Of a stretch of 59,904 nucleotides of DNA, positions 1 through 59,904 are shown in pieces (the first letter of the stretch is position 1; each line of letters opens with the position of its first letter). A model generated the notes under the pieces. That model saw only the letters and a program-made list of their open reading frames with translations, ran no database searches and had not been told where the DNA came from. Made by a program: the position numbers and the translations under genes. This stretch comes from Calditrichota bacterium (GTDB lineage Bacteria > Calditrichota > Calditrichia > Calditrichales > Calditrichaceae), in assembly GCA_024278755.1 (NCBI GenBank), contig JAJRSO010000052.1, forward strand, positions 1 to 59,904, in the 5' to 3' direction.

Positions 1-212
1 AAAAAGTAACTCTCGATTATGATTTTACCTATACGATTGTCTTACAGCGGCTGGGAGGAACACCACAAACATTTGAGGCAATTCCATCCTCACAAACCCA
101 GTTAAAAGTTTACGGATTAGTAGCGGGAAAATATTATTTTAGCTTACAAATACAAGACCGGCCGGGAAATATCTGCCAGTCTCCATTTAATAGTTTTACT
201 TACCAGCAATAA
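1..212 (+). CDS. C-terminal tail of an extracellular beta-sandwich-type protein (5' end outside window)
   Basis: An open frame enters from the window edge (first full codon at position 3) and ends with TAA at 210-212, giving about 69 residues. Alternating hydrophobic and polar residues with the motif GLVAGKYYFSLQIQD look like the last strands of a fibronectin-III or Ig-like fold, as found at the ends of Y_Y_Y or sensor-propeller proteins. The next gene starts 1 base after the stop, so this gene probably heads the operon with the sigma-54 activator and the Ser/Thr kinase. The fold is inferred from the residue pattern only, and the function of the full protein cannot be told. Confidence 0.6.
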   Translation, partial: KVTLDYDFTYTIVLQRLGGTPQTFEAIPSSQTQLKVYGLVAGKYYFSLQIQDRPGNICQSPFNSFTYQQ

Positions 213-213
213 T

Positions 214-1686
214 ATGAATGATCAAAATTTAAATTTCTCTGAACTGGGCTCTAAACAGCTCACGAAAATATACCGGCTTACACAGCAGATGACAACATTA
301 GGCGACGAAGAAAATATTCTTTCTATTTTGCTGGATGAATTAATGCAGGAAACCGGTGCAGAAGTGGGCGCATTTATCTATTATAATCCGGAAACAAAGG
401 ATTTTGAACCACGGACCGTAAAAACATTCAGCAGAGCCGGAGAAGCCGATATTCAGTTTTCGAATACGGTTTTTAAACAGGTTTTATCTTCGAGAGAAGC
501 GGTTCTCTCTTTCGATACGCAAAATGATTCAAACTATCAGGATTCCCGTAGTGTGATTATGAATGAAATACATGCGATCCTGGCATTCCCGCTTATAATA
601 AACGGAAATCTTTATGGGATTATGTATTTTGACAGCCGCCGCAATCGCCAGGGGTTCAATGAGCAGGCCCGTCAGTTTTTATCGTTTTTTTCAATTACGG
701 CTTCGCTGGCTCTGGAACAAGTTCTCAAAAAAGAGGCCTTCGAAAAAGAGAACCTGTTATTAAAAAATCAGATAGAACAAAATATTGTAATTCCGGAAAT
801 GATCGGAGAATCCGCGGCAATGCAAACGCTCTTCCGGCTGATTTATAAAGTCGCGCAATCCGATGTCTCGGTTATTATCAGCGGTGAAAACGGCACCGGA
901 AAAGACTTAACCGCACGGGCTATCCATAATATAAGCAAACGTAGCGAACATCCGTTTATCGCCCAGTATATCGGCAGTATCCCCGAAACACTTGCCGAAA
1001 GCGAATTATTCGGCTACAAAAAAGGCGCCTTTACAGGCGCGGGCAGTGATAAAAAGGGGCTCTTCGAAGCGGCAAGCGGAGGAACGCTTTTCCTTGATGA
1101 AATTGGGGATTTATCTTCCGATTTACAGGTTAAGCTACTACGGGTCCTACAAAACAGAGAAATTCGCCGTCTCGGAGAAGATACCGTTCGTAAAATTGAT
1201 GTGCGCATCATTACGGCAAGCAATAAGAACCTGGCCGAACTGGTTAAAGAGGGGCGTTTCAGAGAAGATTTATACTACCGATTGAATGTGATTAATATCG
1301 AGGTCCCTCCCCTGCGTAGCCGACCAACGGATATTCCCCTTCTTGCGGACCATTTTTTGAAGGACACGGAATTTGAAATATCCAAAGCGGCTCTAAAAAA
1401 ACTGATGGATTACCATTGGCCGGGAAATGTTCGCCAACTAGATAATATTCTGAAAAGAGCGACGATTCTTGCGACCGGCTCCCTTATCAATGAAGAAAAT
1501 ATACAGCTCGATAGCGGTCAGGAAGCTATTTCCAAATCCGGATTTAGCGGAACAATGGAAGAGATAAAAAATCAGATTATCCGCCATCGAATTCAGTTAT
1601 TCAACGGTAATAAGACCCGCGCGGCAAAAAGCCTGAATATTTCACTGCGCTCCCTTCAATCCAAAGCAAAAGAACTCGGCCTTTAA
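214..1686 (+). CDS. Sigma-54-dependent transcriptional activator, GAF-AAA-Fis
   Basis: A 490-residue enhancer-binding protein that would remodel RNA polymerase-sigma-54 at -24/-12 promoters. Residues about 20-170 fit a GAF sensor domain. The AAA+ domain follows, with Walker A GENGTGKD at about residue 224, the sigma-54 contact loop GAFTGA at about residue 271 and Walker B GGTLFLDEIGD. A Fis-type helix-turn-helix (NKTRAAKSLNISLRSLQSK) closes the protein. It lies 1 base after the upstream partial gene and 4 bases before the Ser/Thr kinase, so the three are probably co-transcribed. No receiver domain is present, so activation should come from a GAF ligand or from the neighbouring kinase (inference). 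A sigma-54 promoter at 4482-4497 is a candidate target. Confidence 0.93.
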   Translation: MNDQNLNFSELGSKQLTKIYRLTQQMTTLGDEENILSILLDELMQETGAEVGAFIYYNPETKDFEPRTVKTFSRAGEADIQFSNTVFKQVLSSREAVLSFDTQNDSNYQDSRSVIMNEIHAILAFPLIINGNLYGIMYFDSRRNRQGFNEQARQFLSFFSITASLALEQVLKKEAFEKENLLLKNQIEQNIVIPEMIGESAAMQTLFRLIYKVAQSDVSVIISGENGTGKDLTARAIHNISKRSEHPFIAQYIGSIPETLAESELFGYKKGAFTGAGSDKKGLFEAASGGTLFLDEIGDLSSDLQVKLLRVLQNREIRRLGEDTVRKIDVRIITASNKNLAELVKEGRFREDLYYRLNVINIEVPPLRSRPTDIPLLADHFLKDTEFEISKAALKKLMDYHWPGNVRQLDNILKRATILATGSLINEENIQLDSGQEAISKSGFSGTMEEIKNQIIRHRIQLFNGNKTRAAKSLNISLRSLQSKAKELGL

Positions 1687-1690
1687 GCGT

Positions 1691-3214
1691 ATGGAAACAA
1701 TTGCCAATTATATCATTGAAGAAACCATTTCCGTAAACGGCCCTTCCTCCGTATATATTGTCAGGCATAAAACTCTGGGTCGGAAAACGCTGCTAAAGGT
1801 GTACCAGGGACAGGATACAACAATAATCGACCGTTTTGAGCGGGAAGCTAAAATTGCCGCCGATTTAAATAGCGATTCAATCGTGCAGATTTACGATTAT
1901 GGTGAAAGTGATGGGAAGTTTTTCATTTCCATTGAATATATAGACGGACAGAATTTTTCCGAGTATCTCGCTTCCGCCGAACCGGATTTTGATACAATGC
2001 GTGATTTTTGTTTTCAGATTGCTTCGGCGACGGCCGTTCTGCACCGCAAAGGTTATATTCACCGCGATTTGAAACCGGACAATATTTTAGTCTCATCCGA
2101 CAATAAAATAAAACTTACCGACTTTGGAATTACCCTGCACGATTCATTAAACCGTGTCACATCTGACGGCGCCCTGCTGGGAACACCTTTGTATATGTCA
2201 CCGGAGCAAATAAATAATCTGGATTTAACAACAGCCAGCGATGTGTTTTCTCTGGGGATTATTTTTTATCAGGCTGTTTCCGGTACACATCCTTTTCAGG
2301 CGCCACAATTTGCGCAGGTTTTTTCCAGAATTCTTTCGGAAACACCCAAGCCGTTAAAAGAGCTAAATCCGGAAATCCCCTCCTGGTTCTCGAATATGGT
2401 AGCCGAAATGCTTAAAAAGGATCAGAATAAACGCCCCGCAAATGCAGGGAAAATTCTCGATATAATGCTGCAATATGAGCCTCGCTTTGCAGAGAACAGC
2501 AAGACCGTGCTCGCAAATACTTCAAAAAAAAATTATAAACCGCTCCTTATTTTAGCTTTTTTCATCATCCTAAGTTCCAGCATATTTTTTATTGGTAAAC
2601 GTGTGTTTTTTATAGAACAGAGCCCTATTGCAATATCCGATTCCATTCGGGATAGCGCAAAAACAGCCCCTGTATCCGTTGAGAAAAACCAAGATTCCGT
2701 TATAAACAAATTAACGGAAGAACCGGTTTTATCGGTGTCGGATTCTGATGACGCTCCCAATCCGCCAGGAACAAACAGCATAGCAAAACCAACCGAATTA
2801 CTTATTAAAACATTTCCCTGGTGTAATGTGTATCTGAATTATGAGCTCATTGATAAAACACCAATGACCAGAGCGGTTCAGCTTTCACCCGGTAAATACC
2901 TGCTTAGTCTTCAAAATCCGTCCTATCCCTCTTTTTCGGATTCCATTGAAATTAAAGCACATAAGCAAAATGTGTTTACCTATGATTTGGAAAAAAAATT
3001 TATTCGCTTTAAAATCCAAGTGAATCCCTGGGGCAGGATTTATATTGACGGTAAATATATGGGGACGACACCGCTTACAAAACCGCTTTTCCTGACAAAA
3101 GAAGATCATCTGCTCGAAATTCAAAATGATTTTTATAAAACATATCTTGATACTTTAAAGTGGAAAAACAATCCGGACATACAAATGTCGATTATATTAA
3201 AAGAAAAACGATAG
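1691..3214 (+). CDS. Membrane Ser/Thr protein kinase with two PEGA domains
   Basis: A 507-residue Hanks-type kinase. Catalytic features are present: glycine-rich loop region GPSSVY, Lys36 in LLKVY, the HRD motif in YIHRDLKPDN (Asp about 126), DFG at about residue 144 and the GTPLYMSPEQ activation segment. A single hydrophobic segment at about 279-300 follows the kinase domain. The C-terminal half, presumably outside the membrane, contains two PEGA-like units (around residues 370-425 and 438-490) that share the pattern of basic/aromatic start, YL/YIDG-like turn and TPLT. Lys, catalytic Asp and DFG Asp are all intact, so activity is expected. Position directly after the sigma-54 activator suggests a shared signalling role (inference). 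Confidence 0.9.
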   Translation: METIANYIIEETISVNGPSSVYIVRHKTLGRKTLLKVYQGQDTTIIDRFEREAKIAADLNSDSIVQIYDYGESDGKFFISIEYIDGQNFSEYLASAEPDFDTMRDFCFQIASATAVLHRKGYIHRDLKPDNILVSSDNKIKLTDFGITLHDSLNRVTSDGALLGTPLYMSPEQINNLDLTTASDVFSLGIIFYQAVSGTHPFQAPQFAQVFSRILSETPKPLKELNPEIPSWFSNMVAEMLKKDQNKRPANAGKILDIMLQYEPRFAENSKTVLANTSKKNYKPLLILAFFIILSSSIFFIGKRVFFIEQSPIAISDSIRDSAKTAPVSVEKNQDSVINKLTEEPVLSVSDSDDAPNPPGTNSIAKPTELLIKTFPWCNVYLNYELIDKTPMTRAVQLSPGKYLLSLQNPSYPSFSDSIEIKAHKQNVFTYDLEKKFIRFKIQVNPWGRIYIDGKYMGTTPLTKPLFLTKEDHLLEIQNDFYKTYLDTLKWKNNPDIQMSIILKEKR

Positions 3215-3222
3215 AGAAAAAT

Positions 3223-3993
3223 ATGAAAAACCAACTACTTGTTTTGATTCTTTTTTGCATCGGTATTCCCGCTTTCGCGCAGGATTTGAACAAAGAGATT
3301 AATTCTCTTGAAAAAGACTTTAAAACTTTTAAATATAAAAAAGTAATGCAAAAAGGTCGTTTTCTACTGGCCGACGCGTATGCTTCTAAAGCTGATTCTT
3401 TAATTATTTTTCAGTATATGTTAAGTTCGGCTTACGCATTAAACGACACAGCTCAGGCAAAAACAATTATACTGGAAATTCTTAAAGACCAGCCTGATTT
3501 TTCATTGAATCCCAAAGAGACTTCTCCTAAAATCGTAGAATTCTTTAATATCATAAAAAGAAAACATGTAAAACAACCCACGCCACTCTCCGCAATTTCT
3601 GTAGTTCAAAAACCGCAAACAAGAGAAACACTACATCCGGCGCTACTTGCCGGCAGCATTCTTATTCCCGGAAGCGCACACTATTTCCGGGGCTACCGAA
3701 CGAAGGGGCTTATTTATTCCGGCATCTCCGCCGTTTTCATTAGCAGCGCTGTTTATTTTACTTTTAAAACTTCCGCCGATCGTGAGAGCTACCTGTCTGC
3801 TTCAAACAACGCCGATTATAATAAGCTATACAACACTTACAATTCCTCCTTTAAAAAACGCAATCTATCTTTTATCGGTTGGGGGCTTTGGAGTCTTTAT
3901 TGTTTGTATGATTTCCAGAAATCGTATGTAATACAACCGATTTTCAATACAAACAACAAAGCTATTGGTTTGCATTTCCAATACCATTGGTAA
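3223..3993 (+). CDS. Membrane-associated protein of unknown function (DUF5683-like C-terminal half)
   Basis: About 256 residues from the ATG at 3223, which begins a clear signal peptide (MKNQLLVLILFCIGIPAFAQ). An in-frame upstream start at 3160 lies inside the kinase gene and would bury that signal peptide, so it was not used. The middle looks like a helical, tetratricopeptide-type segment. The C-terminal part begins HPALLAGSILIPGSAHYFRG and contains two hydrophobic stretches, resembling DUF5683-type membrane proteins common in the FCB group. The start lies 8 bases after the kinase stop, so it is probably the last gene of the operon. The function is unknown. Confidence 0.7.
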   Translation: MKNQLLVLILFCIGIPAFAQDLNKEINSLEKDFKTFKYKKVMQKGRFLLADAYASKADSLIIFQYMLSSAYALNDTAQAKTIILEILKDQPDFSLNPKETSPKIVEFFNIIKRKHVKQPTPLSAISVVQKPQTRETLHPALLAGSILIPGSAHYFRGYRTKGLIYSGISAVFISSAVYFTFKTSADRESYLSASNNADYNKLYNTYNSSFKKRNLSFIGWGLWSLYCLYDFQKSYVIQPIFNTNNKAIGLHFQYHW

Positions 3994-4028
3994 ATTTTCT
4001 TTTTTGTCGATTCATGGGGATAATACCA

Positions 4029-4143
4029 TATACCCAAATTTCTAAAGTGAACTTTAGGAAACACCAAAATACAAGCGCCAAATAACAAATAAACAGCAAA
4101 TTCTAAGATCCAAACATGCCTCTGTAAGATGATTTTTGTTTGA
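4029..4143 (+). repeat. Dispersed intergenic repeat, copy A (115 bases)
   Basis: It begins TATACCCAAATTTCTAAAG, followed by the small inverted repeat CTAAAGT-GA-ACTTTAG, an ACACCAAAATACAAGCGCC block, a CAAATAACAAATAAACA run and a GATGATTTTTGTTTGA end. The same order is found, inverted, at 17382-17495 and, shortened, at 51011-51094. No coding signal was seen. Confidence 0.8.
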
Positions 4144-4481
4144 AACTTTAATTGACGCATAAGAGATATGGATTTTGAACATGAAATAGAAAGCCTGCGC
4201 CAGTCTCTTTTCAGCTCTATCTGTAAAAATCTGCATAGATTCGCGGTACTATTTTTGGAGACTTCGTTACTCCATGCAAAACGTTACCAATTTAATTTTT
4301 AGATAAAAAATGAGTCTTGCAAAAAATACTATGCATATTTTTCATAGTTACGCAAATCTTTCACAATACAAATAAGGACATTTTATACTACTTTTTCTTT
4401 TTCCATTTTCATAGTCTTTAAGTCCCATATTTACCATACCTTAACCCTTCCCTAAAGAACGATCCTATTCATGGAACAATT

Positions 4482-4497
4482 TGGCACCATTTTTGTA
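4482..4497 (+). promoter_or_regulatory. Sigma-54 (-24/-12) promoter
   Basis: TTGGCAC at 4481-4487 is followed, after the 5-base spacer CATTT, by TTGT at 4493-4496. This matches the sigma-54 consensus TGGCAC-N5-TTGC with one mismatch and correct GG-to-GC spacing. It lies about 62 bases upstream of the ATG at 4559, leaving room for a start site near 4508 and a ribosome-binding site AGGAGG at 4546-4551. A sigma-54 activator is encoded 2.8 kb upstream. Confidence 0.65.
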
Positions 4498-4558
4498 TAT
4501 AGAAGAGACAACTCATAGAATACTAATTTTATCATTTACTAAAACAGGAGGAATAGAC

Positions 4559-6832
4559 ATGAAAAAGGTACTTTCTTTTAATGTCCTAACCGCATTTTTA
4601 CTTACGTTTTTAATTGCCGGAAACAGTTTTGCACAGTTTCCCGGTTTTGGTTTTACGACCACCTTATCCGGTAAAGTCACTGCAGGTGATGACAGCGCAG
4701 CTGTTGCCGGTCAGAACTTTTTACTCTCAATGATGGATTCCACCGGATTCGAAAGCTATGGGCACAATATTATCACTACCGACGAAGACGGTATGTTGAT
4801 TAATACGAGTGGCGAATTTATGGGCGAAGGGTCTTCGGTTGTTACGGTAATTAAAAACCACACATATACAATTACCAGCCTGGATACGTTTACCACCAAT
4901 CCTTTCTCCGCTCAAATTGTTGTAGGTGAAGACCCGGTTGAATTTAATATTCATCTCGAAAAGAGAATTGATTTAAATCCGGTAAGCGGAACCGTCACAT
5001 TTAATGGTACAGGTGTCGAAACCGGTGTTTATTTTGTTAAACTTCCGGATGATGTGGATATCAATGATTTCAGGGAATATGAAAACAGCCATTTTAAAAT
5101 TCCCGGAATGCTGCTCACTCGTTGGGCTTCCTATGATGTAATGACTGCAGCCGACGGCAGTTTTAACCTGGAAATGCTGGATGGTAATTACGTTGTTTAT
5201 GTGCCACAAGCTGGTGATTATTTAACGCACTGGGGTATCTTTACCGTAGATGGCGCCAATACCGAAGCGCTTGCTATCGTTCTTACAGAAATGGAAATTC
5301 TCAGCGGAACCATCGCCAATACTTCCGGCTATGATTTTATTCAGGTTATGGGTTATTCGGTTAATGCCGGACGGCCTTTTACGGCAACACCCGATAGCAA
5401 TGGTTATTATGAAATGCAGACGGCCGAAGGCGAATACATTGTACGTGTAACCGCTTTCTTTCATGATGATGTTTTAGACGATGATTTTATGTATCACGTT
5501 TTCTATGACACCGTGTATAATGCCGAAGATGCCGTTCATGTTACGGTTGGTTCGGAGGGCGTATCCGGAATCGATTTTACCCTTCCGGAAGCAGCGGTTT
5601 CCGAGTTTTCGGTTAGCGGAACCATCACGAGTCACCAGAGTGGTTTACCTTTGGAAGGTGCTAATGTTTATTTCGTAAGCTATAATGCTTTTTCTAATTT
5701 GTTCAGAACCTGGGATGGCACAACCGACGCCGATGGTAATTATACCGTAAGCGGCTATACAATGTTGCCCGAAGACTCTCTCGTTGGTTTTGCCTGGAAA
5801 GACAGCACCTTTTTTGCCCAGTTCTACAATGGTCAGGCGACTTTTCTGACAGCCGACCCGATTATTTACCATGCCAATGAAGATGTTACAGGAATTGATT
5901 TTGCGCTCGATACGCTTGATGCCGCAAATTCTTTCGCTATCAGCGGTACGGTGGTTGACGAAGACGGCAATCTGGTTATGACTGGAAACGTTACCGCCTT
6001 TACAACAGACGCCAGTGTTGGTGTAATTACGGCAATGATTGATACGTTAGGAAATTATAATTTTGGCCCTGTCTTCCATAATGGCAGCACCGTTTATCTG
6101 CAAGCCTGGGGTGGATACGGTTATGTTCCGGAAATTTACAATAATGCCCACAAATGGACAGATCCGGAAGTAACAGCCATTATCATCAATGGCGCAGACC
6201 AGACAATTGATTTTGAACTCGAAAAAACGGCTCCGGCTCGCGCGCCGCTGGCAACCATCAGAGGCTCTGTTGACTTGAGTGATCTGGGAAAAACAAATGC
6301 AGCTTCTGCTTACGAAGGCGCTGTTGTTTATGTCCGTCCGATTCCGGCTGAAGGCGAAACACCCGGCCAGTGGGTTGCTTCGGATTATGTTGATGCTAAC
6401 GGTGAATTTTCCGTTCCGGTTGAAGAAGAAGGCGAATATGATATTCTGCTTTCGACCCGTGAAAACGGAGATATCGAAACCACTGCTAGTACCGATGCAG
6501 ATAATACCTTAAAACCAACCGCTATTCCCGGCTCTGGTACATCAACGGTTCTTAAGAGCATTAAACTGCACAATGCCTATCCGAACCCATTCAACCCGAT
6601 GACCACCATCCAGGTTGAAATGGCGAAAACACAAGCAGCATCGCTGATTATTTACAATGTAATCGGCCAGAAAGTAAAAACGCTGTTTAACGGAAAAATG
6701 CAGCAGGGACTGCGTACTTTTACGTGGAACGGCACCACTCAGGATGGCAAACAAGCTGCTTCCGGTCTGTATTTTTACCAGCTGAAAACAAACTCAACGG
6801 TTCAGACAAAAGCGGTTATGTTCCTTAAATAA
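4559..6832 (+). CDS. Secreted multi-domain protein with C-terminal FlgD-like/T9SS-type sorting domain
   Basis: A 757-residue protein from the ATG at 4559, chosen because AGGAGG sits 7 bases upstream and the first residues form a signal peptide (MKKVLSFNVLTAFLLTF, cleavage near NSFAQ). An in-frame TTG at 4481 lies inside the sigma-54 promoter and is rejected. The body contains repeated carboxypeptidase-regulatory-like beta units (FSVSGTITSHQSGLPLEGA, FAISGTVVDEDGNLV, ATIRGSVDLSDLGK), suggesting a string of extracellular beta-sandwiches. The last 90 residues begin KLHNAYPNPFNPMTTIQ and end GLYFYQLKTNSTVQTKAVM, the sorting/FlgD-Ig signature of FCB bacteria. It is probably surface-exposed or released. 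The substrate or partner is unknown. It is a single-gene unit with its own promoter and terminator. Confidence 0.88.
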   Translation: MKKVLSFNVLTAFLLTFLIAGNSFAQFPGFGFTTTLSGKVTAGDDSAAVAGQNFLLSMMDSTGFESYGHNIITTDEDGMLINTSGEFMGEGSSVVTVIKNHTYTITSLDTFTTNPFSAQIVVGEDPVEFNIHLEKRIDLNPVSGTVTFNGTGVETGVYFVKLPDDVDINDFREYENSHFKIPGMLLTRWASYDVMTAADGSFNLEMLDGNYVVYVPQAGDYLTHWGIFTVDGANTEALAIVLTEMEILSGTIANTSGYDFIQVMGYSVNAGRPFTATPDSNGYYEMQTAEGEYIVRVTAFFHDDVLDDDFMYHVFYDTVYNAEDAVHVTVGSEGVSGIDFTLPEAAVSEFSVSGTITSHQSGLPLEGANVYFVSYNAFSNLFRTWDGTTDADGNYTVSGYTMLPEDSLVGFAWKDSTFFAQFYNGQATFLTADPIIYHANEDVTGIDFALDTLDAANSFAISGTVVDEDGNLVMTGNVTAFTTDASVGVITAMIDTLGNYNFGPVFHNGSTVYLQAWGGYGYVPEIYNNAHKWTDPEVTAIIINGADQTIDFELEKTAPARAPLATIRGSVDLSDLGKTNAASAYEGAVVYVRPIPAEGETPGQWVASDYVDANGEFSVPVEEEGEYDILLSTRENGDIETTASTDADNTLKPTAIPGSGTSTVLKSIKLHNAYPNPFNPMTTIQVEMAKTQAASLIIYNVIGQKVKTLFNGKMQQGLRTFTWNGTTQDGKQAASGLYFYQLKTNSTVQTKAVMFLK

Positions 6833-6856
6833 GCAAATAGTTCAGTAAAATAAAAA

Positions 6857-6885
6857 AGCCCCGGCAAATTTGTCGGGGCTTTTTT
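6857..6885 (+). terminator. Rho-independent terminator after the secreted-protein gene
   Basis: The 24-base near-palindrome 6857-6880 has arms AGCCCCG and CGGGGCT around an AAATTT centre and is followed by a T run. An A run precedes it, so it may also act on the convergent menaquinone operon that ends at 6941. Confidence 0.88.
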
Positions 6886-6940
6886 ATTTTTAGAACATTT
6901 AAAGAAGATTATTAAAATACACATACAATTCAGAAAATAT

Positions 6941-7231
6941 CTATTTCCTAAATTCATCAACCTCTTTTTTTAATGTCCCGGCCGCTTCCGTTGTTTTCTC
7001 TTTGGCCGTATTTAATATCTCGGTACCCTGTTCAATGTATTTCTGAATCTCTTTTTCCGGCTCATCATTTGTAAAATAAATATATCCGAAAAACACCAGT
7101 ATGGCGGCCACTGCAAAAAGGGCAATCTTAAATAGTTTTTTTAACACTGAAAAGACAAGAACTACGGCGATTAATAAAAGAATTATTAATAACACCGGAT
7201 TTGAACTAACAGCGTCGACCATTTCTTTCAT
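6941..7231 (-). CDS. Small membrane protein of unknown function, last gene of the menaquinone operon
   Basis: 96 residues with two closely spaced hydrophobic segments (PVLLIILLLIAVVLVFSV and IALFAVAAILVFFGYIYF) and a charged, helical C-terminus (about residues 56-96: EKEIQKYIEQGTEILNTAKE). Its ATG overlaps the menG stop by one base (TAATG), so it is probably translationally coupled. No family was recognised. The operon position suggests a role linked to quinone or membrane metabolism, but nothing in the sequence proves it. Confidence 0.7.
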   Translation of the reverse strand: MKEMVDAVSSNPVLLIILLLIAVVLVFSVLKKLFKIALFAVAAILVFFGYIYFTNDEPEKEIQKYIEQGTEILNTAKEKTTEAAGTLKKEVDEFRK

Positions 7232-7968
7232 TACAATTCCTCCTCATTAATCCCTCGGTAAATAACGGCTACGCCATTTAATAACGCCCAGTGTTTTATT
7301 TTGCTAAAACCGGCATCGTGCATCCAGCCTTTGAATTCCGAAACCGCCGGAAATTTTTCCACCGAGGCCGGTAAATATGAATAGGCCTGACTATCACTGC
7401 TTACCGCCCGACCAATCTTAGGCAAAATATGGTTAAAATAAAACAGATACAGACTTTTGAAAAGCGGATTTACCGGAAGTGAAAACTCCAGAATAATCGC
7501 CTGTCCGTTTTTAGTCAGAATACGCTTCATTTCGGAAAGAGCGGAATGGATATCCCCCATATTGCGGATTCCAAAAGCGACTGTAACGCCATTAAAACGT
7601 CCCGTCTTGAACGGTAAAAATTCACCGTCTCCGTTAATATAGCTTATTTTATGTCCCTGTTTTTTTTTCTGCAGTTTTTGTTTTCCAAAAACCAGCATAC
7701 GCTGTGCAATATCCGTTCCTACGACCCGGCATCCTTTAGCCTTCGCGGTTTCCAGCGCAAAATCTCCCGTCCCGCAGGCTAGGTCCAGAACCATGTCATC
7801 GGTTTGAACATTTAGTTTGTCTATGGCTTTTTTTCGCCAATAAATATCCACTCCGCCGCTTAAAAAGTGGTTTAAAAAATCATAGCGATGAGCAATACCA
7901 TTAAACATCTGCTTTACATAAGCCTTGCGCTCGGCGCCGCGGGTCAGCACCATTTCCTTTTCTTTCAT
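7231..7968 (-). CDS. menG: Demethylmenaquinone methyltransferase (MenG/UbiE family)
   Basis: SAM-dependent methyltransferase that adds the ring methyl group in the last step of menaquinone synthesis. Seen: SAM-binding motif DLACGTGDFALE, the UbiE-family motif VTVAFGIRNM, and an N-terminal YDFLNHFLSGG stretch typical of the family; 245 residues is normal length. The start at 7968 is preferred over an in-frame ATG at 7980 because GGAAGGA sits just upstream and the ATG forms a 4-base ATGA overlap with the preceding ubiX-type gene, like other junctions in this operon. UbiE also acts on ubiquinone, but the surrounding futalosine genes point to menaquinone. Confidence 0.93.
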   Translation of the reverse strand: MKEKEMVLTRGAERKAYVKQMFNGIAHRYDFLNHFLSGGVDIYWRKKAIDKLNVQTDDMVLDLACGTGDFALETAKAKGCRVVGTDIAQRMLVFGKQKLQKKKQGHKISYINGDGEFLPFKTGRFNGVTVAFGIRNMGDIHSALSEMKRILTKNGQAIILEFSLPVNPLFKSLYLFYFNHILPKIGRAVSSDSQAYSYLPASVEKFPAVSEFKGWMHDAGFSKIKHWALLNGVAVIYRGINEEEL

Positions 7969-8564
7969 ACTTCCTTCCATCCATGAAAAAGCGACTGCGA
8001 AATTTGCAGTGCGTCCAAAGTCCGTGCGGCAATAAAGTCAACGATATCATCTAACGATTTTGGATTGGCGTAAAAACCGGGGCTGGCGGGTAAAATAATC
8101 GCACCGGCCTCCGCCGCCTGCAGCATGTTTTTTAGGTGGATCGTGTTAAACGGCGTTTCCCGCACAACCAAAATTAATTTTCTCTTTTCTTTCAGTGTAA
8201 CGTCGGCGGCCCGTTCGATGAGTGTTTGCGTGTATCCATTGGCAATTCCCGAAAGGGTTTTCATGGAACAGGGAATCACTACCATACCATCCGTATGAAA
8301 GGAGCCCGAAGCAACCGGCGTAAAAAAATCGTCATTCGAAAGAAAGTTTATATTTTCATTCCGGATTTCAGGCAAATGATTTGTAAGAGAAGAGCGGTTT
8401 AATTCGATACCCGTTTCAGATTTACAAATCCTCTGAGCGCCCGAAGAAGCGATAAGATAAATTTCATATTCTTCGGGGATGGATTGCAGCAGACGTAGCG
8501 CATAGGGCATTCCGCTAGCGCCACTAACCCCTACAATTAAACGTTTTGGCCGTTTGCTTTTCAT
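7965..8564 (-). CDS. ubiX: UbiX-family flavin prenyltransferase
   Basis: 199 residues. The N-terminus LIVGVSGASGMPYALRLL is the UbiX/Pad1 nucleotide-binding signature, and VVIPCSMKTLSGIANGYT matches the family core. UbiX proteins make prenylated FMN for UbiD-type decarboxylases. In the futalosine pathway a UbiD-like enzyme removes the carboxylate from prenylated 1,4-dihydroxy-6-naphthoate, so this protein probably supplies that cofactor (inference). No ubiD-like gene was found in the window. Start and stop both form ATGA overlaps with the neighbours (mqnP before, menG after). Confidence 0.9.
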   Translation of the reverse strand: MKSKRPKRLIVGVSGASGMPYALRLLQSIPEEYEIYLIASSGAQRICKSETGIELNRSSLTNHLPEIRNENINFLSNDDFFTPVASGSFHTDGMVVIPCSMKTLSGIANGYTQTLIERAADVTLKEKRKLILVVRETPFNTIHLKNMLQAAEAGAIILPASPGFYANPKSLDDIVDFIAARTLDALQISQSLFHGWKEV

Positions 8565-9433
8565 AAAAAGAAAACATCCCCGAGGACGGCTGCAAAAAAC
8601 ACCATACTAATGACGCCGTTCATTTTGAAAAAGGCCATATTCAAATGGGATAAATCATCCGATTTCAGCAGTGAATGTTCGTATGTCAACAATCCGGCAA
8701 TAATAATCAATCCCACGGTGTAAATAAAATACAGCGGCACTAAAAATTCCAGCCAGCCCATCAGCGCAAAGGCGATAATATGGCTTGCCTTTGCTGCAAA
8801 AAGTGCTTTTTTTATTCCAATGAGTTTTGGAAATGAAAACAGACCGCTGCCGGAATCGTATTCATAATCCTGGCAGGCATAAAGGATATCAAACCCGGCT
8901 ACCCAGAACATAACCGCCAGCCCAAGAACAATGGGGGGCCAGGCAAAGTGACCGGTAACGGCCAGCCAGGCGCCCACCGGAGAGAGGCCCAAAGCAACGC
9001 CGAGCACATAGTGCGAAAATGAAGTAAAGCGTTTTGTATAAGAATACAGTAACACGGCCGCCAGAGCAACCGGAGACAATATAAAACATAGCTGATTTAA
9101 CCGGTAAGAAGCATAAATAAACAATAGCGAAAAACCGATAATAAATAGGATGATTTCTTTTTCTTTCAAACGGCCGCTGGGAAGATGGCGATCTTTTGTG
9201 CGGGGATTTTCGGCATCGTATTTTTTATCAACAAGACGGTTAAACCCCATGGCAGCGCTTCGCGCCCCTACCATTGCCAGAATAATCCAGAGTAACGAAT
9301 CAAGTGTTAACGACGCCTGATCGGTAGCCAGCACAGCTCCGGACAGGGCAAAGGGTAAAGCAAAAATCGAATGTGAAAACTTAATCATGTGGCCAAATTC
9401 GACAATACGTTTATAAAGATGCTTCAAAAGCAT
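8561..9433 (-). CDS. mqnP: UbiA-family prenyltransferase, probable 1,4-dihydroxy-6-naphthoate polyprenyltransferase
   Basis: 290-residue polytopic membrane protein of the UbiA superfamily. The first Asp-rich prenyl-PP/Mg site appears as NRLVDKKYDAENPRTKDR and the second as the DILYACQDYEYD region. About eight hydrophobic helices are visible. In the futalosine pathway MqnP attaches the polyprenyl tail to the naphthoate ring, and the position between the deaminase and ubiX genes supports that role over 4-hydroxybenzoate prenylation. GGAG lies upstream of the ATG, which overlaps the end of the deaminase gene by 10 bases. Confidence 0.88.
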   Translation of the reverse strand: MLLKHLYKRIVEFGHMIKFSHSIFALPFALSGAVLATDQASLTLDSLLWIILAMVGARSAAMGFNRLVDKKYDAENPRTKDRHLPSGRLKEKEIILFIIGFSLLFIYASYRLNQLCFILSPVALAAVLLYSYTKRFTSFSHYVLGVALGLSPVGAWLAVTGHFAWPPIVLGLAVMFWVAGFDILYACQDYEYDSGSGLFSFPKLIGIKKALFAAKASHIIAFALMGWLEFLVPLYFIYTVGLIIIAGLLTYEHSLLKSDDLSHLNMAFFKMNGVISMVFFAAVLGDVFFL

Positions 9434-10611
9434 TTCAGGGAACTCCAGGATTTTGAAACGATGAATCGTTCCGGTTCTTTTTCAATTTTATGATTGACAG
9501 AAAATACATTAAAACGAGACTTTAATCCAGCTTTTAATGCACCGTAATTTTCGGATTGCCCCAACGCGTCTGCCCCGTTAAGGGTTGCCATGCGGATTAA
9601 TTCCGCCGGATCTATTTGGTTGTTTCTATTATATAGGTAATAAATTTCATTATTCATATCAAGATCAACGTTACTGGCCAGACTGTCTGTTCCCACACAT
9701 AACGGAATATCGTTTACAAGATATTTCATAACAGGCATCTTCCCTACCCCTGTTTGAGCGTTGCTGCGGACGCAAACACAAACAGAAGCGCCGCTTTCTT
9801 TTATAAGCGTTAAATCCTGCTGGGCTACATGAACGCCGTGCACCAGCAACTGGTCCTTTCCAAGACAATCTAAATCGCTCAGATAGGCAACGGGTGATTG
9901 ACCGGGCGGCTGCCACGGCTCATTCCAAACACCACGTTCCTGTAGAAATTCTTTAAAACGCCCACTGCCCGTCAAAAGGAATTCCGATTCCTGTTTACTC
10001 TCGGCAAGGTGAATACTCGTCGGACTGCTTGTTCCGGATAGTTTTTGAATTAGCGGCGCCGAGGTAGAATATGGCGCATGCGGAACGATTTGAGCCATCG
10101 GATTTTCTGCATCTCTTCTGGCCTGCGCCTCCTTCAAAATCGTTCCGGCGCGGGCAGGGTCAAATCCGAGTATTTCATAAAAGACAACCCGCTCCAGCAA
10201 GCCAGAGAACAGATCCGGCGTCAGGAAATCCCCATTGGTTATATCGCCCGTAAGCACACATCCCGATGCGGCCAATTCTCCGGCCGCTTTTAATGCCGGT
10301 TCTATTAGAGCTTCAGGGTTGGTTTTTCCTCTTAAGGCTAACAACTGTCGTATCCAATCGGGAAAATCATCAAAACCGGTAATCATTCCGGCAAAAGCGC
10401 TGAGTTCCAGATGGCAATGGGCGTTTACCCAGGAAGGAGCGATGACGGCATGGCCGAAGTTTTTAATGGGAAATGAAGGGAAATTCTTTAAAAGGGAATC
10501 GGCTCCGGCAACCTGTAGAATTCGTCCGTCTTCTACGGCAAAGCCCCCAAAAGGAATGGGAGAAGATGAGACCGGAAGAATCCAGTCGGCTAAGTAAATC
10601 TTTTTCTGCAC
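9424..10611 (-). CDS. mqnX: Amidohydrolase, probable aminodeoxyfutalosine deaminase
   Basis: 395-residue ATZ/TRZ-type amidohydrolase. Metal and catalytic motifs are seen: HCHLE after strand 1 (PSWVNAHCHLELSAF), VPHAPYSTS, HLAESKQESE, VHGVHVA and GTDSLASN. The family deaminates guanine, adenosine, S-adenosylhomocysteine or related bases. Placement between mqnC and mqnP makes aminodeoxyfutalosine-to-futalosine deamination the most likely role (context inference). The start is GTG at 10611, 2 bases after the mqnC stop. No good Shine-Dalgarno is visible, so translation may be coupled to mqnC. Confidence 0.82.
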   Translation of the reverse strand: MQKKIYLADWILPVSSSPIPFGGFAVEDGRILQVAGADSLLKNFPSFPIKNFGHAVIAPSWVNAHCHLELSAFAGMITGFDDFPDWIRQLLALRGKTNPEALIEPALKAAGELAASGCVLTGDITNGDFLTPDLFSGLLERVVFYEILGFDPARAGTILKEAQARRDAENPMAQIVPHAPYSTSAPLIQKLSGTSSPTSIHLAESKQESEFLLTGSGRFKEFLQERGVWNEPWQPPGQSPVAYLSDLDCLGKDQLLVHGVHVAQQDLTLIKESGASVCVCVRSNAQTGVGKMPVMKYLVNDIPLCVGTDSLASNVDLDMNNEIYYLYNRNNQIDPAELIRMATLNGADALGQSENYGALKAGLKSRFNVFSVNHKIEKEPERFIVSKSWSSLKCF

Positions 10612-10613
10612 AA

Positions 10614-11681
10614 TTAATCTAACAGGTTATATTCCATATCACGCTGATGCGGCGCATACCCGGCATCTTTTATAATGCGTTTTATTTCGTTCAGAGACAT
10701 GCGAAAATGAATGCCTGCGGCAGCGACTACATTTTCTTCTATCATCAGACTGCCAAAATCATTACCGCCAAACTGAAGGGCAATCTGGGCGATTTTTGCG
10801 CCCATGGTTACCCACGAGACCTGAACATTGGGCACATTGTCCAGCATTATCCGCGAAATGGCAAGGGTTTTTAAATAGTCATAAGCCGTTGTTTTGTCGC
10901 CGCCCAATTTGGTATTTTCCGGCTGATAGGTCCAGGGAATAAAAGCCGTAAAGCCGCCCGTTTTATCCTGAAGTTCACGGACTTTAATAAGGTGTTCCAA
11001 ACGATCCGCATGGCTTTCCACATGGCCAAACATCATTGTTGCCGTGGTTTTCATATCCATCTTCTGTGCCATTTCCATTACATGCAGCCATTCTTCGCTT
11101 TTGGTTTTATAGGCATTTAATTTCTTACGCACCTCATCCACCAGTATCTCGGCTCCGCCGCCGGGAATGGAGGCCAATCCGGCTTCTTTTAAACGTCGCA
11201 GGGTCTCTTCTAAGGAGAGCCCGGAAATTTTTGCAATATAGCTGATTTCCGCAGGTGAAAGCGAGTGGATACGGATCGTCGGAAAAGCAGAACGAATATA
11301 ACGAAACAGATCTTCAAAATAATCGATTTTTAATTTGGGATGCAGGCCACCCTGCATCAATATCTGTGTACCGCCGAGTTTAAGAGTTTCTTCAATTTTA
11401 GAAGCGATTTCAGCTTTGGATAAAATGTATCCCTCTCCGGAGCCGAGGTCAGCGTAAAAAGCGCAGAAATCACATTTTGCCACACAGAAATTGGTATAAT
11501 TGATATTGCGATCGATAATATAAGTAACCATGGGTTCCGGGTGTTTTTGCCGCCGTACATGATTTGCCAAACTGCCCAGCTCCAGTAACCCGGTTTCTTC
11601 AAAAAGGATAAGGCCCTCATCAAATGAAAGACGCGTATTATTTAAAACTTTCTCCTGTATAACAGCAAGATTATTTGCCAT
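10614..11681 (-). CDS. mqnC: Cyclic dehypoxanthine futalosine synthase (radical SAM)
   Basis: 355-residue radical SAM enzyme that cyclises dehypoxanthine futalosine. The CxxxCxxC cluster motif appears as NFCVAKCDFCAFY. The MqnC-type stretches ILMQGGLHPKLKI, IHSLSPAEI and IPGGGAEIL separate it from MqnE. The ATG at 11681 is preferred because GGAG lies 10 bases upstream; an in-frame TTG at 11708 would deepen the overlap. With this start it overlaps the mqnA end by 11 bases. Confidence 0.93.
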   Translation of the reverse strand: MANNLAVIQEKVLNNTRLSFDEGLILFEETGLLELGSLANHVRRQKHPEPMVTYIIDRNINYTNFCVAKCDFCAFYADLGSGEGYILSKAEIASKIEETLKLGGTQILMQGGLHPKLKIDYFEDLFRYIRSAFPTIRIHSLSPAEISYIAKISGLSLEETLRRLKEAGLASIPGGGAEILVDEVRKKLNAYKTKSEEWLHVMEMAQKMDMKTTATMMFGHVESHADRLEHLIKVRELQDKTGGFTAFIPWTYQPENTKLGGDKTTAYDYLKTLAISRIMLDNVPNVQVSWVTMGAKIAQIALQFGGNDFGSLMIEENVVAAAGIHFRMSLNEIKRIIKDAGYAPHQRDMEYNLLD

Positions 11682-12528
11682 AGAAATTAAGCTCCGGTAT
11701 AAATTCAATCAATCCATAGTAAAAGGCATAGCGATAAAATTCCATAAGGCCTTCCTGCTTTTCTTCGGAAAAATCAAACGCAATATTCTGATTCAGATAG
11801 TCCGCATAGAATTGCGTATCATAGGGCTGATTTTTTGCAAATGTCTGGCAAATGGCATTGATGTTTTGTGCACCCAGGCGATATGATTCCTGTACCGCTT
11901 TGATATCATGCGTATCTATTTCCGTTCCCCGGCCTGCCCAAAAGGCAAATACAAAGGGTAAGCCGGTCAGATCGTTCCACTCGGCGGCCAAGTCCAGTTT
12001 ATTGGCATAATCAACTTGATAGTGCAACGCCTTATCGCCGATAATCAGGGCGGCATCCGCCTCCTGCAGCATTGTATCCAGGTCAGGGGCCATCGGTTTA
12101 TATGCAGGAGAGATTTCAAATTTTTCTTGCATTAGGATCTTTAACAATGCGGCCGACGTGCGGGAGCTGGTGTCCATTGCAATGGTTTCTATTTTACGCA
12201 AATCTTTTTTAAAAAACAGTTCCACACTTCTCACATAATCACGAGAGGCAATACTTAAACCCGGAATAATTTTTAATTTTCCTTTAGCCCGGGCATATTC
12301 GATGGAAGGAATAATTCCCAGGTCTACTTCTCCGTCTAACAGGCGCCGGGCACAAACGGACGGGACATCTTTTTGCAAGGCAAAAGAATGCTTTACCAAC
12401 TTCTTTTCCAGGCCGTAAACCAGAGGCTTGGTATTCAGGTAACTTACCAGGCTTAGTTTTTTTTGCTGCAATGCAGCATCCGTATTTTTATTTTGGCCGG
12501 ATGGTGCAAATAAACTATTTATATCCAT
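11671..12528 (-). CDS. mqnA: Chorismate dehydratase
   Basis: 285 residues of the periplasmic-binding-protein-like MqnA/MqnD family. MqnA converts chorismate to 3-[(1-carboxyvinyl)oxy]benzoate, the first step of the futalosine pathway. The family N-terminal motif SLVSYLNTKPLVYGLE is preceded here by about 23 extra residues (from the ATG at 12528), so the true start might be an internal TTG. Also seen: VDLGIIPSIEYARAKG and MDTSSRTSAALLKILM, both typical of MqnA. It lies between mqnE and mqnC in the same operon. Confidence 0.92.
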   Translation of the reverse strand: MDINSLFAPSGQNKNTDAALQQKKLSLVSYLNTKPLVYGLEKKLVKHSFALQKDVPSVCARRLLDGEVDLGIIPSIEYARAKGKLKIIPGLSIASRDYVRSVELFFKKDLRKIETIAMDTSSRTSAALLKILMQEKFEISPAYKPMAPDLDTMLQEADAALIIGDKALHYQVDYANKLDLAAEWNDLTGLPFVFAFWAGRGTEIDTHDIKAVQESYRLGAQNINAICQTFAKNQPYDTQFYADYLNQNIAFDFSEEKQEGLMEFYRYAFYYGLIEFIPELNFYGK

Positions 12529-12571
12529 CGATTACTCTTAATTTTTATCCGTACGTCCGCTTTCACGGATA

Positions 12572-13654
12572 TTAACATTCTTTGACTTCATTATACAGTG
12601 CGTCCCGTTCCACAGGCTGCAATCCACATTCGGAAATAAGAGCGCGCATCTGGCTTTTGGTCATCATCTGCGCCGAATCCGAACCGGCCATATGATAAAT
12701 GCGCTCTTCCACCACGGAACCGTCGATATCATCCGCCCCGAAAGCAAGGGCTATTTGGGCCGTTTTTGTTCCCATCATCACCCAGTAAGCCTTGATGTGG
12801 TCAAAGTTGTCCAGTAGTAAACGGCTGATGGCAATATTTTTTAAATCGTCAAAACCCGTTGCCCGCGGCAGTTTATGCATTTTTGTATTTTCCGGATGAA
12901 ACGCAAGCGGGATGAAGGTTAAAAAACCGCCGCTCACATCCTGTGCCTCTCGCAGCAGTACCAGATGTTCTACCCGTTCTTCGAGAGTTTCGATATGACC
13001 GTAGAGCATGGTGGCATTGGTGCGTATCCCTTTTTTATGTGCGATATGATGAATTTTTATCCAGTCTTGGGAACTGAGTTTATCCATAAACAATTTACGT
13101 TTAACGCGTTCGCTGAATATTTCCGCACCGCCGCCGGGCATGGCCTGCAGACCAACGGCAATCAAATCGTCCAGAACCAGGTCCCAGGTTTTTCCGCTGC
13201 GTTCGGATAAATAGGCGATTTCAACGGCTGTGTAGGCTTTTATATTTACATCCGGACGAATTTCACGAACGGCCCGTAAAACGTCCAGATAATACTCATA
13301 CGGAAGTTTATCATCCAGTCCACCCACAATATGAATCTCTTTTATTCCCTCTTCAATACGCGCCCGCACCTTCTTTCGTATCGTGTCCAAAGACATTCGG
13401 TAGGCGCCCTCTTCACCGTCTTTACGGTAATATGCGCAGAAAAGACAACTGTTGCGGCAGACATTGGTTGGATTTATATGCTGATTCATGGCAAAATAGG
13501 TTCGACGTCCGTTTTTCCGTTTACGTACCATATCCGCCATTTTGCCAATGGTGAGTAACTCATTGGAATTATATAAAACGATCCCGTCTTCAAAGGAAAG
13601 GCGTTCGTTATTTTTCACTTTATTGTATATCGTTTGCAGCTCTGTAGGAATCAT
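12572..13654 (-). CDS. mqnE: Aminodeoxyfutalosine synthase (radical SAM)
   Basis: 360-residue radical SAM enzyme that joins the MqnA product to SAM-derived adenosyl to make aminodeoxyfutalosine. The cluster motif is NVCRNSCLFCAYY. IHIVGGLDDKLPYEYYLDVL and MPGGGAEIFSERVK fit MqnE rather than MqnC or CofH. It is the first gene of an eight-gene minus-strand operon whose later junctions mostly overlap. The 43-base gap to mqnA shows no terminator. The promoter should lie in 13655-13810, where no clear -35/-10 was recognised. Confidence 0.93.
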   Translation of the reverse strand: MIPTELQTIYNKVKNNERLSFEDGIVLYNSNELLTIGKMADMVRKRKNGRRTYFAMNQHINPTNVCRNSCLFCAYYRKDGEEGAYRMSLDTIRKKVRARIEEGIKEIHIVGGLDDKLPYEYYLDVLRAVREIRPDVNIKAYTAVEIAYLSERSGKTWDLVLDDLIAVGLQAMPGGGAEIFSERVKRKLFMDKLSSQDWIKIHHIAHKKGIRTNATMLYGHIETLEERVEHLVLLREAQDVSGGFLTFIPLAFHPENTKMHKLPRATGFDDLKNIAISRLLLDNFDHIKAYWVMMGTKTAQIALAFGADDIDGSVVEERIYHMAGSDSAQMMTKSQMRALISECGLQPVERDALYNEVKEC

Positions 13655-13672
13655 AAAATCCGGCTTTCGCTA

Positions 13673-13794
13673 TCCGTTACAAAATTTAGTTTACTAAAAT
13701 CTAACTCTTAAAAAATGGGCTCTATTCCCTGTTTTTTTCCGGACAGCCTAAAATTTAACAGCATCAAATTAGGATTGCAAATCTTTGTAACGGA
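13673..13794. repeat. 11-base perfect inverted repeat flanking a 122-base intergenic block
   Basis: TCCGTTACAAA at 13673-13683 is matched by its exact reverse complement TTTGTAACGGA at 13784-13794, with ATTT continuing inside both arms after one mismatch. It sits between the end of the hybrid kinase gene and the start of mqnE. The interior is AT-rich and not coding. It may be a small MITE-like remnant, a looping operator or chance. Confidence 0.4.
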
Positions 13795-13810
13795 AATGGC
13801 GAGAGATACC

Positions 13811-16800
13811 CTATGTACCCTGACTGAAGATTTTTCGGATTTTCTGAAGCAGCGCCGTTGGTTTAAAAGGTTTGGGAATAAACTCGGTACTTCCTTCCAA
13901 TACTCCGTGGTGTACAATGGCGTCTTCCGTATAACCGGACATATACAATATATATATTTCGGGATGAATCTTGATTATTTCTTCGGCTAGTTTACGGCCG
14001 TTCATTTTGGGCATTACCACATCGGTTAATAACAAATCAATTCGATTGTTGTACCGGACAGAAAGGGCAAGAGCATCCTCCCCATCTTCGGCTTTAAGTA
14101 CCGTATAACCGTGTTCTTCCAGCATTTCCACCGTTAAAGCCCGCAATGCTATTTCGTCTTCCACCACTAAAATGGTTTCATTGCCGCGCACATCCAGCCG
14201 GGTAGTTTGCGTATCCGTTTCGCTTTCCACACTTTCCGAAGAACGCGGAAATAACATATTAAAGGAAGTACCCTGCCCTATTTCGCTTTCCACCCAAATT
14301 GTGCCGCCGCTCTGCTTAATAATTCCATACACCGTAGAAAGGCCGAGGCCTGTTCCCTTACCCTTGTCTTTTGTGGTAAAAAACGGTTCGAATATCTGTG
14401 AGCGCAGCGCTTCATCCATTCCGGTTCCGGTATCCGATATGCAGAGTTTAATGTACGCGCCGGGAACAGCGTCGTAGTATGTCGATTTTTCTGCTTTTTC
14501 TACATGAATATTTTCCGTATAAATAGTCAAAGCCCCGCCTTCGGGCATGGCATCCCGGGCATTGATGCATAAATTCATGATAACCTGCTCTATCTGACTG
14601 GGATCGGCATTTAGATTGCCCAGTTCACTGCTTAAAATAGTTTGCAGTTCTATGTGCTCACCTATTAAACGCTGCAACATCTTTTCCATATCGCTGATCA
14701 TTTGATTCAGATTAATAATTTTAGGCTGAATTATCTGTTTGCGGCTAAAGGCAAGCAACTGGCGCGTTAAGCCTTCGGCCCGTCGACCGGCTTTATCAAT
14801 CTGTTTTATTTTATTGTATAACGGATCTTCCTCCGCTATTTGGGCCAGCATTACTTCGCTGTATCCTATAATCACCGTAAGCAGATTATTAAAATCGTGC
14901 GCAACGCCCCCGGCCAGACGGCCAACCGCTTCCATTTTTTGAGACTGGCGGAATTGTTCTTCCAGTTTTTTCTGTTCGCTTATGTTTTGTTTATATAAAA
15001 TATAATTGGAAATAGCGCCCTCTTCATCATAAATGGGGCTAATCACAACTTCTTCCCAATATTTTTCCTCTTTCTTATTGATGCTTAACATTTCACCCCG
15101 CCAAATATTTCCGGCACTTACATCTTTCCAGATGCTTTTAAAAAGCTCTTTTTGTTTCTCATCGGCCAGCAAAACGGACGGGTGTGTTCCCGATAGGTCC
15201 TTCATACCAAATCCGCTGGAATCCATGAACTGCTTATTAGCATGTTCAATGTACCCGTTTTTATCTAAAATAATAATCGATACCGGACTCTGTTCTACCG
15301 CCTGTGTTAGATTTTTTACCTGTTTTTCCGCCGCCTTGCGTTCGCTAATGTCCTGAGCATAGGCAATAACCACCTCTTTGCCAAAATAGGTACTGCTGTT
15401 TAAATGTACTTCCTTAGGAAAAATCTCGCCGTTTTTCCGCAATCCCCAAAACTCAAAACGCTGTGGTTTACCCTTAAAAGCCTTCGCCAGAGCGCGGCCG
15501 ATTTTTTTTAAATCGTTCATTCCCGGCGCAGAAACGAATTCCGGAGTTTTACCAGCAAAATATTCTTTGGGCCAACCGTACATTTTTTCAGCGCCCGTAT
15601 TTACCGTGATGAAGGTGCCGTTTTTATCCTGAACATAAAGCGCGTCTTCCAGGCTATCGAATAGTTCCCGATAGCTTTTTTCCGAATTTCTTAATTCTTT
15701 TTCGGCTTCTTTTTGTAACGTTATGTCTTTGACTGCTCCATAAATATATTTTACCCGTTGTTCCTCAGCATCCCATTCCGGCCGACCACTGTCGTTCACC
15801 CAGCGTATATTGCCATCCCGGCCGATAATCCTGTACTCTGCGGAGCTGGACATCCCGGATAAATAGACACCAATCTGACGTAAGGCAATTGCCGTATCTT
15901 CGGGATGGATAAGCGATTCCCAACCGCCTTTCTTATGAATCTCGTCACGCGTATAACCGGTCATTTTTTCAAAAGCGCCGGTAATCCACAGGTTTTTCAG
16001 GCTTCCGTCTTCTTCAACTTTAAGAGCATATGCATAGTCCGAACTGATGTCCGATATGATACGGTACCGCATCTCGCTTTGTTTTAAAGCCTCCTCCGCC
16101 TTTTCCCGTTCGTTTATTTCATCATGAAGAGCAATATTGATGGTTTCGAGCTGTTCGGCCATACGCTTTGCTTCTTTTTGACGCTGCTCCAACAACAGTA
16201 CTTTTTCGTCTAACTCGGCCGTCCTCGCGGCAACAATGGATTCCAATTGTTCGGAATGTTCTTTTAAGCGGTTTTCAGTCTCTTTTATTTTTTTCTGCAT
16301 ACGTTCAAAACTTTGAGCCAGACTGCCGATTTCGTCGTTACCGCTTACATGAATCTTAAAGTCAAGGTTTCCTTTCTCCACCTGGCGGATCCCTTTGCGC
16401 AACGCTTTTAACGGTTCGATAATCATCCGTGAAATAAACAAGACACCTACAACCATCAGAACAAAGAACAGGGAAAATGTCCAGACCAACATTTTACTAA
16501 CAAGCGTTACCGGTTCAAAGGCCTCGTCTGCAGAAATTTCATTAAATAAAACAGAATGGATTCGGGTAACGGGAATGCTGCTCCCAAAAACCTGTGTTCC
16601 CATATAACTTGTATACATATGCGCTTTTGTATTGAAGGATGTATTTTTTTTATTTAGAGGAAAAACAGCGGGAACTCTCTGCTTCATAAATGTATTCTTA
16701 GAAAACCGGGAAGGCGTAGCCATTAATCCCCGTTCATTAACAAGATAGGTTTCACCGGTACGGCCAGGTCCGTGGTAATTTGTTAAGACGTTGTTAATTT

Positions 16801-17314
16801 CTGTCATTTTAAAATCGATAGCGGCTACCGCTTTTGTTACTCCCTCTTCTTTCAACGGGAAGCTAACGGTAATTACGGTATCTCCGGATACTTCGGAAAT
16901 ATGTATCCCGCTGAAACAAACCGAATCCTTAAGCTGAGTAAAGATATTTTTAGATATTTTGCCCGGCGTAACAAAATTTTTATATTTTTCAAATACTATC
17001 CGATGAGGTAGGAAAAAACGAATGCCCGAAATTAGCGGTTTGGTTTTGATAAGCTCTGAAAATATGGAAATTCTATTTTCTGCGCTGTCCGGACCGGATT
17101 TGGAACGAATGAACACATCGCTGACAATATGTTCGTAAAAATCCAGCATACTTTCTATCTGACCGGCCACCATTCGGGTATTTTTTTCGGTTATATAGCC
17201 GAGACGTTCATAAACATAGCGGGAATAGAAATAACGGATACTAAATAAAGCGGCAACGCTGCTTAGCAGCAATAATGATATTGTCGAAAGTAAAAATTTG
17301 CGGCGTAAAGACAT
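13811..17314 (-). CDS. Hybrid sensor histidine kinase: Cache-HAMP-PAS3-HisKA-HATPase-REC
   Basis: 1167 residues. A transmembrane helix near residues 7-29 and a second at about 278-300 bracket a double-Cache-like extracytoplasmic sensor. HAMP and a coiled coil follow, then three PAS units (motifs YRIISDISSDYAYAL, YRELFDSLEDALYVQD, AVEQSPVSIIILDKNG). The H box is GGVAHDFNNLLTVI. ATP-binding motifs are NLCINARDAMP, DTGTGMDE and GKGTGLGLSTVYG. A C-terminal receiver carries the phospho-acceptor Asp in DLLLTDVVMPKMNG. All key residues are intact. It is transcribed alone, with no separate regulator beside it; the output partner is unknown. Confidence 0.93.
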   Translation of the reverse strand: MSLRRKFLLSTISLLLLSSVAALFSIRYFYSRYVYERLGYITEKNTRMVAGQIESMLDFYEHIVSDVFIRSKSGPDSAENRISIFSELIKTKPLISGIRFFLPHRIVFEKYKNFVTPGKISKNIFTQLKDSVCFSGIHISEVSGDTVITVSFPLKEEGVTKAVAAIDFKMTEINNVLTNYHGPGRTGETYLVNERGLMATPSRFSKNTFMKQRVPAVFPLNKKNTSFNTKAHMYTSYMGTQVFGSSIPVTRIHSVLFNEISADEAFEPVTLVSKMLVWTFSLFFVLMVVGVLFISRMIIEPLKALRKGIRQVEKGNLDFKIHVSGNDEIGSLAQSFERMQKKIKETENRLKEHSEQLESIVAARTAELDEKVLLLEQRQKEAKRMAEQLETINIALHDEINEREKAEEALKQSEMRYRIISDISSDYAYALKVEEDGSLKNLWITGAFEKMTGYTRDEIHKKGGWESLIHPEDTAIALRQIGVYLSGMSSSAEYRIIGRDGNIRWVNDSGRPEWDAEEQRVKYIYGAVKDITLQKEAEKELRNSEKSYRELFDSLEDALYVQDKNGTFITVNTGAEKMYGWPKEYFAGKTPEFVSAPGMNDLKKIGRALAKAFKGKPQRFEFWGLRKNGEIFPKEVHLNSSTYFGKEVVIAYAQDISERKAAEKQVKNLTQAVEQSPVSIIILDKNGYIEHANKQFMDSSGFGMKDLSGTHPSVLLADEKQKELFKSIWKDVSAGNIWRGEMLSINKKEEKYWEEVVISPIYDEEGAISNYILYKQNISEQKKLEEQFRQSQKMEAVGRLAGGVAHDFNNLLTVIIGYSEVMLAQIAEEDPLYNKIKQIDKAGRRAEGLTRQLLAFSRKQIIQPKIINLNQMISDMEKMLQRLIGEHIELQTILSSELGNLNADPSQIEQVIMNLCINARDAMPEGGALTIYTENIHVEKAEKSTYYDAVPGAYIKLCISDTGTGMDEALRSQIFEPFFTTKDKGKGTGLGLSTVYGIIKQSGGTIWVESEIGQGTSFNMLFPRSSESVESETDTQTTRLDVRGNETILVVEDEIALRALTVEMLEEHGYTVLKAEDGEDALALSVRYNNRIDLLLTDVVMPKMNGRKLAEEIIKIHPEIYILYMSGYTEDAIVHHGVLEGSTEFIPKPFKPTALLQKIRKIFSQGT

Positions 17315-17381
17315 CTGGTTTTCTCGTCAGATTAAATGTAATCTAAAATTTAAGGGACCAAACAACAAAAAAAATAAATAT

Positions 17382-17495
17382 CAAACAAGAATCATCATGA
17401 AGATGCATGTTTAAATTCTAGAATTTGGTGTTTATTTGTTATCTGGCGCTTGTATTTTGATATTTCCTAAATTTTTCTTTAGAAATTTGGGTATA
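17382..17495 (-). repeat. Dispersed intergenic repeat, copy B (inverted, 114 bases)
   Basis: Read on the minus strand it follows copy A almost base for base: TATACCCAAATTTCTAAAG, then AAATTTAGGAAA, TCAAAATACAAGCGCCAG, ATAACAAATAAACACC, AAACATGCATC and TTCTTGTTTGA. It contains the perfect palindrome AAATTCTAGAATTT. It lies between the 178-residue membrane protein gene and the hybrid kinase gene. Confidence 0.8.
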
Positions 17496-17547
17496 AATTA
17501 CATACTTTCCGGGTCCGCATCTGTTACTGATATATTTCTTTATCTTC

Positions 17548-18084
17548 TTACAAAACAGCCATACATTGTTCGATAATTTTAAATGAAGGGAAATTAATGA
17601 TCATGCTATAGGCGCTGATAACCGTATAGATCAAAAAGGTTTGGAACTGTCCGGCCGCAATAAACACAATAAACCCCAACAGTAAAATAACATTGGCAAC
17701 CGACCAGACCAGCATAAAATAGCGGCGCATAATTATGAGAGTTCTGGCAATGACCGAGGCCTTATCACCAAACTCAGCAACAAAATCGGCAATATCTCCG
17801 CTGCCATAAGAGATTTCTTTTTTATGAGCCCGAGCAACCATTTTAGCCGGAATCAGGTAATGCCGCTTAAGATAGAAAACTGTAAAGAGCAGAGCCAGGG
17901 TCACAAGCAAAATCACATTGTCCGCTTTCGAATCTACTGTGGGGGATACCGTTTGAAAAAAACCGCCAAATTTAAACAAAACAGCCGTTAATACGAGTAT
18001 ACTCATTCCCGAAAGAAGCGCCGTCCACAACACCCGGTTAACCCGGTGTATATGCCTGAGTTTGTTATAAAATTCCTGGTTCAT
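17548..18084 (-). CDS. Four-helix membrane protein of unknown function
   Basis: 178 residues with four hydrophobic segments (about 18-42, 58-76, 118-142 and 145-165). A polar loop with AKMVARAHKKEISYGSGD separates helices 2 and 3. No motif was recognised. The gene starts 29 bases after the UDP-sugar pyrophosphorylase gene on the same strand, so it is probably the last gene of the glycerate kinase/phosphatase/pyrophosphorylase unit. The function is unknown. Confidence 0.72.
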   Translation of the reverse strand: MNQEFYNKLRHIHRVNRVLWTALLSGMSILVLTAVLFKFGGFFQTVSPTVDSKADNVILLVTLALLFTVFYLKRHYLIPAKMVARAHKKEISYGSGDIADFVAEFGDKASVIARTLIIMRRYFMLVWSVANVILLLGFIVFIAAGQFQTFLIYTVISAYSMIINFPSFKIIEQCMAVL

Positions 18085-18113
18085 TGTTACTCCGGTTATT
18101 TGATCAATACGGA

Positions 18114-19532
18114 TTAGTCGCCTAGATAGGTGCCTTTTGTAATAGCGGGTATCTGTTCCCGTTTTTCTTTTATATCGTCTACGCTTTGGGCAAATAAAGG
18201 GCTAATTTCAAAATCAAATTCGGGAAGGCCTTCGGCATTTACGCTTAAAGGAAGGCCCGCTCCGGTTACCAATGCGGCATAATTACGTAACAGGTCTTGT
18301 TTAGCTGTCGCCGGAGAATCGCTGCCCGCTTTGTTTTTAACGGCGCTAAATTCTTTACCGCGATCGGCTTCCAGTGTAAAACTTTTCCGCACATCAAGTA
18401 ATAAATCAAAAATAAACGTTTCGAATTTGATACCTTTTTTTTTATCCGTTTTTATTTTTTCCCCGGATGCGTTAATACAGGAAATATTTTTTTCCGCTTT
18501 ATGATAGGGCAACTTAGCGCCGCGTTGTGCTCGTGTGGATAAGAATTTTACATCCATCATATGTATGGCCGTATTGCCTGCCCAATATTTCAACTCATCC
18601 TTTTCGGTTCGGGCAAACGTTTCTTCTTCACTCAGGTCACTGTACTCAACAACCCCATCCTGTCCGTTAATTTTACAAATCACGCCCATTTTTTCTTCGG
18701 GGCCTGTTTTACGAATTACTTTAGTAGACATCTGCGCCTGGGCGGCGATATGATAACCGAGAAAAAACGGATCGCATAGATTTACCAATACATTATCCAC
18801 CTGAAAATAGAACAGATGTTTCACTCCGCGGGCTTCCATATCGGCCAGTGATCCGCTTTTATATAATGCCTGTAGAGAACCGCCGTGGCCGTTCGGACTA
18901 AAGAACAGACGGTGTTTTTCTTCCATTATTATTTTGCCCGCTTTGTCAAAAGCAGGCAGCATATCCTGTTTAAAAAAACGAATCTCGTTTTCGGAAAGAC
19001 CAAAATAATTCATTTTCCGAAAGAAACGAACGGTTGTTTCATGGTTCGTTTCGGAAGTCATTATATACCAGGGGATATGAGTATCATATTTTTTATTCAG
19101 ATACTGTAGTTTTTCGGCAAATAATTGAAAGAGCGATTTTTGTTTTACCGGCGTCACTGGGAAAATGCCTTTAGGGCCATCAAAACCCAGGCGGGATCCC
19201 TGACCGCCGGCCACTAAAAAAGCGGCTACCTCTCCCTGCCTTAAGGCTTCTTCACCCAATGGCAAAACCGCATTATCCCGGTTTATACGATTTTTTAGAG
19301 TCATCACATCGGTCGGTTCCAGTTTAAAAAAACCTGAAATTTCTTTTTCATTCCCGCTAAGCAGCGCCAGTAGTTCTTTCAGTATAGAAACATCAATTTT
19401 ATTTATCTGAACAAGTAATGTCTCTTTTTCCGTATCGTTCAGTTCTTCCCAAAAACGAAAAATATGTCCCTGATTATACGCATAGAGCTGCTCAATTTTT
19501 TGTTGAAGTACCGAATCCTGCACATGTATCAT
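18114..19532 (-). CDS. UDPGP-family nucleotidyltransferase (UDP-N-acetylhexosamine pyrophosphorylase-like)
   Basis: 472 residues. The nucleotide-binding signature is FLVAGGQGSRLGFDGPKG; SPNGHGGSLQAL and the FYFQVDNVLVNLCDPFFLGY region match the eukaryotic-type UAP/UGP fold rather than bacterial GlmU or GalU. VVEYSDLSEEE also fits the UAP group. It would make a UDP-sugar from UTP and a sugar-1-phosphate in the cytoplasm; GlcNAc-1-P versus Glc-1-P cannot be settled from sequence. AAAGGA lies 9 bases upstream of the ATG. Confidence 0.88.
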   Translation of the reverse strand: MIHVQDSVLQQKIEQLYAYNQGHIFRFWEELNDTEKETLLVQINKIDVSILKELLALLSGNEKEISGFFKLEPTDVMTLKNRINRDNAVLPLGEEALRQGEVAAFLVAGGQGSRLGFDGPKGIFPVTPVKQKSLFQLFAEKLQYLNKKYDTHIPWYIMTSETNHETTVRFFRKMNYFGLSENEIRFFKQDMLPAFDKAGKIIMEEKHRLFFSPNGHGGSLQALYKSGSLADMEARGVKHLFYFQVDNVLVNLCDPFFLGYHIAAQAQMSTKVIRKTGPEEKMGVICKINGQDGVVEYSDLSEEETFARTEKDELKYWAGNTAIHMMDVKFLSTRAQRGAKLPYHKAEKNISCINASGEKIKTDKKKGIKFETFIFDLLLDVRKSFTLEADRGKEFSAVKNKAGSDSPATAKQDLLRNYAALVTGAGLPLSVNAEGLPEFDFEISPLFAQSVDDIKEKREQIPAITKGTYLGD

Positions 19533-19569
19533 GCACTGTGTCCTTTCTCAGTATTTTTGTAGGAATCCA

Positions 19570-21789
19570 TTATTTTGTCCGCCGGGACAAAATAAAATCC
19601 ATTACAATCACAGTTACGTCATCTTCAAAGATATCGGAACCGGTATGTTTTTTTAAATCTGCCTGTAAAGCAGATAAAAATTCTTCCGGTTTTTCAGCCG
19701 CCCGTTCCAACAAACGCACCCGTACACGTTCGTCTCCATACATTTTACCCGTTTTATCAGCGGCTTCGTTTATCCCATCCGTATAAATAACAAGGCGTGA
19801 ATTGGCAGTTAAGGTAATCTTTTTCTGCTCGTAGGTTATTCCATCGTCCATAACGCCCAATAAAAAACCTTCCGTATCCAATTCTGTTACGGCGCCCGTT
19901 GTATAATCGTACAATAAGGGCCGCGGATGCGCGGCGTTACTATAAATAAACTGCCCGGTTCTGCGGTTTAAAATGGCGTAAAAAGCGGTAAAGAATTCAC
20001 CCATTTGCAAAACCTGACAAAAATCGCCGTTTAGTTTAGCCATCACCTGAGCCGGGTCTAATATTTCCACCGCATATTTTTGCAGGGTCATTTTAAACAT
20101 GGCCGAAAGCATGGCGGCCGTCACTCCGTGCCCCGAAGCATCGGCCAGGATAATTCCCACCAATTCCTCATCAATATCAAAGATATCATAAATATCCCCG
20201 CCAAGCTGGCTGGAAGGCAAATAGGAAGCCGCAAAGCGTACATTGTCGTATTGCGGAAGCTTTTCGGGGAGCAGGCTCTTTTGAAATTCTCCGGCCTTTC
20301 GCAGGTCCTGAATCAGGCGTTTATTTTGATTTTCGATGGTTTTATTTTGCGTTTTAACTTTGCGCAGCGCGGTACGCAGGTCTTCCGCCTGTTTTTCCAG
20401 CAGACGATTTTGCTGCGTTATTTTATCGAGCAGATGAATCCGTTCGGCGCTGATGCCCAAAAACTCGGAGATAGTTTCCAGCATAAAGCGGTCGGAATCA
20501 TCCAGTTTGATACGCTCAGTATTTTCGATATTAAGCACCCCGTAAATTCGCTTTTTAGAACGAATGGGAAAAGCAAACACGCTGGCTGCTTCGGATAAAG
20601 TACCGCGAAAATAGTCCGTTGATGCCGGGACATTGTCCACAACTAATGCTTTTCCCGTCCGGAATACCTGCCAGGGAATGCCCTTATCGGCCGGATATTT
20701 TTTCCCCGGTTTAATCTTCTTGGCAAGATATTCTTTCCCATGTCCGTCAAACGATTTTAAAACCAGGGTATTCAGCGGTTTTTCTTCGAAGAAAAGGCTA
20801 AGTAAAGATGATTCAAAAAAAGTTTTATAGAGTGTGTGCAGCACATAATCACTTAGTTTGATCAAATCATTTTCAGTGGAAACCATTTTACTGATGTCAT
20901 TTATGGTCTGCACCTGCATGTAACGTTTTTCCAGCAGGCGCTCGCTTTTAATCTGTTCCGTCAGGTCGATAAAACTTTCAATGATTCCGATGGCCTTGCC
21001 ATTTTCATCGGTTATGCGCGATACGTTTCTACTGATAAAACGTAACTGACGATCTTTTGTTAATATTTGGGAAACACTGCTGCTATGCACTTTTTCGGCG
21101 CCGGACGGTGTGCTCATTTCTTGCAAAATATTGTCGAGACGCAGCACCTGTTCCAGTGTTTTGCCTGTTACGTCCGAAGCACTGTATCCGGTTATCTCTT
21201 CAGCCCGTTCATTCCACGAAAGAATAGCGCCGTTTAAATCGCAGGTTATCATTGCATTCGGCGAATCGCGAAAAACCGCTTCGAGATATTTTTTGGATGT
21301 TTTGATTTGCGTAACAAGAGTTTCCAGCTCGGAAGTATATCGTTTTACTTTTTCCCGCAGGGCGATACGTGCCGTGGCGCGTTCAATCGTCATCAAAATC
21401 ACTTCGAAATCGATGGGCTTCACGATAAAATCGGAAGCGCGAAGTTTTAAAGCCTGAATAGCGGAGTCCATATCTCCGTGGCCGGTCATGACAATAATTT
21501 CCGTACTGTCGTCTGTCTTTCGGATTGTTTCGAGTAGCTCCAGTCCTGATTTTCCGGGCATACGAATATCGGTAAAAATTATCTGTGGTTTATACTTTTG
21601 GTAAATAGTTAAGGCTTCCTCAGCATCGACGGCAGAAATAGCAGAATAACCTTCGAGCGTAAGATATTTAAGCATCGTGGAACAAATAATCGCTTCATCG
21701 TCAACGACCAGAATATCCGGTTTTTTCTGTTCCGAATCAGTCGTTACCGATAAGCCATCCGATTCTTTTAAAATCGCTTCCCAGCCCAT
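19570..21789 (-). CDS. Response regulator with PAS, GAF and PP2C/RsbU-type Ser/Thr phosphatase output
   Basis: About 739 residues from the ATG at 21789; an in-frame TTG at 21846 is possible and neither has a clear Shine-Dalgarno. Domains in order: receiver (ILVVDDEAI, phospho-Asp in IIFTDIRMPGKSG, Lys in FIVKPIDF), PAS (FRDSPNAMITCDLNG), GAF (DNVPASTDYFRG, FAFPIRSKKRIYGVLNIEN), a coiled coil and an RsbU/SpoIIE-type phosphatase with metal motifs GGDIYDIFDID and LADASGHGVTAAML. It should dephosphorylate an anti-sigma antagonist or similar protein when phosphorylated by a kinase. No such partner is in the window. It sits between the glycerate kinase and pyrophosphorylase genes. Confidence 0.9.
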   Translation of the reverse strand: MGWEAILKESDGLSVTTDSEQKKPDILVVDDEAIICSTMLKYLTLEGYSAISAVDAEEALTIYQKYKPQIIFTDIRMPGKSGLELLETIRKTDDSTEIIVMTGHGDMDSAIQALKLRASDFIVKPIDFEVILMTIERATARIALREKVKRYTSELETLVTQIKTSKKYLEAVFRDSPNAMITCDLNGAILSWNERAEEITGYSASDVTGKTLEQVLRLDNILQEMSTPSGAEKVHSSSVSQILTKDRQLRFISRNVSRITDENGKAIGIIESFIDLTEQIKSERLLEKRYMQVQTINDISKMVSTENDLIKLSDYVLHTLYKTFFESSLLSLFFEEKPLNTLVLKSFDGHGKEYLAKKIKPGKKYPADKGIPWQVFRTGKALVVDNVPASTDYFRGTLSEAASVFAFPIRSKKRIYGVLNIENTERIKLDDSDRFMLETISEFLGISAERIHLLDKITQQNRLLEKQAEDLRTALRKVKTQNKTIENQNKRLIQDLRKAGEFQKSLLPEKLPQYDNVRFAASYLPSSQLGGDIYDIFDIDEELVGIILADASGHGVTAAMLSAMFKMTLQKYAVEILDPAQVMAKLNGDFCQVLQMGEFFTAFYAILNRRTGQFIYSNAAHPRPLLYDYTTGAVTELDTEGFLLGVMDDGITYEQKKITLTANSRLVIYTDGINEAADKTGKMYGDERVRVRLLERAAEKPEEFLSALQADLKKHTGSDIFEDDVTVIVMDFILSRRTK

Positions 21790-21896
21790 AGATGTGCTAC
21801 CAAAAATTAAAAACACAGTGTCAATTCCGGTACTACTACCGGACAATCCTTAACGGATAAATGTACTGATTTTTTCATATTTATGTCAAACTCGCT

Positions 21897-23225
21897 TCAG
21901 AGCAGACAGAACATCATATCCATTACGTTGGTTCCGGTCGGACCGGTTTTTATCAGATTCCCGGTTTGTTCAAAAAAATGATACGAATCGTTCCGATTCA
22001 GAAAATCGTCAATATCCAATCCTATTTTTTCCGACCGCTTAAAACTATTCTGATCTATCCAGGCCCCGGCGGCGTCTGTAGGTCCGTCGGTGCCGTCGGT
22101 GCCAACACTGCAAAAATAAAAAGGCTGCCGAATGTGCTTTAATTGTTGCAGGACAGCCAAAACCAGTTCTTGATTTCTTCCGCCAAGTCCATCTCCCGTT
22201 AAAGTAACGGTGGGTTCACCTCCGGCAATGATACAGATTTTTCCGAACTCTGTTTTTTTCTTCGCCATCGTTTCAGTTATTTTATTCACCCAAAAATCTG
22301 CCACTTCGTGTATATCGCCCTGAACAGGTTTGGTCATAAGCCAGGTTTTGTATCCCGCTCGCTCCGCTCTTTTTTTAAGGTTTTCCAGCGCCAGGCTGTT
22401 ATTACCGATTATAAAATTATGCACCTTTTTAAAAAGAACATTTCCTTTTTTCGGGGTTTCGGATTTCCTCCCCTGCAATCCTTTTTTATAAAAACTCAAA
22501 ATGGGTTCGGGCAAAGTTTCTGCAAGACGATAGCGGATTAGTATCTTCCGGACATCACTAAATGTGGATGAATCAGGCGTCGTTGGTCCGGAGGCAATGT
22601 TTTCGGGCGCATCCCCAATAACATCGGATAAGATAAAGGATTCCAACCGGGCCGGATGTACAATTCCGGCAAAACGGCCTCCTTTTACAAGAGAGATGTG
22701 TTTTCGTAAAACATTGATCTCTTCTATGGAAGCGCCGCAAGAAAGCAACTGCTCATTAAAGGCAGCCAGATGCTCAAGATGAATGGAATCCGGAAGAAAT
22801 TCGAATAACGCAGAGCCACCGCCACTAACAAGAAAAATAACCAGGTCGTTTTCGGAAGCGCTTTCCGCTATTTGTAGCAGTTGATTCGTAGCATAGAGGG
22901 TATTTTTATCCGGAACCGGATGGCCAGCCTCAAACAGTTTTATTTTTTTAAGCCTGGTACCGTGGCCATATTTTATAATCACCGCGCCACCGGATAGTTG
23001 TATTTCAAGAATATCTTCGAATGCCGCCGCCATGAATGCAGCGGCTTTTCCGATGCCAAGAACATAAATGTTTTCAAACGACGCTAAATTGATCTGAGTG
23101 CCATTAAAAGACAGTATCGTATCCTCTAAGCGCACCCTGCGTCGGATGAGTTTATACGGATCCACCGCTTTTAAAGCAGACTGAATCATTTCTTGCGCCA
23201 ACGGGTTAAACGGCAGTGCCTTCAT
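21897..23225 (-). CDS. Glycerate 2-kinase (MOFRL/GckA family)
   Basis: 442 residues. Family motifs FLVSGGGSALFEFLPDSI, LSDVIGDAPENIASGPTTPD, GGEPTVTLTGDGLGGRNQELVLA and SVGTDGTDGPTDAAGAW are all present. The enzyme phosphorylates D-glycerate to 2-phosphoglycerate; older databases call the same family hydroxypyruvate reductase TtuD. It is the first gene of the minus-strand unit that continues into the phosphatase gene. Length and motifs are normal. Confidence 0.92.
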   Translation of the reverse strand: MKALPFNPLAQEMIQSALKAVDPYKLIRRRVRLEDTILSFNGTQINLASFENIYVLGIGKAAAFMAAAFEDILEIQLSGGAVIIKYGHGTRLKKIKLFEAGHPVPDKNTLYATNQLLQIAESASENDLVIFLVSGGGSALFEFLPDSIHLEHLAAFNEQLLSCGASIEEINVLRKHISLVKGGRFAGIVHPARLESFILSDVIGDAPENIASGPTTPDSSTFSDVRKILIRYRLAETLPEPILSFYKKGLQGRKSETPKKGNVLFKKVHNFIIGNNSLALENLKKRAERAGYKTWLMTKPVQGDIHEVADFWVNKITETMAKKKTEFGKICIIAGGEPTVTLTGDGLGGRNQELVLAVLQQLKHIRQPFYFCSVGTDGTDGPTDAAGAWIDQNSFKRSEKIGLDIDDFLNRNDSYHFFEQTGNLIKTGPTGTNVMDMMFCLL

Positions 23226-23300
23226 AGTCTATTTTATTTCTGGGTTATTTAAAACAGGTTCGGCACTTTTTGATGAATTATAAATGAGTTTACTATAAAA

Positions 23301-23388
23301 ATCACGAATTCCACGAAATTACACGAATCTATTCAATGTAATTTCAATAAAAACAATCCGTGTCGTTCTGTAAAAATCGGTGGTTATG
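23301..23388. repeat. Degenerate CACGAATT-type intergenic repeat
   Basis: ATCACGAATTCCACGAAATT is followed by ACACGAATCT, and later by ATCCGTGTCGTTCTG and AAAATCGGTGGTTA. These are spaced CACGAA units and their complements, a pattern seen between genes in many bacterial genomes (recalled, not searched). Similar ATAAATGA-TT-TATAAAAA segments lie on both sides at 23278-23304 and 23407-23432. Confidence 0.45.
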
Positions 23389-23528
23389 CTTTTTTAGACT
23401 GGACTCATAAATGAATTCGTATAAAAAATATCATTTGCTATAATGTGTTTTTAGAGGCAAGAATTCCTTTTGCAGCAACCTGCCCAAAGGGGAAGAAATA
23501 GGGTTTACCTCCATGTTTACTAGTCTTC

Positions 23529-23563
23529 AAAAAAAAAGCCTTCCGCTTGGTATACGAAAGGCT
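23529..23563 (-). terminator. Rho-independent terminator of the act-cco operon
   Basis: On the minus strand AGCCTTTCG and CGGAAGGCT form a 9-base stem (one G-T pair) around a 9-base loop, followed by a run of T. It lies just after the ccoH stop codon. Confidence 0.88.
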
Positions 23564-23587
23564 AATATATGGCTCCGTATTTATGAT

Positions 23588-24040
23588 TTATTTTACAAAT
23601 ACGGGCGCTTCATTGTAATACTTTTCGGTGTTATTGTTCCAAAAAACCTTTATATTCCAGTTTCCTTTCTTTAAACCGCTCATATCAACAAACTGGCGGC
23701 GATTTTCATCCACACGAATCGGGATACGGTTATCCCTTCGTTTATCATCGGGACGAAACAATACAATTGTTCCGCTGATTTCCGTCGTCGGCATCTCTTT
23801 TGGAAATTGTAGCGATAAAAATCCCGATTCCTCAAAATCGATACGCAACGGTTCGGACAGACGCTTTGCATTTTGAATCCGGTCTATCTGCTGCTGATAG
23901 GCCAGTTCGTCTTCATAATAGTTTTCAGACACCAGGTCGGTGTCGATACCCAGCGCAAAGATGAGAAAGCCAACATTGGCCAGTACGAAAAAAATCAGAA
24001 AAACAGTGATGCCAATCGGCCAGTATTTTTCTTTTTTCAT
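23588..24040 (-). CDS. ccoH: cbb3 oxidase assembly protein CcoH/FixH
   Basis: 150 residues with one N-terminal transmembrane helix (WPIGITVFLIFFVLANVGFL) followed by the YYEDELAYQQQIDRIQNA stretch typical of FixH. A periplasmic beta domain completes the protein. FixH helps mature the cbb3 oxidase, probably in copper delivery. Its ATG abuts the ccoG stop without a gap. It is the last gene of the act-cco cluster. Confidence 0.88.
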   Translation of the reverse strand: MKKEKYWPIGITVFLIFFVLANVGFLIFALGIDTDLVSENYYEDELAYQQQIDRIQNAKRLSEPLRIDFEESGFLSLQFPKEMPTTEISGTIVLFRPDDKRRDNRIPIRVDENRRQFVDMSGLKKGNWNIKVFWNNNTEKYYNEAPVFVK

Positions 24041-25432
24041 TTATCTGCCTTTCTGATGCACAGGCCCTAAAAAGGAGCTCTTTATCTCTTCCAGAATAAT
24101 GCCGTTGCTTTTTACGGCAATCAATACAGGCGTAACCCGGAAGGGTACAACGTTTTTATCCAGTTTAATAAAAAAGGAGGATTCTGCAAGACTGCCCGGA
24201 GGAGCGATTAGCGTCCCTCCAATAATTTCTATTTCACCCTTTGGTGAAATCATTTGCAGTTCAATCGGTTTTTCTTCAAACGTTTTGTTTACAACTTTAA
24301 TATTGTAGAGGTTACTCAGACGTCCGTCCGGAAGTTCCTGAAATAAGATACCGGGCGTTCGTAAAACGGTTGCATCCAAAGCGCTGCGGTTCGTAAACAG
24401 CAAAATCAGAGCCGTTAATAAAATAAGTAAAATTGCAGAATACCCCATAATCCGCGCGCTAAAAGAAAGCCGGGTACCCTTTTCAATTCCTTCATACGAA
24501 TCATAGCGAATTAAACCGCGCGGTCTTTTAACTTTATCCATCACAACGTTACAGGCGTCGATACAGGCGGTACAATTCACACATTCGAGCTGTGTACCGT
24601 TTCGGATATCAATTCCTGTAGGACAAACATCCACACAAAGATTGCAGTCGACACAATCTCCAGCCTTTTCGCCTTTTTTCATTTTAGCCCGCGGTTCGCC
24701 GCGTTTGAAATCGTATGCGACAACAATAGATTCTTTATCGAGGAGCACTCCCTGTAGCCGGCCGTAAGGACAAACCATGGTGCAGATTTGCTCCCGGAAA
24801 AACGCATATACCCAGTAAAAGGCAGCGCTGAAAAGCAGCATCACGATAAAACCGGTCAGATGCTCGCCCGGCGAAGATGTAACCAGTTCTTTTAACTCTT
24901 CAACTCCGATTATATAAGCCAGAAATGTATTCGCCAGAATAACAGCAAGTACAAAGAAAGTACCGTGTTTAAGCGCTTTTTTAAAGAATTTTTCGGCGGA
25001 CATGGGCGCCGCATTCAGTTTACGCTGAGCGTTTGCATCGCCTTCAATTAGGTATTCGATTTTCCGGAAAATCATTTCCATAAAAATCGTCTGCGGGCAG
25101 GCCCATCCGCACCAGAGACGTCCGAAAACCACTGTAAATAAGACAACAAAAACTACAATCGTAAGGGTGGCCACCATAAAAATATAAAAATCCTGCGGCC
25201 AAAACGGCATTCCGAAAACCACAAACTTACGATCTAAAATATTCAGCAGCAGCAACGGCTGGCCGTTAATTTTTACAAAAGGCGTACCGAATAAAATCGC
25301 CAGTAGAACAACACTTACTGCGGTGCGCCAGCGGTATAAGTTCCCTTTGGGTCTTTTAGGAAAAACCCAAACCCGTTTGCCTTCTTTGTCTATTGTTGAA
25401 ACGCTATCACGAAACTTCTCTTTGTCTGCCAT
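24041..25432 (-). CDS. ccoG: cbb3 oxidase accessory ferredoxin CcoG/FixG (RdxA)
   Basis: 463 residues. Membrane part with CGWACPQTIFMEMIFRKIEY, the NapH/CcoG signature; two 4Fe-4S motifs CVDCNLCVDVCPTG and CVNCTACIDACNVV; and a C-terminal IgG-like domain after the last helix. CcoG is linked to Cu(II) reduction during cbb3 assembly. AGGATCT upstream of the ATG serves as a ribosome-binding site. It lies between ccoP and ccoH, a normal cco order. Confidence 0.94.
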   Translation of the reverse strand: MADKEKFRDSVSTIDKEGKRVWVFPKRPKGNLYRWRTAVSVVLLAILFGTPFVKINGQPLLLLNILDRKFVVFGMPFWPQDFYIFMVATLTIVVFVVLFTVVFGRLWCGWACPQTIFMEMIFRKIEYLIEGDANAQRKLNAAPMSAEKFFKKALKHGTFFVLAVILANTFLAYIIGVEELKELVTSSPGEHLTGFIVMLLFSAAFYWVYAFFREQICTMVCPYGRLQGVLLDKESIVVAYDFKRGEPRAKMKKGEKAGDCVDCNLCVDVCPTGIDIRNGTQLECVNCTACIDACNVVMDKVKRPRGLIRYDSYEGIEKGTRLSFSARIMGYSAILLILLTALILLFTNRSALDATVLRTPGILFQELPDGRLSNLYNIKVVNKTFEEKPIELQMISPKGEIEIIGGTLIAPPGSLAESSFFIKLDKNVVPFRVTPVLIAVKSNGIILEEIKSSFLGPVHQKGR

Positions 25433-25466
25433 TCTTATAGATCCTTAGTCCCCCCATTCATAATTC

Positions 25467-26270
25467 TTATTGTAGTGGATAGGTATGCTTTTCACCCTGC
25501 GGCGCTTTGGGATTTGGCGGATTCGTGCCATGCAGTGTTAAGATATAACTTGCCGCCTGCTTAATTTGCTCCGGAGACAAAACACCTCTCCATGTAATCA
25601 TACCTTTAGCCGGAACGCCTACCGTAATAGTATGGGCAATATGCGCCATATCGGCGCCATGAATCCAGTAATCATCTGTCAGGTTGGGCCCGATACCACC
25701 CTGTCCCTGCGCACCGTGACAGCTTACACAATTTTTAGTAAAGATGTCTTTTCCCTTATTGATACTCGCGACATCCGTTAAGGCTTCCATCGGTTCAACC
25801 GTTTCTTTAGCCGCCGCCTTTTTCGGCACGATGGCCGCACCACCGGCGCTAAGCTGTTTAAACAGATCAGGGAAATCCGCCTTTAATTTATTAAGAGTTG
25901 GCTCGTCTGCCCGGCGCATGGCTTCCATAATCAATCCGTCAGACGTCAGCTCCGGCCCCACATAGGATGCAAACTGTTCTTCAATAAAAGGGGTTACATC
26001 GCCTTTAGGACTCGTATACGGGGATCTGTAAATGCCGAGAAAACCGCCTGTCCCATCTGCTTCGACCGGTTTCCAGTTGGGATCGATTTCTTTATTATAC
26101 TCTGCTATCTGTAAATCACCTGTTCTAAACACGTGATAATGAAACATATAGACAACCGAGAAGATGATCGTAATCCAGAACAGGTACACCCACCATGGCG
26201 GCAGTTCATTATCCAGCTCACGGATTCCGTCATAATCATGATCTAACAGTACATCTTTTTTCTTTGCCAT
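25467..26270 (-). CDS. ccoP: cbb3 oxidase subunit CcoP (cytochrome c, single haem motif)
   Basis: 267 residues from the ATG at 26270, which follows GGAG at good spacing; an in-frame TTG at 26297 overlaps ccoQ and is rejected. One transmembrane helix (WWVYLFWITIIFSVVYMF) precedes a periplasmic domain with a single CVSCH haem c site and methionine ligand region KGMITWRG. Canonical CcoP has two CxxCH motifs; only one is present here, and the usual first cytochrome domain is replaced by a segment rich in Lys, Ala and Pro near residue 150. It is the electron entry subunit for the oxidase. Confidence 0.9.
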   Translation of the reverse strand: MAKKKDVLLDHDYDGIRELDNELPPWWVYLFWITIIFSVVYMFHYHVFRTGDLQIAEYNKEIDPNWKPVEADGTGGFLGIYRSPYTSPKGDVTPFIEEQFASYVGPELTSDGLIMEAMRRADEPTLNKLKADFPDLFKQLSAGGAAIVPKKAAAKETVEPMEALTDVASINKGKDIFTKNCVSCHGAQGQGGIGPNLTDDYWIHGADMAHIAHTITVGVPAKGMITWRGVLSPEQIKQAASYILTLHGTNPPNPKAPQGEKHTYPLQ

Positions 26271-26274
26271 TCTG

Positions 26275-26463
26275 CTATTCTCCAATTTTACTTTCAACCG
26301 GGCCGTTATTTTCCAGCGGGAGTCTGCTCATTTTGGACAGATAACCCTTATTTACCCGGAAAGCCCAAATTACAATGCCTATAAAAACCGGGAAAAATAT
26401 CAGAAATGCGATGATCTGAAACGTCGTTCCCCCGGGAATAGTTGTTAACATATCACTTATCAT
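26275..26463 (-). CDS. ccoQ: cbb3 oxidase small subunit CcoQ-like
   Basis: 62 residues with one transmembrane helix (IIAFLIFFPVFIGIVIWAF) and a short charged tail, in the position of ccoQ/FixQ between ccoNO and ccoP. The sequence is too short for a firm family call; the assignment rests on size, topology and gene order. Confidence 0.78.
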   Translation of the reverse strand: MISDMLTTIPGGTTFQIIAFLIFFPVFIGIVIWAFRVNKGYLSKMSRLPLENNGPVESKIGE

Positions 26464-26480
26464 AGTTTTTCTCTGTTTCT

Positions 26481-28622
26481 TTAGTTTGTGCCCGGTGCAT
26501 TTGCACCTTTAATATCAATACCCAAACGCTGTAAATACGCAATGAGGGCAATAATTTCTTTGCCGGATTCAACTTCAATTCCATCTGTCTTTAAAGCCAT
26601 GGCTATTTTATTTGCCTGTTGTTTCAGATCATCAAGGGCAACTTCGTCATAACCATCCGGATAAGGCACTCCGAGTGCCTGCATGGCGCGAATTTTTGCA
26701 GCCGTATGCGAATCATTCAGATCATCCTTAATAATCCAGGGAAACGGCGGCATAATGGATCCCGGCGACATGGAGGTTGGTTGCAACATATGGTTGTAAT
26801 GCCAGGAATCCGGATACTTTCCTCCAACCCGGTGTAAATCCGGCCCCGTACGTTTGGAACCCCACTGGAACGGATGGTCGTAAACAAATTCGCCGGCTTT
26901 GGAATACTCGCCGTAACGTTCGGTTTCGTTACGAAAAGGACGGATCATCTGCGAATGACAGGTGTAACAGCCTTCACGTACATAAATATCCCGGCCTTCC
27001 AACTCCAGCGGAGTGTATGGCTGCACACTGGAAATAGTAGGTACATTTGATTTTATCAGGTACATGGGAATGATTTCAACTAATCCCCCGACAAGTACAA
27101 CAACCACGGCAAGAATAAAGAACTGGGTCGGGCGTCTTTCCAACCAGCGGTGCCAGTGTCCGGAGGCAGCGCTTAGGCCTTCTTCCGCATCCGAAACCAG
27201 AGCCGGCGCTTCGGCTTTTTCGTTGGCTGTTAAAGAGCCGGATTTTGCTGTTTTATATAAGATATAAACCATATAGCAGGCGCCGGTCAGATACATTAAA
27301 CCGCCGAGAGAACGAATCCAGTACATGGGAATAAGCTGCAAGACGGTTTCTAAAAAGATGGGATATTTCAGAAAGCCTTCTGCCGTGAATTGTTTCCACA
27401 TTAAACCTTGCGTAACGCCGGCCCAGTACATGGGAATGACATAAAAAATCATACCGAGGGTAGCAATCCAGAAATGAAAATTGGCGCCTTTTACCGAATA
27501 GAGTTTTGTGTTATAAAGTTTCGGAATAAGCCAGTACAAAATACCAAATGTCAATAACCCGTTCCAGCCCAGTGTACCCACATGCACATGCGCTACCGTC
27601 CAGTCGGTGTAATGCGATAAAGCATTGATGTTTTTAATGGCCAGCATGGGCCCTTCGAACGTAGACATACCGTAAGCGGTAACCGCAACCACCATAAATT
27701 TTAAGATGGGATCTTCACGCACCCGATCCCAGGCGCCGCGCAGGGTTAAAAGCCCGTTTAACATCCCGCCCCATGAAGGCGCAATAAGCATTACAGAGAA
27801 TACCGTTCCCAATGACTGTGCCCAGTCCGGCAGAGCGGTATAAAGCAGATGATGCGGGCCGGCCCAGATATACAAAAAGATTAATGCCCAAAAGTGAATA
27901 ATAGACAAACGGTATGAATAGATTGGCCGGTCTGCCGCCTTGGGAAGGAAATAATACATCAGTCCCAGATAGGGCGTTGTAAGAAAAAAGGCCACCGCAT
28001 TATGTCCGTACCACCATTGTACCAGCGCATCCTGAACGCCTGCGTAAACCGGGTAACTTTTTAACAGACTTACAGGAATTTCGATGGAATTTCCAAGATG
28101 AAGAATGGCCACAGTAAAAAACGTGGCGATATAAAACCAGATGGCCACATACATATGTTTTTCACGACGCTTGATGATGGTGCCAATCATGTTTATGCCA
28201 AAGATAACCCAGATAATCGTAATCAGAATATCAATGGGCCATTCCAGTTCAGCATATTCTTTACCAACCGTAATACCAAGCGGCAGGGTAATAGCCGCCA
28301 ACAGGATGATAAGCTGCCAGCCCCAAAAATGAATCTTCGACAAGAGGTCGCTGAACATTCGAGTTTTTAGCAGGCGTTGTAACGAATAATAAACGCCCAT
28401 AAAAATACCGTTACCCACAAAGGCGAAAATAGCCGCATTTGTATGCAACGGACGCAAACGGCTGAAGACCAGCCAGGAGATGTCCATACTCATTGCCGGC
28501 CAGTAAATTTCAATAGCAACGATTAAACCGACCAGCATTGCCACTACCCCCCAAACGGCGGTTGCAATTGCAAAGTCTCTTACAATCTTATTGTCGTAAT
28601 AAAAGGTTTCCAGCTTTCCCAT
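26481..28622 (-). CDS. ccoNO: cbb3 cytochrome oxidase, fused CcoN-CcoO
   Basis: 713 residues. The first about 460 form the haem-copper catalytic subunit with multiple helices (WWYGHNAVAFFLTTPYLG, WAGPHHLLYTALPDW and HVHVGTLGWNGLL carry haem/copper His ligands). After a linker and a new helix near residue 500, a CcoO cytochrome c domain begins (GRDIYVREGCYTCHSQMI, RTGPDLHRVGGKYPDSWH). In Proteobacteria these are two genes; here one frame covers both without a stop. GGGAG precedes the ATG at 28622. It reduces O2 to water and pumps protons. Confidence 0.95.
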   Translation of the reverse strand: MGKLETFYYDNKIVRDFAIATAVWGVVAMLVGLIVAIEIYWPAMSMDISWLVFSRLRPLHTNAAIFAFVGNGIFMGVYYSLQRLLKTRMFSDLLSKIHFWGWQLIILLAAITLPLGITVGKEYAELEWPIDILITIIWVIFGINMIGTIIKRREKHMYVAIWFYIATFFTVAILHLGNSIEIPVSLLKSYPVYAGVQDALVQWWYGHNAVAFFLTTPYLGLMYYFLPKAADRPIYSYRLSIIHFWALIFLYIWAGPHHLLYTALPDWAQSLGTVFSVMLIAPSWGGMLNGLLTLRGAWDRVREDPILKFMVVAVTAYGMSTFEGPMLAIKNINALSHYTDWTVAHVHVGTLGWNGLLTFGILYWLIPKLYNTKLYSVKGANFHFWIATLGMIFYVIPMYWAGVTQGLMWKQFTAEGFLKYPIFLETVLQLIPMYWIRSLGGLMYLTGACYMVYILYKTAKSGSLTANEKAEAPALVSDAEEGLSAASGHWHRWLERRPTQFFILAVVVVLVGGLVEIIPMYLIKSNVPTISSVQPYTPLELEGRDIYVREGCYTCHSQMIRPFRNETERYGEYSKAGEFVYDHPFQWGSKRTGPDLHRVGGKYPDSWHYNHMLQPTSMSPGSIMPPFPWIIKDDLNDSHTAAKIRAMQALGVPYPDGYDEVALDDLKQQANKIAMALKTDGIEVESGKEIIALIAYLQRLGIDIKGANAPGTN

Positions 28623-28638
28623 AAAAGCTCCCTGCTCC

Positions 28639-28806
28639 TTACTTTTGGTTATTTTGAATAGTATCTTTTTTATTTTCCATCAACATTCTCATCGAAGGTG
28701 TTTCGTAATCATCAAACTGGCCATTTTTTACCGCCCAGATAAAGGCGCCCAAAAAGCCCAGAGCTGCCAACAGACTAAGCGAAATAAGCACCACCAAAAC
28801 ACTCAC
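28639..28806 (-). CDS. ccoS: cbb3 oxidase maturation protein CcoS
   Basis: 55 residues, GTG start. The ccoI stop TGA overlaps this GTG (GTGA, 4 bases). One N-terminal helix (VLISLSLLAALGFLGAFI) is followed by WAVKNGQFDDYETPSMRML, which matches the CcoS signature of WA-x-x-GQFDD-x-ETP. The tail is short and polar. CcoS is needed for cofactor insertion into cbb3 oxidase. It lies between ccoI and ccoNO and is easy to miss because of its length and GTG start. Confidence 0.9.
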   Translation of the reverse strand: MSVLVVLISLSLLAALGFLGAFIWAVKNGQFDDYETPSMRMLMENKKDTIQNNQK

Positions 28807-31253
28807 AGCGCTCCCCCGCTTCCCGATAATTTAAAATTCATTCTTCGGGCTAAAAACATCACACCGCCGGTGGTAAAAACAACAACCGAAATCGAGCTGG
28901 CCGGCATCAGCAGTGCGGCAATCAGCGGCGAAAGCGTTCCCTGTATGGCAAAATACATTCCCGTAATATTGTATATAAAGGAAATGACAAAACTTATCAG
29001 AATAATACGCATACTTTTCCTGGAGAAATCGATAAAATCGGGCAGACGATTTAGGCTGCCTGCGTCCAGAACAGCGTCACTGGCAGGAGAAAAACTGTTT
29101 AAGTCTTCCGTTAATGAAATACCGACGTCACTCTGTTTTAATGCACCGGCGTCATTCAGCCCGTCGCCAACCATCAAAACACTTTTATTTTGTTTTTGCA
29201 ACTTTTTGATAAAGGCCAGCTTTTCAAAGGGCGATTGTTTAAAATGCATATCCGCATCACGACCAAACAGAGATTCCATACGCTTCCGCTCGTATTCGTT
29301 ATCTCCGCTTAACAAATGGATCTTAAAACGTTTTTTCAGTGCGGCAATGGTCTTTTTTAAACCGGGACGCAGTGCATTATAAATCATAAAAGAACCGCGG
29401 AGACGGTTGTTAACGGAAAGATACACCCTGCTTGCATTTTGCCCTGATTCCGAATCGAATCCGACAAAACGAGCCGAACCGACACGCACCGTTGTTCCGT
29501 TAAAATCGGCGCTTATGCCCTGGCCGGCTTCTTCGGTAAAATTATTCAGCGGAAGCGTTTTTGAGTTGTTCAGATAAGAGACAAGCTGACGGCTTAACGG
29601 ATGCATGGATTGACGTACCAGCGAATAAACCATACTCGCCTCTTCCTGCGAAAGCTCCTGCTCCGAATCAAATGAAATGGCGGCAACCGCTGAACGGGTT
29701 ATGGTTCCGGTTTTATCAAAAACAATGTGCCGAATGGTGGCAAGCGCTTCGACAACCGCCGTATTTTTGAGATAAAACTTGTTCCAGCCAAAAACACGCA
29801 GCGTATTGCCCAGCGTAAAGGGAGTAGACAAGGCCAGCGCACAGGGGCAGGCCACAATAAGCACGGCAGTAAAGGCATTTAAAGCCAAATTCCAACTGCT
29901 GCCGGCCCAAAAAACGGCAGAGGCCAGGGCAATGCTGATCACGGCAACCGTAAAATAACGGCTCACCGAATCGGCCGCGGAAATGATACGGCTATGTACC
30001 GGTTTTGTAAACGCTTCGTCGTTCCACAACTCCGTTAAATAACTCTGATTAACCGGTTTAATCACATCCAGTTCCAGTATCCCTGCGGTCTGCTTTCCAC
30101 CGGCATAAATAATATCGCCCGATTTTTTTTCGACAGGCGCCGATTCGCCGGTCACAAAGCTATAATCGATCAAAGCGTTTCCGCGAATTAAAACCGAGTC
30201 GGCCGGAATAAGCTCCTGGCTGCGGATAAGGATACGATCGCCGGGTTGCAGATTTTCCAGCGGAACACTGGTTTCTCCCGTGTCGGTTTTTTTGGCTGCC
30301 GACACCGGAAAATACGATTTATAACTCCGTTCGAAAGAGAGGGAGTCGTAGGTTTTTTTCTCAAAAAGTTTACCTACCAGCAGCAGAAAAATTAATCCGG
30401 TAAACGAATCCATATACCCGGAGCCAACGCCGCTAAAAACTTCGTAAATACTGCGCGTAAACAGGGTAATGACGCCAAGCGAAATGGGCACATCCATATT
30501 TACAAATTTGGAACGTAAGGCAGACCAGGCCGATTTAAAATAATCCAGACTACTGTATAATAAAACAGGCAAGGCCAGCGCCACACTCAGATAATTAAAG
30601 AAGTTACTAAGCCCGCTTTCCACTTCCTGTTCGCCGGCGAGATATTCCGGAAAATGAAACATCATAATATTGATAAAACAAAAACCGGCCACGCCGATTT
30701 TCAAATAAAGGTCACGGTCTAAATTTTTATCTTCCCGGTGAACAAGACTATCGAGATTAATTTGCGGTTCGTAACCGAGAGAAGTTAAAAGCTCTGCCAG
30801 CTGGCGCAGTGTGGAGGCGGTTTCTTCGAAGGTAATCTGTACTTCTTTTTTTAGATAATTGACACGCGAAGAATGGATTAGAGGATTCAGTCGGACCAGA
30901 TTTTCCAGCAGCCAAACGCAGGAACTGCAATGCATGGAAGGAACATAAAAAGTGACGCTGGCTGTATTCCCGTCACTAAAATTAACCAATTTGCGCCGCA
31001 TCTCTTCATCTTCGAGATATTTAAACTTTGTTTTTAAACCTGCTTCGACAGGAGTGGTTCCGGGCGTCTCGCTATACTGGTAATAGTCGCACATCTCATT
31101 GGATTCCAGCAATTCATACACCATTTTACAACCGTTACAGCAAAATATTTTTTCACCAATACGGATTCTGGAGTTCGGACACGTATCTCCACAATGGTAG
31201 CAGGATTGTTTCTGTCCCATCTTATTAAGGTGTATTTCCTGAATTGCTTCCAT
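28803..31253 (-). CDS. ccoI: Copper-type P1B ATPase CcoI/FixI
   Basis: 816 residues. N-terminal Cys-rich zone CYHCGDTCPNSRIRIG and FCCNGCKMVYELL is typical of FixI. A heavy-metal-associated domain with MHCSSCVWLLENL follows. ATPase motifs: CPCALALSTP in the membrane, phosphorylation site FDKTGTITRS and hinge GDGLNDAGALKQSDVG. It exports copper to the cytochrome oxidase during assembly. An alternative ATG at 31220 would shorten the N-terminus by 11 residues; neither start has a clear Shine-Dalgarno. Confidence 0.94.
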   Translation of the reverse strand: MEAIQEIHLNKMGQKQSCYHCGDTCPNSRIRIGEKIFCCNGCKMVYELLESNEMCDYYQYSETPGTTPVEAGLKTKFKYLEDEEMRRKLVNFSDGNTASVTFYVPSMHCSSCVWLLENLVRLNPLIHSSRVNYLKKEVQITFEETASTLRQLAELLTSLGYEPQINLDSLVHREDKNLDRDLYLKIGVAGFCFINIMMFHFPEYLAGEQEVESGLSNFFNYLSVALALPVLLYSSLDYFKSAWSALRSKFVNMDVPISLGVITLFTRSIYEVFSGVGSGYMDSFTGLIFLLLVGKLFEKKTYDSLSFERSYKSYFPVSAAKKTDTGETSVPLENLQPGDRILIRSQELIPADSVLIRGNALIDYSFVTGESAPVEKKSGDIIYAGGKQTAGILELDVIKPVNQSYLTELWNDEAFTKPVHSRIISAADSVSRYFTVAVISIALASAVFWAGSSWNLALNAFTAVLIVACPCALALSTPFTLGNTLRVFGWNKFYLKNTAVVEALATIRHIVFDKTGTITRSAVAAISFDSEQELSQEEASMVYSLVRQSMHPLSRQLVSYLNNSKTLPLNNFTEEAGQGISADFNGTTVRVGSARFVGFDSESGQNASRVYLSVNNRLRGSFMIYNALRPGLKKTIAALKKRFKIHLLSGDNEYERKRMESLFGRDADMHFKQSPFEKLAFIKKLQKQNKSVLMVGDGLNDAGALKQSDVGISLTEDLNSFSPASDAVLDAGSLNRLPDFIDFSRKSMRIILISFVISFIYNITGMYFAIQGTLSPLIAALLMPASSISVVVFTTGGVMFLARRMNFKLSGSGGAL

Positions 31254-31323
31254 ATCGTTTATGCTAACTTTATTTACCGTTCTAAAATCTATCCGGATTT
31301 ATTTTTTAGTTCTATAACAAACT

Positions 31324-32031
31324 CTACAGCCAGTACAAATGCATCAGCCCCAGCGTATCAATTCCCCGCAAAAAGGTTAAAAGCCCCAGGCCAGCCGCAA
31401 GCAGAGCCGCCAGTTTATAGAGCCGGCTACGCAGTTTAACCGGTATCTTACCACTAATCATTCCGGTAATCACCATGGCCGGCATGGTAGATATCCCGAA
31501 AACCAGCATGGTAAGCATCCCCCCCGCCAAGCTGCCGCTGGCCACGGCTTTGGCCCCGGCCGTATAAACCAGACCGCAGGGAATAAATCCCAAAACAAAT
31601 CCCAATCCAAGGATATTATTGCGTTTTACTTTGTTAAAGAGCGCTGTAACAAGTCCTTTAAAAGGATTAAATCCCGGGAAAGAATTGGGCGCCATATTGG
31701 GAATCAGACCGGCTAAGTCCAAGCCCATAAAAATCATTATTATCCCGGCAATTACCGATAATCCGCCCTGGAAATGACGTATGGCAAATACAATGCTAAC
31801 CGCATTTCCAACGAGCCCCAAAATATTTCCGATCAGCATATAACTAAGAATTCGTCCGCTGCCGTACAAAAGGTGCGGACTTAGGCGCTGCCAAAAAGTA
31901 GGACTCTTAATAAAATCATTTTCATTAACCTTTAAACTGTAGGTCAGAACAAATCCGCCGCACATTCCGACACAGTGGCTGAATCCTCCGGCCAGTCCCA
32001 TCAGGAAAACACCTATCAGGTCCAGTTCCAT
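31324..32031 (-). CDS. Polytopic membrane protein of the DsbD_2/SafE type, cbb3-cluster associated
   Basis: 235 residues with about six hydrophobic helices. The start GVFLMGLAGGFSHCVGMCGG is the signature of UreH/SafE-like (DsbD_2) membrane proteins, which are often called sulfite exporters but recur beside ccoGHIS genes. LGFVLGFIPCGLVYTAGA is the second family repeat. Cys-Met-Cys residues at positions about 20-24 could bind copper (inference). It begins 5 bases after the small lipoprotein gene and probably assists oxidase assembly. Confidence 0.83.
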   Translation of the reverse strand: MELDLIGVFLMGLAGGFSHCVGMCGGFVLTYSLKVNENDFIKSPTFWQRLSPHLLYGSGRILSYMLIGNILGLVGNAVSIVFAIRHFQGGLSVIAGIIMIFMGLDLAGLIPNMAPNSFPGFNPFKGLVTALFNKVKRNNILGLGFVLGFIPCGLVYTAGAKAVASGSLAGGMLTMLVFGISTMPAMVITGMISGKIPVKLRSRLYKLAALLAAGLGLLTFLRGIDTLGLMHLYWL

Positions 32032-32036
32032 AAGCC

Positions 32037-32288
32037 TTACTTTGCAGCTTCTGCGGCAATCAACTCCATTGCTTTAGAAACGGGAATACGGTATGTCCCT
32101 TTTTTTGCATCGATTAAAGCATAGGAGGTTAATACCTTTTGTTCCCGTTCGCGCAATTCTTTAATACTTATTTTTTTGTCTGCCGCACCGGCGCCGCCTG
32201 TTTGCTGCGCAGAGTCCGAACGACATCCGCTAAGCAGGAGCAGAATAGCGGAAGCAGTGAGTACTGTTATTTTAAAATGCTTTTTCAT
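32037..32288 (-). CDS. Small lipoprotein between actF and the cco assembly genes
   Basis: 83 residues with an N-terminal signal and lipobox LLLLSGC (Cys22). The mature part has a low-complexity linker and then LREREQKVLTSYALIDAKKG and TYRIPVSKAMELIAAEA. The pattern Y-x-x-x-D-x-x-x-G-x-x-RIP-x-x-xAMEL resembles short proteins that accompany haem-copper oxidase and SCO genes in other bacteria (from memory, not searched). It starts 13 bases after actF. It may be a small subunit or assembly factor that bridges the two complexes. Confidence 0.75.
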   Translation of the reverse strand: MKKHFKITVLTASAILLLLSGCRSDSAQQTGGAGAADKKISIKELREREQKVLTSYALIDAKKGTYRIPVSKAMELIAAEAAK

Positions 32289-32301
32289 GTCTGTCCAACT
32301 A

Positions 32302-33486
32302 TTAAGGATTGTGATGTTTCAATGACTCTTCAAATTTGGGATCGCCCATGGGAACTGCGGCATGTTTGCCGAGTTGCTTCCAGAACAACCACATAAAGAT
32401 ACCGCCGATTCCGGCCATAGCCGTAAAATCGAAAATACAAAAGCGTACGCCGCTTGTATGAAGCACGGGGATAACCAGCCAAAAAATATCGACCCAGTGC
32501 ATAATTAAAATAAAAATGGACATATATTTTAAATACGTATAGTTACGCTTGGAATTGCGGCTTAACAGGCCCACAAAAGGAATCAGAAAATGTCCCAGAA
32601 CCACCGTCATGGTAATGATTGGCCATGTGCCCCGCCAGCGATCCAGATAAAAAATTGTCTCTTCGGGGATGTTGGCATACCAAATTAGCAAATATTGCGA
32701 AAACCCCATATATCCCCAAAAGATAATAAATCCAAAAGTAAACTTAGCAAGGTCGTGATAGTGTTCTACCGTAATAACAGAATCCATCGCTCCGCGTTTA
32801 TTCATATACAAACCGATCACGATAACAAGCGTCAGTGTGCCCACTAATCCGCCGGAGAAGAAATAGAGCCCGAAAATCGTGGAATACCAGTGGGGATACA
32901 AAGACATGATCCAGTCGAAGGAAGCAAAGGTCGTGGTTAATGCAAAAATAATCATCCCGGGCGCGCTCACTTTTTTAAGCGTTTTGATATGCTCGGGCTT
33001 CGCCCCCCCATCCATAGCCAAAGATGTTTTATACAACTTGGCGGCAATCAGATACCAGACCGTAAAATAAAAAGCCGTACGAATGGCAAAGAACGTAATA
33101 TTCAGGTAGCTCGTCTTTTTAGATAAAATAGGGTCGGCCGCGACAACATCCACATGCGACCATTCATATAAGTGGTGCGCTCCCAGAAGAACCGGAATAA
33201 AAAAGATAGCCATATAGGGCAAAACCTTCATTAGTGTTTCCAAAATCCGGCGCAACGTCACCCCCCATACAGTGCCGGTTAAATGGAAAAGAAGCACCAG
33301 AAACAATGCGCCCAAGGCAATTGAAACCCAAAAGAGGTAAGCCGTTAAATAGGAAAAAAAGAATTGTTCTGTTTTTGTGAAATACCCGACAACTGTGAGC
33401 AACAGGCCCAAAACACCGATCCCGAGGGACCGAACCTGCACAGAATTTAAGTCTGTCAATTTAAAAGCAGCCGCATCAAATTTCAT
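32302..33486 (-). CDS. actF: Alternative Complex III subunit ActF
   Basis: 394 residues with about ten hydrophobic helices and the NrfD-related pattern of ACIII membrane subunits; GAHHLYEWSHVDVVAADPIL is typical of ActF, and SFDWIMSLYPHWYSTIFG is conserved in the family. It is one of two quinol-linked membrane subunits. It is the last subunit gene of actABCDEF and precedes the small lipoprotein gene. Confidence 0.92.
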   Translation of the reverse strand: MKFDAAAFKLTDLNSVQVRSLGIGVLGLLLTVVGYFTKTEQFFFSYLTAYLFWVSIALGALFLVLLFHLTGTVWGVTLRRILETLMKVLPYMAIFFIPVLLGAHHLYEWSHVDVVAADPILSKKTSYLNITFFAIRTAFYFTVWYLIAAKLYKTSLAMDGGAKPEHIKTLKKVSAPGMIIFALTTTFASFDWIMSLYPHWYSTIFGLYFFSGGLVGTLTLVIVIGLYMNKRGAMDSVITVEHYHDLAKFTFGFIIFWGYMGFSQYLLIWYANIPEETIFYLDRWRGTWPIITMTVVLGHFLIPFVGLLSRNSKRNYTYLKYMSIFILIMHWVDIFWLVIPVLHTSGVRFCIFDFTAMAGIGGIFMWLFWKQLGKHAAVPMGDPKFEESLKHHNP

Positions 33487-33559
33487 AAGTCTCTCAATAT
33501 TTCCTGTTAATAGTTTAGGTCACGCCATTTGTTTGACGGACACGTCATCTAAATATTTT

Positions 33560-34216
33560 TTATTTATCCGAAGCCAGCTTCGCCCGCATTTCTTCCGGAA
33601 CGTCTTGCGCGCTTGCGTTTTGCGATCGCTGCAACGCACGCACATAACCCACAATCGCCCAGCGATCGGCCACCGGGATCTGATGTTTGTATGAGGGCAT
33701 ATTACGAAAGCCGTTGCTAATCACATCAAAAATATGCCCATCGGGAAACTGACGCACTTTATCCGTATGAAAATCGGGCGGCGGAAGAAATCCGCGATTT
33801 ACAATAATTCCTTTTGCATTTCCCGTACGGCCGTGACACGGTGCGCAATAGATATCAAAACGTTCCTGCCCTCTTTTTAAAACATTTGCCGTAAAAGAGA
33901 CCGGCGCGTGTTTTACAACTGCGCCGTCTTCGGTTTTGCCAAAATAAAATTCCGCATTTTCATAGCCTTCACTCTGAGCAACGGTGCCTTTTACCGGCAT
34001 ACGGTTAACCATCCCGTTTGCAAAAAACTTACTGGCAGCCTGGGCATCATAACGCTCCTGACTATCCATATTCGGATTAAAATGGATGGGTGGTTTTTCC
34101 GATACCGCGCCCTGCTGACAACCAATTACTATTATTAGAGACACAATTAACAAAACCGCATTCCGTATCTTAACAATGTGTTGTTTTCTTCGTTCCATCA
34201 TTCTGCTCTCAATCAT
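33560..34216 (-). CDS. actE: Alternative Complex III subunit ActE, monohaem cytochrome c lipoprotein
   Basis: 218 residues from the ATG at 34216; ATGs at 34201 and 34198 would shorten the N-terminus, and GAGAG upstream of 34201 makes that start also plausible. A lipobox IVIGC is followed by PIHFNPNMDSQERYDAQ, the conserved ActE region, and a single CAPCHG haem c site. The Met ligand region is NGFRNMPSY. It passes electrons from ACIII, here probably to the cbb3 oxidase encoded downstream. It overlaps the actD end by 8 bases. Confidence 0.92.
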   Translation of the reverse strand: MIESRMMERRKQHIVKIRNAVLLIVSLIIVIGCQQGAVSEKPPIHFNPNMDSQERYDAQAASKFFANGMVNRMPVKGTVAQSEGYENAEFYFGKTEDGAVVKHAPVSFTANVLKRGQERFDIYCAPCHGRTGNAKGIIVNRGFLPPPDFHTDKVRQFPDGHIFDVISNGFRNMPSYKHQIPVADRWAIVGYVRALQRSQNASAQDVPEEMRAKLASDK

Positions 34217-34751
34217 CTGCTATTAACAATTCAATTTCCCGGCCGCCGATAGATTTTAAAAATTCAACGGTTTCTTTTTCATCAAACTTTGCGTCTTTGG
34301 CCTCGATGCTAACAAAAAAAGCATCATCCGTAACTTTTGCAAAGCGATCCGAATAAAATACCGGATGATGGAAACGTGGCAATTTATTCAAGGCCAGCAT
34401 TCCAAACAGCGCAGTACCCGCCGAGGTCAGAACCATAAGCGCAAAGGCTACGGCGCCATATGCCTGATAACTAAACAGCGGTTTACCGGATATGACCAGA
34501 GGATACGCGATTGTGCTTGTCCAGCCTTCAAATAAAAATCCAACCAGAACCATCAAAAAAGCTACCGGAGCAACTATCCATCCTAAAACGGAACGTTTCT
34601 CCCCCATCGCTTTATCCATTCCGTGAATAGGGAAGGGCGAATGGCAATCAAATCTTGTATATTCCGAGTCACGCATTTTTTCGGCAGCATCTATCAAAGC
34701 AGCGGGATTCTCAAACTCGGCAATAACGCCTTCTATTTTTCCACTTTTCAT
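34209..34751 (-). CDS. actD: Alternative Complex III subunit ActD (DUF3341)
   Basis: 180 residues from the ATG at 34751, chosen because GAGG lies 6 bases upstream; an ATG two codons earlier directly abuts the same GAGG. GVIAEFENPAALIDAAEKM, FDCHSPFPIHGMDKAMG and two transmembrane helices are characteristic of ActD. It is a structural membrane subunit without cofactors. The gene begins 11 bases after the actC stop. Confidence 0.93.
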   Translation of the reverse strand: MKSGKIEGVIAEFENPAALIDAAEKMRDSEYTRFDCHSPFPIHGMDKAMGEKRSVLGWIVAPVAFLMVLVGFLFEGWTSTIAYPLVISGKPLFSYQAYGAVAFALMVLTSAGTALFGMLALNKLPRFHHPVFYSDRFAKVTDDAFFVSIEAKDAKFDEKETVEFLKSIGGREIELLIADD

Positions 34752-34762
34752 CTGCATCCTCT

Positions 34763-36157
34763 TTATTCATGTTTTTTGTAATAGTGCGGGTCTGCCTGCG
34801 GCAAAACGCCTTTTATCTCCGCCATCGAAACCATGGGCAAAAAGCGGATAAAGAGCAGGAACAGGCTAAAGAACAATCCAAAAGAACCAACCAGCATACT
34901 GATATCGAATATGGTCGGGCTAAAATAATCCCAGCTCGAAGGCAGAAAATCATTGGCCAGCGAGGTAACGGTGATGACGAAACGCTCGAACCACATACCA
35001 ATATTTACAAAGATAGAAATAATAAACATGGCCGGAATATTGGTACGAATCTTTTTAAACCAGAATAGCTGGGGAATTAATACATTACAGGAAATCATAA
35101 TCCAGTAAGCCCAGGCATACTGCCCGAAGGCACGATTTAGAAAGGTAAATGTTTCATATTCATTCCCGCTGTACCAGGCAATAAAAAATTCCATACTGTA
35201 GGCATAGCCAACCATCATTCCGGTTACCATGATCACCATATTCATTTTTTCGAAATGGCGAATGGTTAAAATATGTTCCAATCCATAAATTTTTCGGGCG
35301 ATTATGGCTAAAGTCAGCACCATGGCAAAACCGGAAAAGATAGCGCCGGCCACAAAATAGGGGGGAAAGATTGTGGAGTGCCAGCCCGGAATAACTGAGG
35401 TGGCAAAATCGGTGCTCACCACACTGTGCACCGAAAGTACCAGCGGCGTTGACAACCCGGCCAACAGCAGATACGCTAATTCGTAGTTTTTCCACTGTTT
35501 GTTACCTCCACGCCAGCCCAAAGAAAAGATGCCAAACATTATTTTACGAAAGCGTGCTTTGGCCCGATCGCGCAGGGTCGCCAAATCCGGAATTAAACCG
35601 GTGTACCAGAACATTAACGAAACGGTAAAATAGGTGCCCACCGCAAATACATCCCAGAGTAACGGACTGCGGAAATTCGGCCACATTTGCATCTGGTTGG
35701 GAATGGGAAACATAAAATAGGCCATCCAAACACGCCCCACATGGATTCCCGGAAATACGAGGGCGCAGATTACAGCGAAGAGGGTCATTGCTTCGGCAAA
35801 ACGGTTAATGGACGTCCGCCACTTCTGCCTAAAGATAAACAGAACGGCCGAGATCAGTGTGCCGGCATGACCGATACCTACCCAGAATACAAAATTTACG
35901 ATTGCCCAGCCCCAGCCAACCGGGTTATTAATCCCCCAGATACCAATCCCTTCGTAAAACAAAAATCCGATAGAACCGAAGAGGATTAGCGCCAGAGACG
36001 ACGCTAGTCCGAAAAGAACAAACCAGGCTTTTTTTGTTTTGCCTTCGACAATGCCGCTTATTTTTTCTGTTATCGAGCTAAATGTCGGTTTCCCGCCGAT
36101 TAACGGCGGTTCTTCAAATACGGTCGTCGCTGCAGTTTCTTGTACACTCACAGACAT
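34763..36157 (-). CDS. actC: Alternative Complex III subunit ActC (NrfD-like, quinol site)
   Basis: 464 residues with about ten helices. [40 protein letters not shown] and [20 protein letters not shown] are typical of the NrfD-type ActC subunit that binds menaquinol. It lies 83 bases after the actB stop, the widest gap within actABCDEF; no terminator was seen there. Confidence 0.94.
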
Positions 36158-36240
36158 ATTCTCTCTTTTATTAGTTACGGTTAATTACATTCATTTCCAA
36201 TAGTCATTCTTTTACCGCCGGAGCGAAAAACCCGGAGATT

Positions 36241-39222
36241 TCAAACCTGTGGCTGATAATCCGCAAGTTTGGGGTTCGGGTTACGCACTTTAGCCAAAAA
36301 GGTGTTTCGCGGCTTCAGATTAAGCTCACCGAGTAATGCATAATTCCGGGGTGATTTTTTCGATTCCGCAATTTTACTCTTCGGATCTAACAAATTACCG
36401 AAGACGATGGCGTCTGCCGGACAGGTTTGCTGACATGCGGCAACCACATCACCGTCCACCAAATCCCGGCCCTGGTTTTTAGCGTCAATTTTACTGCGGG
36501 TGATGCGCTGTGTGCAAAATGTACATTTTTCCATTACCCCGCGAAAACGGACGGTCACATCGGGATTTTGCGCCATCTGCATCACTTCAGGCAAATCTTT
36601 TGTATAGTTGAAAAAATTAAAACGCCGTACCTTATACGGGCAGTTATTGGAACAGTAGCGCGTACCGATACAGCGGTTGTAAGTCATTACATTTAAGCCT
36701 TCTTCATCGTGAGAAGTGGCCGCCACCGGACAAACCTGCTCACACGGCGCATTTTCGCAATGCTGACAACTCACCGGCTGATAGACCATATATGGATTTT
36801 CCACATCACCCGAAAAATAACGATCCAAACGAATCCAGCTCATCTCCCGTCCGTTTCGAACCTGTTCTTTGCCAACTACCGGAATATTGTTTTCACTCTG
36901 GCAGGCAATCATACAGGCGTTACAGCCGGTACAGGAATTTAAATCGATGGTCATCCCCCATTGATTTCCCTCTTCATAGGGACGCTCTTTCCATAGCGAT
37001 TCCAACGGCGGATGCTCCACCATTTCTTCCGCAAAATTCGGATGTTCTTTAAACGCCTCCACGGTCGCTTCGCGCACCAGGGGCCGGCCTTCCATACTGC
37101 CGTGATCCTGTGTGTTGGCCAGCGCATATGTTTCACCGGTTAAACGAACGGTCGCGCCGACTGCAACGCCCATGGCCTCACTCGTACGCAGCGGAAAAAC
37201 ATCAAAACCCGTTCCATTCCCTACTCGGCCCGCTGCAGAACGCCCGTATCCCAGCGTAAGCGTCAGCGAATTATCGGCATGTCCCGGAAGAATCCATACC
37301 GGTATTTTAAGACGTTTACCATTTACATGTATTAAAACAATATCTTCATTTTTTACACCCAGCGCCTGCGCCGTACGAATACTGATAAATGCGGGATTAT
37401 CCCAGGCCAGCTTAGAAACCGGATGCGGCATCTCCTGCAACCAGCCGTTATTGGCATACCGTCCGTCAAACACGGCCGGCGAAGCGGCAAAAACAACTTC
37501 CAGATTTTTAACGGTAGCTCGGACAAAGTTAACGGGATTTTTTTGCAATGCGGCGGCAATCCGCCCCGCCCGAACCTGCGGTTGCACCGTTTTAGCCGGC
37601 TCATCCGCATATACGCCGTCATGCAAGACCTTGCGCCACATGCGATCAAAACCGGCGCCTTTCAGTTTTTTCTTCCAGGTTTCCTGCAACACTTCATGAT
37701 CCGTTTTTGCAGATCCATCCACGAAGAGCTGTGCCATTTGCAGTGTTGGAATCGCTTTATACAGTGGTTCGATCAGCGGCTGTATAACCGATGCGGCGCC
37801 ATCAAACGAGCGTACATCCGACCAGCTTTCCAAAAAATGCGCAGAGGGAACATGCCATTCGCAGATAGAAGCGGTCTCATCCACATGGCTTGCAAAGGAG
37901 ATACTGTGTTTCAGTTTACCCAAAGCCTGTTTAAATTCAAGGTTAGCCGGAGCATCATATACCGGATTTACATTAAGCATAAGCAGCGTCGTAACGGTTC
38001 CCGCATTAATTTTTTCCACGGTCTGCACCAGCGCATCCACAGTAGGACGCAGCGCATCGCGCAACTCGGAATAGACAACCGTTGTTCCGTTCGCTCCGAG
38101 CGCTTCATTAATCTGGGCACAAATTGCATGTACAACCGCCGGCTGTCTGCGTCCTGCCAGAACCAGGCTATTCCCGCTGTTTTTAACCAAATCTTCGGCC
38201 ACGGTTTTTAACCAGCGCCGGTCAAACAGCGTACCGTCTACATTATATTTTTCGCCTTTAACAGAAACACCAAGACTACGCAGCTCTTCCACAAGAGCAA
38301 CGGCAAATGCCGGCGTCATTCCGGTTTGCATCCGTAACCGATGATCAGCCACCGCACCGGTAGATGTAAAAGCATTTTCCACCACATAAAGACGGTTCAT
38401 CTCTTTTACCGCATCCACTTTACGCGCTTTGGCAAAACCGCCCGTTGCATTTATATCATCGGTTTCGGTTAACAGAAAGTCCGAATCAAGCGACAGCACT
38501 ACCTTTGCTTTGGAAAAATCATACCTCGGCTGAAAGGCTTTTCCAAACGCTAATTCCATTCCGTTATATATATTTTCATCACTTATGGCTTCCCAGGTAA
38601 TCCAGTCCGCGTTGGGGAAATTCTTTTTAAACTGCTCGTACAGGCGAAACATGGAGGGTGATGCAAAAGAGCCGCTAACCACGGCGAACCCCGCTCCTTT
38701 ATTTTTTTTAAATTCTCCCATTAGGCTCTGCATCTGTGCGCTAAAATTTTCCCACGAAGATACGGTGCCATTTTTCAGAACGTTTTTAGAACGATCCGGA
38801 TCATAGAGGTTTAAAATTTCAGCCTGAATCAAACGATTGGACTTCCCTTTTGTCAGCGGATGCCTAGGATTGCCCTCAATTTTTGTAGGACGTCCCACGT
38901 GGCTTTCTACAATCAAACCGTAACTGCTTAAACCAAAGGGCATAGCCGTGGCATATTGCAGAGATTTTCCGGGTACAATATTTTCCGGAGCCGTTACATA
39001 CGGTACAATTTTTTCAACCGGCCGGCGGCAACCTGCCAAACCGGCAAATGCAATGGAGGCGCCCATCAGACTTAAAAATTTCCGGCGGGTAACCGGATTG
39101 GTCATTTCAGAAGCGTTTTCGGGAAATTCCCGTTGTAAAAATTCATTAAATTCCGGCGTGTCGGCCAGTTGGTCCAAACTGCGCCAGTATTCTTTGCCTT
39201 GTATCTTTTGTTCCAGTTTCAT
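36241..39222 (-). CDS. actB: Alternative Complex III subunit ActB (molybdopterin-like domain plus Fe-S ferredoxin)
   Basis: 993 residues from the ATG at 39222, which forms a 4-base ATGA overlap with actA; ATGs at 39231 and 39240 are less likely. A Tat-type signal sits inside (TRRKFLSLMGASIAFAGLAG). The long middle resembles molybdopterin oxidoreductases; known ActB proteins lack the Mo cofactor. The C-terminal 250 residues carry Fe-S motifs CTGCNACMIAC, CQHCENAPCEQVCP, CIGTRYCSNNCP and CTFCTQRI. It is the electron-transfer core on the outer face of the complex. Confidence 0.95.
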   Translation of the reverse strand: MKLEQKIQGKEYWRSLDQLADTPEFNEFLQREFPENASEMTNPVTRRKFLSLMGASIAFAGLAGCRRPVEKIVPYVTAPENIVPGKSLQYATAMPFGLSSYGLIVESHVGRPTKIEGNPRHPLTKGKSNRLIQAEILNLYDPDRSKNVLKNGTVSSWENFSAQMQSLMGEFKKNKGAGFAVVSGSFASPSMFRLYEQFKKNFPNADWITWEAISDENIYNGMELAFGKAFQPRYDFSKAKVVLSLDSDFLLTETDDINATGGFAKARKVDAVKEMNRLYVVENAFTSTGAVADHRLRMQTGMTPAFAVALVEELRSLGVSVKGEKYNVDGTLFDRRWLKTVAEDLVKNSGNSLVLAGRRQPAVVHAICAQINEALGANGTTVVYSELRDALRPTVDALVQTVEKINAGTVTTLLMLNVNPVYDAPANLEFKQALGKLKHSISFASHVDETASICEWHVPSAHFLESWSDVRSFDGAASVIQPLIEPLYKAIPTLQMAQLFVDGSAKTDHEVLQETWKKKLKGAGFDRMWRKVLHDGVYADEPAKTVQPQVRAGRIAAALQKNPVNFVRATVKNLEVVFAASPAVFDGRYANNGWLQEMPHPVSKLAWDNPAFISIRTAQALGVKNEDIVLIHVNGKRLKIPVWILPGHADNSLTLTLGYGRSAAGRVGNGTGFDVFPLRTSEAMGVAVGATVRLTGETYALANTQDHGSMEGRPLVREATVEAFKEHPNFAEEMVEHPPLESLWKERPYEEGNQWGMTIDLNSCTGCNACMIACQSENNIPVVGKEQVRNGREMSWIRLDRYFSGDVENPYMVYQPVSCQHCENAPCEQVCPVAATSHDEEGLNVMTYNRCIGTRYCSNNCPYKVRRFNFFNYTKDLPEVMQMAQNPDVTVRFRGVMEKCTFCTQRITRSKIDAKNQGRDLVDGDVVAACQQTCPADAIVFGNLLDPKSKIAESKKSPRNYALLGELNLKPRNTFLAKVRNPNPKLADYQPQV

Positions 39223-39833
39223 CGATGGCATCCCGAACATGTTGTTGGTGGTTTGATATTTTTTTCTTTGATTAATTTTGCAGCAAATTCAAGCTGATTG
39301 GAGGGTGCTTTGTAGTTCATGGTTGTAATTTCGGAAGCGGGACGCAGATACTTTTCGGGAGCACGGTGACAATCGAGACACCAACCCATACTTAGCGGCT
39401 TTACCTGCCGAATCACTTCCATCTCACGCACATTGCCGTGGCACGACTCACATCCTACCTGAGCGGTAATATGCGCGCTGTGATCAAAATAGGCGTAATC
39501 CGGTATTTTATGAACACGCACCCACTCCAAAGGCGTTTTATTGGTCCAGCTGTCACGCACCAGTTTCAGTTTATCGCTGGAAAGCTTAATTAATGTGTGA
39601 CAATTCATGCAGGTTTGCACAGGCGGAACAGCAGCAACAGGAGATATTTCTACCCCCGTATGACAATAGCGGCAATCCATCCCCAGTTCACCGGCATGCA
39701 GCTTATGACTATAGTCCACTGGCTGCACAGGCTGATACCCTGTATCCGTATATTCCGGAGAGCCAAAATGCCAAAAGAATCCGATTACCGAAAGCGTACC
39801 CAATACAACCAACACCAGGACAATCATAGGCAT
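39219..39833 (-). CDS. actA: Alternative Complex III subunit ActA, pentahaem cytochrome c
   Basis: 204 residues from the first usable ATG at 39833. One N-terminal helix (VLVLVVLGTLSVIGFFW) and five CxxCH motifs (CRYCH, CMNCH, CESCH, CLDCH, CSGCH) identify ActA. The ATG lacks a Shine-Dalgarno, yet the same frame upstream reads AQIFSKSSNK, matching the usual ActA N-terminus, and a strong AGAAGGGA lies at 39874-39881. The codon where ATG is expected (39864-39866) is TTT. The start is therefore uncertain, and the protein may be 11 residues longer. First gene of the act-cco operon. Confidence 0.9.
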   Translation of the reverse strand: MPMIVLVLVVLGTLSVIGFFWHFGSPEYTDTGYQPVQPVDYSHKLHAGELGMDCRYCHTGVEISPVAAVPPVQTCMNCHTLIKLSSDKLKLVRDSWTNKTPLEWVRVHKIPDYAYFDHSAHITAQVGCESCHGNVREMEVIRQVKPLSMGWCLDCHRAPEKYLRPASEITTMNYKAPSNQLEFAAKLIKEKNIKPPTTCSGCHR

Positions 39834-39994
39834 TTTATTAGAAGATTTAGAAAAGATCTGAGCAAATTCCGTTTCCCTTCTGATAGTATTTCTGTAATTT
39901 AATTATTGGTGCAGCAGGAAAAAATCACAAAGATTAACACTAAAACATTTGTAAATATTCCCGGTATTTTATTTTTTTTTAATATGCACTTAAA

Positions 39995-40047
39995 ACCTAA
40001 AGCAATGCACGTCAATGAAATAAAATTATTCCCATGCTGCTTTAGGT
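39995..40047. repeat. Perfect 10-base inverted repeat in the act-nuo intergenic region
   Basis: ACCTAAAGCA at 39995-40004 and its exact complement TGCTTTAGGT at 40038-40047, separated by 33 AT-rich bases. It lies about 160 bases upstream of the actA start. It could be a hairpin in the act leader, an operator pair or chance. Confidence 0.45.
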
Positions 40048-40383
40048 CTGTTTGACCGAATATTATTTTAACGGGAGGTCGTTATGTATATTTAAAATAA
40101 TGCCGGATTAATCTTGATGCAAATTGGATTTACAAAAACTAAAAAATGCCCAAACACATTAGTGTCCGGAGAAATAAAAATTTCTTTGCAAAAAAGTAAA
40201 CCGGGTTTATTGCTTCGTTATCTGCTCTGCGCTGCCCTGAATAATGTGAGCTTTATCCCCCTCACAATTAGGGAAAGGGTTTGAGGAAGGAACGAGGTGG
40301 GTTGGTTTAATCTTTAAGAGCCATGGTTCCGTTTTACATAACGGATATTTCCTTTTCCTTTGGTATTACTTTAGCTTTTTATA

Positions 40384-40504
40384 TCCGGTTCTTTTTCAAC
40401 CGGACCGTAATGCCTCGAATATTAAAAATGTTTCTATATCGAGTGGATGGTTAAAGCGACAGAAGGTTTGTCGCAGCTTCTTTTACGATTTTCCCGTGAA
40501 AATC
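40384..40504. other. Cluster of three short hairpins upstream of nuoA
   Basis: Three perfect stems occur within 121 bases: TCCGGTT/AACCGGA (40384-40404), GCGACA/TGTCGC (40456-40474) and GATTTTC/GAAAATC with a CCGT loop (40487-40504). None is followed by a T run of terminator type on either strand. They may form a structured leader RNA or a small RNA; this is inference. Confidence 0.4.
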
Positions 40505-40716
40505 TGTGCAAAAGAGTAGTATTTTTTTAAGCACGTTGCCTGCGCAAATTAACAGCGTAGCAAAAGTTTCAAGTTTTACGCCCAGTAACCTTCTTTAAAA
40601 CCACAATACAAAAGAAGCCATTTTTTCCTTTGATTTTAATATTTTAATGACGTAAATTTAGAGCTTTAAAATATAAATCAGAATAAATATCACACGATTC
40701 GCAGGAGTATGAGCAG

Positions 40717-41115
40717 ATGATCGGCTTTTATACTGTTTTGTTATTCATCCTGACCGGGGCATTTTTAGTGTCCTTTACCGTCGCGCTTTCCCGTTTTCTG
40801 GCCCCGACAAAAGACTATCCCGAAAAACACATCCCCTATGAATGCGGAGAGTTACCGCAGGGAGAGGCCTGGATTCAGTTTAACAACCGCTTTTATATTG
40901 TTGCTCTTATTTTCCTTATTTTTGATGTGGAAGTTATTTTTATGTATCCCTGGGCCGTTGTATTTAATGATATGGGTCTGCTCGCCTTTATCGAAATGTT
41001 TATATTTATTTTTATTCTGCTGGTTGGGTTAGCATATGTTTGGGTTAAAGGCGATTTAGACTGGATTAAGCCAAAACCCAGGCTGGAACATCTGGCCAAG
41101 GCGAAAGGAGAATAA
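40717..41115 (+). CDS. nuoA: Complex I subunit NuoA
   Basis: 132 residues, three hydrophobic helices. [20 protein letters not shown] carries the NuoA signature Y-x-CG, and [23 protein letters not shown] is the conserved second-helix region. CAGGAG lies about 10 bases upstream of the ATG. A closer ATG at 40708 opens only a three-codon frame. First gene of an 11-gene operon. Confidence 0.94.
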
Positions 41116-41116
41116 T

Positions 41117-41596
41117 ATGGGTTGGTTTGATACTCATAATGAGAATAATATATTTTTCGGAAAGCTGGAAGATGCTTTTAACTGGGGACGCGCCAGCTCC
41201 CCCTGGCCCATTGGATTTGGTCTGGCCTGCTGCGCTATCGAAATGATGGCCACCGGCGCTTCACACTACGATTTGGATCGTTTCGGCACCTTCTTTCGTC
41301 CCAGCCCGCGCCAATCGGACGTGATGATCGTCGCCGGAACCGTTACCCTAAAAATGGCGCCTCTGTTACGCCGCTTGTATGAACAGATGCCCGAGCCAAA
41401 ATATGTTATTTCTATGGGCAGTTGCGCCAATTGCGGGGGACCTTACTGGCGTTACGGGTATCATGTATTGAAAGGTGTTGATCAGATTGTTCCGGTGGAC
41501 GTCTATGTTCCCGGCTGCCCTCCCCGTCCCGAAGCATTGCTGGACGGATTAATTCAGTTAAAAGAAAAAATTAAAAGCGGACAAGCAGGTAAATAA
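41117..41596 (+). CDS. nuoB: Complex I subunit NuoB (N2 cluster)
   Basis: 159 residues. The tandem Cys and other N2 cluster ligands are in [26 protein letters not shown] and [12 protein letters not shown]. It begins 1 base after nuoA, with AAGGAG upstream. The subunit holds the last Fe-S cluster before quinone. The C-terminus is short and normal. Confidence 0.96.
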
Positions 41597-41606
41597 GGAA
41601 CGCTGT

Positions 41607-42113
41607 ATGACTGCCCAAGAAATTTATAATTCCATTCAGGAAAAATTTCCTGACACCATCGTTGAGTTTAATGATTCTGTGTTGCAACCGTATATTAAAC
41701 TTACGCCGGACCAGTTCAATGAAGTGTGCCAGTTTTTAAGAGACACCGATACATTGGGTTTTGACGCTTTGATGAACTTATCCGGCGTGGATTACGGCGA
41801 AGAACTGGGAACCGTGTACCATCTCTATTCGATGCAGCACCGTCATAAGATCGTTTTAAAGGTAAATGTGCCCCGCGAACATGCCGAAATTCCCACCGTG
41901 GCCGATTTATGGCGCACCGCAGACTGGCATGAACGCGAAGTGTTTGATCTGTATGGCATCAATTTTATAAACCATCCCGATATGCGCCGCATTCTCCTCC
42001 CGGATGACTGGGAAGGCTATCCTCTGCGTAAGGACTATGTACAACCCGAAGAATACAACGGAATTACGATTGCGCATCCAGATATGAAAGGTAATTCAGA
42101 TGAAGAAAAGTAA
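41607..42113 (+). CDS. nuoC: Complex I subunit NuoC
   Basis: 168 residues of the 30-kDa subunit family: LMNLSGVDYGEELGTVYHLY, DLWRTADWHEREVFDLYGI and GYPLRKDY are diagnostic. It is separate from NuoD, unlike the fused form of enterobacteria. AAGGAA precedes the ATG, and the gene overlaps nuoD by 14 bases. Confidence 0.95.
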   Translation: MTAQEIYNSIQEKFPDTIVEFNDSVLQPYIKLTPDQFNEVCQFLRDTDTLGFDALMNLSGVDYGEELGTVYHLYSMQHRHKIVLKVNVPREHAEIPTVADLWRTADWHEREVFDLYGINFINHPDMRRILLPDDWEGYPLRKDYVQPEEYNGITIAHPDMKGNSDEEK

Positions 42114-43263
42114 TATTCCTGAATCTCAATTTGAGTTACAAGTACCCGAGTCGCTAAAAACCGAAGAGATGACTATTAGTATGGGGCCGCAGCATCCCAG
42201 TACGCATGGTGTTTTACAGGTTATCTTAAAAACAGACGGCGAAATTATTAATAGCGCCAAACCGCAAATCGGCTATTTGCACCGCTGTTTTGAAAAACAT
42301 GCCGAAAACATTACCTGGCACCAGGTGATTCCGTTTACCGATCGCCTCGACTATATCGCTTCCATGAACAATAATCTGGGTTATGTGATTGGTATTGAAC
42401 GCATGATGAATCTCGAAGTAAACGAACGCGCCGAGCATTTGCGCGTCGTTGTTTCGGAACTGAATCGTATTGCCAGCCATCTCATTGCTCTTGGCACCTA
42501 CGGTTTGGATATTGGCGCCTTTACACCCTTTCTATATGTTTTTCGCGATCGCGAAAAAATCCTTGACCTGTTCGAAGAAATCAGCGGCGCCCGCCTCCTT
42601 TACAATTATATATGGGTCGGCGGCGTAGCGTATGACGCTCCCGAAGGCTGGCGCGAAAAAGTATTGGAGTTTTGCGATTATTTCGAGCCTAAAATAAAAG
42701 AATACAATGATATTTTAACCTATAATAAAATTTTTATCGAACGTACGGCCAATGTGGGCGTGATCCCCGCCGAAGTGGGTATTAGCTATGGTGTGAGCGG
42801 CCCCTCTTTGCGCGGCTCCGGTGTAAATTTTGACCTGCGTAAAGACGACCCCTATTCTATTTACGACCGCTTCGATTTTAATGTGGTGGTTGGCAAAGGC
42901 GAAATGGGTACGGTTGGCGACACCTGGGATCGGTACTGGGTGCGTGTTGACGAAATGGTGGAATCTGTAAAAATTATTCGTCAGGCGCTGGAGAATCTTC
43001 CCGAAGGAGACGCTAAAGAGACGGTTCCCCGGAACATCAAAGTACCGGCCGGCGAATATTATATGCGCACCGAAACGCCAAGAGGCGAATTAGGGTTTTA
43101 TATCATTTCCGATGGCAGCAAAATGCCCAACCGTGTAAAAGTCCGCTCTCCGGCCTTTTGTAATTTAAGTGTTTTACAGGCTATCGCGCCCGGCGTAATG
43201 ATTGCCGACCTTGTGGCTATTATCGGAAGTTTGGATATTGTTTTAGGTGAAGTAGACCGGTAA
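42100..43263 (+). CDS. nuoD: Complex I subunit NuoD (49-kDa, quinone site)
   Basis: 387 residues. SMGPQHPSTHGVLQVILK is the quinone-site signature; IGYLHRCFEKHAENITWHQV and GPSLRGSGVNFDLRKDDPYS follow. The C-terminus ends SLDIVLGEVDR as in the family. It forms the quinone-reducing cavity with NuoB and NuoH. Confidence 0.96.
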   Translation: MKKSNIPESQFELQVPESLKTEEMTISMGPQHPSTHGVLQVILKTDGEIINSAKPQIGYLHRCFEKHAENITWHQVIPFTDRLDYIASMNNNLGYVIGIERMMNLEVNERAEHLRVVVSELNRIASHLIALGTYGLDIGAFTPFLYVFRDREKILDLFEEISGARLLYNYIWVGGVAYDAPEGWREKVLEFCDYFEPKIKEYNDILTYNKIFIERTANVGVIPAEVGISYGVSGPSLRGSGVNFDLRKDDPYSIYDRFDFNVVVGKGEMGTVGDTWDRYWVRVDEMVESVKIIRQALENLPEGDAKETVPRNIKVPAGEYYMRTETPRGELGFYIISDGSKMPNRVKVRSPAFCNLSVLQAIAPGVMIADLVAIIGSLDIVLGEVDR

Positions 43264-43314
43264 AGCGTTGCTATGGCTTTTCCGTTCATTTAATGAAATT
43301 ATTTTGGGGTTATT

Positions 43315-44364
43315 ATGGAACCGCTTTTTCAGTTTTTTAACAACCTGTTCCCGTTTATAAGCGACTGGCCGGAATGGCTGGCGCACACAGTGGTTGGCGT
43401 TGTAACCGTTTTACTGCTGTTTGGGTTTGTTGCTTTATTTGCCCTGTTTGCAATCTGGCTGGAACGGAAAATATCGGCCCACATGCAGGACCGGCTTGGT
43501 CCTATGGAAGTGGGCGGGTGGCACGGATGGGCACAGCCTATTGCCGATGCGATAAAGCTTTTGGTAAAAGAAGATATTATCCCGGCCATGGCCGACCGTA
43601 CGCTGTTTAAGCTGGCGCCGGTTATCGTGTTTACCGCCGCTTTAGCGGGATTTGCCGTTTTACCCTGGAGCCAGGATTTTATTCCGGCGGATTTAAATGT
43701 CGGTCTGCTATATATTTTATCGGTTTCATCCTTTGCGGTAATCGGCCTATTGATGGGCGGATGGGCCTCAAACAATAAATGGTCGTTATACGGGGCCATG
43801 CGGGCGGCGTCACAAATGATTTCCTACGAAATTCCAGTAGCCCTGGCCCTTCTGGCAGTCATTATGAACGCCGGCACCATGAGCATGCGTCATTTAGTAA
43901 TCGCTCAGAGCGGAAATATTCTGGACTGGAATGTCTTTAATTTCTTTCCATTAACCGCCGTCGCCTTTTTTATCTATTTTGTAGCCTCCCTGGCCGAAGT
44001 TAACCGTACCCCGTTTGATTTACCCGAGGGCGAATCGGAACTGGTGGGCGGTTTTCATACCGAATATTCCAGTATGCGTTTTGCCTTTTTCTTTTTAGGT
44101 GAATACGCCAATATGTATATTGTGTCGGCAATTGCCACCACCGTCTTTCTCGGCGGATGGCTGGCACCGTTTGAAGCATTAAACTTTATTCCGGGTCCCA
44201 TCTGGTTTGTGGGTAAAGCAATGACACTGGTATTTATCCAGATGTGGCTGCGCTGGACACTGCCCCGCCTGCGCGTGGATCAGTTAATGTACACCTGCTG
44301 GAAAGTACTGACACCTTTTTCATTTGCAATTATTTTATTAATCGGGTTATGGAAGGTATTATAA
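43315..44364 (+). CDS. nuoH: Complex I subunit NuoH
   Basis: 349-residue membrane protein with about eight helices. ERKISAHMQDRLGPMEVG and the acidic quinone-channel loop EVNRTPFDLPEGESELVGGF with FHTEYSSMRFAFFFLGEY are diagnostic. It links the peripheral arm to the membrane arm. It starts 51 bases after nuoD. Confidence 0.96.
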   Translation: MEPLFQFFNNLFPFISDWPEWLAHTVVGVVTVLLLFGFVALFALFAIWLERKISAHMQDRLGPMEVGGWHGWAQPIADAIKLLVKEDIIPAMADRTLFKLAPVIVFTAALAGFAVLPWSQDFIPADLNVGLLYILSVSSFAVIGLLMGGWASNNKWSLYGAMRAASQMISYEIPVALALLAVIMNAGTMSMRHLVIAQSGNILDWNVFNFFPLTAVAFFIYFVASLAEVNRTPFDLPEGESELVGGFHTEYSSMRFAFFFLGEYANMYIVSAIATTVFLGGWLAPFEALNFIPGPIWFVGKAMTLVFIQMWLRWTLPRLRVDQLMYTCWKVLTPFSFAIILLIGLWKVL

Positions 44365-44385
44365 CTATATAATGAGTGATGACCT

Positions 44386-44964
44386 ATGAGACAATATTTT
44401 AAAAATATATACGAAGCCATTGCAACAATTCTGGTCGGTATGGGCGTAACCTGGAGGCATCTGTTTACACGGGCCGTTACCGTACAGTATCCTCATGTAA
44501 AGCGAGAATTACCGGAACGCTCACGCATGCAGTTGTTTGTTGAAATGGATGATTGTATCGGCTGTATGGCCTGCCAGCGCGCCTGTCCGGTTGATTGTAT
44601 CGATATTAAAACCGTACGCGCCGGAAAAGAGGAAGATTTAGGGGAAACCTCCAACGGACAGAAAAAACGGTTGCATGTGGTGCAATTTAATATTGATATG
44701 GGCAAATGCTGCTACTGTTCCGATTGTGTATTCCCTTGCCCTACAGGCGCTATTCGCATGACTCCGGAATATGAGTTTACCACATACGACCGCTCCAGCC
44801 TGCTTTTTAAATTTGCCACCTACACACCGGAACAGATTAGTGAATTGCAGGAACGGGAACGGAAAGAAAAGGAAGCACAGGCTGCCGCAAGGGCGGCGAA
44901 GTTAAAAGCGGCGGAAGAAGCAAAAAAGGCAGCCGCAAAAAATGATGAAACCAAATCGGAATAA
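44386..44964 (+). CDS. nuoI: Complex I subunit NuoI (two 4Fe-4S)
   Basis: 192 residues. Two ferredoxin motifs CIGCMACQRACPVDC and CCYCSDCVFPCPTGA hold clusters N6a and N6b. The C-terminus is an Ala/Lys/Glu-rich charged tail (from about residue 155) that is longer than usual. Because NuoE, F and G are absent, this subunit is the likely docking site for ferredoxin (inference). Confidence 0.95.
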   Translation: MRQYFKNIYEAIATILVGMGVTWRHLFTRAVTVQYPHVKRELPERSRMQLFVEMDDCIGCMACQRACPVDCIDIKTVRAGKEEDLGETSNGQKKRLHVVQFNIDMGKCCYCSDCVFPCPTGAIRMTPEYEFTTYDRSSLLFKFATYTPEQISELQERERKEKEAQAAARAAKLKAAEEAKKAAAKNDETKSE

Positions 44965-44999
44965 CCTTTTATTTAAGATAATATTGGAGATTAATAGGG

Positions 45000-45503
45000 A
45001 TGGAAGCAAATCAAATACTTTTTATTGCCATCGCCCTGCTGACAGTTCTCTCTGCCGCTGTTGTTGCTTTTTCGAATAAAATTATTCATTCGGCGTTTGC
45101 CCTGCTTGCAACATTTACCGGCTTTGCTATGCTGTATGTCTATTTAAGCGCCGATTATCTTGCCGTTACACAAATTATTATTTACGTCGGCGGTATTTTA
45201 ATCCTGATCATATTTGGTGTACTGATGACGCATAAAATATACAGTACAACAAAAAAAACAGCACATAATTCCATCTTAGTAAGCCTTTTAGGCGGCGTAT
45301 TGGCGGCTGGTCTTATTCTGTTTATTATTTCGCTTAATCCGTGGGCGGCAAATATCGCAAAAGATTTCAGCCCCACCACAGCGGTTATCGGTAAAGAAAT
45401 ATTAACCAATTACCTGCTGCCGTTCGAAATTATTTCCGTCCTGTTGCTGGGCGCATTAATCGGAGCAATTTTTATTGCTCGTCAGGAGGATAAAGAAAAA
45501 TGA
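45000..45503 (+). CDS. nuoJ: Complex I subunit NuoJ
   Basis: 167 residues, five hydrophobic helices. SAFALLATFTGFAMLYVYLS and YLAVTQIIIYVGGILILIIF are the NuoJ signature. TTGGAG precedes the ATG. The stop overlaps the nuoK start (ATGA). Confidence 0.94.
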   Translation: MEANQILFIAIALLTVLSAAVVAFSNKIIHSAFALLATFTGFAMLYVYLSADYLAVTQIIIYVGGILILIIFGVLMTHKIYSTTKKTAHNSILVSLLGGVLAAGLILFIISLNPWAANIAKDFSPTTAVIGKEILTNYLLPFEIISVLLLGALIGAIFIARQEDKEK

Positions 45504-45805
45504 TACAGCTTAATAGTTTTTTAATAATCAGCGCAATTGTTTTTTCGTTAGGTCTGTTTACGGTAATCTATAAAAAGAATGCCGTGGGTATTCTAATGGG
45601 CGTTGAGCTGATTTTAAACTCGGTTAATCTCAATTTTATCGCCTTTTCAAAATACGTGGATGTCCATATTAATGGTCAGTTGGTAGCTATTTTTATTATT
45701 GTTCTCGCTGCCGCAGAAGCAGCCATTGCCTTGGCTATCATATTAAACATTTACCGTGACCGGGCAAATATTGATGTCACTCAATTGGATGAAATGAAAC
45801 ATTAA
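45500..45805 (+). CDS. nuoK: Complex I subunit NuoK
   Basis: 101 residues, three helices. GILMGVELILNSVNLNFIAF carries the conserved membrane Glu, and VLAAAEAAIALAIILNIYR the second. Length is normal. The ATG lies within the nuoJ stop region, giving a 4-base overlap. Confidence 0.95.
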   Translation: MIQLNSFLIISAIVFSLGLFTVIYKKNAVGILMGVELILNSVNLNFIAFSKYVDVHINGQLVAIFIIVLAAAEAAIALAIILNIYRDRANIDVTQLDEMKH

Positions 45806-45826
45806 AATACCCTTACAGAGGAAATC

Positions 45827-47872
45827 ATGATTCAAACAGCATTATTCATCTGGCTACTCCCTCTTGCCGCGTTTACCATACAGATTCTGTTCGGAAAACG
45901 ATTGCCGCGCAAAGGAGACTGGGTTTCCATTACGGCAATCGGAATTTCGTTTGTGCTGGCAATCAGCCTGCTGATTCAGGCCTTAACGCATTACGATCCG
46001 GAATTTGTGGTTACCGCAAGCATCCCATGGATTGATCTGGGCTCATTTAAAATCAACATGGGTATTTATCTGGACAATCTGGCCATCATTATGCTGATGG
46101 TTGTAACCACGGTTAGTTTTTTGGTTCATGTATATTCGCTCGGTTACATGAAGGGCGAAACCTACTACAACCGCTTTTACGCCTATTTGTCTTTATTCAG
46201 TTTCTCAATGCTCGGGCTGATTCTGTGGGATAATCTTTTTGGTATTTACATTATGTGGGAACTGGTCGGTATCTGTTCGTACCTGTTAATCGGTTTTTAT
46301 TTCGAAAAAGATTCCGCCGCCAACGCCGGGAAGAAAGCTTTTATTACAAACCGGGTGGGTGACTTTGGTTTTTTAATCGGCCTGTTGATAGTGTTTACAT
46401 CACTGGGCACATTTAATTTAAGCGAAATCAATCTGGGTGTAAGTCAGGGAATGCTCAGCGGCGGCTTGCTGACGGCGGCAGGTATTTTGCTCTTTGCCGG
46501 CGCCATAGGTAAATCGGCACAATTTCCGTTACACGTCTGGCTTCCGGACGCAATGGAAGGCCCCACACCGGTTAGCGCCTTAATTCATGCGGCTACCATG
46601 GTTGCGGCCGGCGTCTACTTAATGGCCCGTCTCTCCTTTATGCTGTCTTTCGACGCCATGCTGGTGGTGGCCTATGTGGGTGGTTTTACGGCGCTTTTTT
46701 CGGCCACTATCGCCATTACGCAAAACGATATTAAACGAGTTCTGGCCTATTCGACCATTAGCCAACTGGGCTACATGATTATGGCCATTGGCGTTGGTGC
46801 ATACACAGCCGGGTTCTTTCACCTGGTAACGCATGCCATGTTTAAAGCCGGATTATTCCTGGCTTCCGGTTCGGTGATTCATGCGGTGCATCATTCGATG
46901 GATAAAATCGGCGAACACGGCGACCCAAACGATATGCGCAATATGGGCGGGTTTAAATCAAAAATGCCCATTACCTATCTTGTGTTTCTTATCTTTTCTC
47001 TGGCCTTATCCGGTATTCCCTTTTTCTCCGGCTTCCTGAGTAAAGATGCCATTTTGGGCGGATCATTGGCATTTGCCCTTGCCCAGCACAATCCCATTCA
47101 TTTTCTGCTGCCGGTTTTCGGTTTTCTGGCAGCCGCTATTACCGCCTTTTATATGTTTCGTCTGATTATTATGACCTTTTACGGGGAGCCTAAAAAACCG
47201 AAATTGTTTGAACATATTCACGAAAGTCCGAAGACTATGACCATTCCCCTGCTTACGCTGGCTTTCTTGAGTTTATTCTTTGTGTACACAATTCCGTCTA
47301 TCAATCCCACAACAGGAGAAGGCGGCTGGTTTTACCACCTGATAGAAAAACCGGTTTCGGCTGTCAGCACCCAGTTGGGACATGCTGTATATCAGATGAC
47401 CGAGCATGCCGAACATCTGGCCCATGTGAGCGGACTTATGATTTCCATCGTTCTGGCACTGGCCGGTATTCTGCTGGCCTTTGCCTTCTATTTCTGGAAA
47501 AAAATTGATGTGGAGGCGTTAACCGAGAAGATTAAACCGCTTTATCTGTTATCTCTGAACAAATATTACATTGATGAAATATATAACGCCACTGTTATCC
47601 GCGGACTGCTTATCTGGAATGACTTTTTGTCCTGGTTTGACGGGGCTGTTATTGACGGGCTGGTTAATTCTACAGCCTGGATTGTACGAAATTTTTCCGT
47701 CCTGGACGGATTATTTGATACCTATGTGGTTGACGGACTCGTAAACGGAGTCGGATCGGCCGTTTCCGCATTTGGCAAAAGTTTGCGTAAAGTGCAAACC
47801 GGTCAGATTCAAAATTACGTATTAGGCGCTGTTTTAGGTACGGCGATTATTATCATTTTAACGATGATTTAA
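45827..47872 (+). CDS. nuoL: Complex I subunit NuoL (antiporter-like)
   Basis: 681 residues with about 16 helices. IMWELVGICSYLLIGFY, HVWLPDAMEGPTPVSALIHA and HLVTHAMFKAGLFLASGSVI carry the conserved Glu, Lys and His residues of the proton channel. The C-terminal part contains the long lateral-helix region and NKYYIDEIYNATVIRGL. GAGGAAA precedes the ATG. Confidence 0.95.
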   Translation: MIQTALFIWLLPLAAFTIQILFGKRLPRKGDWVSITAIGISFVLAISLLIQALTHYDPEFVVTASIPWIDLGSFKINMGIYLDNLAIIMLMVVTTVSFLVHVYSLGYMKGETYYNRFYAYLSLFSFSMLGLILWDNLFGIYIMWELVGICSYLLIGFYFEKDSAANAGKKAFITNRVGDFGFLIGLLIVFTSLGTFNLSEINLGVSQGMLSGGLLTAAGILLFAGAIGKSAQFPLHVWLPDAMEGPTPVSALIHAATMVAAGVYLMARLSFMLSFDAMLVVAYVGGFTALFSATIAITQNDIKRVLAYSTISQLGYMIMAIGVGAYTAGFFHLVTHAMFKAGLFLASGSVIHAVHHSMDKIGEHGDPNDMRNMGGFKSKMPITYLVFLIFSLALSGIPFFSGFLSKDAILGGSLAFALAQHNPIHFLLPVFGFLAAAITAFYMFRLIIMTFYGEPKKPKLFEHIHESPKTMTIPLLTLAFLSLFFVYTIPSINPTTGEGGWFYHLIEKPVSAVSTQLGHAVYQMTEHAEHLAHVSGLMISIVLALAGILLAFAFYFWKKIDVEALTEKIKPLYLLSLNKYYIDEIYNATVIRGLLIWNDFLSWFDGAVIDGLVNSTAWIVRNFSVLDGLFDTYVVDGLVNGVGSAVSAFGKSLRKVQTGQIQNYVLGAVLGTAIIIILTMI

Positions 47873-47903
47873 TTCCATCGAAGTTAATTTGGGAGATCTA
47901 ATC

Positions 47904-49409
47904 ATGGGCTTGTTAAGTCTTGCTACTTTTTTTCCTCTTTTAGGTATGGTGCTCATTCTTTTTATTCCAAAGAAGAATATATCTGCCATTAAAATCGTTG
48001 CGCTTGTGACTACTTTTTTGTCTCTGGTGCTTACCTCGTATATGTGGTCGCAATATGATTATAGTCTGCATGGCATCAATATGGAAAGTCAATTCCAGTT
48101 TGTGGAACATTTTTCATGGATTGCCACCTATCATATCGAATATTTTATCGGTGTGGACGGGCTGAGCTTCCCGATGGTCTGGTTATCCAGCCTGCTCAGC
48201 TTTCTGGCCATCATTGCTTCCTGGAATATTCCAAAGGCACAAAAGGGTTATTTTTCACTCTTCCTGTTACTGGCAACTTCGATGATGGGCGTTTTTGTAT
48301 CGCTGGACTTCTTTCTGTTTTATGTATTCTGGGAAGTTATGCTGCTTCCGATGTATTTCCTGATCGGTATCTGGGGCGGCCCACGGCGCGAATATGCCGC
48401 TATTAAGTTCTTTTTGTATACGCTGGCGGGTTCGGTACTGATGCTCCTGGCGATGCTGGCCTTCTATTTTAACGTTACCGATCCGGTTACCGGCGGGCAT
48501 ACATTTAATATGCTGCACATGTTTGATCAGAACAATCACATCGGTTTGTTAAAGACCTTTGACGGCCGTTTTTGGCTGTACATTGCCCTGTTTATCGGGT
48601 TTGCCATTAAAGTCCCTGTATTTCCGTTCCATACATGGCTGCCCGATGCGCACGTGGAAGCGCCGACCGCAATCAGTGTCATTCTGGCCGGAATTCTTCT
48701 TAAAATGGGAACCTACGGACTTATCCGTATCAGTTATCCGATTTTGCCTGATATTGCCAGATATACCTCGTATGCTTTGGCTGTACTTGGTGTAATTAAT
48801 ATTTTATACGGCGCTTTTGTAGCCATGGCGCAAAAGGATTTAAAGAAACTGGTAGCCTATTCCAGCGTTTCGCATATGGGGTTTGTAATGCTGGGAATGG
48901 CGGTTTTTACGGAAGCCGGAATTAACGGCGCTGTATTTCAGATGTTCAGCCACGGAATCATTACGGCCATGCTCTTCCTTTTAGTGGGTGTTATTTACGA
49001 CCGTGCGCATCATCGGGAAATCGATGGTTTTGGAGGTTTGGCCGTAAGTATGCCCGTTTACACCGGTATTGCCAGCCTGGCCTTTTTTGCCGCGCTTGGT
49101 CTTCCGGGTTTCACGGGATTTATCGCCGAAGCGATGGTTTTTATCGGCGCTTTTCCCGTATACAGGGTACTAACAATTATTGCCGCCCTCGGTATTATTA
49201 TAACGGCCGGCTATATTTTATGGATGGTTCAGCGTGTATTTCTGGGTAAGTTAAATCCCAAATATGAAAATATCGGCGATATTAACACCCGAGAATTATC
49301 CATGCTTATTCCGCTGGGTATTTTAACTATCTTTTTCGGTATTTATCCCATGCCGGTTTTAAACATGATGAAAATGTCACTCAATTACTTACTAACACTT
49401 ATTCCGTAA
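47904..49409 (+). CDS. nuoM: Complex I subunit NuoM (antiporter-like)
   Basis: 501 residues from the ATG at 47904, preceded by GGGAG at 9 bases; a TTG at 47889 overlaps that site and is rejected. FFLFYVFWEVMLLPMYFLIG, FHTWLPDAHVEAPTAISVIL and GVDGLSFPMVWLSS are diagnostic. About 14 helices. One of three antiporter-like proton channels. Confidence 0.95.
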   Translation: MGLLSLATFFPLLGMVLILFIPKKNISAIKIVALVTTFLSLVLTSYMWSQYDYSLHGINMESQFQFVEHFSWIATYHIEYFIGVDGLSFPMVWLSSLLSFLAIIASWNIPKAQKGYFSLFLLLATSMMGVFVSLDFFLFYVFWEVMLLPMYFLIGIWGGPRREYAAIKFFLYTLAGSVLMLLAMLAFYFNVTDPVTGGHTFNMLHMFDQNNHIGLLKTFDGRFWLYIALFIGFAIKVPVFPFHTWLPDAHVEAPTAISVILAGILLKMGTYGLIRISYPILPDIARYTSYALAVLGVINILYGAFVAMAQKDLKKLVAYSSVSHMGFVMLGMAVFTEAGINGAVFQMFSHGIITAMLFLLVGVIYDRAHHREIDGFGGLAVSMPVYTGIASLAFFAALGLPGFTGFIAEAMVFIGAFPVYRVLTIIAALGIIITAGYILWMVQRVFLGKLNPKYENIGDINTRELSMLIPLGILTIFFGIYPMPVLNMMKMSLNYLLTLIP

Positions 49410-49436
49410 GTAACCATAGGATTAGGAAGCTGATTC

Positions 49437-50906
49437 ATGAGTAATTTAAATAGTATCCAATATTTCATCCCTGAGCTGTTCCTTACGGCAGCCATTTTAG
49501 CGCTGATTATTGTAGACCTGTTCTTAAAACGCAAACAGAAGAGTATAATCGCATATCTTTCGGCAGCGGCTTCTTTGGTTGCCGGCTTTCTGGCCTATCA
49601 GCAGTTTTCTCTGCCGGCTACTTCCATCTTTCAGGGAATGCTCGTACTCGATTCGTTTGCCATCTTCTTTAAAATACTGGCAGCGTTTTCCACGGTTATT
49701 GTGGTTTTTATCTCACTGGATAAATTCAGGGAAACCGCAGAATACTTTATTCTGTTATTAATTGTTACCCTGGGCATGTTTATCATGCCTGCCGTAAATG
49801 ACATTTTAATGATTATCATCGCCATGGAAATTGTCGGCTTAATATCTTATGTGTTGGCTGGTATCCATAAAACCGATTTAAAATCTACCGAAGCGGCTTT
49901 AAAATATATGATTTATGGCGCCGTTAGCACCGGTATTATGGCTTTTGGCTTTTCATTGATTTACGGCTTAACCGGGCACACGAATCTTTATGACATCCAA
50001 ATGACACTGGCAAGCGGTCACGTAAATTCCGTAGCCATGTTCATTGCTTTTATGATGGTATTGGCAGGCCTTGGTTACAAAATTGCCATGGTGCCTTTTC
50101 ATTTTTGGGTACCCGATGTGTACGAAGGCGCTCCCACTCCGGTTACCGCTTTTCTGTCGGTCGGACCCAAAGCGGCCGGATTTGCGTTGTTCATCCGCTT
50201 TCTTGTTACCATTGTTGCGCATCCTTCTTCGGGCGCGGCAGATACTTTTGTGCAAAACGTCGATATTCAGGCGCCGTTTTTAATTGCCGTTCTTGCTGTT
50301 CTCACCATGACTCTGGGAAATTTTTCCGCTCTGAATCAGAAAAATATAAAACGCATGCTGGGGTATTCCGCTATTGCGCATGTGGGATATATGGTCATGG
50401 CTCTGGTCGTTTTTAATAAAGACGCCTTTGGCGCTATTATGTTTTATATGATTGTATATCTGTTCATGAATTTCGGAGCCTTTTGGATTTTGGAATCTCT
50501 TTCGTCTAAACTGGGCGGTGAAGATATTGAACACTACAAAGGGCTGGGTTACCGCGATTCTTTTACAGCTGTTTCGATGGCCGTATTTATGTTTTCATTG
50601 ACCGGCCTTCCCCCTTTGGCCGGTTTTATCGGAAAAGTTTATCTATTCGCAGCGGTTATTAAACAGGGTTGGCTTATCCTTGCCTTATTAGGCGTGTTAA
50701 ACAGCGTTGTATCCCTCTTCTATTATGTTTCCGTGGTAAAGGCCATGTTCCTTAAACAAGATGATGAGTTAGCGCCTATACAAACCAGCCTGTATCATAA
50801 AATAATGGTTTTGATTTTAGTGGTTCCCACTCTTGTCCTCGGAGTCTATTGGTCTCCGGTAATTGAATTTACAACCAATTCCATCGGGCTTTTCTTCGGC
50901 CGATAA
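49437..50906 (+). CDS. nuoN: Complex I subunit NuoN (antiporter-like)
   Basis: 489 residues. IIAMEIVGLISYVLAGI, KIAMVPFHFWVPDVYEGAPT and LGYSAIAHVGYMVMAL are diagnostic. AGGAAG precedes the ATG. It ends the operon, 29 bases before a strong terminator. Together with nuoL and nuoM it completes the membrane arm; nuoE, F and G are not found anywhere in the window. Confidence 0.95.
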   Translation: MSNLNSIQYFIPELFLTAAILALIIVDLFLKRKQKSIIAYLSAAASLVAGFLAYQQFSLPATSIFQGMLVLDSFAIFFKILAAFSTVIVVFISLDKFRETAEYFILLLIVTLGMFIMPAVNDILMIIIAMEIVGLISYVLAGIHKTDLKSTEAALKYMIYGAVSTGIMAFGFSLIYGLTGHTNLYDIQMTLASGHVNSVAMFIAFMMVLAGLGYKIAMVPFHFWVPDVYEGAPTPVTAFLSVGPKAAGFALFIRFLVTIVAHPSSGAADTFVQNVDIQAPFLIAVLAVLTMTLGNFSALNQKNIKRMLGYSAIAHVGYMVMALVVFNKDAFGAIMFYMIVYLFMNFGAFWILESLSSKLGGEDIEHYKGLGYRDSFTAVSMAVFMFSLTGLPPLAGFIGKVYLFAAVIKQGWLILALLGVLNSVVSLFYYVSVVKAMFLKQDDELAPIQTSLYHKIMVLILVVPTLVLGVYWSPVIEFTTNSIGLFFGR

Positions 50907-50935
50907 TATCATTGTATAAGTCACCAATAAAAAAA

Positions 50936-50959
50936 GGGACGCATCGCGTCCCTTTTTTT
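50936..50959 (+). terminator. Rho-independent terminator of the nuo operon
   Basis: Perfect 7-base stem GGGACGC-ATC-GCGTCCC (50936-50952) followed by seven T. An A run precedes the stem, so it could also work on the minus strand for the convergent phosphofructokinase gene. Confidence 0.93.
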
Positions 50960-51010
50960 GTTTGTATGTTGTTACCCAATAAAACGACAAACTGCCTTAA
51001 ATTCTAAAGT

Positions 51011-51094
51011 ACAAATAACAAAAATCACCTTGTGGATGTATATTTAAATTTTAGAATTTGGTGTTTCCTAAAGTTTACTTTAAATATCTGGGTA
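51011..51094 (-). repeat. Dispersed intergenic repeat, copy C (inverted, shortened)
   Basis: Read on the minus strand: GTACCCAGATATTTAAAG, then TAAACTTTAGGAAACACC, AAATTCTAAAATTTAAA and GGTGATTTTTGTTATTTG. Compared with copies A and B, the block between the two ACACCAAA-like units (ATACAAGCGCC through CAAATAAACA) is missing, as expected for a slip between short direct repeats. It lies between the convergent nuoN and phosphofructokinase genes. Confidence 0.75.
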
Positions 51095-51118
51095 CTCGCT
51101 TTTTAAAACTTCAATCGC

Positions 51119-52429
51119 TTATTTTTTTCCGTTTGCAATTTGAATCGCTACGCCTTCATCTCCCCCTGTAATTTCGGATGATTCGACGAGATATCCAAAC
51201 TGCTTAATAAATTCTTCCGAGGAGATACCGGCAGTTGCGGCATATTTTGCCAGCTCATGCGCATCATTAAAATCTTCTTTCTTTAAGCGAATCATATAGC
51301 GATAGGCAACATTATAGGATTCGGAATGCACATCAACCATACGAATTTTCATCTTCTTGGTTTTCTTATCCAGTATCTTTTTAAAATACATGGGTACAAA
51401 ATGTCCGTCCTGAACCGAAACCAGGGCGGCGGAACCACCGTCGCATAAAAACTTGGAGGCCATAAAACCCAAATCGCGGCAATATTCCATATCAAACGGA
51501 ATGGGGTCTGCACAGCGTAATTCATAGCCTATATTTTTAGCCACAATGGTTTCTTTGATATTAAACTCTGCAAGGCGTTGCTGTACTTTACGTTTTAAAA
51601 TCTCGCCAAAGGTGATTTCGTCAAATCGTAAATTGTCATGCGCATCGCGTTCTACTTCCATCGTAGCTGCAAAATCTTTTGGGTCTACCTTGTCCAGCAA
51701 GCCCTCCGCAATAATCGCCACGCCGTCTCTGCGGCCATAGCTGATTCGCTTAATTATCGCTCCAACCAAAATATCGACGATCTGATCGAATTTTATTGTT
51801 TTATCGCCAAACTCTTCGGGGATCAGACTTAGCGTGGCCCCGGCGGATTTACCAATTCCCAGTGCAAGATGGCCGGCTTTTCGTCCCATCGTTATTACAA
51901 AATACCAGCGCGAAGTGGTTTGTGCGTCCGTCATAATGTTTTTTACAATTTCCACACCCAAATGGCGCGCTGTCTGAAAACCAAACGTGCTTATATTCAG
52001 CGGCAGGTCCAAATCGTTATCAATCGTTTTGGGAACATGGGCAACACGAACCCGACCGTTGGCAATCTGCTCTACCCGGTAGGCAGAATAAGCGGTATCA
52101 TCACCGCCGATGGTAATCAGCTGGTCCACATTTAAACGAAGAAGTGAAGAAACCGTATTTTCCAAATGCGTAACATCCTTAGTTGGATTATCGCGCGAAA
52201 TACCAATGTGAGAACCTCCCCTGAAATGGATCCTGCTCACCGATTCGATGGTCAGAGGCATCGTATGGGAAATATCTCCCTGCATAATCCATTTAAATCC
52301 GTCTTTTATTCCAATGACTTCAGCTCCCGATAGAATAGCGCGGATTGTTGCTGCGCCAATAACAGTATTAATACCCGGCGCAGGCCCCCCGCCCACTAAA
52401 ATGGCTGTGCGTTTTGTATAAAGCGACAT
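51119..52429 (-). CDS. Phosphofructokinase family enzyme, probably PPi-dependent
   Basis: 436 residues from the ATG at 52429, preceded by AAGGAAG; upstream in-frame codons lack a ribosome-binding site. N-terminal AILVGGGPAPGINTVIGAA and substrate motifs VPKTIDNDL and MGRKAGHLA identify the family. The nucleotide-site motif is IGGDDTAYSA: Asp at the second position of GGDD, together with Lys in PKTIDND, marks PPi-using enzymes rather than ATP-using ones (GGDG, PGTIDND). It would interconvert fructose 6-phosphate and fructose 1,6-bisphosphate reversibly in the cytoplasm. Confidence 0.88.
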   Translation of the reverse strand: MSLYTKRTAILVGGGPAPGINTVIGAATIRAILSGAEVIGIKDGFKWIMQGDISHTMPLTIESVSRIHFRGGSHIGISRDNPTKDVTHLENTVSSLLRLNVDQLITIGGDDTAYSAYRVEQIANGRVRVAHVPKTIDNDLDLPLNISTFGFQTARHLGVEIVKNIMTDAQTTSRWYFVITMGRKAGHLALGIGKSAGATLSLIPEEFGDKTIKFDQIVDILVGAIIKRISYGRRDGVAIIAEGLLDKVDPKDFAATMEVERDAHDNLRFDEITFGEILKRKVQQRLAEFNIKETIVAKNIGYELRCADPIPFDMEYCRDLGFMASKFLCDGGSAALVSVQDGHFVPMYFKKILDKKTKKMKIRMVDVHSESYNVAYRYMIRLKKEDFNDAHELAKYAATAGISSEEFIKQFGYLVESSEITGGDEGVAIQIANGKK

Positions 52430-52477
52430 AATTCTTCCTTTATTTTGATACAAATTAATAGATCTATTTTGTAAGAA

Positions 52478-52527
52478 TGTAATATACAATCGCACTCCGA
52501 TGCAGGCAAATTTTACAATATATTACA
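52478..52527. repeat. 9-base inverted repeat upstream of the phosphofructokinase gene
   Basis: TGTAATATA at 52478-52486 and TATATTACA at 52519-52527 are exact complements separated by 32 bases. The pair lies 49 to 98 bases upstream of the phosphofructokinase ATG. It could be an operator or a cruciform; AT-richness makes chance possible. Confidence 0.35.
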
Positions 52528-52590
52528 TGCCGCCTATTTAAAAACAGGCCTGATTTTTGTAAATTCGAATTGCAATTTTATACCGATTGA

Positions 52591-52604
52591 GTGATATATA
52601 TCAA
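52591..52604. promoter_or_regulatory. Crp/FNR-type palindrome in the divergent phosphofructokinase / YhaN-like region
   Basis: GTGATATATATCAA matches TTGAT-N4-ATCAA in nine of ten defined positions. Its left arm GTGATATATA also pairs with TATATATCAC at 52638-52647, giving a 10-base inverted repeat. It lies 70 bases upstream of the ATG at 52674. The binding factor is not known and no Crp/FNR gene is in the window. Confidence 0.35.
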
Positions 52605-52673
52605 AAATTCAAACAATAAATAGAATAAATTGCCGTTTATATATCACCCATTATTTACTGAGGTTTTCCGTAG

Positions 52674-54452
52674 ATGGAAATTATTTCGCTGGAATTATCC
52701 GGTTTTAAAAATTACGAAACGAAAACACAGTTCAATTTTAAAGATAAGCACAATAATCTTATCTTTGATATGAATGGCGGCGAAAAATCCTTCTTTTTTG
52801 AGGCCATCCTCGGTATTATTTTCGGTTTTACCAGCGATGATAAAGTAAAATTTCGCGGAAATCCCGCCTTGAATAAAACGTTTACCGCAATGATCACTTT
52901 GGCTTTGGATCAGCGCACTATGATCATTGAGCGTGATTTTGAAACGGATTTTGTAGCTTGCCTGCTTTCGGATACAAAGACAACCCGTTCTATTTTTCAG
53001 GGAAAAGATTATGCGGACAACGGATATTCACGCCCCTATCTGCAAATGCTTCGGTCTGTATTCCCTGTTATCGACAAAGACCTATTTATTGAGGTATGCT
53101 ATAAATTAGCCGGAAAAGATAAAGGAAATTTTTCGGATTTACTGGATATTTTATATTCCCTGCTCACCCCTCAGTTTAAATTCAGTAATGTTAAATATCT
53201 GGTTAGCGAGGGAAATTTTCATGAGCAGGAATGTTTAAAAGCAAAGGACAGCAGCAATAGTCTTTCGCGCTATCAGGGCTTACATAAAGCCGTGCTACAT
53301 ATGCTTAAAATGAAAACCGCCGAAGAGCATTTGGAAAAAGATGTTCTTAAACTCGAAGTTTTGATTTCCGAACTAAAAGCACGATACAATTTAAGCGAGC
53401 ATTCCGAAGCAGAGTTAGGCAGAGAGTATGCAGCCCTTATGCCCTTTAATCCGCTTCAGTTACGCGCCGATATATTAATCTGGAAGAGTTTGCTGGATGT
53501 ACAGGAAAAGAATGATGACAAGAGGCGGGAACATCGTCTTAGAAAAGAACATATTGAAAATATTCTTAAACATGATTTGTACGAATACACTAAATTGCCC
53601 GATGATTTTAGCAAAGACGCCCATCGGTATAAAGAACGCAAGGTACAGATAAGTTACGCTCAAAAGACGCTGCATGATTATGAAGAGCAAATTGATGAGA
53701 TGAACCAATCAATGAGCAATGGCAAATTGCTCAAGCTACTGGCAAATGTTTTTGGCGCACCGCTTCTTTTTTTAGCTTCCTATTTAGTTTTAGGACCGGT
53801 CTGGATTTTCATTCTTCCCGAAACCGTAATTACTTTTTTTATTATCCTTGCGCTTACCAGCCATTCGACCCATAAAACACGTAACCGTATTTATCATTAT
53901 AGAGAAGAGACACATATTCTGGAAAAACGAATCCGAGAGGCGGAAAAAGAATGCCGTTTTTTGCTTAAAAAATCACACCTCTTTAAAAACGAAGAATATA
54001 TCGACAGCCATTTACAACGGTATAAAAAATGCCGTCAGTATCAACGCGAACTACGCCTTATCGAACGTGAAGAGAGAAAACTGCTGGAATCCGAAGCCTC
54101 AGGCGCTTATGAAGAACAGATTGCACATTATGAAAATGAATACGGTAAGGTAATTGATATTAACCGCCGTGATTTGGAAGCCTATTTAGACGCCTTTGTG
54201 ACCCGCAGAGAAGAATTGGAAAACAGCAAGCGGGATATCGAATCTTATCCCGCCATCAGCGAATTACAAAATTTATGCGAAATTCACCGTAAAGGGATAA
54301 AGGAGCTTCGCGCGGCTCGTAAAAGAATGACTCAAACATTGAAAATTGAAAACGGTACAACCAATCTATCGGAAATACTTGATAAACTGGATCGTAAAAT
54401 CAAAAACATTAAAATGCATCAAAACATGAATTCTGTTATCTCGCTACATTAA
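52674..54452 (+). CDS. YhaN/SMC-like coiled-coil protein with degenerate P-loop and membrane hairpin
   Basis: 592 residues. The N-terminus (SLELSGFKNYETKTQFNF) begins like RecF/Rad50/YhaN proteins. Where GPNGSGKS or GPNEAGKS is expected it reads DMNGGEKS: Asn, Lys and Ser remain but both flanking glycines are replaced. A long coiled coil follows, interrupted at about 350-400 by two hydrophobic helices (APLLFLASYLVLGPVWIF and a second), as in YhaN. The coiled coil resumes, but the C-terminal ATPase half with signature and Walker B motifs is absent; the protein ends in coiled coil. No nuclease partner is adjacent. It may be an inactive or structural relative, or a truncated gene. The 3' end overlaps the convergent hydrolase gene by 17 bases. 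Confidence 0.75.
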   Translation: MEIISLELSGFKNYETKTQFNFKDKHNNLIFDMNGGEKSFFFEAILGIIFGFTSDDKVKFRGNPALNKTFTAMITLALDQRTMIIERDFETDFVACLLSDTKTTRSIFQGKDYADNGYSRPYLQMLRSVFPVIDKDLFIEVCYKLAGKDKGNFSDLLDILYSLLTPQFKFSNVKYLVSEGNFHEQECLKAKDSSNSLSRYQGLHKAVLHMLKMKTAEEHLEKDVLKLEVLISELKARYNLSEHSEAELGREYAALMPFNPLQLRADILIWKSLLDVQEKNDDKRREHRLRKEHIENILKHDLYEYTKLPDDFSKDAHRYKERKVQISYAQKTLHDYEEQIDEMNQSMSNGKLLKLLANVFGAPLLFLASYLVLGPVWIFILPETVITFFIILALTSHSTHKTRNRIYHYREETHILEKRIREAEKECRFLLKKSHLFKNEEYIDSHLQRYKKCRQYQRELRLIEREERKLLESEASGAYEEQIAHYENEYGKVIDINRRDLEAYLDAFVTRREELENSKRDIESYPAISELQNLCEIHRKGIKELRAARKRMTQTLKIENGTTNLSEILDKLDRKIKNIKMHQNMNSVISLH

Positions 54453-55806
54453 ATTCCGTTTTTTCCTCTAACCAATCACCGATTATTTTTAAAATATCCG
54501 CATTAATCGTCTCTTTAATTTTACCATACTCCGAAACCGCCCCCGTTTGCGCTGTTTGAAAAAGATGGTTGACTTTTGGAATTTCCTTTATCCGAACATT
54601 TTTATTCCCCCCTTTTTGCAAGGCTGCGGCGATGGCTTTGAGATTCTTTTTTGCCTTAACCTGAATATCCTTACCGCCGTTTAAAGCCAATACAGGGCAT
54701 ATTACCCGCATTAGAACCGGAGCAGGATCAAATGAAATAAGCGAACGATATTTGGGCGACAAGAGTAATTTGATTTGTGGGAATTTGGCGGGCGGCAGTA
54801 TTTCCTTTAACCGTTTTTCGGCAAGGGCATTGTTTTTTTCCTGCATTACAATATCCAGTATATTTCGCTGCTTCTCCATATTTTGCAGCGCCGTCTGTTC
54901 ATTTAAACCCGCCATCCGTGAAATATCTCCCACCTGATCACAGATGATTTCGGAGCCTATAAGGCCCGGAGATGCCATTAAAACAATAAAAGCAACCGAT
55001 GGATCGTTAGCCGCTGAAAGTGAGGCCACAAGTCCGCCCTCGCTGTGTCCCAGCAAACCGATTTTCGTTTTGTCAATCTCTTTCAGTTTTTTCAAACGGG
55101 TTACGATTGTCTGTACATCGGCTGATAAATCTCTTATTGTCGAAACCGATAGATTCCCCGTCGATCCGCTCACCCCGCGATCATCATAACGGAAAACAGC
55201 GAATCCCCTGCGGGTCAGATAATCGGCCAAAACAAAAAACGGTTTATGCCCCAAAATGGTTTCATCGCGGTCCTGTGCGCCCGAACCGCTGATAAGAATA
55301 AGCGCCGGATGAGATTTTTTATCTTTCGGAAAAGTTAAGGTACCGGCAATTGTGTTTCCCTGCACCGGGTTTACAATGGAAAGCTCCCTGAAACCGTAAG
55401 GCAACGACACCGTCTTTTTTTTGGGTTGCTCTATTTTTTCTGGCTCCGCTCTTTGCAAATCCAATGGAAAAGCATACCCGCTTTGTTTCCAGATTCCCTT
55501 TAGGCCTTGTCCTTCTTCCTGAAGCGTTGCTTCGTAACTGCCACCAATTGCTTTTATTGATAAAACAATTCGCAGTGCATCTATTTGAATTTCATCAATA
55601 CCGATTCCCCGGGCGCCCTGGTCCGGACTGTCCATAGTCGCTTTAAATACTCCGCGCTCATCCTGAGAGATATGAAAAACAATTCTAAGCTCCTGACCGG
55701 AAAGGGCCAGTTTCCCCTGCCAGGTTCCGATAAAAACCTCTTGGGCAAAAAGAGAATCAAATAACACGAATATCGTTACAACCACTAATTGAACTACGTT
55801 TTTCAT
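54436..55806 (-). CDS. Secreted alpha/beta hydrolase with N-terminal beta domain
   Basis: 456 residues from the ATG at 55806 (AAGGA 8 bases upstream); an in-frame ATG at 55839 would bury the signal peptide (MKNVVQLVVVTIFVLFDSLFA). An N-terminal beta-rich region (FIGTWQGKLALSGQELRIVF) of about 110 residues is followed by an alpha/beta hydrolase domain: oxyanion-region ISGSGAQDRDE, nucleophile elbow GLLGHSEGG, acid in LNGGKDIQVKAK and His in PKVNHLFQ. It is exported and probably an esterase or peptidase; the substrate is unknown. It may be the gene type annotated as alpha/beta fold hydrolase with a DUF3887-like N-terminus, though this was not confirmed. Confidence 0.88.
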   Translation of the reverse strand: MKNVVQLVVVTIFVLFDSLFAQEVFIGTWQGKLALSGQELRIVFHISQDERGVFKATMDSPDQGARGIGIDEIQIDALRIVLSIKAIGGSYEATLQEEGQGLKGIWKQSGYAFPLDLQRAEPEKIEQPKKKTVSLPYGFRELSIVNPVQGNTIAGTLTFPKDKKSHPALILISGSGAQDRDETILGHKPFFVLADYLTRRGFAVFRYDDRGVSGSTGNLSVSTIRDLSADVQTIVTRLKKLKEIDKTKIGLLGHSEGGLVASLSAANDPSVAFIVLMASPGLIGSEIICDQVGDISRMAGLNEQTALQNMEKQRNILDIVMQEKNNALAEKRLKEILPPAKFPQIKLLLSPKYRSLISFDPAPVLMRVICPVLALNGGKDIQVKAKKNLKAIAAALQKGGNKNVRIKEIPKVNHLFQTAQTGAVSEYGKIKETINADILKIIGDWLEEKTEFNVAR

Positions 55807-55962
55807 TCTAAAGTCCTTTCTGTTGGATGTAATATTCAAAGATTAAACCTATACAGAAAAGGAATAAAAATATTCATCTTTTTTGTTGGATTTTTTTAAA
55901 TTTAAAAATGCCGTCGAAAGTGGCAGAATTCATTTATAAATAGTTTTATACCGGAGGCTATT

Positions 55963-58900
55963 CTAATTTTGTACGAAGATTTCATGTACTTCGGCCAGCA
56001 ATTGATTTACCGAGTACGGTTTTTTAAGAAAATTTATTTCTACATTGTTTTCATTTCCACGAATAACATTAGTATCGGTATAACCGGAAGTGAATAATAC
56101 AGGAAGACCGGGATAACTACGGGTGATTTCGTGGTACAACTCCATTCCGTTCATATCCGGCATTACCACATCTGTTATAACCAGATTAAATGAATATGAG
56201 TTCGAATCAAGAATTTTGACCGCTTCCTTTCCATTTTTTGCGGCAATAACTTTATAGCCGAATTCCTCCAAAGCGCTACGGGCAAAATTTCGGACCTGCT
56301 GTTCGTCTTCGACCAGTAAAATGGTTTCACTGCCTCGTAAATCGTTTTTCAAGGGCTCTGTTTTTTCTGCCTGTTCCGGCAGTTCGTCCGTCACGGGCCA
56401 ATAGATATGAAAAGTAGCACCCTTTCCGGATACGCTATCCACCTCAATTATTCCGTTGTTCTGCCGGATGATTCCGTAAACCGTAGAGAGTCCCAAACCG
56501 GTGCCCTTACCTTGTTCTTTTGTAGTAAAGAAAGGCTCAAACACTTTCAGGCGCACTTCCTCCGTCATCCCGATTCCGTTATCACTCACCGAAAGATGCA
56601 GATAGGATGCTGATTCGCCCTTTTTGTCACCAAAAGGAATCTGACGGATTATTGGGTTTTCACTAAGCTGGATATGGATATTTTTATCGGAGGCCGTTGT
56701 GGTTTTTTCATTTACGGCATCCCGTGCGTTCACCACCAGATTGATGATAATCTGCTCTAACTGTCCGGGATCGGCTTTAACCAGCGGAGCGGTATCATTC
56801 ATTTCGATCTGAAAATGGATATCCTCTCCGATAAGTCGCCGGATCATTTTCTGTAAACTATTTAAAATATCGCCCAGGCGGATAACCTGGGGACGGTACA
56901 TCTGTTTTCTGCTAAAAGTTAAGATCTGCCGGGTTAAATTTTCGGCTTTTTCCCCGGCGGCGCGTATCGCCGATAAATTTTTATATAACAAATCGTTTTC
57001 GGTTAGTTTTAACTGGCTTATTTCGGCATATCCGTTTATAACAGTGAGAATGTTATTAAAATCATGTGCAATGCCTCCGGCCAGTGTACCAATGGAATCC
57101 AGCTTTTGTGTTTGCAATAATTGCTCCTGTAACTGGTGTCGATCCGTGATATCCAGAATAACCATTAAAATACCGCTAACCGTTCCGGAGGAATCGGTCT
57201 GGGGACTTACGGAAATATCAATCCATTTTACGCTGCCGTCTTTTGAGATAATTCGTTCTTCGAGACGATACGCATCAATTTGCCTGTCACGAATTTCGAT
57301 CATCTTCCGCAAGGCAACTTTTATATCATCGGGATGGATTATATCCAGCATGGAAAGATGGTCCAATTCGTGCATAGAATAGCCAAGTATTTTTGAGAAG
57401 GTATGATTAAATAACGTAAGCGTACCGTCCAACGCGGCCGTTCCGATCCCTACACTGGCATTATTAAAGATAGATCTAAAATTTTCCTCGCTGCGGCGTA
57501 ATTCATCTTCCGCTTGTTTTTGTTTTATGGAAAGCGTGATCTGTCTCGATACAAATTCCAGCAGATGTAAATCCTCCTGCGAATAGGCTTTAGGATTACT
57601 GTAGCTTTGAACAACGATAATACCCAGCACCTGTTCTTCATCCTGCAACGGCACTCCCAGCCATATTTTACAGGGCGTACCGACCCCGCTTCCGGCCTTA
57701 TCCTGTTGTATCAGCCGTCGTATATCTTCCCCATTCAAAAGCATGGATTTTTTCTGTTCGATAACCTGCGCGCTCAGGGTTTGTTTTAACGGAACACGGC
57801 TGTATTCGTCCTTTTCATCTTTCATGTAAGAGAGCTCTAACATATTTGATGTTTTGTCATACAGACCGATAAACAGGTTAGAAGCGTCGATCAGACGATT
57901 CAGTTCCATATGGATAATCTTGTACAATTCCTGCATGTTTCCTGATTTTAAAACAGCATCCGAGATAGTTTGCATAACCTGCTTTAATAATTCCGATTTC
58001 TTTCGTTCCGTAATATCCCGGTCGATACCACGAAAGCCCGTTAGTCGGCCCTGTTCATCCTCAACCTTAACGGCGTTTTTTTCCAGAATCACCCGGCTCT
58101 TATCGGGCCGGATAAATGTATTTTCTATCTTTATAATGGAAACACCCTGTTCCACCTGCGTGATTATTTCCTTTTCCACTCTTTGCGCTTCGTTATCGTC
58201 CATAAATTCAAACGGTTTATGACCGATAAAATCTTTTTCGTCCCAACCGGTGATCGTTTTTATTGTGGGACTGATATATGTAAAATTTAACGATTCATCC
58301 ACTTCCCAAACAATATCCGCAGAAGTTTCTACCATTGCCCGGAAACGTTCTTCACTTTTCAGTAACGTTTGGTCCAGCGATTCCTTTGTTTCGCGCAATG
58401 CTTTAATCTGTTCTATAATCGCCTGCGAGATGAATAATAAAAAGAAAATACTACCGGCTTTAAAGCTGATTTCCGTCAACATTGTGCTTGCTATAAAGCC
58501 AAAACGGACTAAAACAAACACAATAATGCCAGCCAAAAGACCCAGCCCGCTCTTTAAGAACTGGCGTGCCCCGGAATTTCCTTTTTTCCAATATCCGCTT
58601 ACATAAATAAAAATATAGAGGATACTGATTATGGTTAATACCATAATAAATTTGATTACAAAGAAATATCCGACAAACGGAGTAAGAATTATTGAAATTA
58701 AAGCGATAGCGGATAATGCGATATTTATTCTGTGCAGTACGGGTTGTGTCTCCTTAACACTTAAAAAGACATCCGTAAAGAGCAGAAAAAAGATATTCAT
58801 TAGTCCGATAAAAACAGGAATGGCAACCGCATTAAAGGCCGTATTATCCGGCCAGAGCATTAAATACCCAAGTCCCGAATAGGCCAGATGATAACAGATA

Positions 58901-59586
58901 TGAAAAAAAACAGCAAGACTGAAATATAGAAATACCATATCCCGTAACGAAAAAAACAAAAATATATTGTAGCTAAAAATTATAAGCAGAATACCAAAAA
59001 AGAGGCCCAAAAGTAGTAGTTTTTCGTTGGCATGTTTAACAAAAGCGCCCATTGAACGAAGCGTTAAAGCAATGGTCATGGACGCATCGGATTTTAAACG
59101 CAGATAAACCGTCTGAACGGAATCCGGCGGGCACATTAGAACAAATTCTAATTTATTATAGATGTGATCCCGGGTAGCCAACGGACGCAGGCTGCCCGTT
59201 TCTGTTTTTTTTAGAAGCTTTCCGTGCGCCCCGAACTGATACAAATCCATATAAAACATATTGGCAAAATCAAGTTCCAGCATCCAGGGAATATATGCGG
59301 CATGACTCCTTTGATTTTTTATTTTGAAGCGAATCCAATAGGCCGACTGTGTATGACCAAAATTAGGAACACTCTTTTTATTTTTAACAAAACGCTTGGA
59401 AAATAAAGGTGAACTTACTTCATCAATGGTCAAAAGCGCCGTACTGTCTTCCATTATTTCAAGGGAGGGGCCAAGGATATAGGTATTTTGTTTATTAATC
59501 AGTAAAACAGGTTTCTGACTAATGGCCGGTTTTACTATAAACAATAAGTAAACAGGAATAAAATATAGGAACAGTCTCTTAAACAT
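55963..59586 (-). CDS. Hybrid sensor histidine kinase with 7TMR-DISM input
   Basis: 1207 residues. Signal peptide, then a 7TMR-DISMED2-type extracytoplasmic domain (about 30-180; YWIRFKIKNQRSHAAYIPWM, LELDFANMFYMDLYQF) and seven hydrophobic helices (about 185-400). Next come PAS (FRAMVETSADIVWEVDESL), GAF (LIDASNLFIGLYDK), a second PAS (FRSIFNNASVGIGTAALDG), the H box GGIAHDFNNILTVI, ATP-binding motifs NLVVNARDAV, DNGIGMTEE and GKGTGLGLSTVYG, and a receiver with phospho-Asp in LVITDVVMPDMNG. All residues needed for activity are present. It is a single gene with AGAAGGAA next to its ATG. Confidence 0.93.
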   Translation of the reverse strand: MFKRLFLYFIPVYLLFIVKPAISQKPVLLINKQNTYILGPSLEIMEDSTALLTIDEVSSPLFSKRFVKNKKSVPNFGHTQSAYWIRFKIKNQRSHAAYIPWMLELDFANMFYMDLYQFGAHGKLLKKTETGSLRPLATRDHIYNKLEFVLMCPPDSVQTVYLRLKSDASMTIALTLRSMGAFVKHANEKLLLLGLFFGILLIIFSYNIFLFFSLRDMVFLYFSLAVFFHICYHLAYSGLGYLMLWPDNTAFNAVAIPVFIGLMNIFFLLFTDVFLSVKETQPVLHRINIALSAIALISIILTPFVGYFFVIKFIMVLTIISILYIFIYVSGYWKKGNSGARQFLKSGLGLLAGIIVFVLVRFGFIASTMLTEISFKAGSIFFLLFISQAIIEQIKALRETKESLDQTLLKSEERFRAMVETSADIVWEVDESLNFTYISPTIKTITGWDEKDFIGHKPFEFMDDNEAQRVEKEIITQVEQGVSIIKIENTFIRPDKSRVILEKNAVKVEDEQGRLTGFRGIDRDITERKKSELLKQVMQTISDAVLKSGNMQELYKIIHMELNRLIDASNLFIGLYDKTSNMLELSYMKDEKDEYSRVPLKQTLSAQVIEQKKSMLLNGEDIRRLIQQDKAGSGVGTPCKIWLGVPLQDEEQVLGIIVVQSYSNPKAYSQEDLHLLEFVSRQITLSIKQKQAEDELRRSEENFRSIFNNASVGIGTAALDGTLTLFNHTFSKILGYSMHELDHLSMLDIIHPDDIKVALRKMIEIRDRQIDAYRLEERIISKDGSVKWIDISVSPQTDSSGTVSGILMVILDITDRHQLQEQLLQTQKLDSIGTLAGGIAHDFNNILTVINGYAEISQLKLTENDLLYKNLSAIRAAGEKAENLTRQILTFSRKQMYRPQVIRLGDILNSLQKMIRRLIGEDIHFQIEMNDTAPLVKADPGQLEQIIINLVVNARDAVNEKTTTASDKNIHIQLSENPIIRQIPFGDKKGESASYLHLSVSDNGIGMTEEVRLKVFEPFFTTKEQGKGTGLGLSTVYGIIRQNNGIIEVDSVSGKGATFHIYWPVTDELPEQAEKTEPLKNDLRGSETILLVEDEQQVRNFARSALEEFGYKVIAAKNGKEAVKILDSNSYSFNLVITDVVMPDMNGMELYHEITRSYPGLPVLFTSGYTDTNVIRGNENNVEINFLKKPYSVNQLLAEVHEIFVQN

Positions 59587-59904
59587 TTCCTTCTCTTACC
59601 TAAAGAATAGAGTCCGGTATTCGGCATCATTTTAAATTTATTAAGATGTTTTATAAACCATTTTTGGACGATACTTATCTAACTTGAGTTATATGACATT
59701 TTGATAAGATATCTTTGGTTTGTTTTTACGCACAAAACCACATTGCGCAGTATTTTTTCGGCCCTGGGACAAATTTCTTTTCCATGAAAAAACGATAACT
59801 TCGTTAAACTTTTGTGAGGCTCGCCTTTTACTTTCTTTTCAAATTGAGCAAAAAATTAAGTCGGCGTTTCATATCCATAGGATTCGTTTATTAAGCCGTA
59901 AAAA
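59587..59904. other. Non-coding stretch upstream of the 7TMR-DISM kinase
   Basis: 318 bases in which no supported gene, repeat or terminator was seen. A minus-strand frame open from the window edge to TAA at 59856-59858 covers only about 15 codons and may be the tail of a neighbouring gene, but this cannot be judged. The kinase promoter should lie here; no clear consensus was recognised. Confidence 0.5.

Follow-up and report, generated by a model that had tools for sequence, protein, structure and literature searches.

Half of a YhaN-type ATPase conserved in one order of Calditrichota, a putative membrane-tethered module with kinase-fused relatives

One open reading frame in the window, by which we mean the whole stretch of 59,904 nucleotides analysed here (Calditrichota bacterium, GenBank assembly GCA_024278755.1, contig JAJRSO010000052.1), resembles the first part of a YhaN ATPase and then ends. 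Is it the remnant of a broken gene, or half of an ATPase kept for another use? The frame runs unbroken from an ATG at 52674 to a TAA ending at 54452 and encodes 592 amino acids plus stop. Its product, here called half-YhaN, opens with an N-terminal ATPase lobe of the Rad50/YhaN type, from which a coiled coil runs to a hydrophobic hairpin; beyond the hairpin a second coiled coil returns.

52674-54452, plus strand: half-YhaN (pseudo-YhaN) gene, an intact open reading frame with homologues in 19 of 40 genomes.
52674-53108, plus strand: head, predicted Rad50-type N-lobe, residues 1-145 (alignment, model, structure matches).
52767-52793, plus strand: degenerate P-loop DMNGGEKSF, residues 32-40; 0 of 19 homologues match GxxxxGK[ST].
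52929-52949, plus strand: near-invariant ERDFETD, residues 86-92 (family alignments).
52998-53009, plus strand: near-invariant QGKD, residues 109-112 (family alignments); SDRD at that place in the full-length YhaN of genome G024.
53745-53873, plus strand: hydrophobic double span around residues 358-400, a putative TM hairpin; the Kyte-Doolittle value exceeds 1.6 at centre positions 363-388.
53874-54449, plus strand: returning coiled coil and C-terminal end, which align colinearly with full-length YhaN; signature/Walker B lobe absent.

A preliminary description of the locus had reported a long open frame, a YhaN/Rad50-like N-terminus, an altered P-loop and a membrane hairpin, and on these points the analysis agrees with it: the frame is intact over all 592 codons, the modelled residues 1-150 match Rad50 N-lobes, residues 32-39 read DMNGGEKS against GPNESGKS in the full-length G024 homologue, and hydropathy gives a double span.

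Pfam recorded only SMC_N on the window protein, below threshold (18.9 bits over residues 3-46, where the cut-off is 40), and its AAA_27 model gave no match at E<=10. Nothing was found at E<=0.01 with NCBIfam or with the PADLOC defence models, and on the latter result a defence role was dropped. A profile search of solved sequences returned mostly coiled-coil matches, the best being SMC3 (E 0.00056, residues 262-353), and the ATPase head was not among the matches. The 3' end of the gene overlaps by 17 bases that of an alpha/beta hydrolase gene (54436-55839, minus strand). One gene away from half-YhaN, at 55963-59586 on the minus strand, lies a hybrid kinase with 7TMR-DISM, PAS, GAF, HisKA and receiver domains, a neighbour in the window that is not conserved as such.

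The AlphaFold2 model of half-YhaN, built with a 15-row alignment, had a mean pLDDT of 84.3 and a pTM of 0.50; the head folded alone without an alignment, a poor choice, gave a pLDDT of 42.5. When the model was compared with the PDB by Foldseek, the best E values belonged to long Rad50/SMC chains with large rmsd, and a compact match was obtained with the Rad50 N-lobe 1f2u_C (prob 1.00, TMt 0.55). VIA-align returned 5dny_B (Z 11.9, 2.6 A over 127 residues), 1f2u_C (Z 11.7, 3.5 A over 136 residues) and 3aux (Z 11.2, 3.0 A over 129 residues); only the rows for the head were used, because unrelated helical chains reach Z 10-11 against the rod. Residues 1-150 are thereby predicted to adopt the N-lobe fold of the Rad50/SbcC entries 1f2u, 3aux and 5dny. 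Unlike Rad50/SbcC, half-YhaN has no Walker A, no C-lobe and no Mre11-like partner, and carries a hydrophobic span in its rod. The hairpin is called from hydropathy and a GP break, since the model draws residues 312-433 as a single helix, with pLDDT of about 68-78 around the hydrophobic part.

A full-length relative is present in another family of the class (f4). In G024, a YhaO gene (L040:2439-3587, Metallophos, 382 aa) directly precedes a YhaN gene (L040:3562-6075) whose product of 837 aa contains GPNESGKS, LSLG and FFLDDP and scores 55.7 bits with Pfam AAA_27; it is the sole full-length YhaN with an intact P-loop found by these searches in 40 genomes. Profile A1, made from 16 aligned rows of half-YhaN, matches it in two blocks (E 1.7e-30 and 7.5e-30). 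In a joint alignment, half-YhaN and full-length YhaN are colinear to about residue 634 of 828, through head, coiled coil, hydrophobic span and returning coiled coil; the hydrophobic span is also present in the G024 and Obscuribacterales full-length proteins. Head, rod and hydrophobic span of half-YhaN therefore descend from the same ancestor as those of YhaN, and the homology suggests that the half form was derived from such a full-length YhaN. As the alignment ends before the C-lobe, the lost part is the end of the second coiled coil plus the C-lobe; compared with YhaN, half-YhaN lacks the P-loop and the roughly 190-240 C-terminal residues bearing LSLG and FFLDDP, and compared with the G024 protein it also has different neighbours and no YhaO.

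The absence of the C-terminal ATPase half and of a nearby SbcD/YhaO partner, both noted in the preliminary description, was confirmed. Signature and Walker B are missing, no YhaO lies near the gene, and the G024 YhaO query at E<=1e-6 found none in the 21 genomes of the order (2 of 40 overall). A C-terminal half encoded elsewhere, which that description had proposed to look for, was not found: a 261-aa C-terminal query of full-length YhaN had no match in the window's genome at E<=10, and among the five genomes searched it gave weak matches (E>=0.04) in G006 and G016.

To what extent is this reduced form shared? The search set was 40 Calditrichota genomes, the same 40 being returned at class and at phylum level. 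A protein query matched in 20 of them and profile A1 in 21 at the counting threshold of E<=0.001. Two of the latter were excluded from the half-YhaN count, G024 with its full-length YhaN and G030, whose 115-aa frame (E 2.5e-4) was left out as a homologue because its coiled-coil part alone matches. Half-YhaN is thus present in 19 of 40 genomes, all from one order (families f1 and f2), where it occupies 19 of 21 genomes; with the A1 profile it was not found in G005 (76% complete) or G011 (73% complete). The 16 complete homologues measure 564-598 aa, whereas contig ends truncate the copies in G001 and G018. In G010 a further shortened copy of about 406-427 aa (L039:9625-10896, plus strand) still adjoins the phosphofructokinase gene described below.

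Within the first 80 residues, GxxxxGK[ST] is absent from all 19 homologues. Neither an LSGG-like signature nor the Walker B string hhhhD[DE] occurs in any of the 19, two of them being truncated at contig ends. According to the preliminary description, full-length orthologues with a normal P-loop would mark the window copy as simply broken. None was seen; the orthologues share its length and its altered P-loop, and the G024 YhaN is of another family, in another place, beside YhaO. That protein likely shows the ancestral form, and the window copy is not thereby a broken gene. Mean column entropy is 2.17 bits over the P-loop (residues 29-41), similar to that of the coiled coil (2.0-2.2); lower values, 1.12, 1.26 and 1.06 bits, were obtained for residues 1-12, 42-62 and 83-114, respectively. 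Positions G10, F11, G51, T71, E86-F89, T91, A95, G110-D112 and F130 are invariant in the 15-row and 16-row alignments. In other words, a near-invariant core (GF, ERDFxT, QGKD) was retained while the P-loop columns turned variable. Part of the head conservation is inherited, since ERDF also occurs in full-length YhaN homologues, and the column of the Walker A lysine holds K or R in 12 of 16 rows, so that residual phosphate binding is possible, a slight count against complete loss of phosphate contact.

Selection was estimated by YN00 over the aligned length. Eight close pairs were tried, of which four gave a whole-length value and the remaining four gave none or were saturated. The pair of window and G001 (195 aa) had a dN/dS of 0.05, and three pairs within f2 gave 0.05, 0.11 and 0.08; for the head alone the values were 0.03-0.08 in the three computable pairs. 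Close half-YhaN pairs from two families are, in conclusion, under purifying selection (dN/dS 0.05-0.11). Of the earlier proposal of a maintained membrane scaffold, maintenance is borne out by conservation and selection, and the scaffold part stays conjectural.

Two further observations, which the window sequence alone did not reveal, concern the company that the head keeps: fusions to kinases and a pairing with a phosphofructokinase gene. A second head copy is fused to hybrid kinases in three of the four genomes of genus g6.

L041:7269-10211, minus strand: head-hybrid kinase of G006 (Pfam, alignment).
L042:2864-5812, plus strand: head-hybrid kinase of G013 (Pfam, alignment).
L043:4221-7145, minus strand: head-hybrid kinase of G012 (alignment).

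These proteins (974-982 aa) consist of the head, approximately the first 145 residues, followed by PAS, HisKA, HATPase_c and receiver domains, as called by Pfam on two of the three (G006 and G013). Their heads keep nearly all the invariant positions of the family; the exceptions are a single E86D and position F130, which differs in all three. In contrast to half-YhaN they have kinase domains in place of the coiled-coil rod, and a hydrophobic span was not found in them; conversely, the HisKA/HATPase fusion seen in the three g6 proteins is absent from the window protein. In a tree of heads the three kinase heads group together (96/90); the full-length outgroups, on very long branches, could not be placed. 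A head-only profile at E<=10 across the 40 genomes found no further fusion above noise; weak matches (E 0.12-0.74) were dropped, as they look like other SMC-type ATPase starts or chance. PADLOC matches of the fusion kinase cover the receiver domain only. In G006 and G012 the kinase gene is followed by genes for a RACo-type protein and an alpha/beta hydrolase (Pfam on G006).

On the other side of half-YhaN lies a divergent gene:

51119-52429, minus strand: PPi-dependent phosphofructokinase, from an ATG at 52429 (NCBIfam NF041103).
52430-52673, no strand: divergent intergenic region between half-YhaN and phosphofructokinase (neighbourhood comparison).
52591-52604, no strand: CRP/FNR-like palindrome GTGATATATATCAA (motif recurrence in related upstream regions).

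The window enzyme scores 641.5 bits with NF041103 (cut-off 550). Its start faces half-YhaN in 17 of 19 genomes, at a spacing of about 143-1004 bp, and the outer neighbours vary: the window and G004 have NADH dehydrogenase genes, many other genomes have the UbiA/alternative complex III cluster, and TauE, M29 peptidase, AMP-ligase or NtrC-type genes lie on the half-YhaN side. G002 (96% complete) and G003 (87%) keep half-YhaN with no close phosphofructokinase copy beside it or elsewhere, G002 having only a 33%-identical relative. G011, where half-YhaN was not found, keeps the enzyme next to a 606-aa gene of another kind, which we take to be radical-SAM-like. Allowing at most one mismatch, 8 of 19 upstream regions contain the pattern GTGATN4ATCAA, compared with a shuffle mean of 0.33 (0 of 200 shuffles reach 8); 6 of the other 17 is the fairer count, because the pattern was picked from the window, of which G001 is a near-copy. 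Three such patterns were tried at two thresholds.

We favour, with a probability of about 0.6, the reading that half-YhaN is a membrane-tethered pseudo-ATPase rod whose head now serves as a docking or input module, that is, a kept and repurposed half ATPase. A full-length membrane YhaN would have lost its YhaO partner and its C-terminal ATPase lobe in the ancestor of one Calditrichota order while its P-loop decayed. What remained, and was then inherited vertically, would be a Rad50-type N-lobe on a coiled-coil rod, anchored to the membrane by the hydrophobic hairpin at the far end of the rod, and Rad50-style ATP binding and hydrolysis would not be expected of it. The head may dock a protein or ligand through the conserved GF, ERDFxT and QGKD, and the rod would keep the complex at the membrane. 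In genus g6, where the head precedes soluble PAS-HisKA-receiver kinases, two-component signalling may read head binding. Of the mechanisms that call on every retained part and on no lost one, such an adaptor is the simplest. Homology, losses, conservation, kinase fusion and gene pairing are direct observations; docking, the oligomeric state and a link to signalling or to glycolysis we infer; the kinase fusions, confined to three genomes of one genus, hint at signalling and the gene pairing at phosphofructokinase, two hints not yet in agreement. A more tentative extension, which we consider possible though not probable, is that the N-lobe, freed from ATP, became an independent interaction or input domain, once on the order-wide membrane rod and once fronting soluble hybrid histidine kinases, and that the rod and the kinase either recognise a common ligand or interact directly.

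Among the other explanations, the least improbable makes half-YhaN a partner or regulator of the phosphofructokinase, for instance its membrane holder. Divergent adjacency in 17 of 19 genomes despite changing outer neighbours of both genes is consistent with this, as is the CRP/FNR-like site, although that site may serve the enzyme gene alone; each of the two genes also occurs apart from the other (G002 and G003, and G011), and we regard the explanation as unlikely. Rather more doubtful is an ATP-independent SMC/Rad50-like DNA tether at the membrane. It would suit the Rad50/SMC ancestry and the membrane rod, but the ATP-driven DNA clamp of Rad50 requires Walker A/B and the C-lobe, all absent here, while the YhaO nuclease was not found in the order and PADLOC models had no match at E<=0.01.

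The protein might also belong to a split ATPase whose C-lobe is supplied in trans by another protein, given that the N-lobe fold is retained and that in the Rad50 entry 1f2u the N-lobe is a separate chain of 148 residues. This has little chance of being right: the 261-aa C-lobe query had no match at E<=10 in the genome of the window, the three further members of the order that were searched gave nothing better than E 0.04, and the P-loop that a C-lobe would serve is absent from 19 of 19 homologues. A decaying YhaN pseudogene, open by chance, would explain the missing P-loop and C-lobe and the shortening to 406-427 aa in G010. We reject it as highly improbable on selection and conservation, since size and loss are alike order-wide, dN/dS is low, the near-invariant motifs are present and gene order is conserved in 17 of 19 genomes.

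If the membrane-tethered pseudo-ATPase reading is correct, half of an ABC-type ATPase head has survived as a non-catalytic module and been recruited to signal transduction, and another family of the class still has a full-length relative. The head would then be a defined small domain of about 125-145 residues, to which the present Pfam and NCBIfam scans gave no name. Literature searches listed no paper on the half-YhaN family, and the text of PMC5317091 mentions neither YhaN nor phosphofructokinase.

In addition to the 40 genomes, the genome_contigs collection was scanned with a single narrow peptide pattern, [IV]ERDF[EK]T[DG][IFV], which returned 28 stretches, 16 of them relatives. The head may occur more widely than this narrow scan, which missed the kinase fusions, shows. 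Two of the 16 are full-length Obscuribacterales proteins of about 973 aa with the P-loop EPNEYGKT, and the other 14 lie in records labelled Calditrichota or kin, one being labelled Caldisericaceae. That record (L049, isolate AUK261) carries a Calditrichota half-YhaN, and its title is probably a wrong label.
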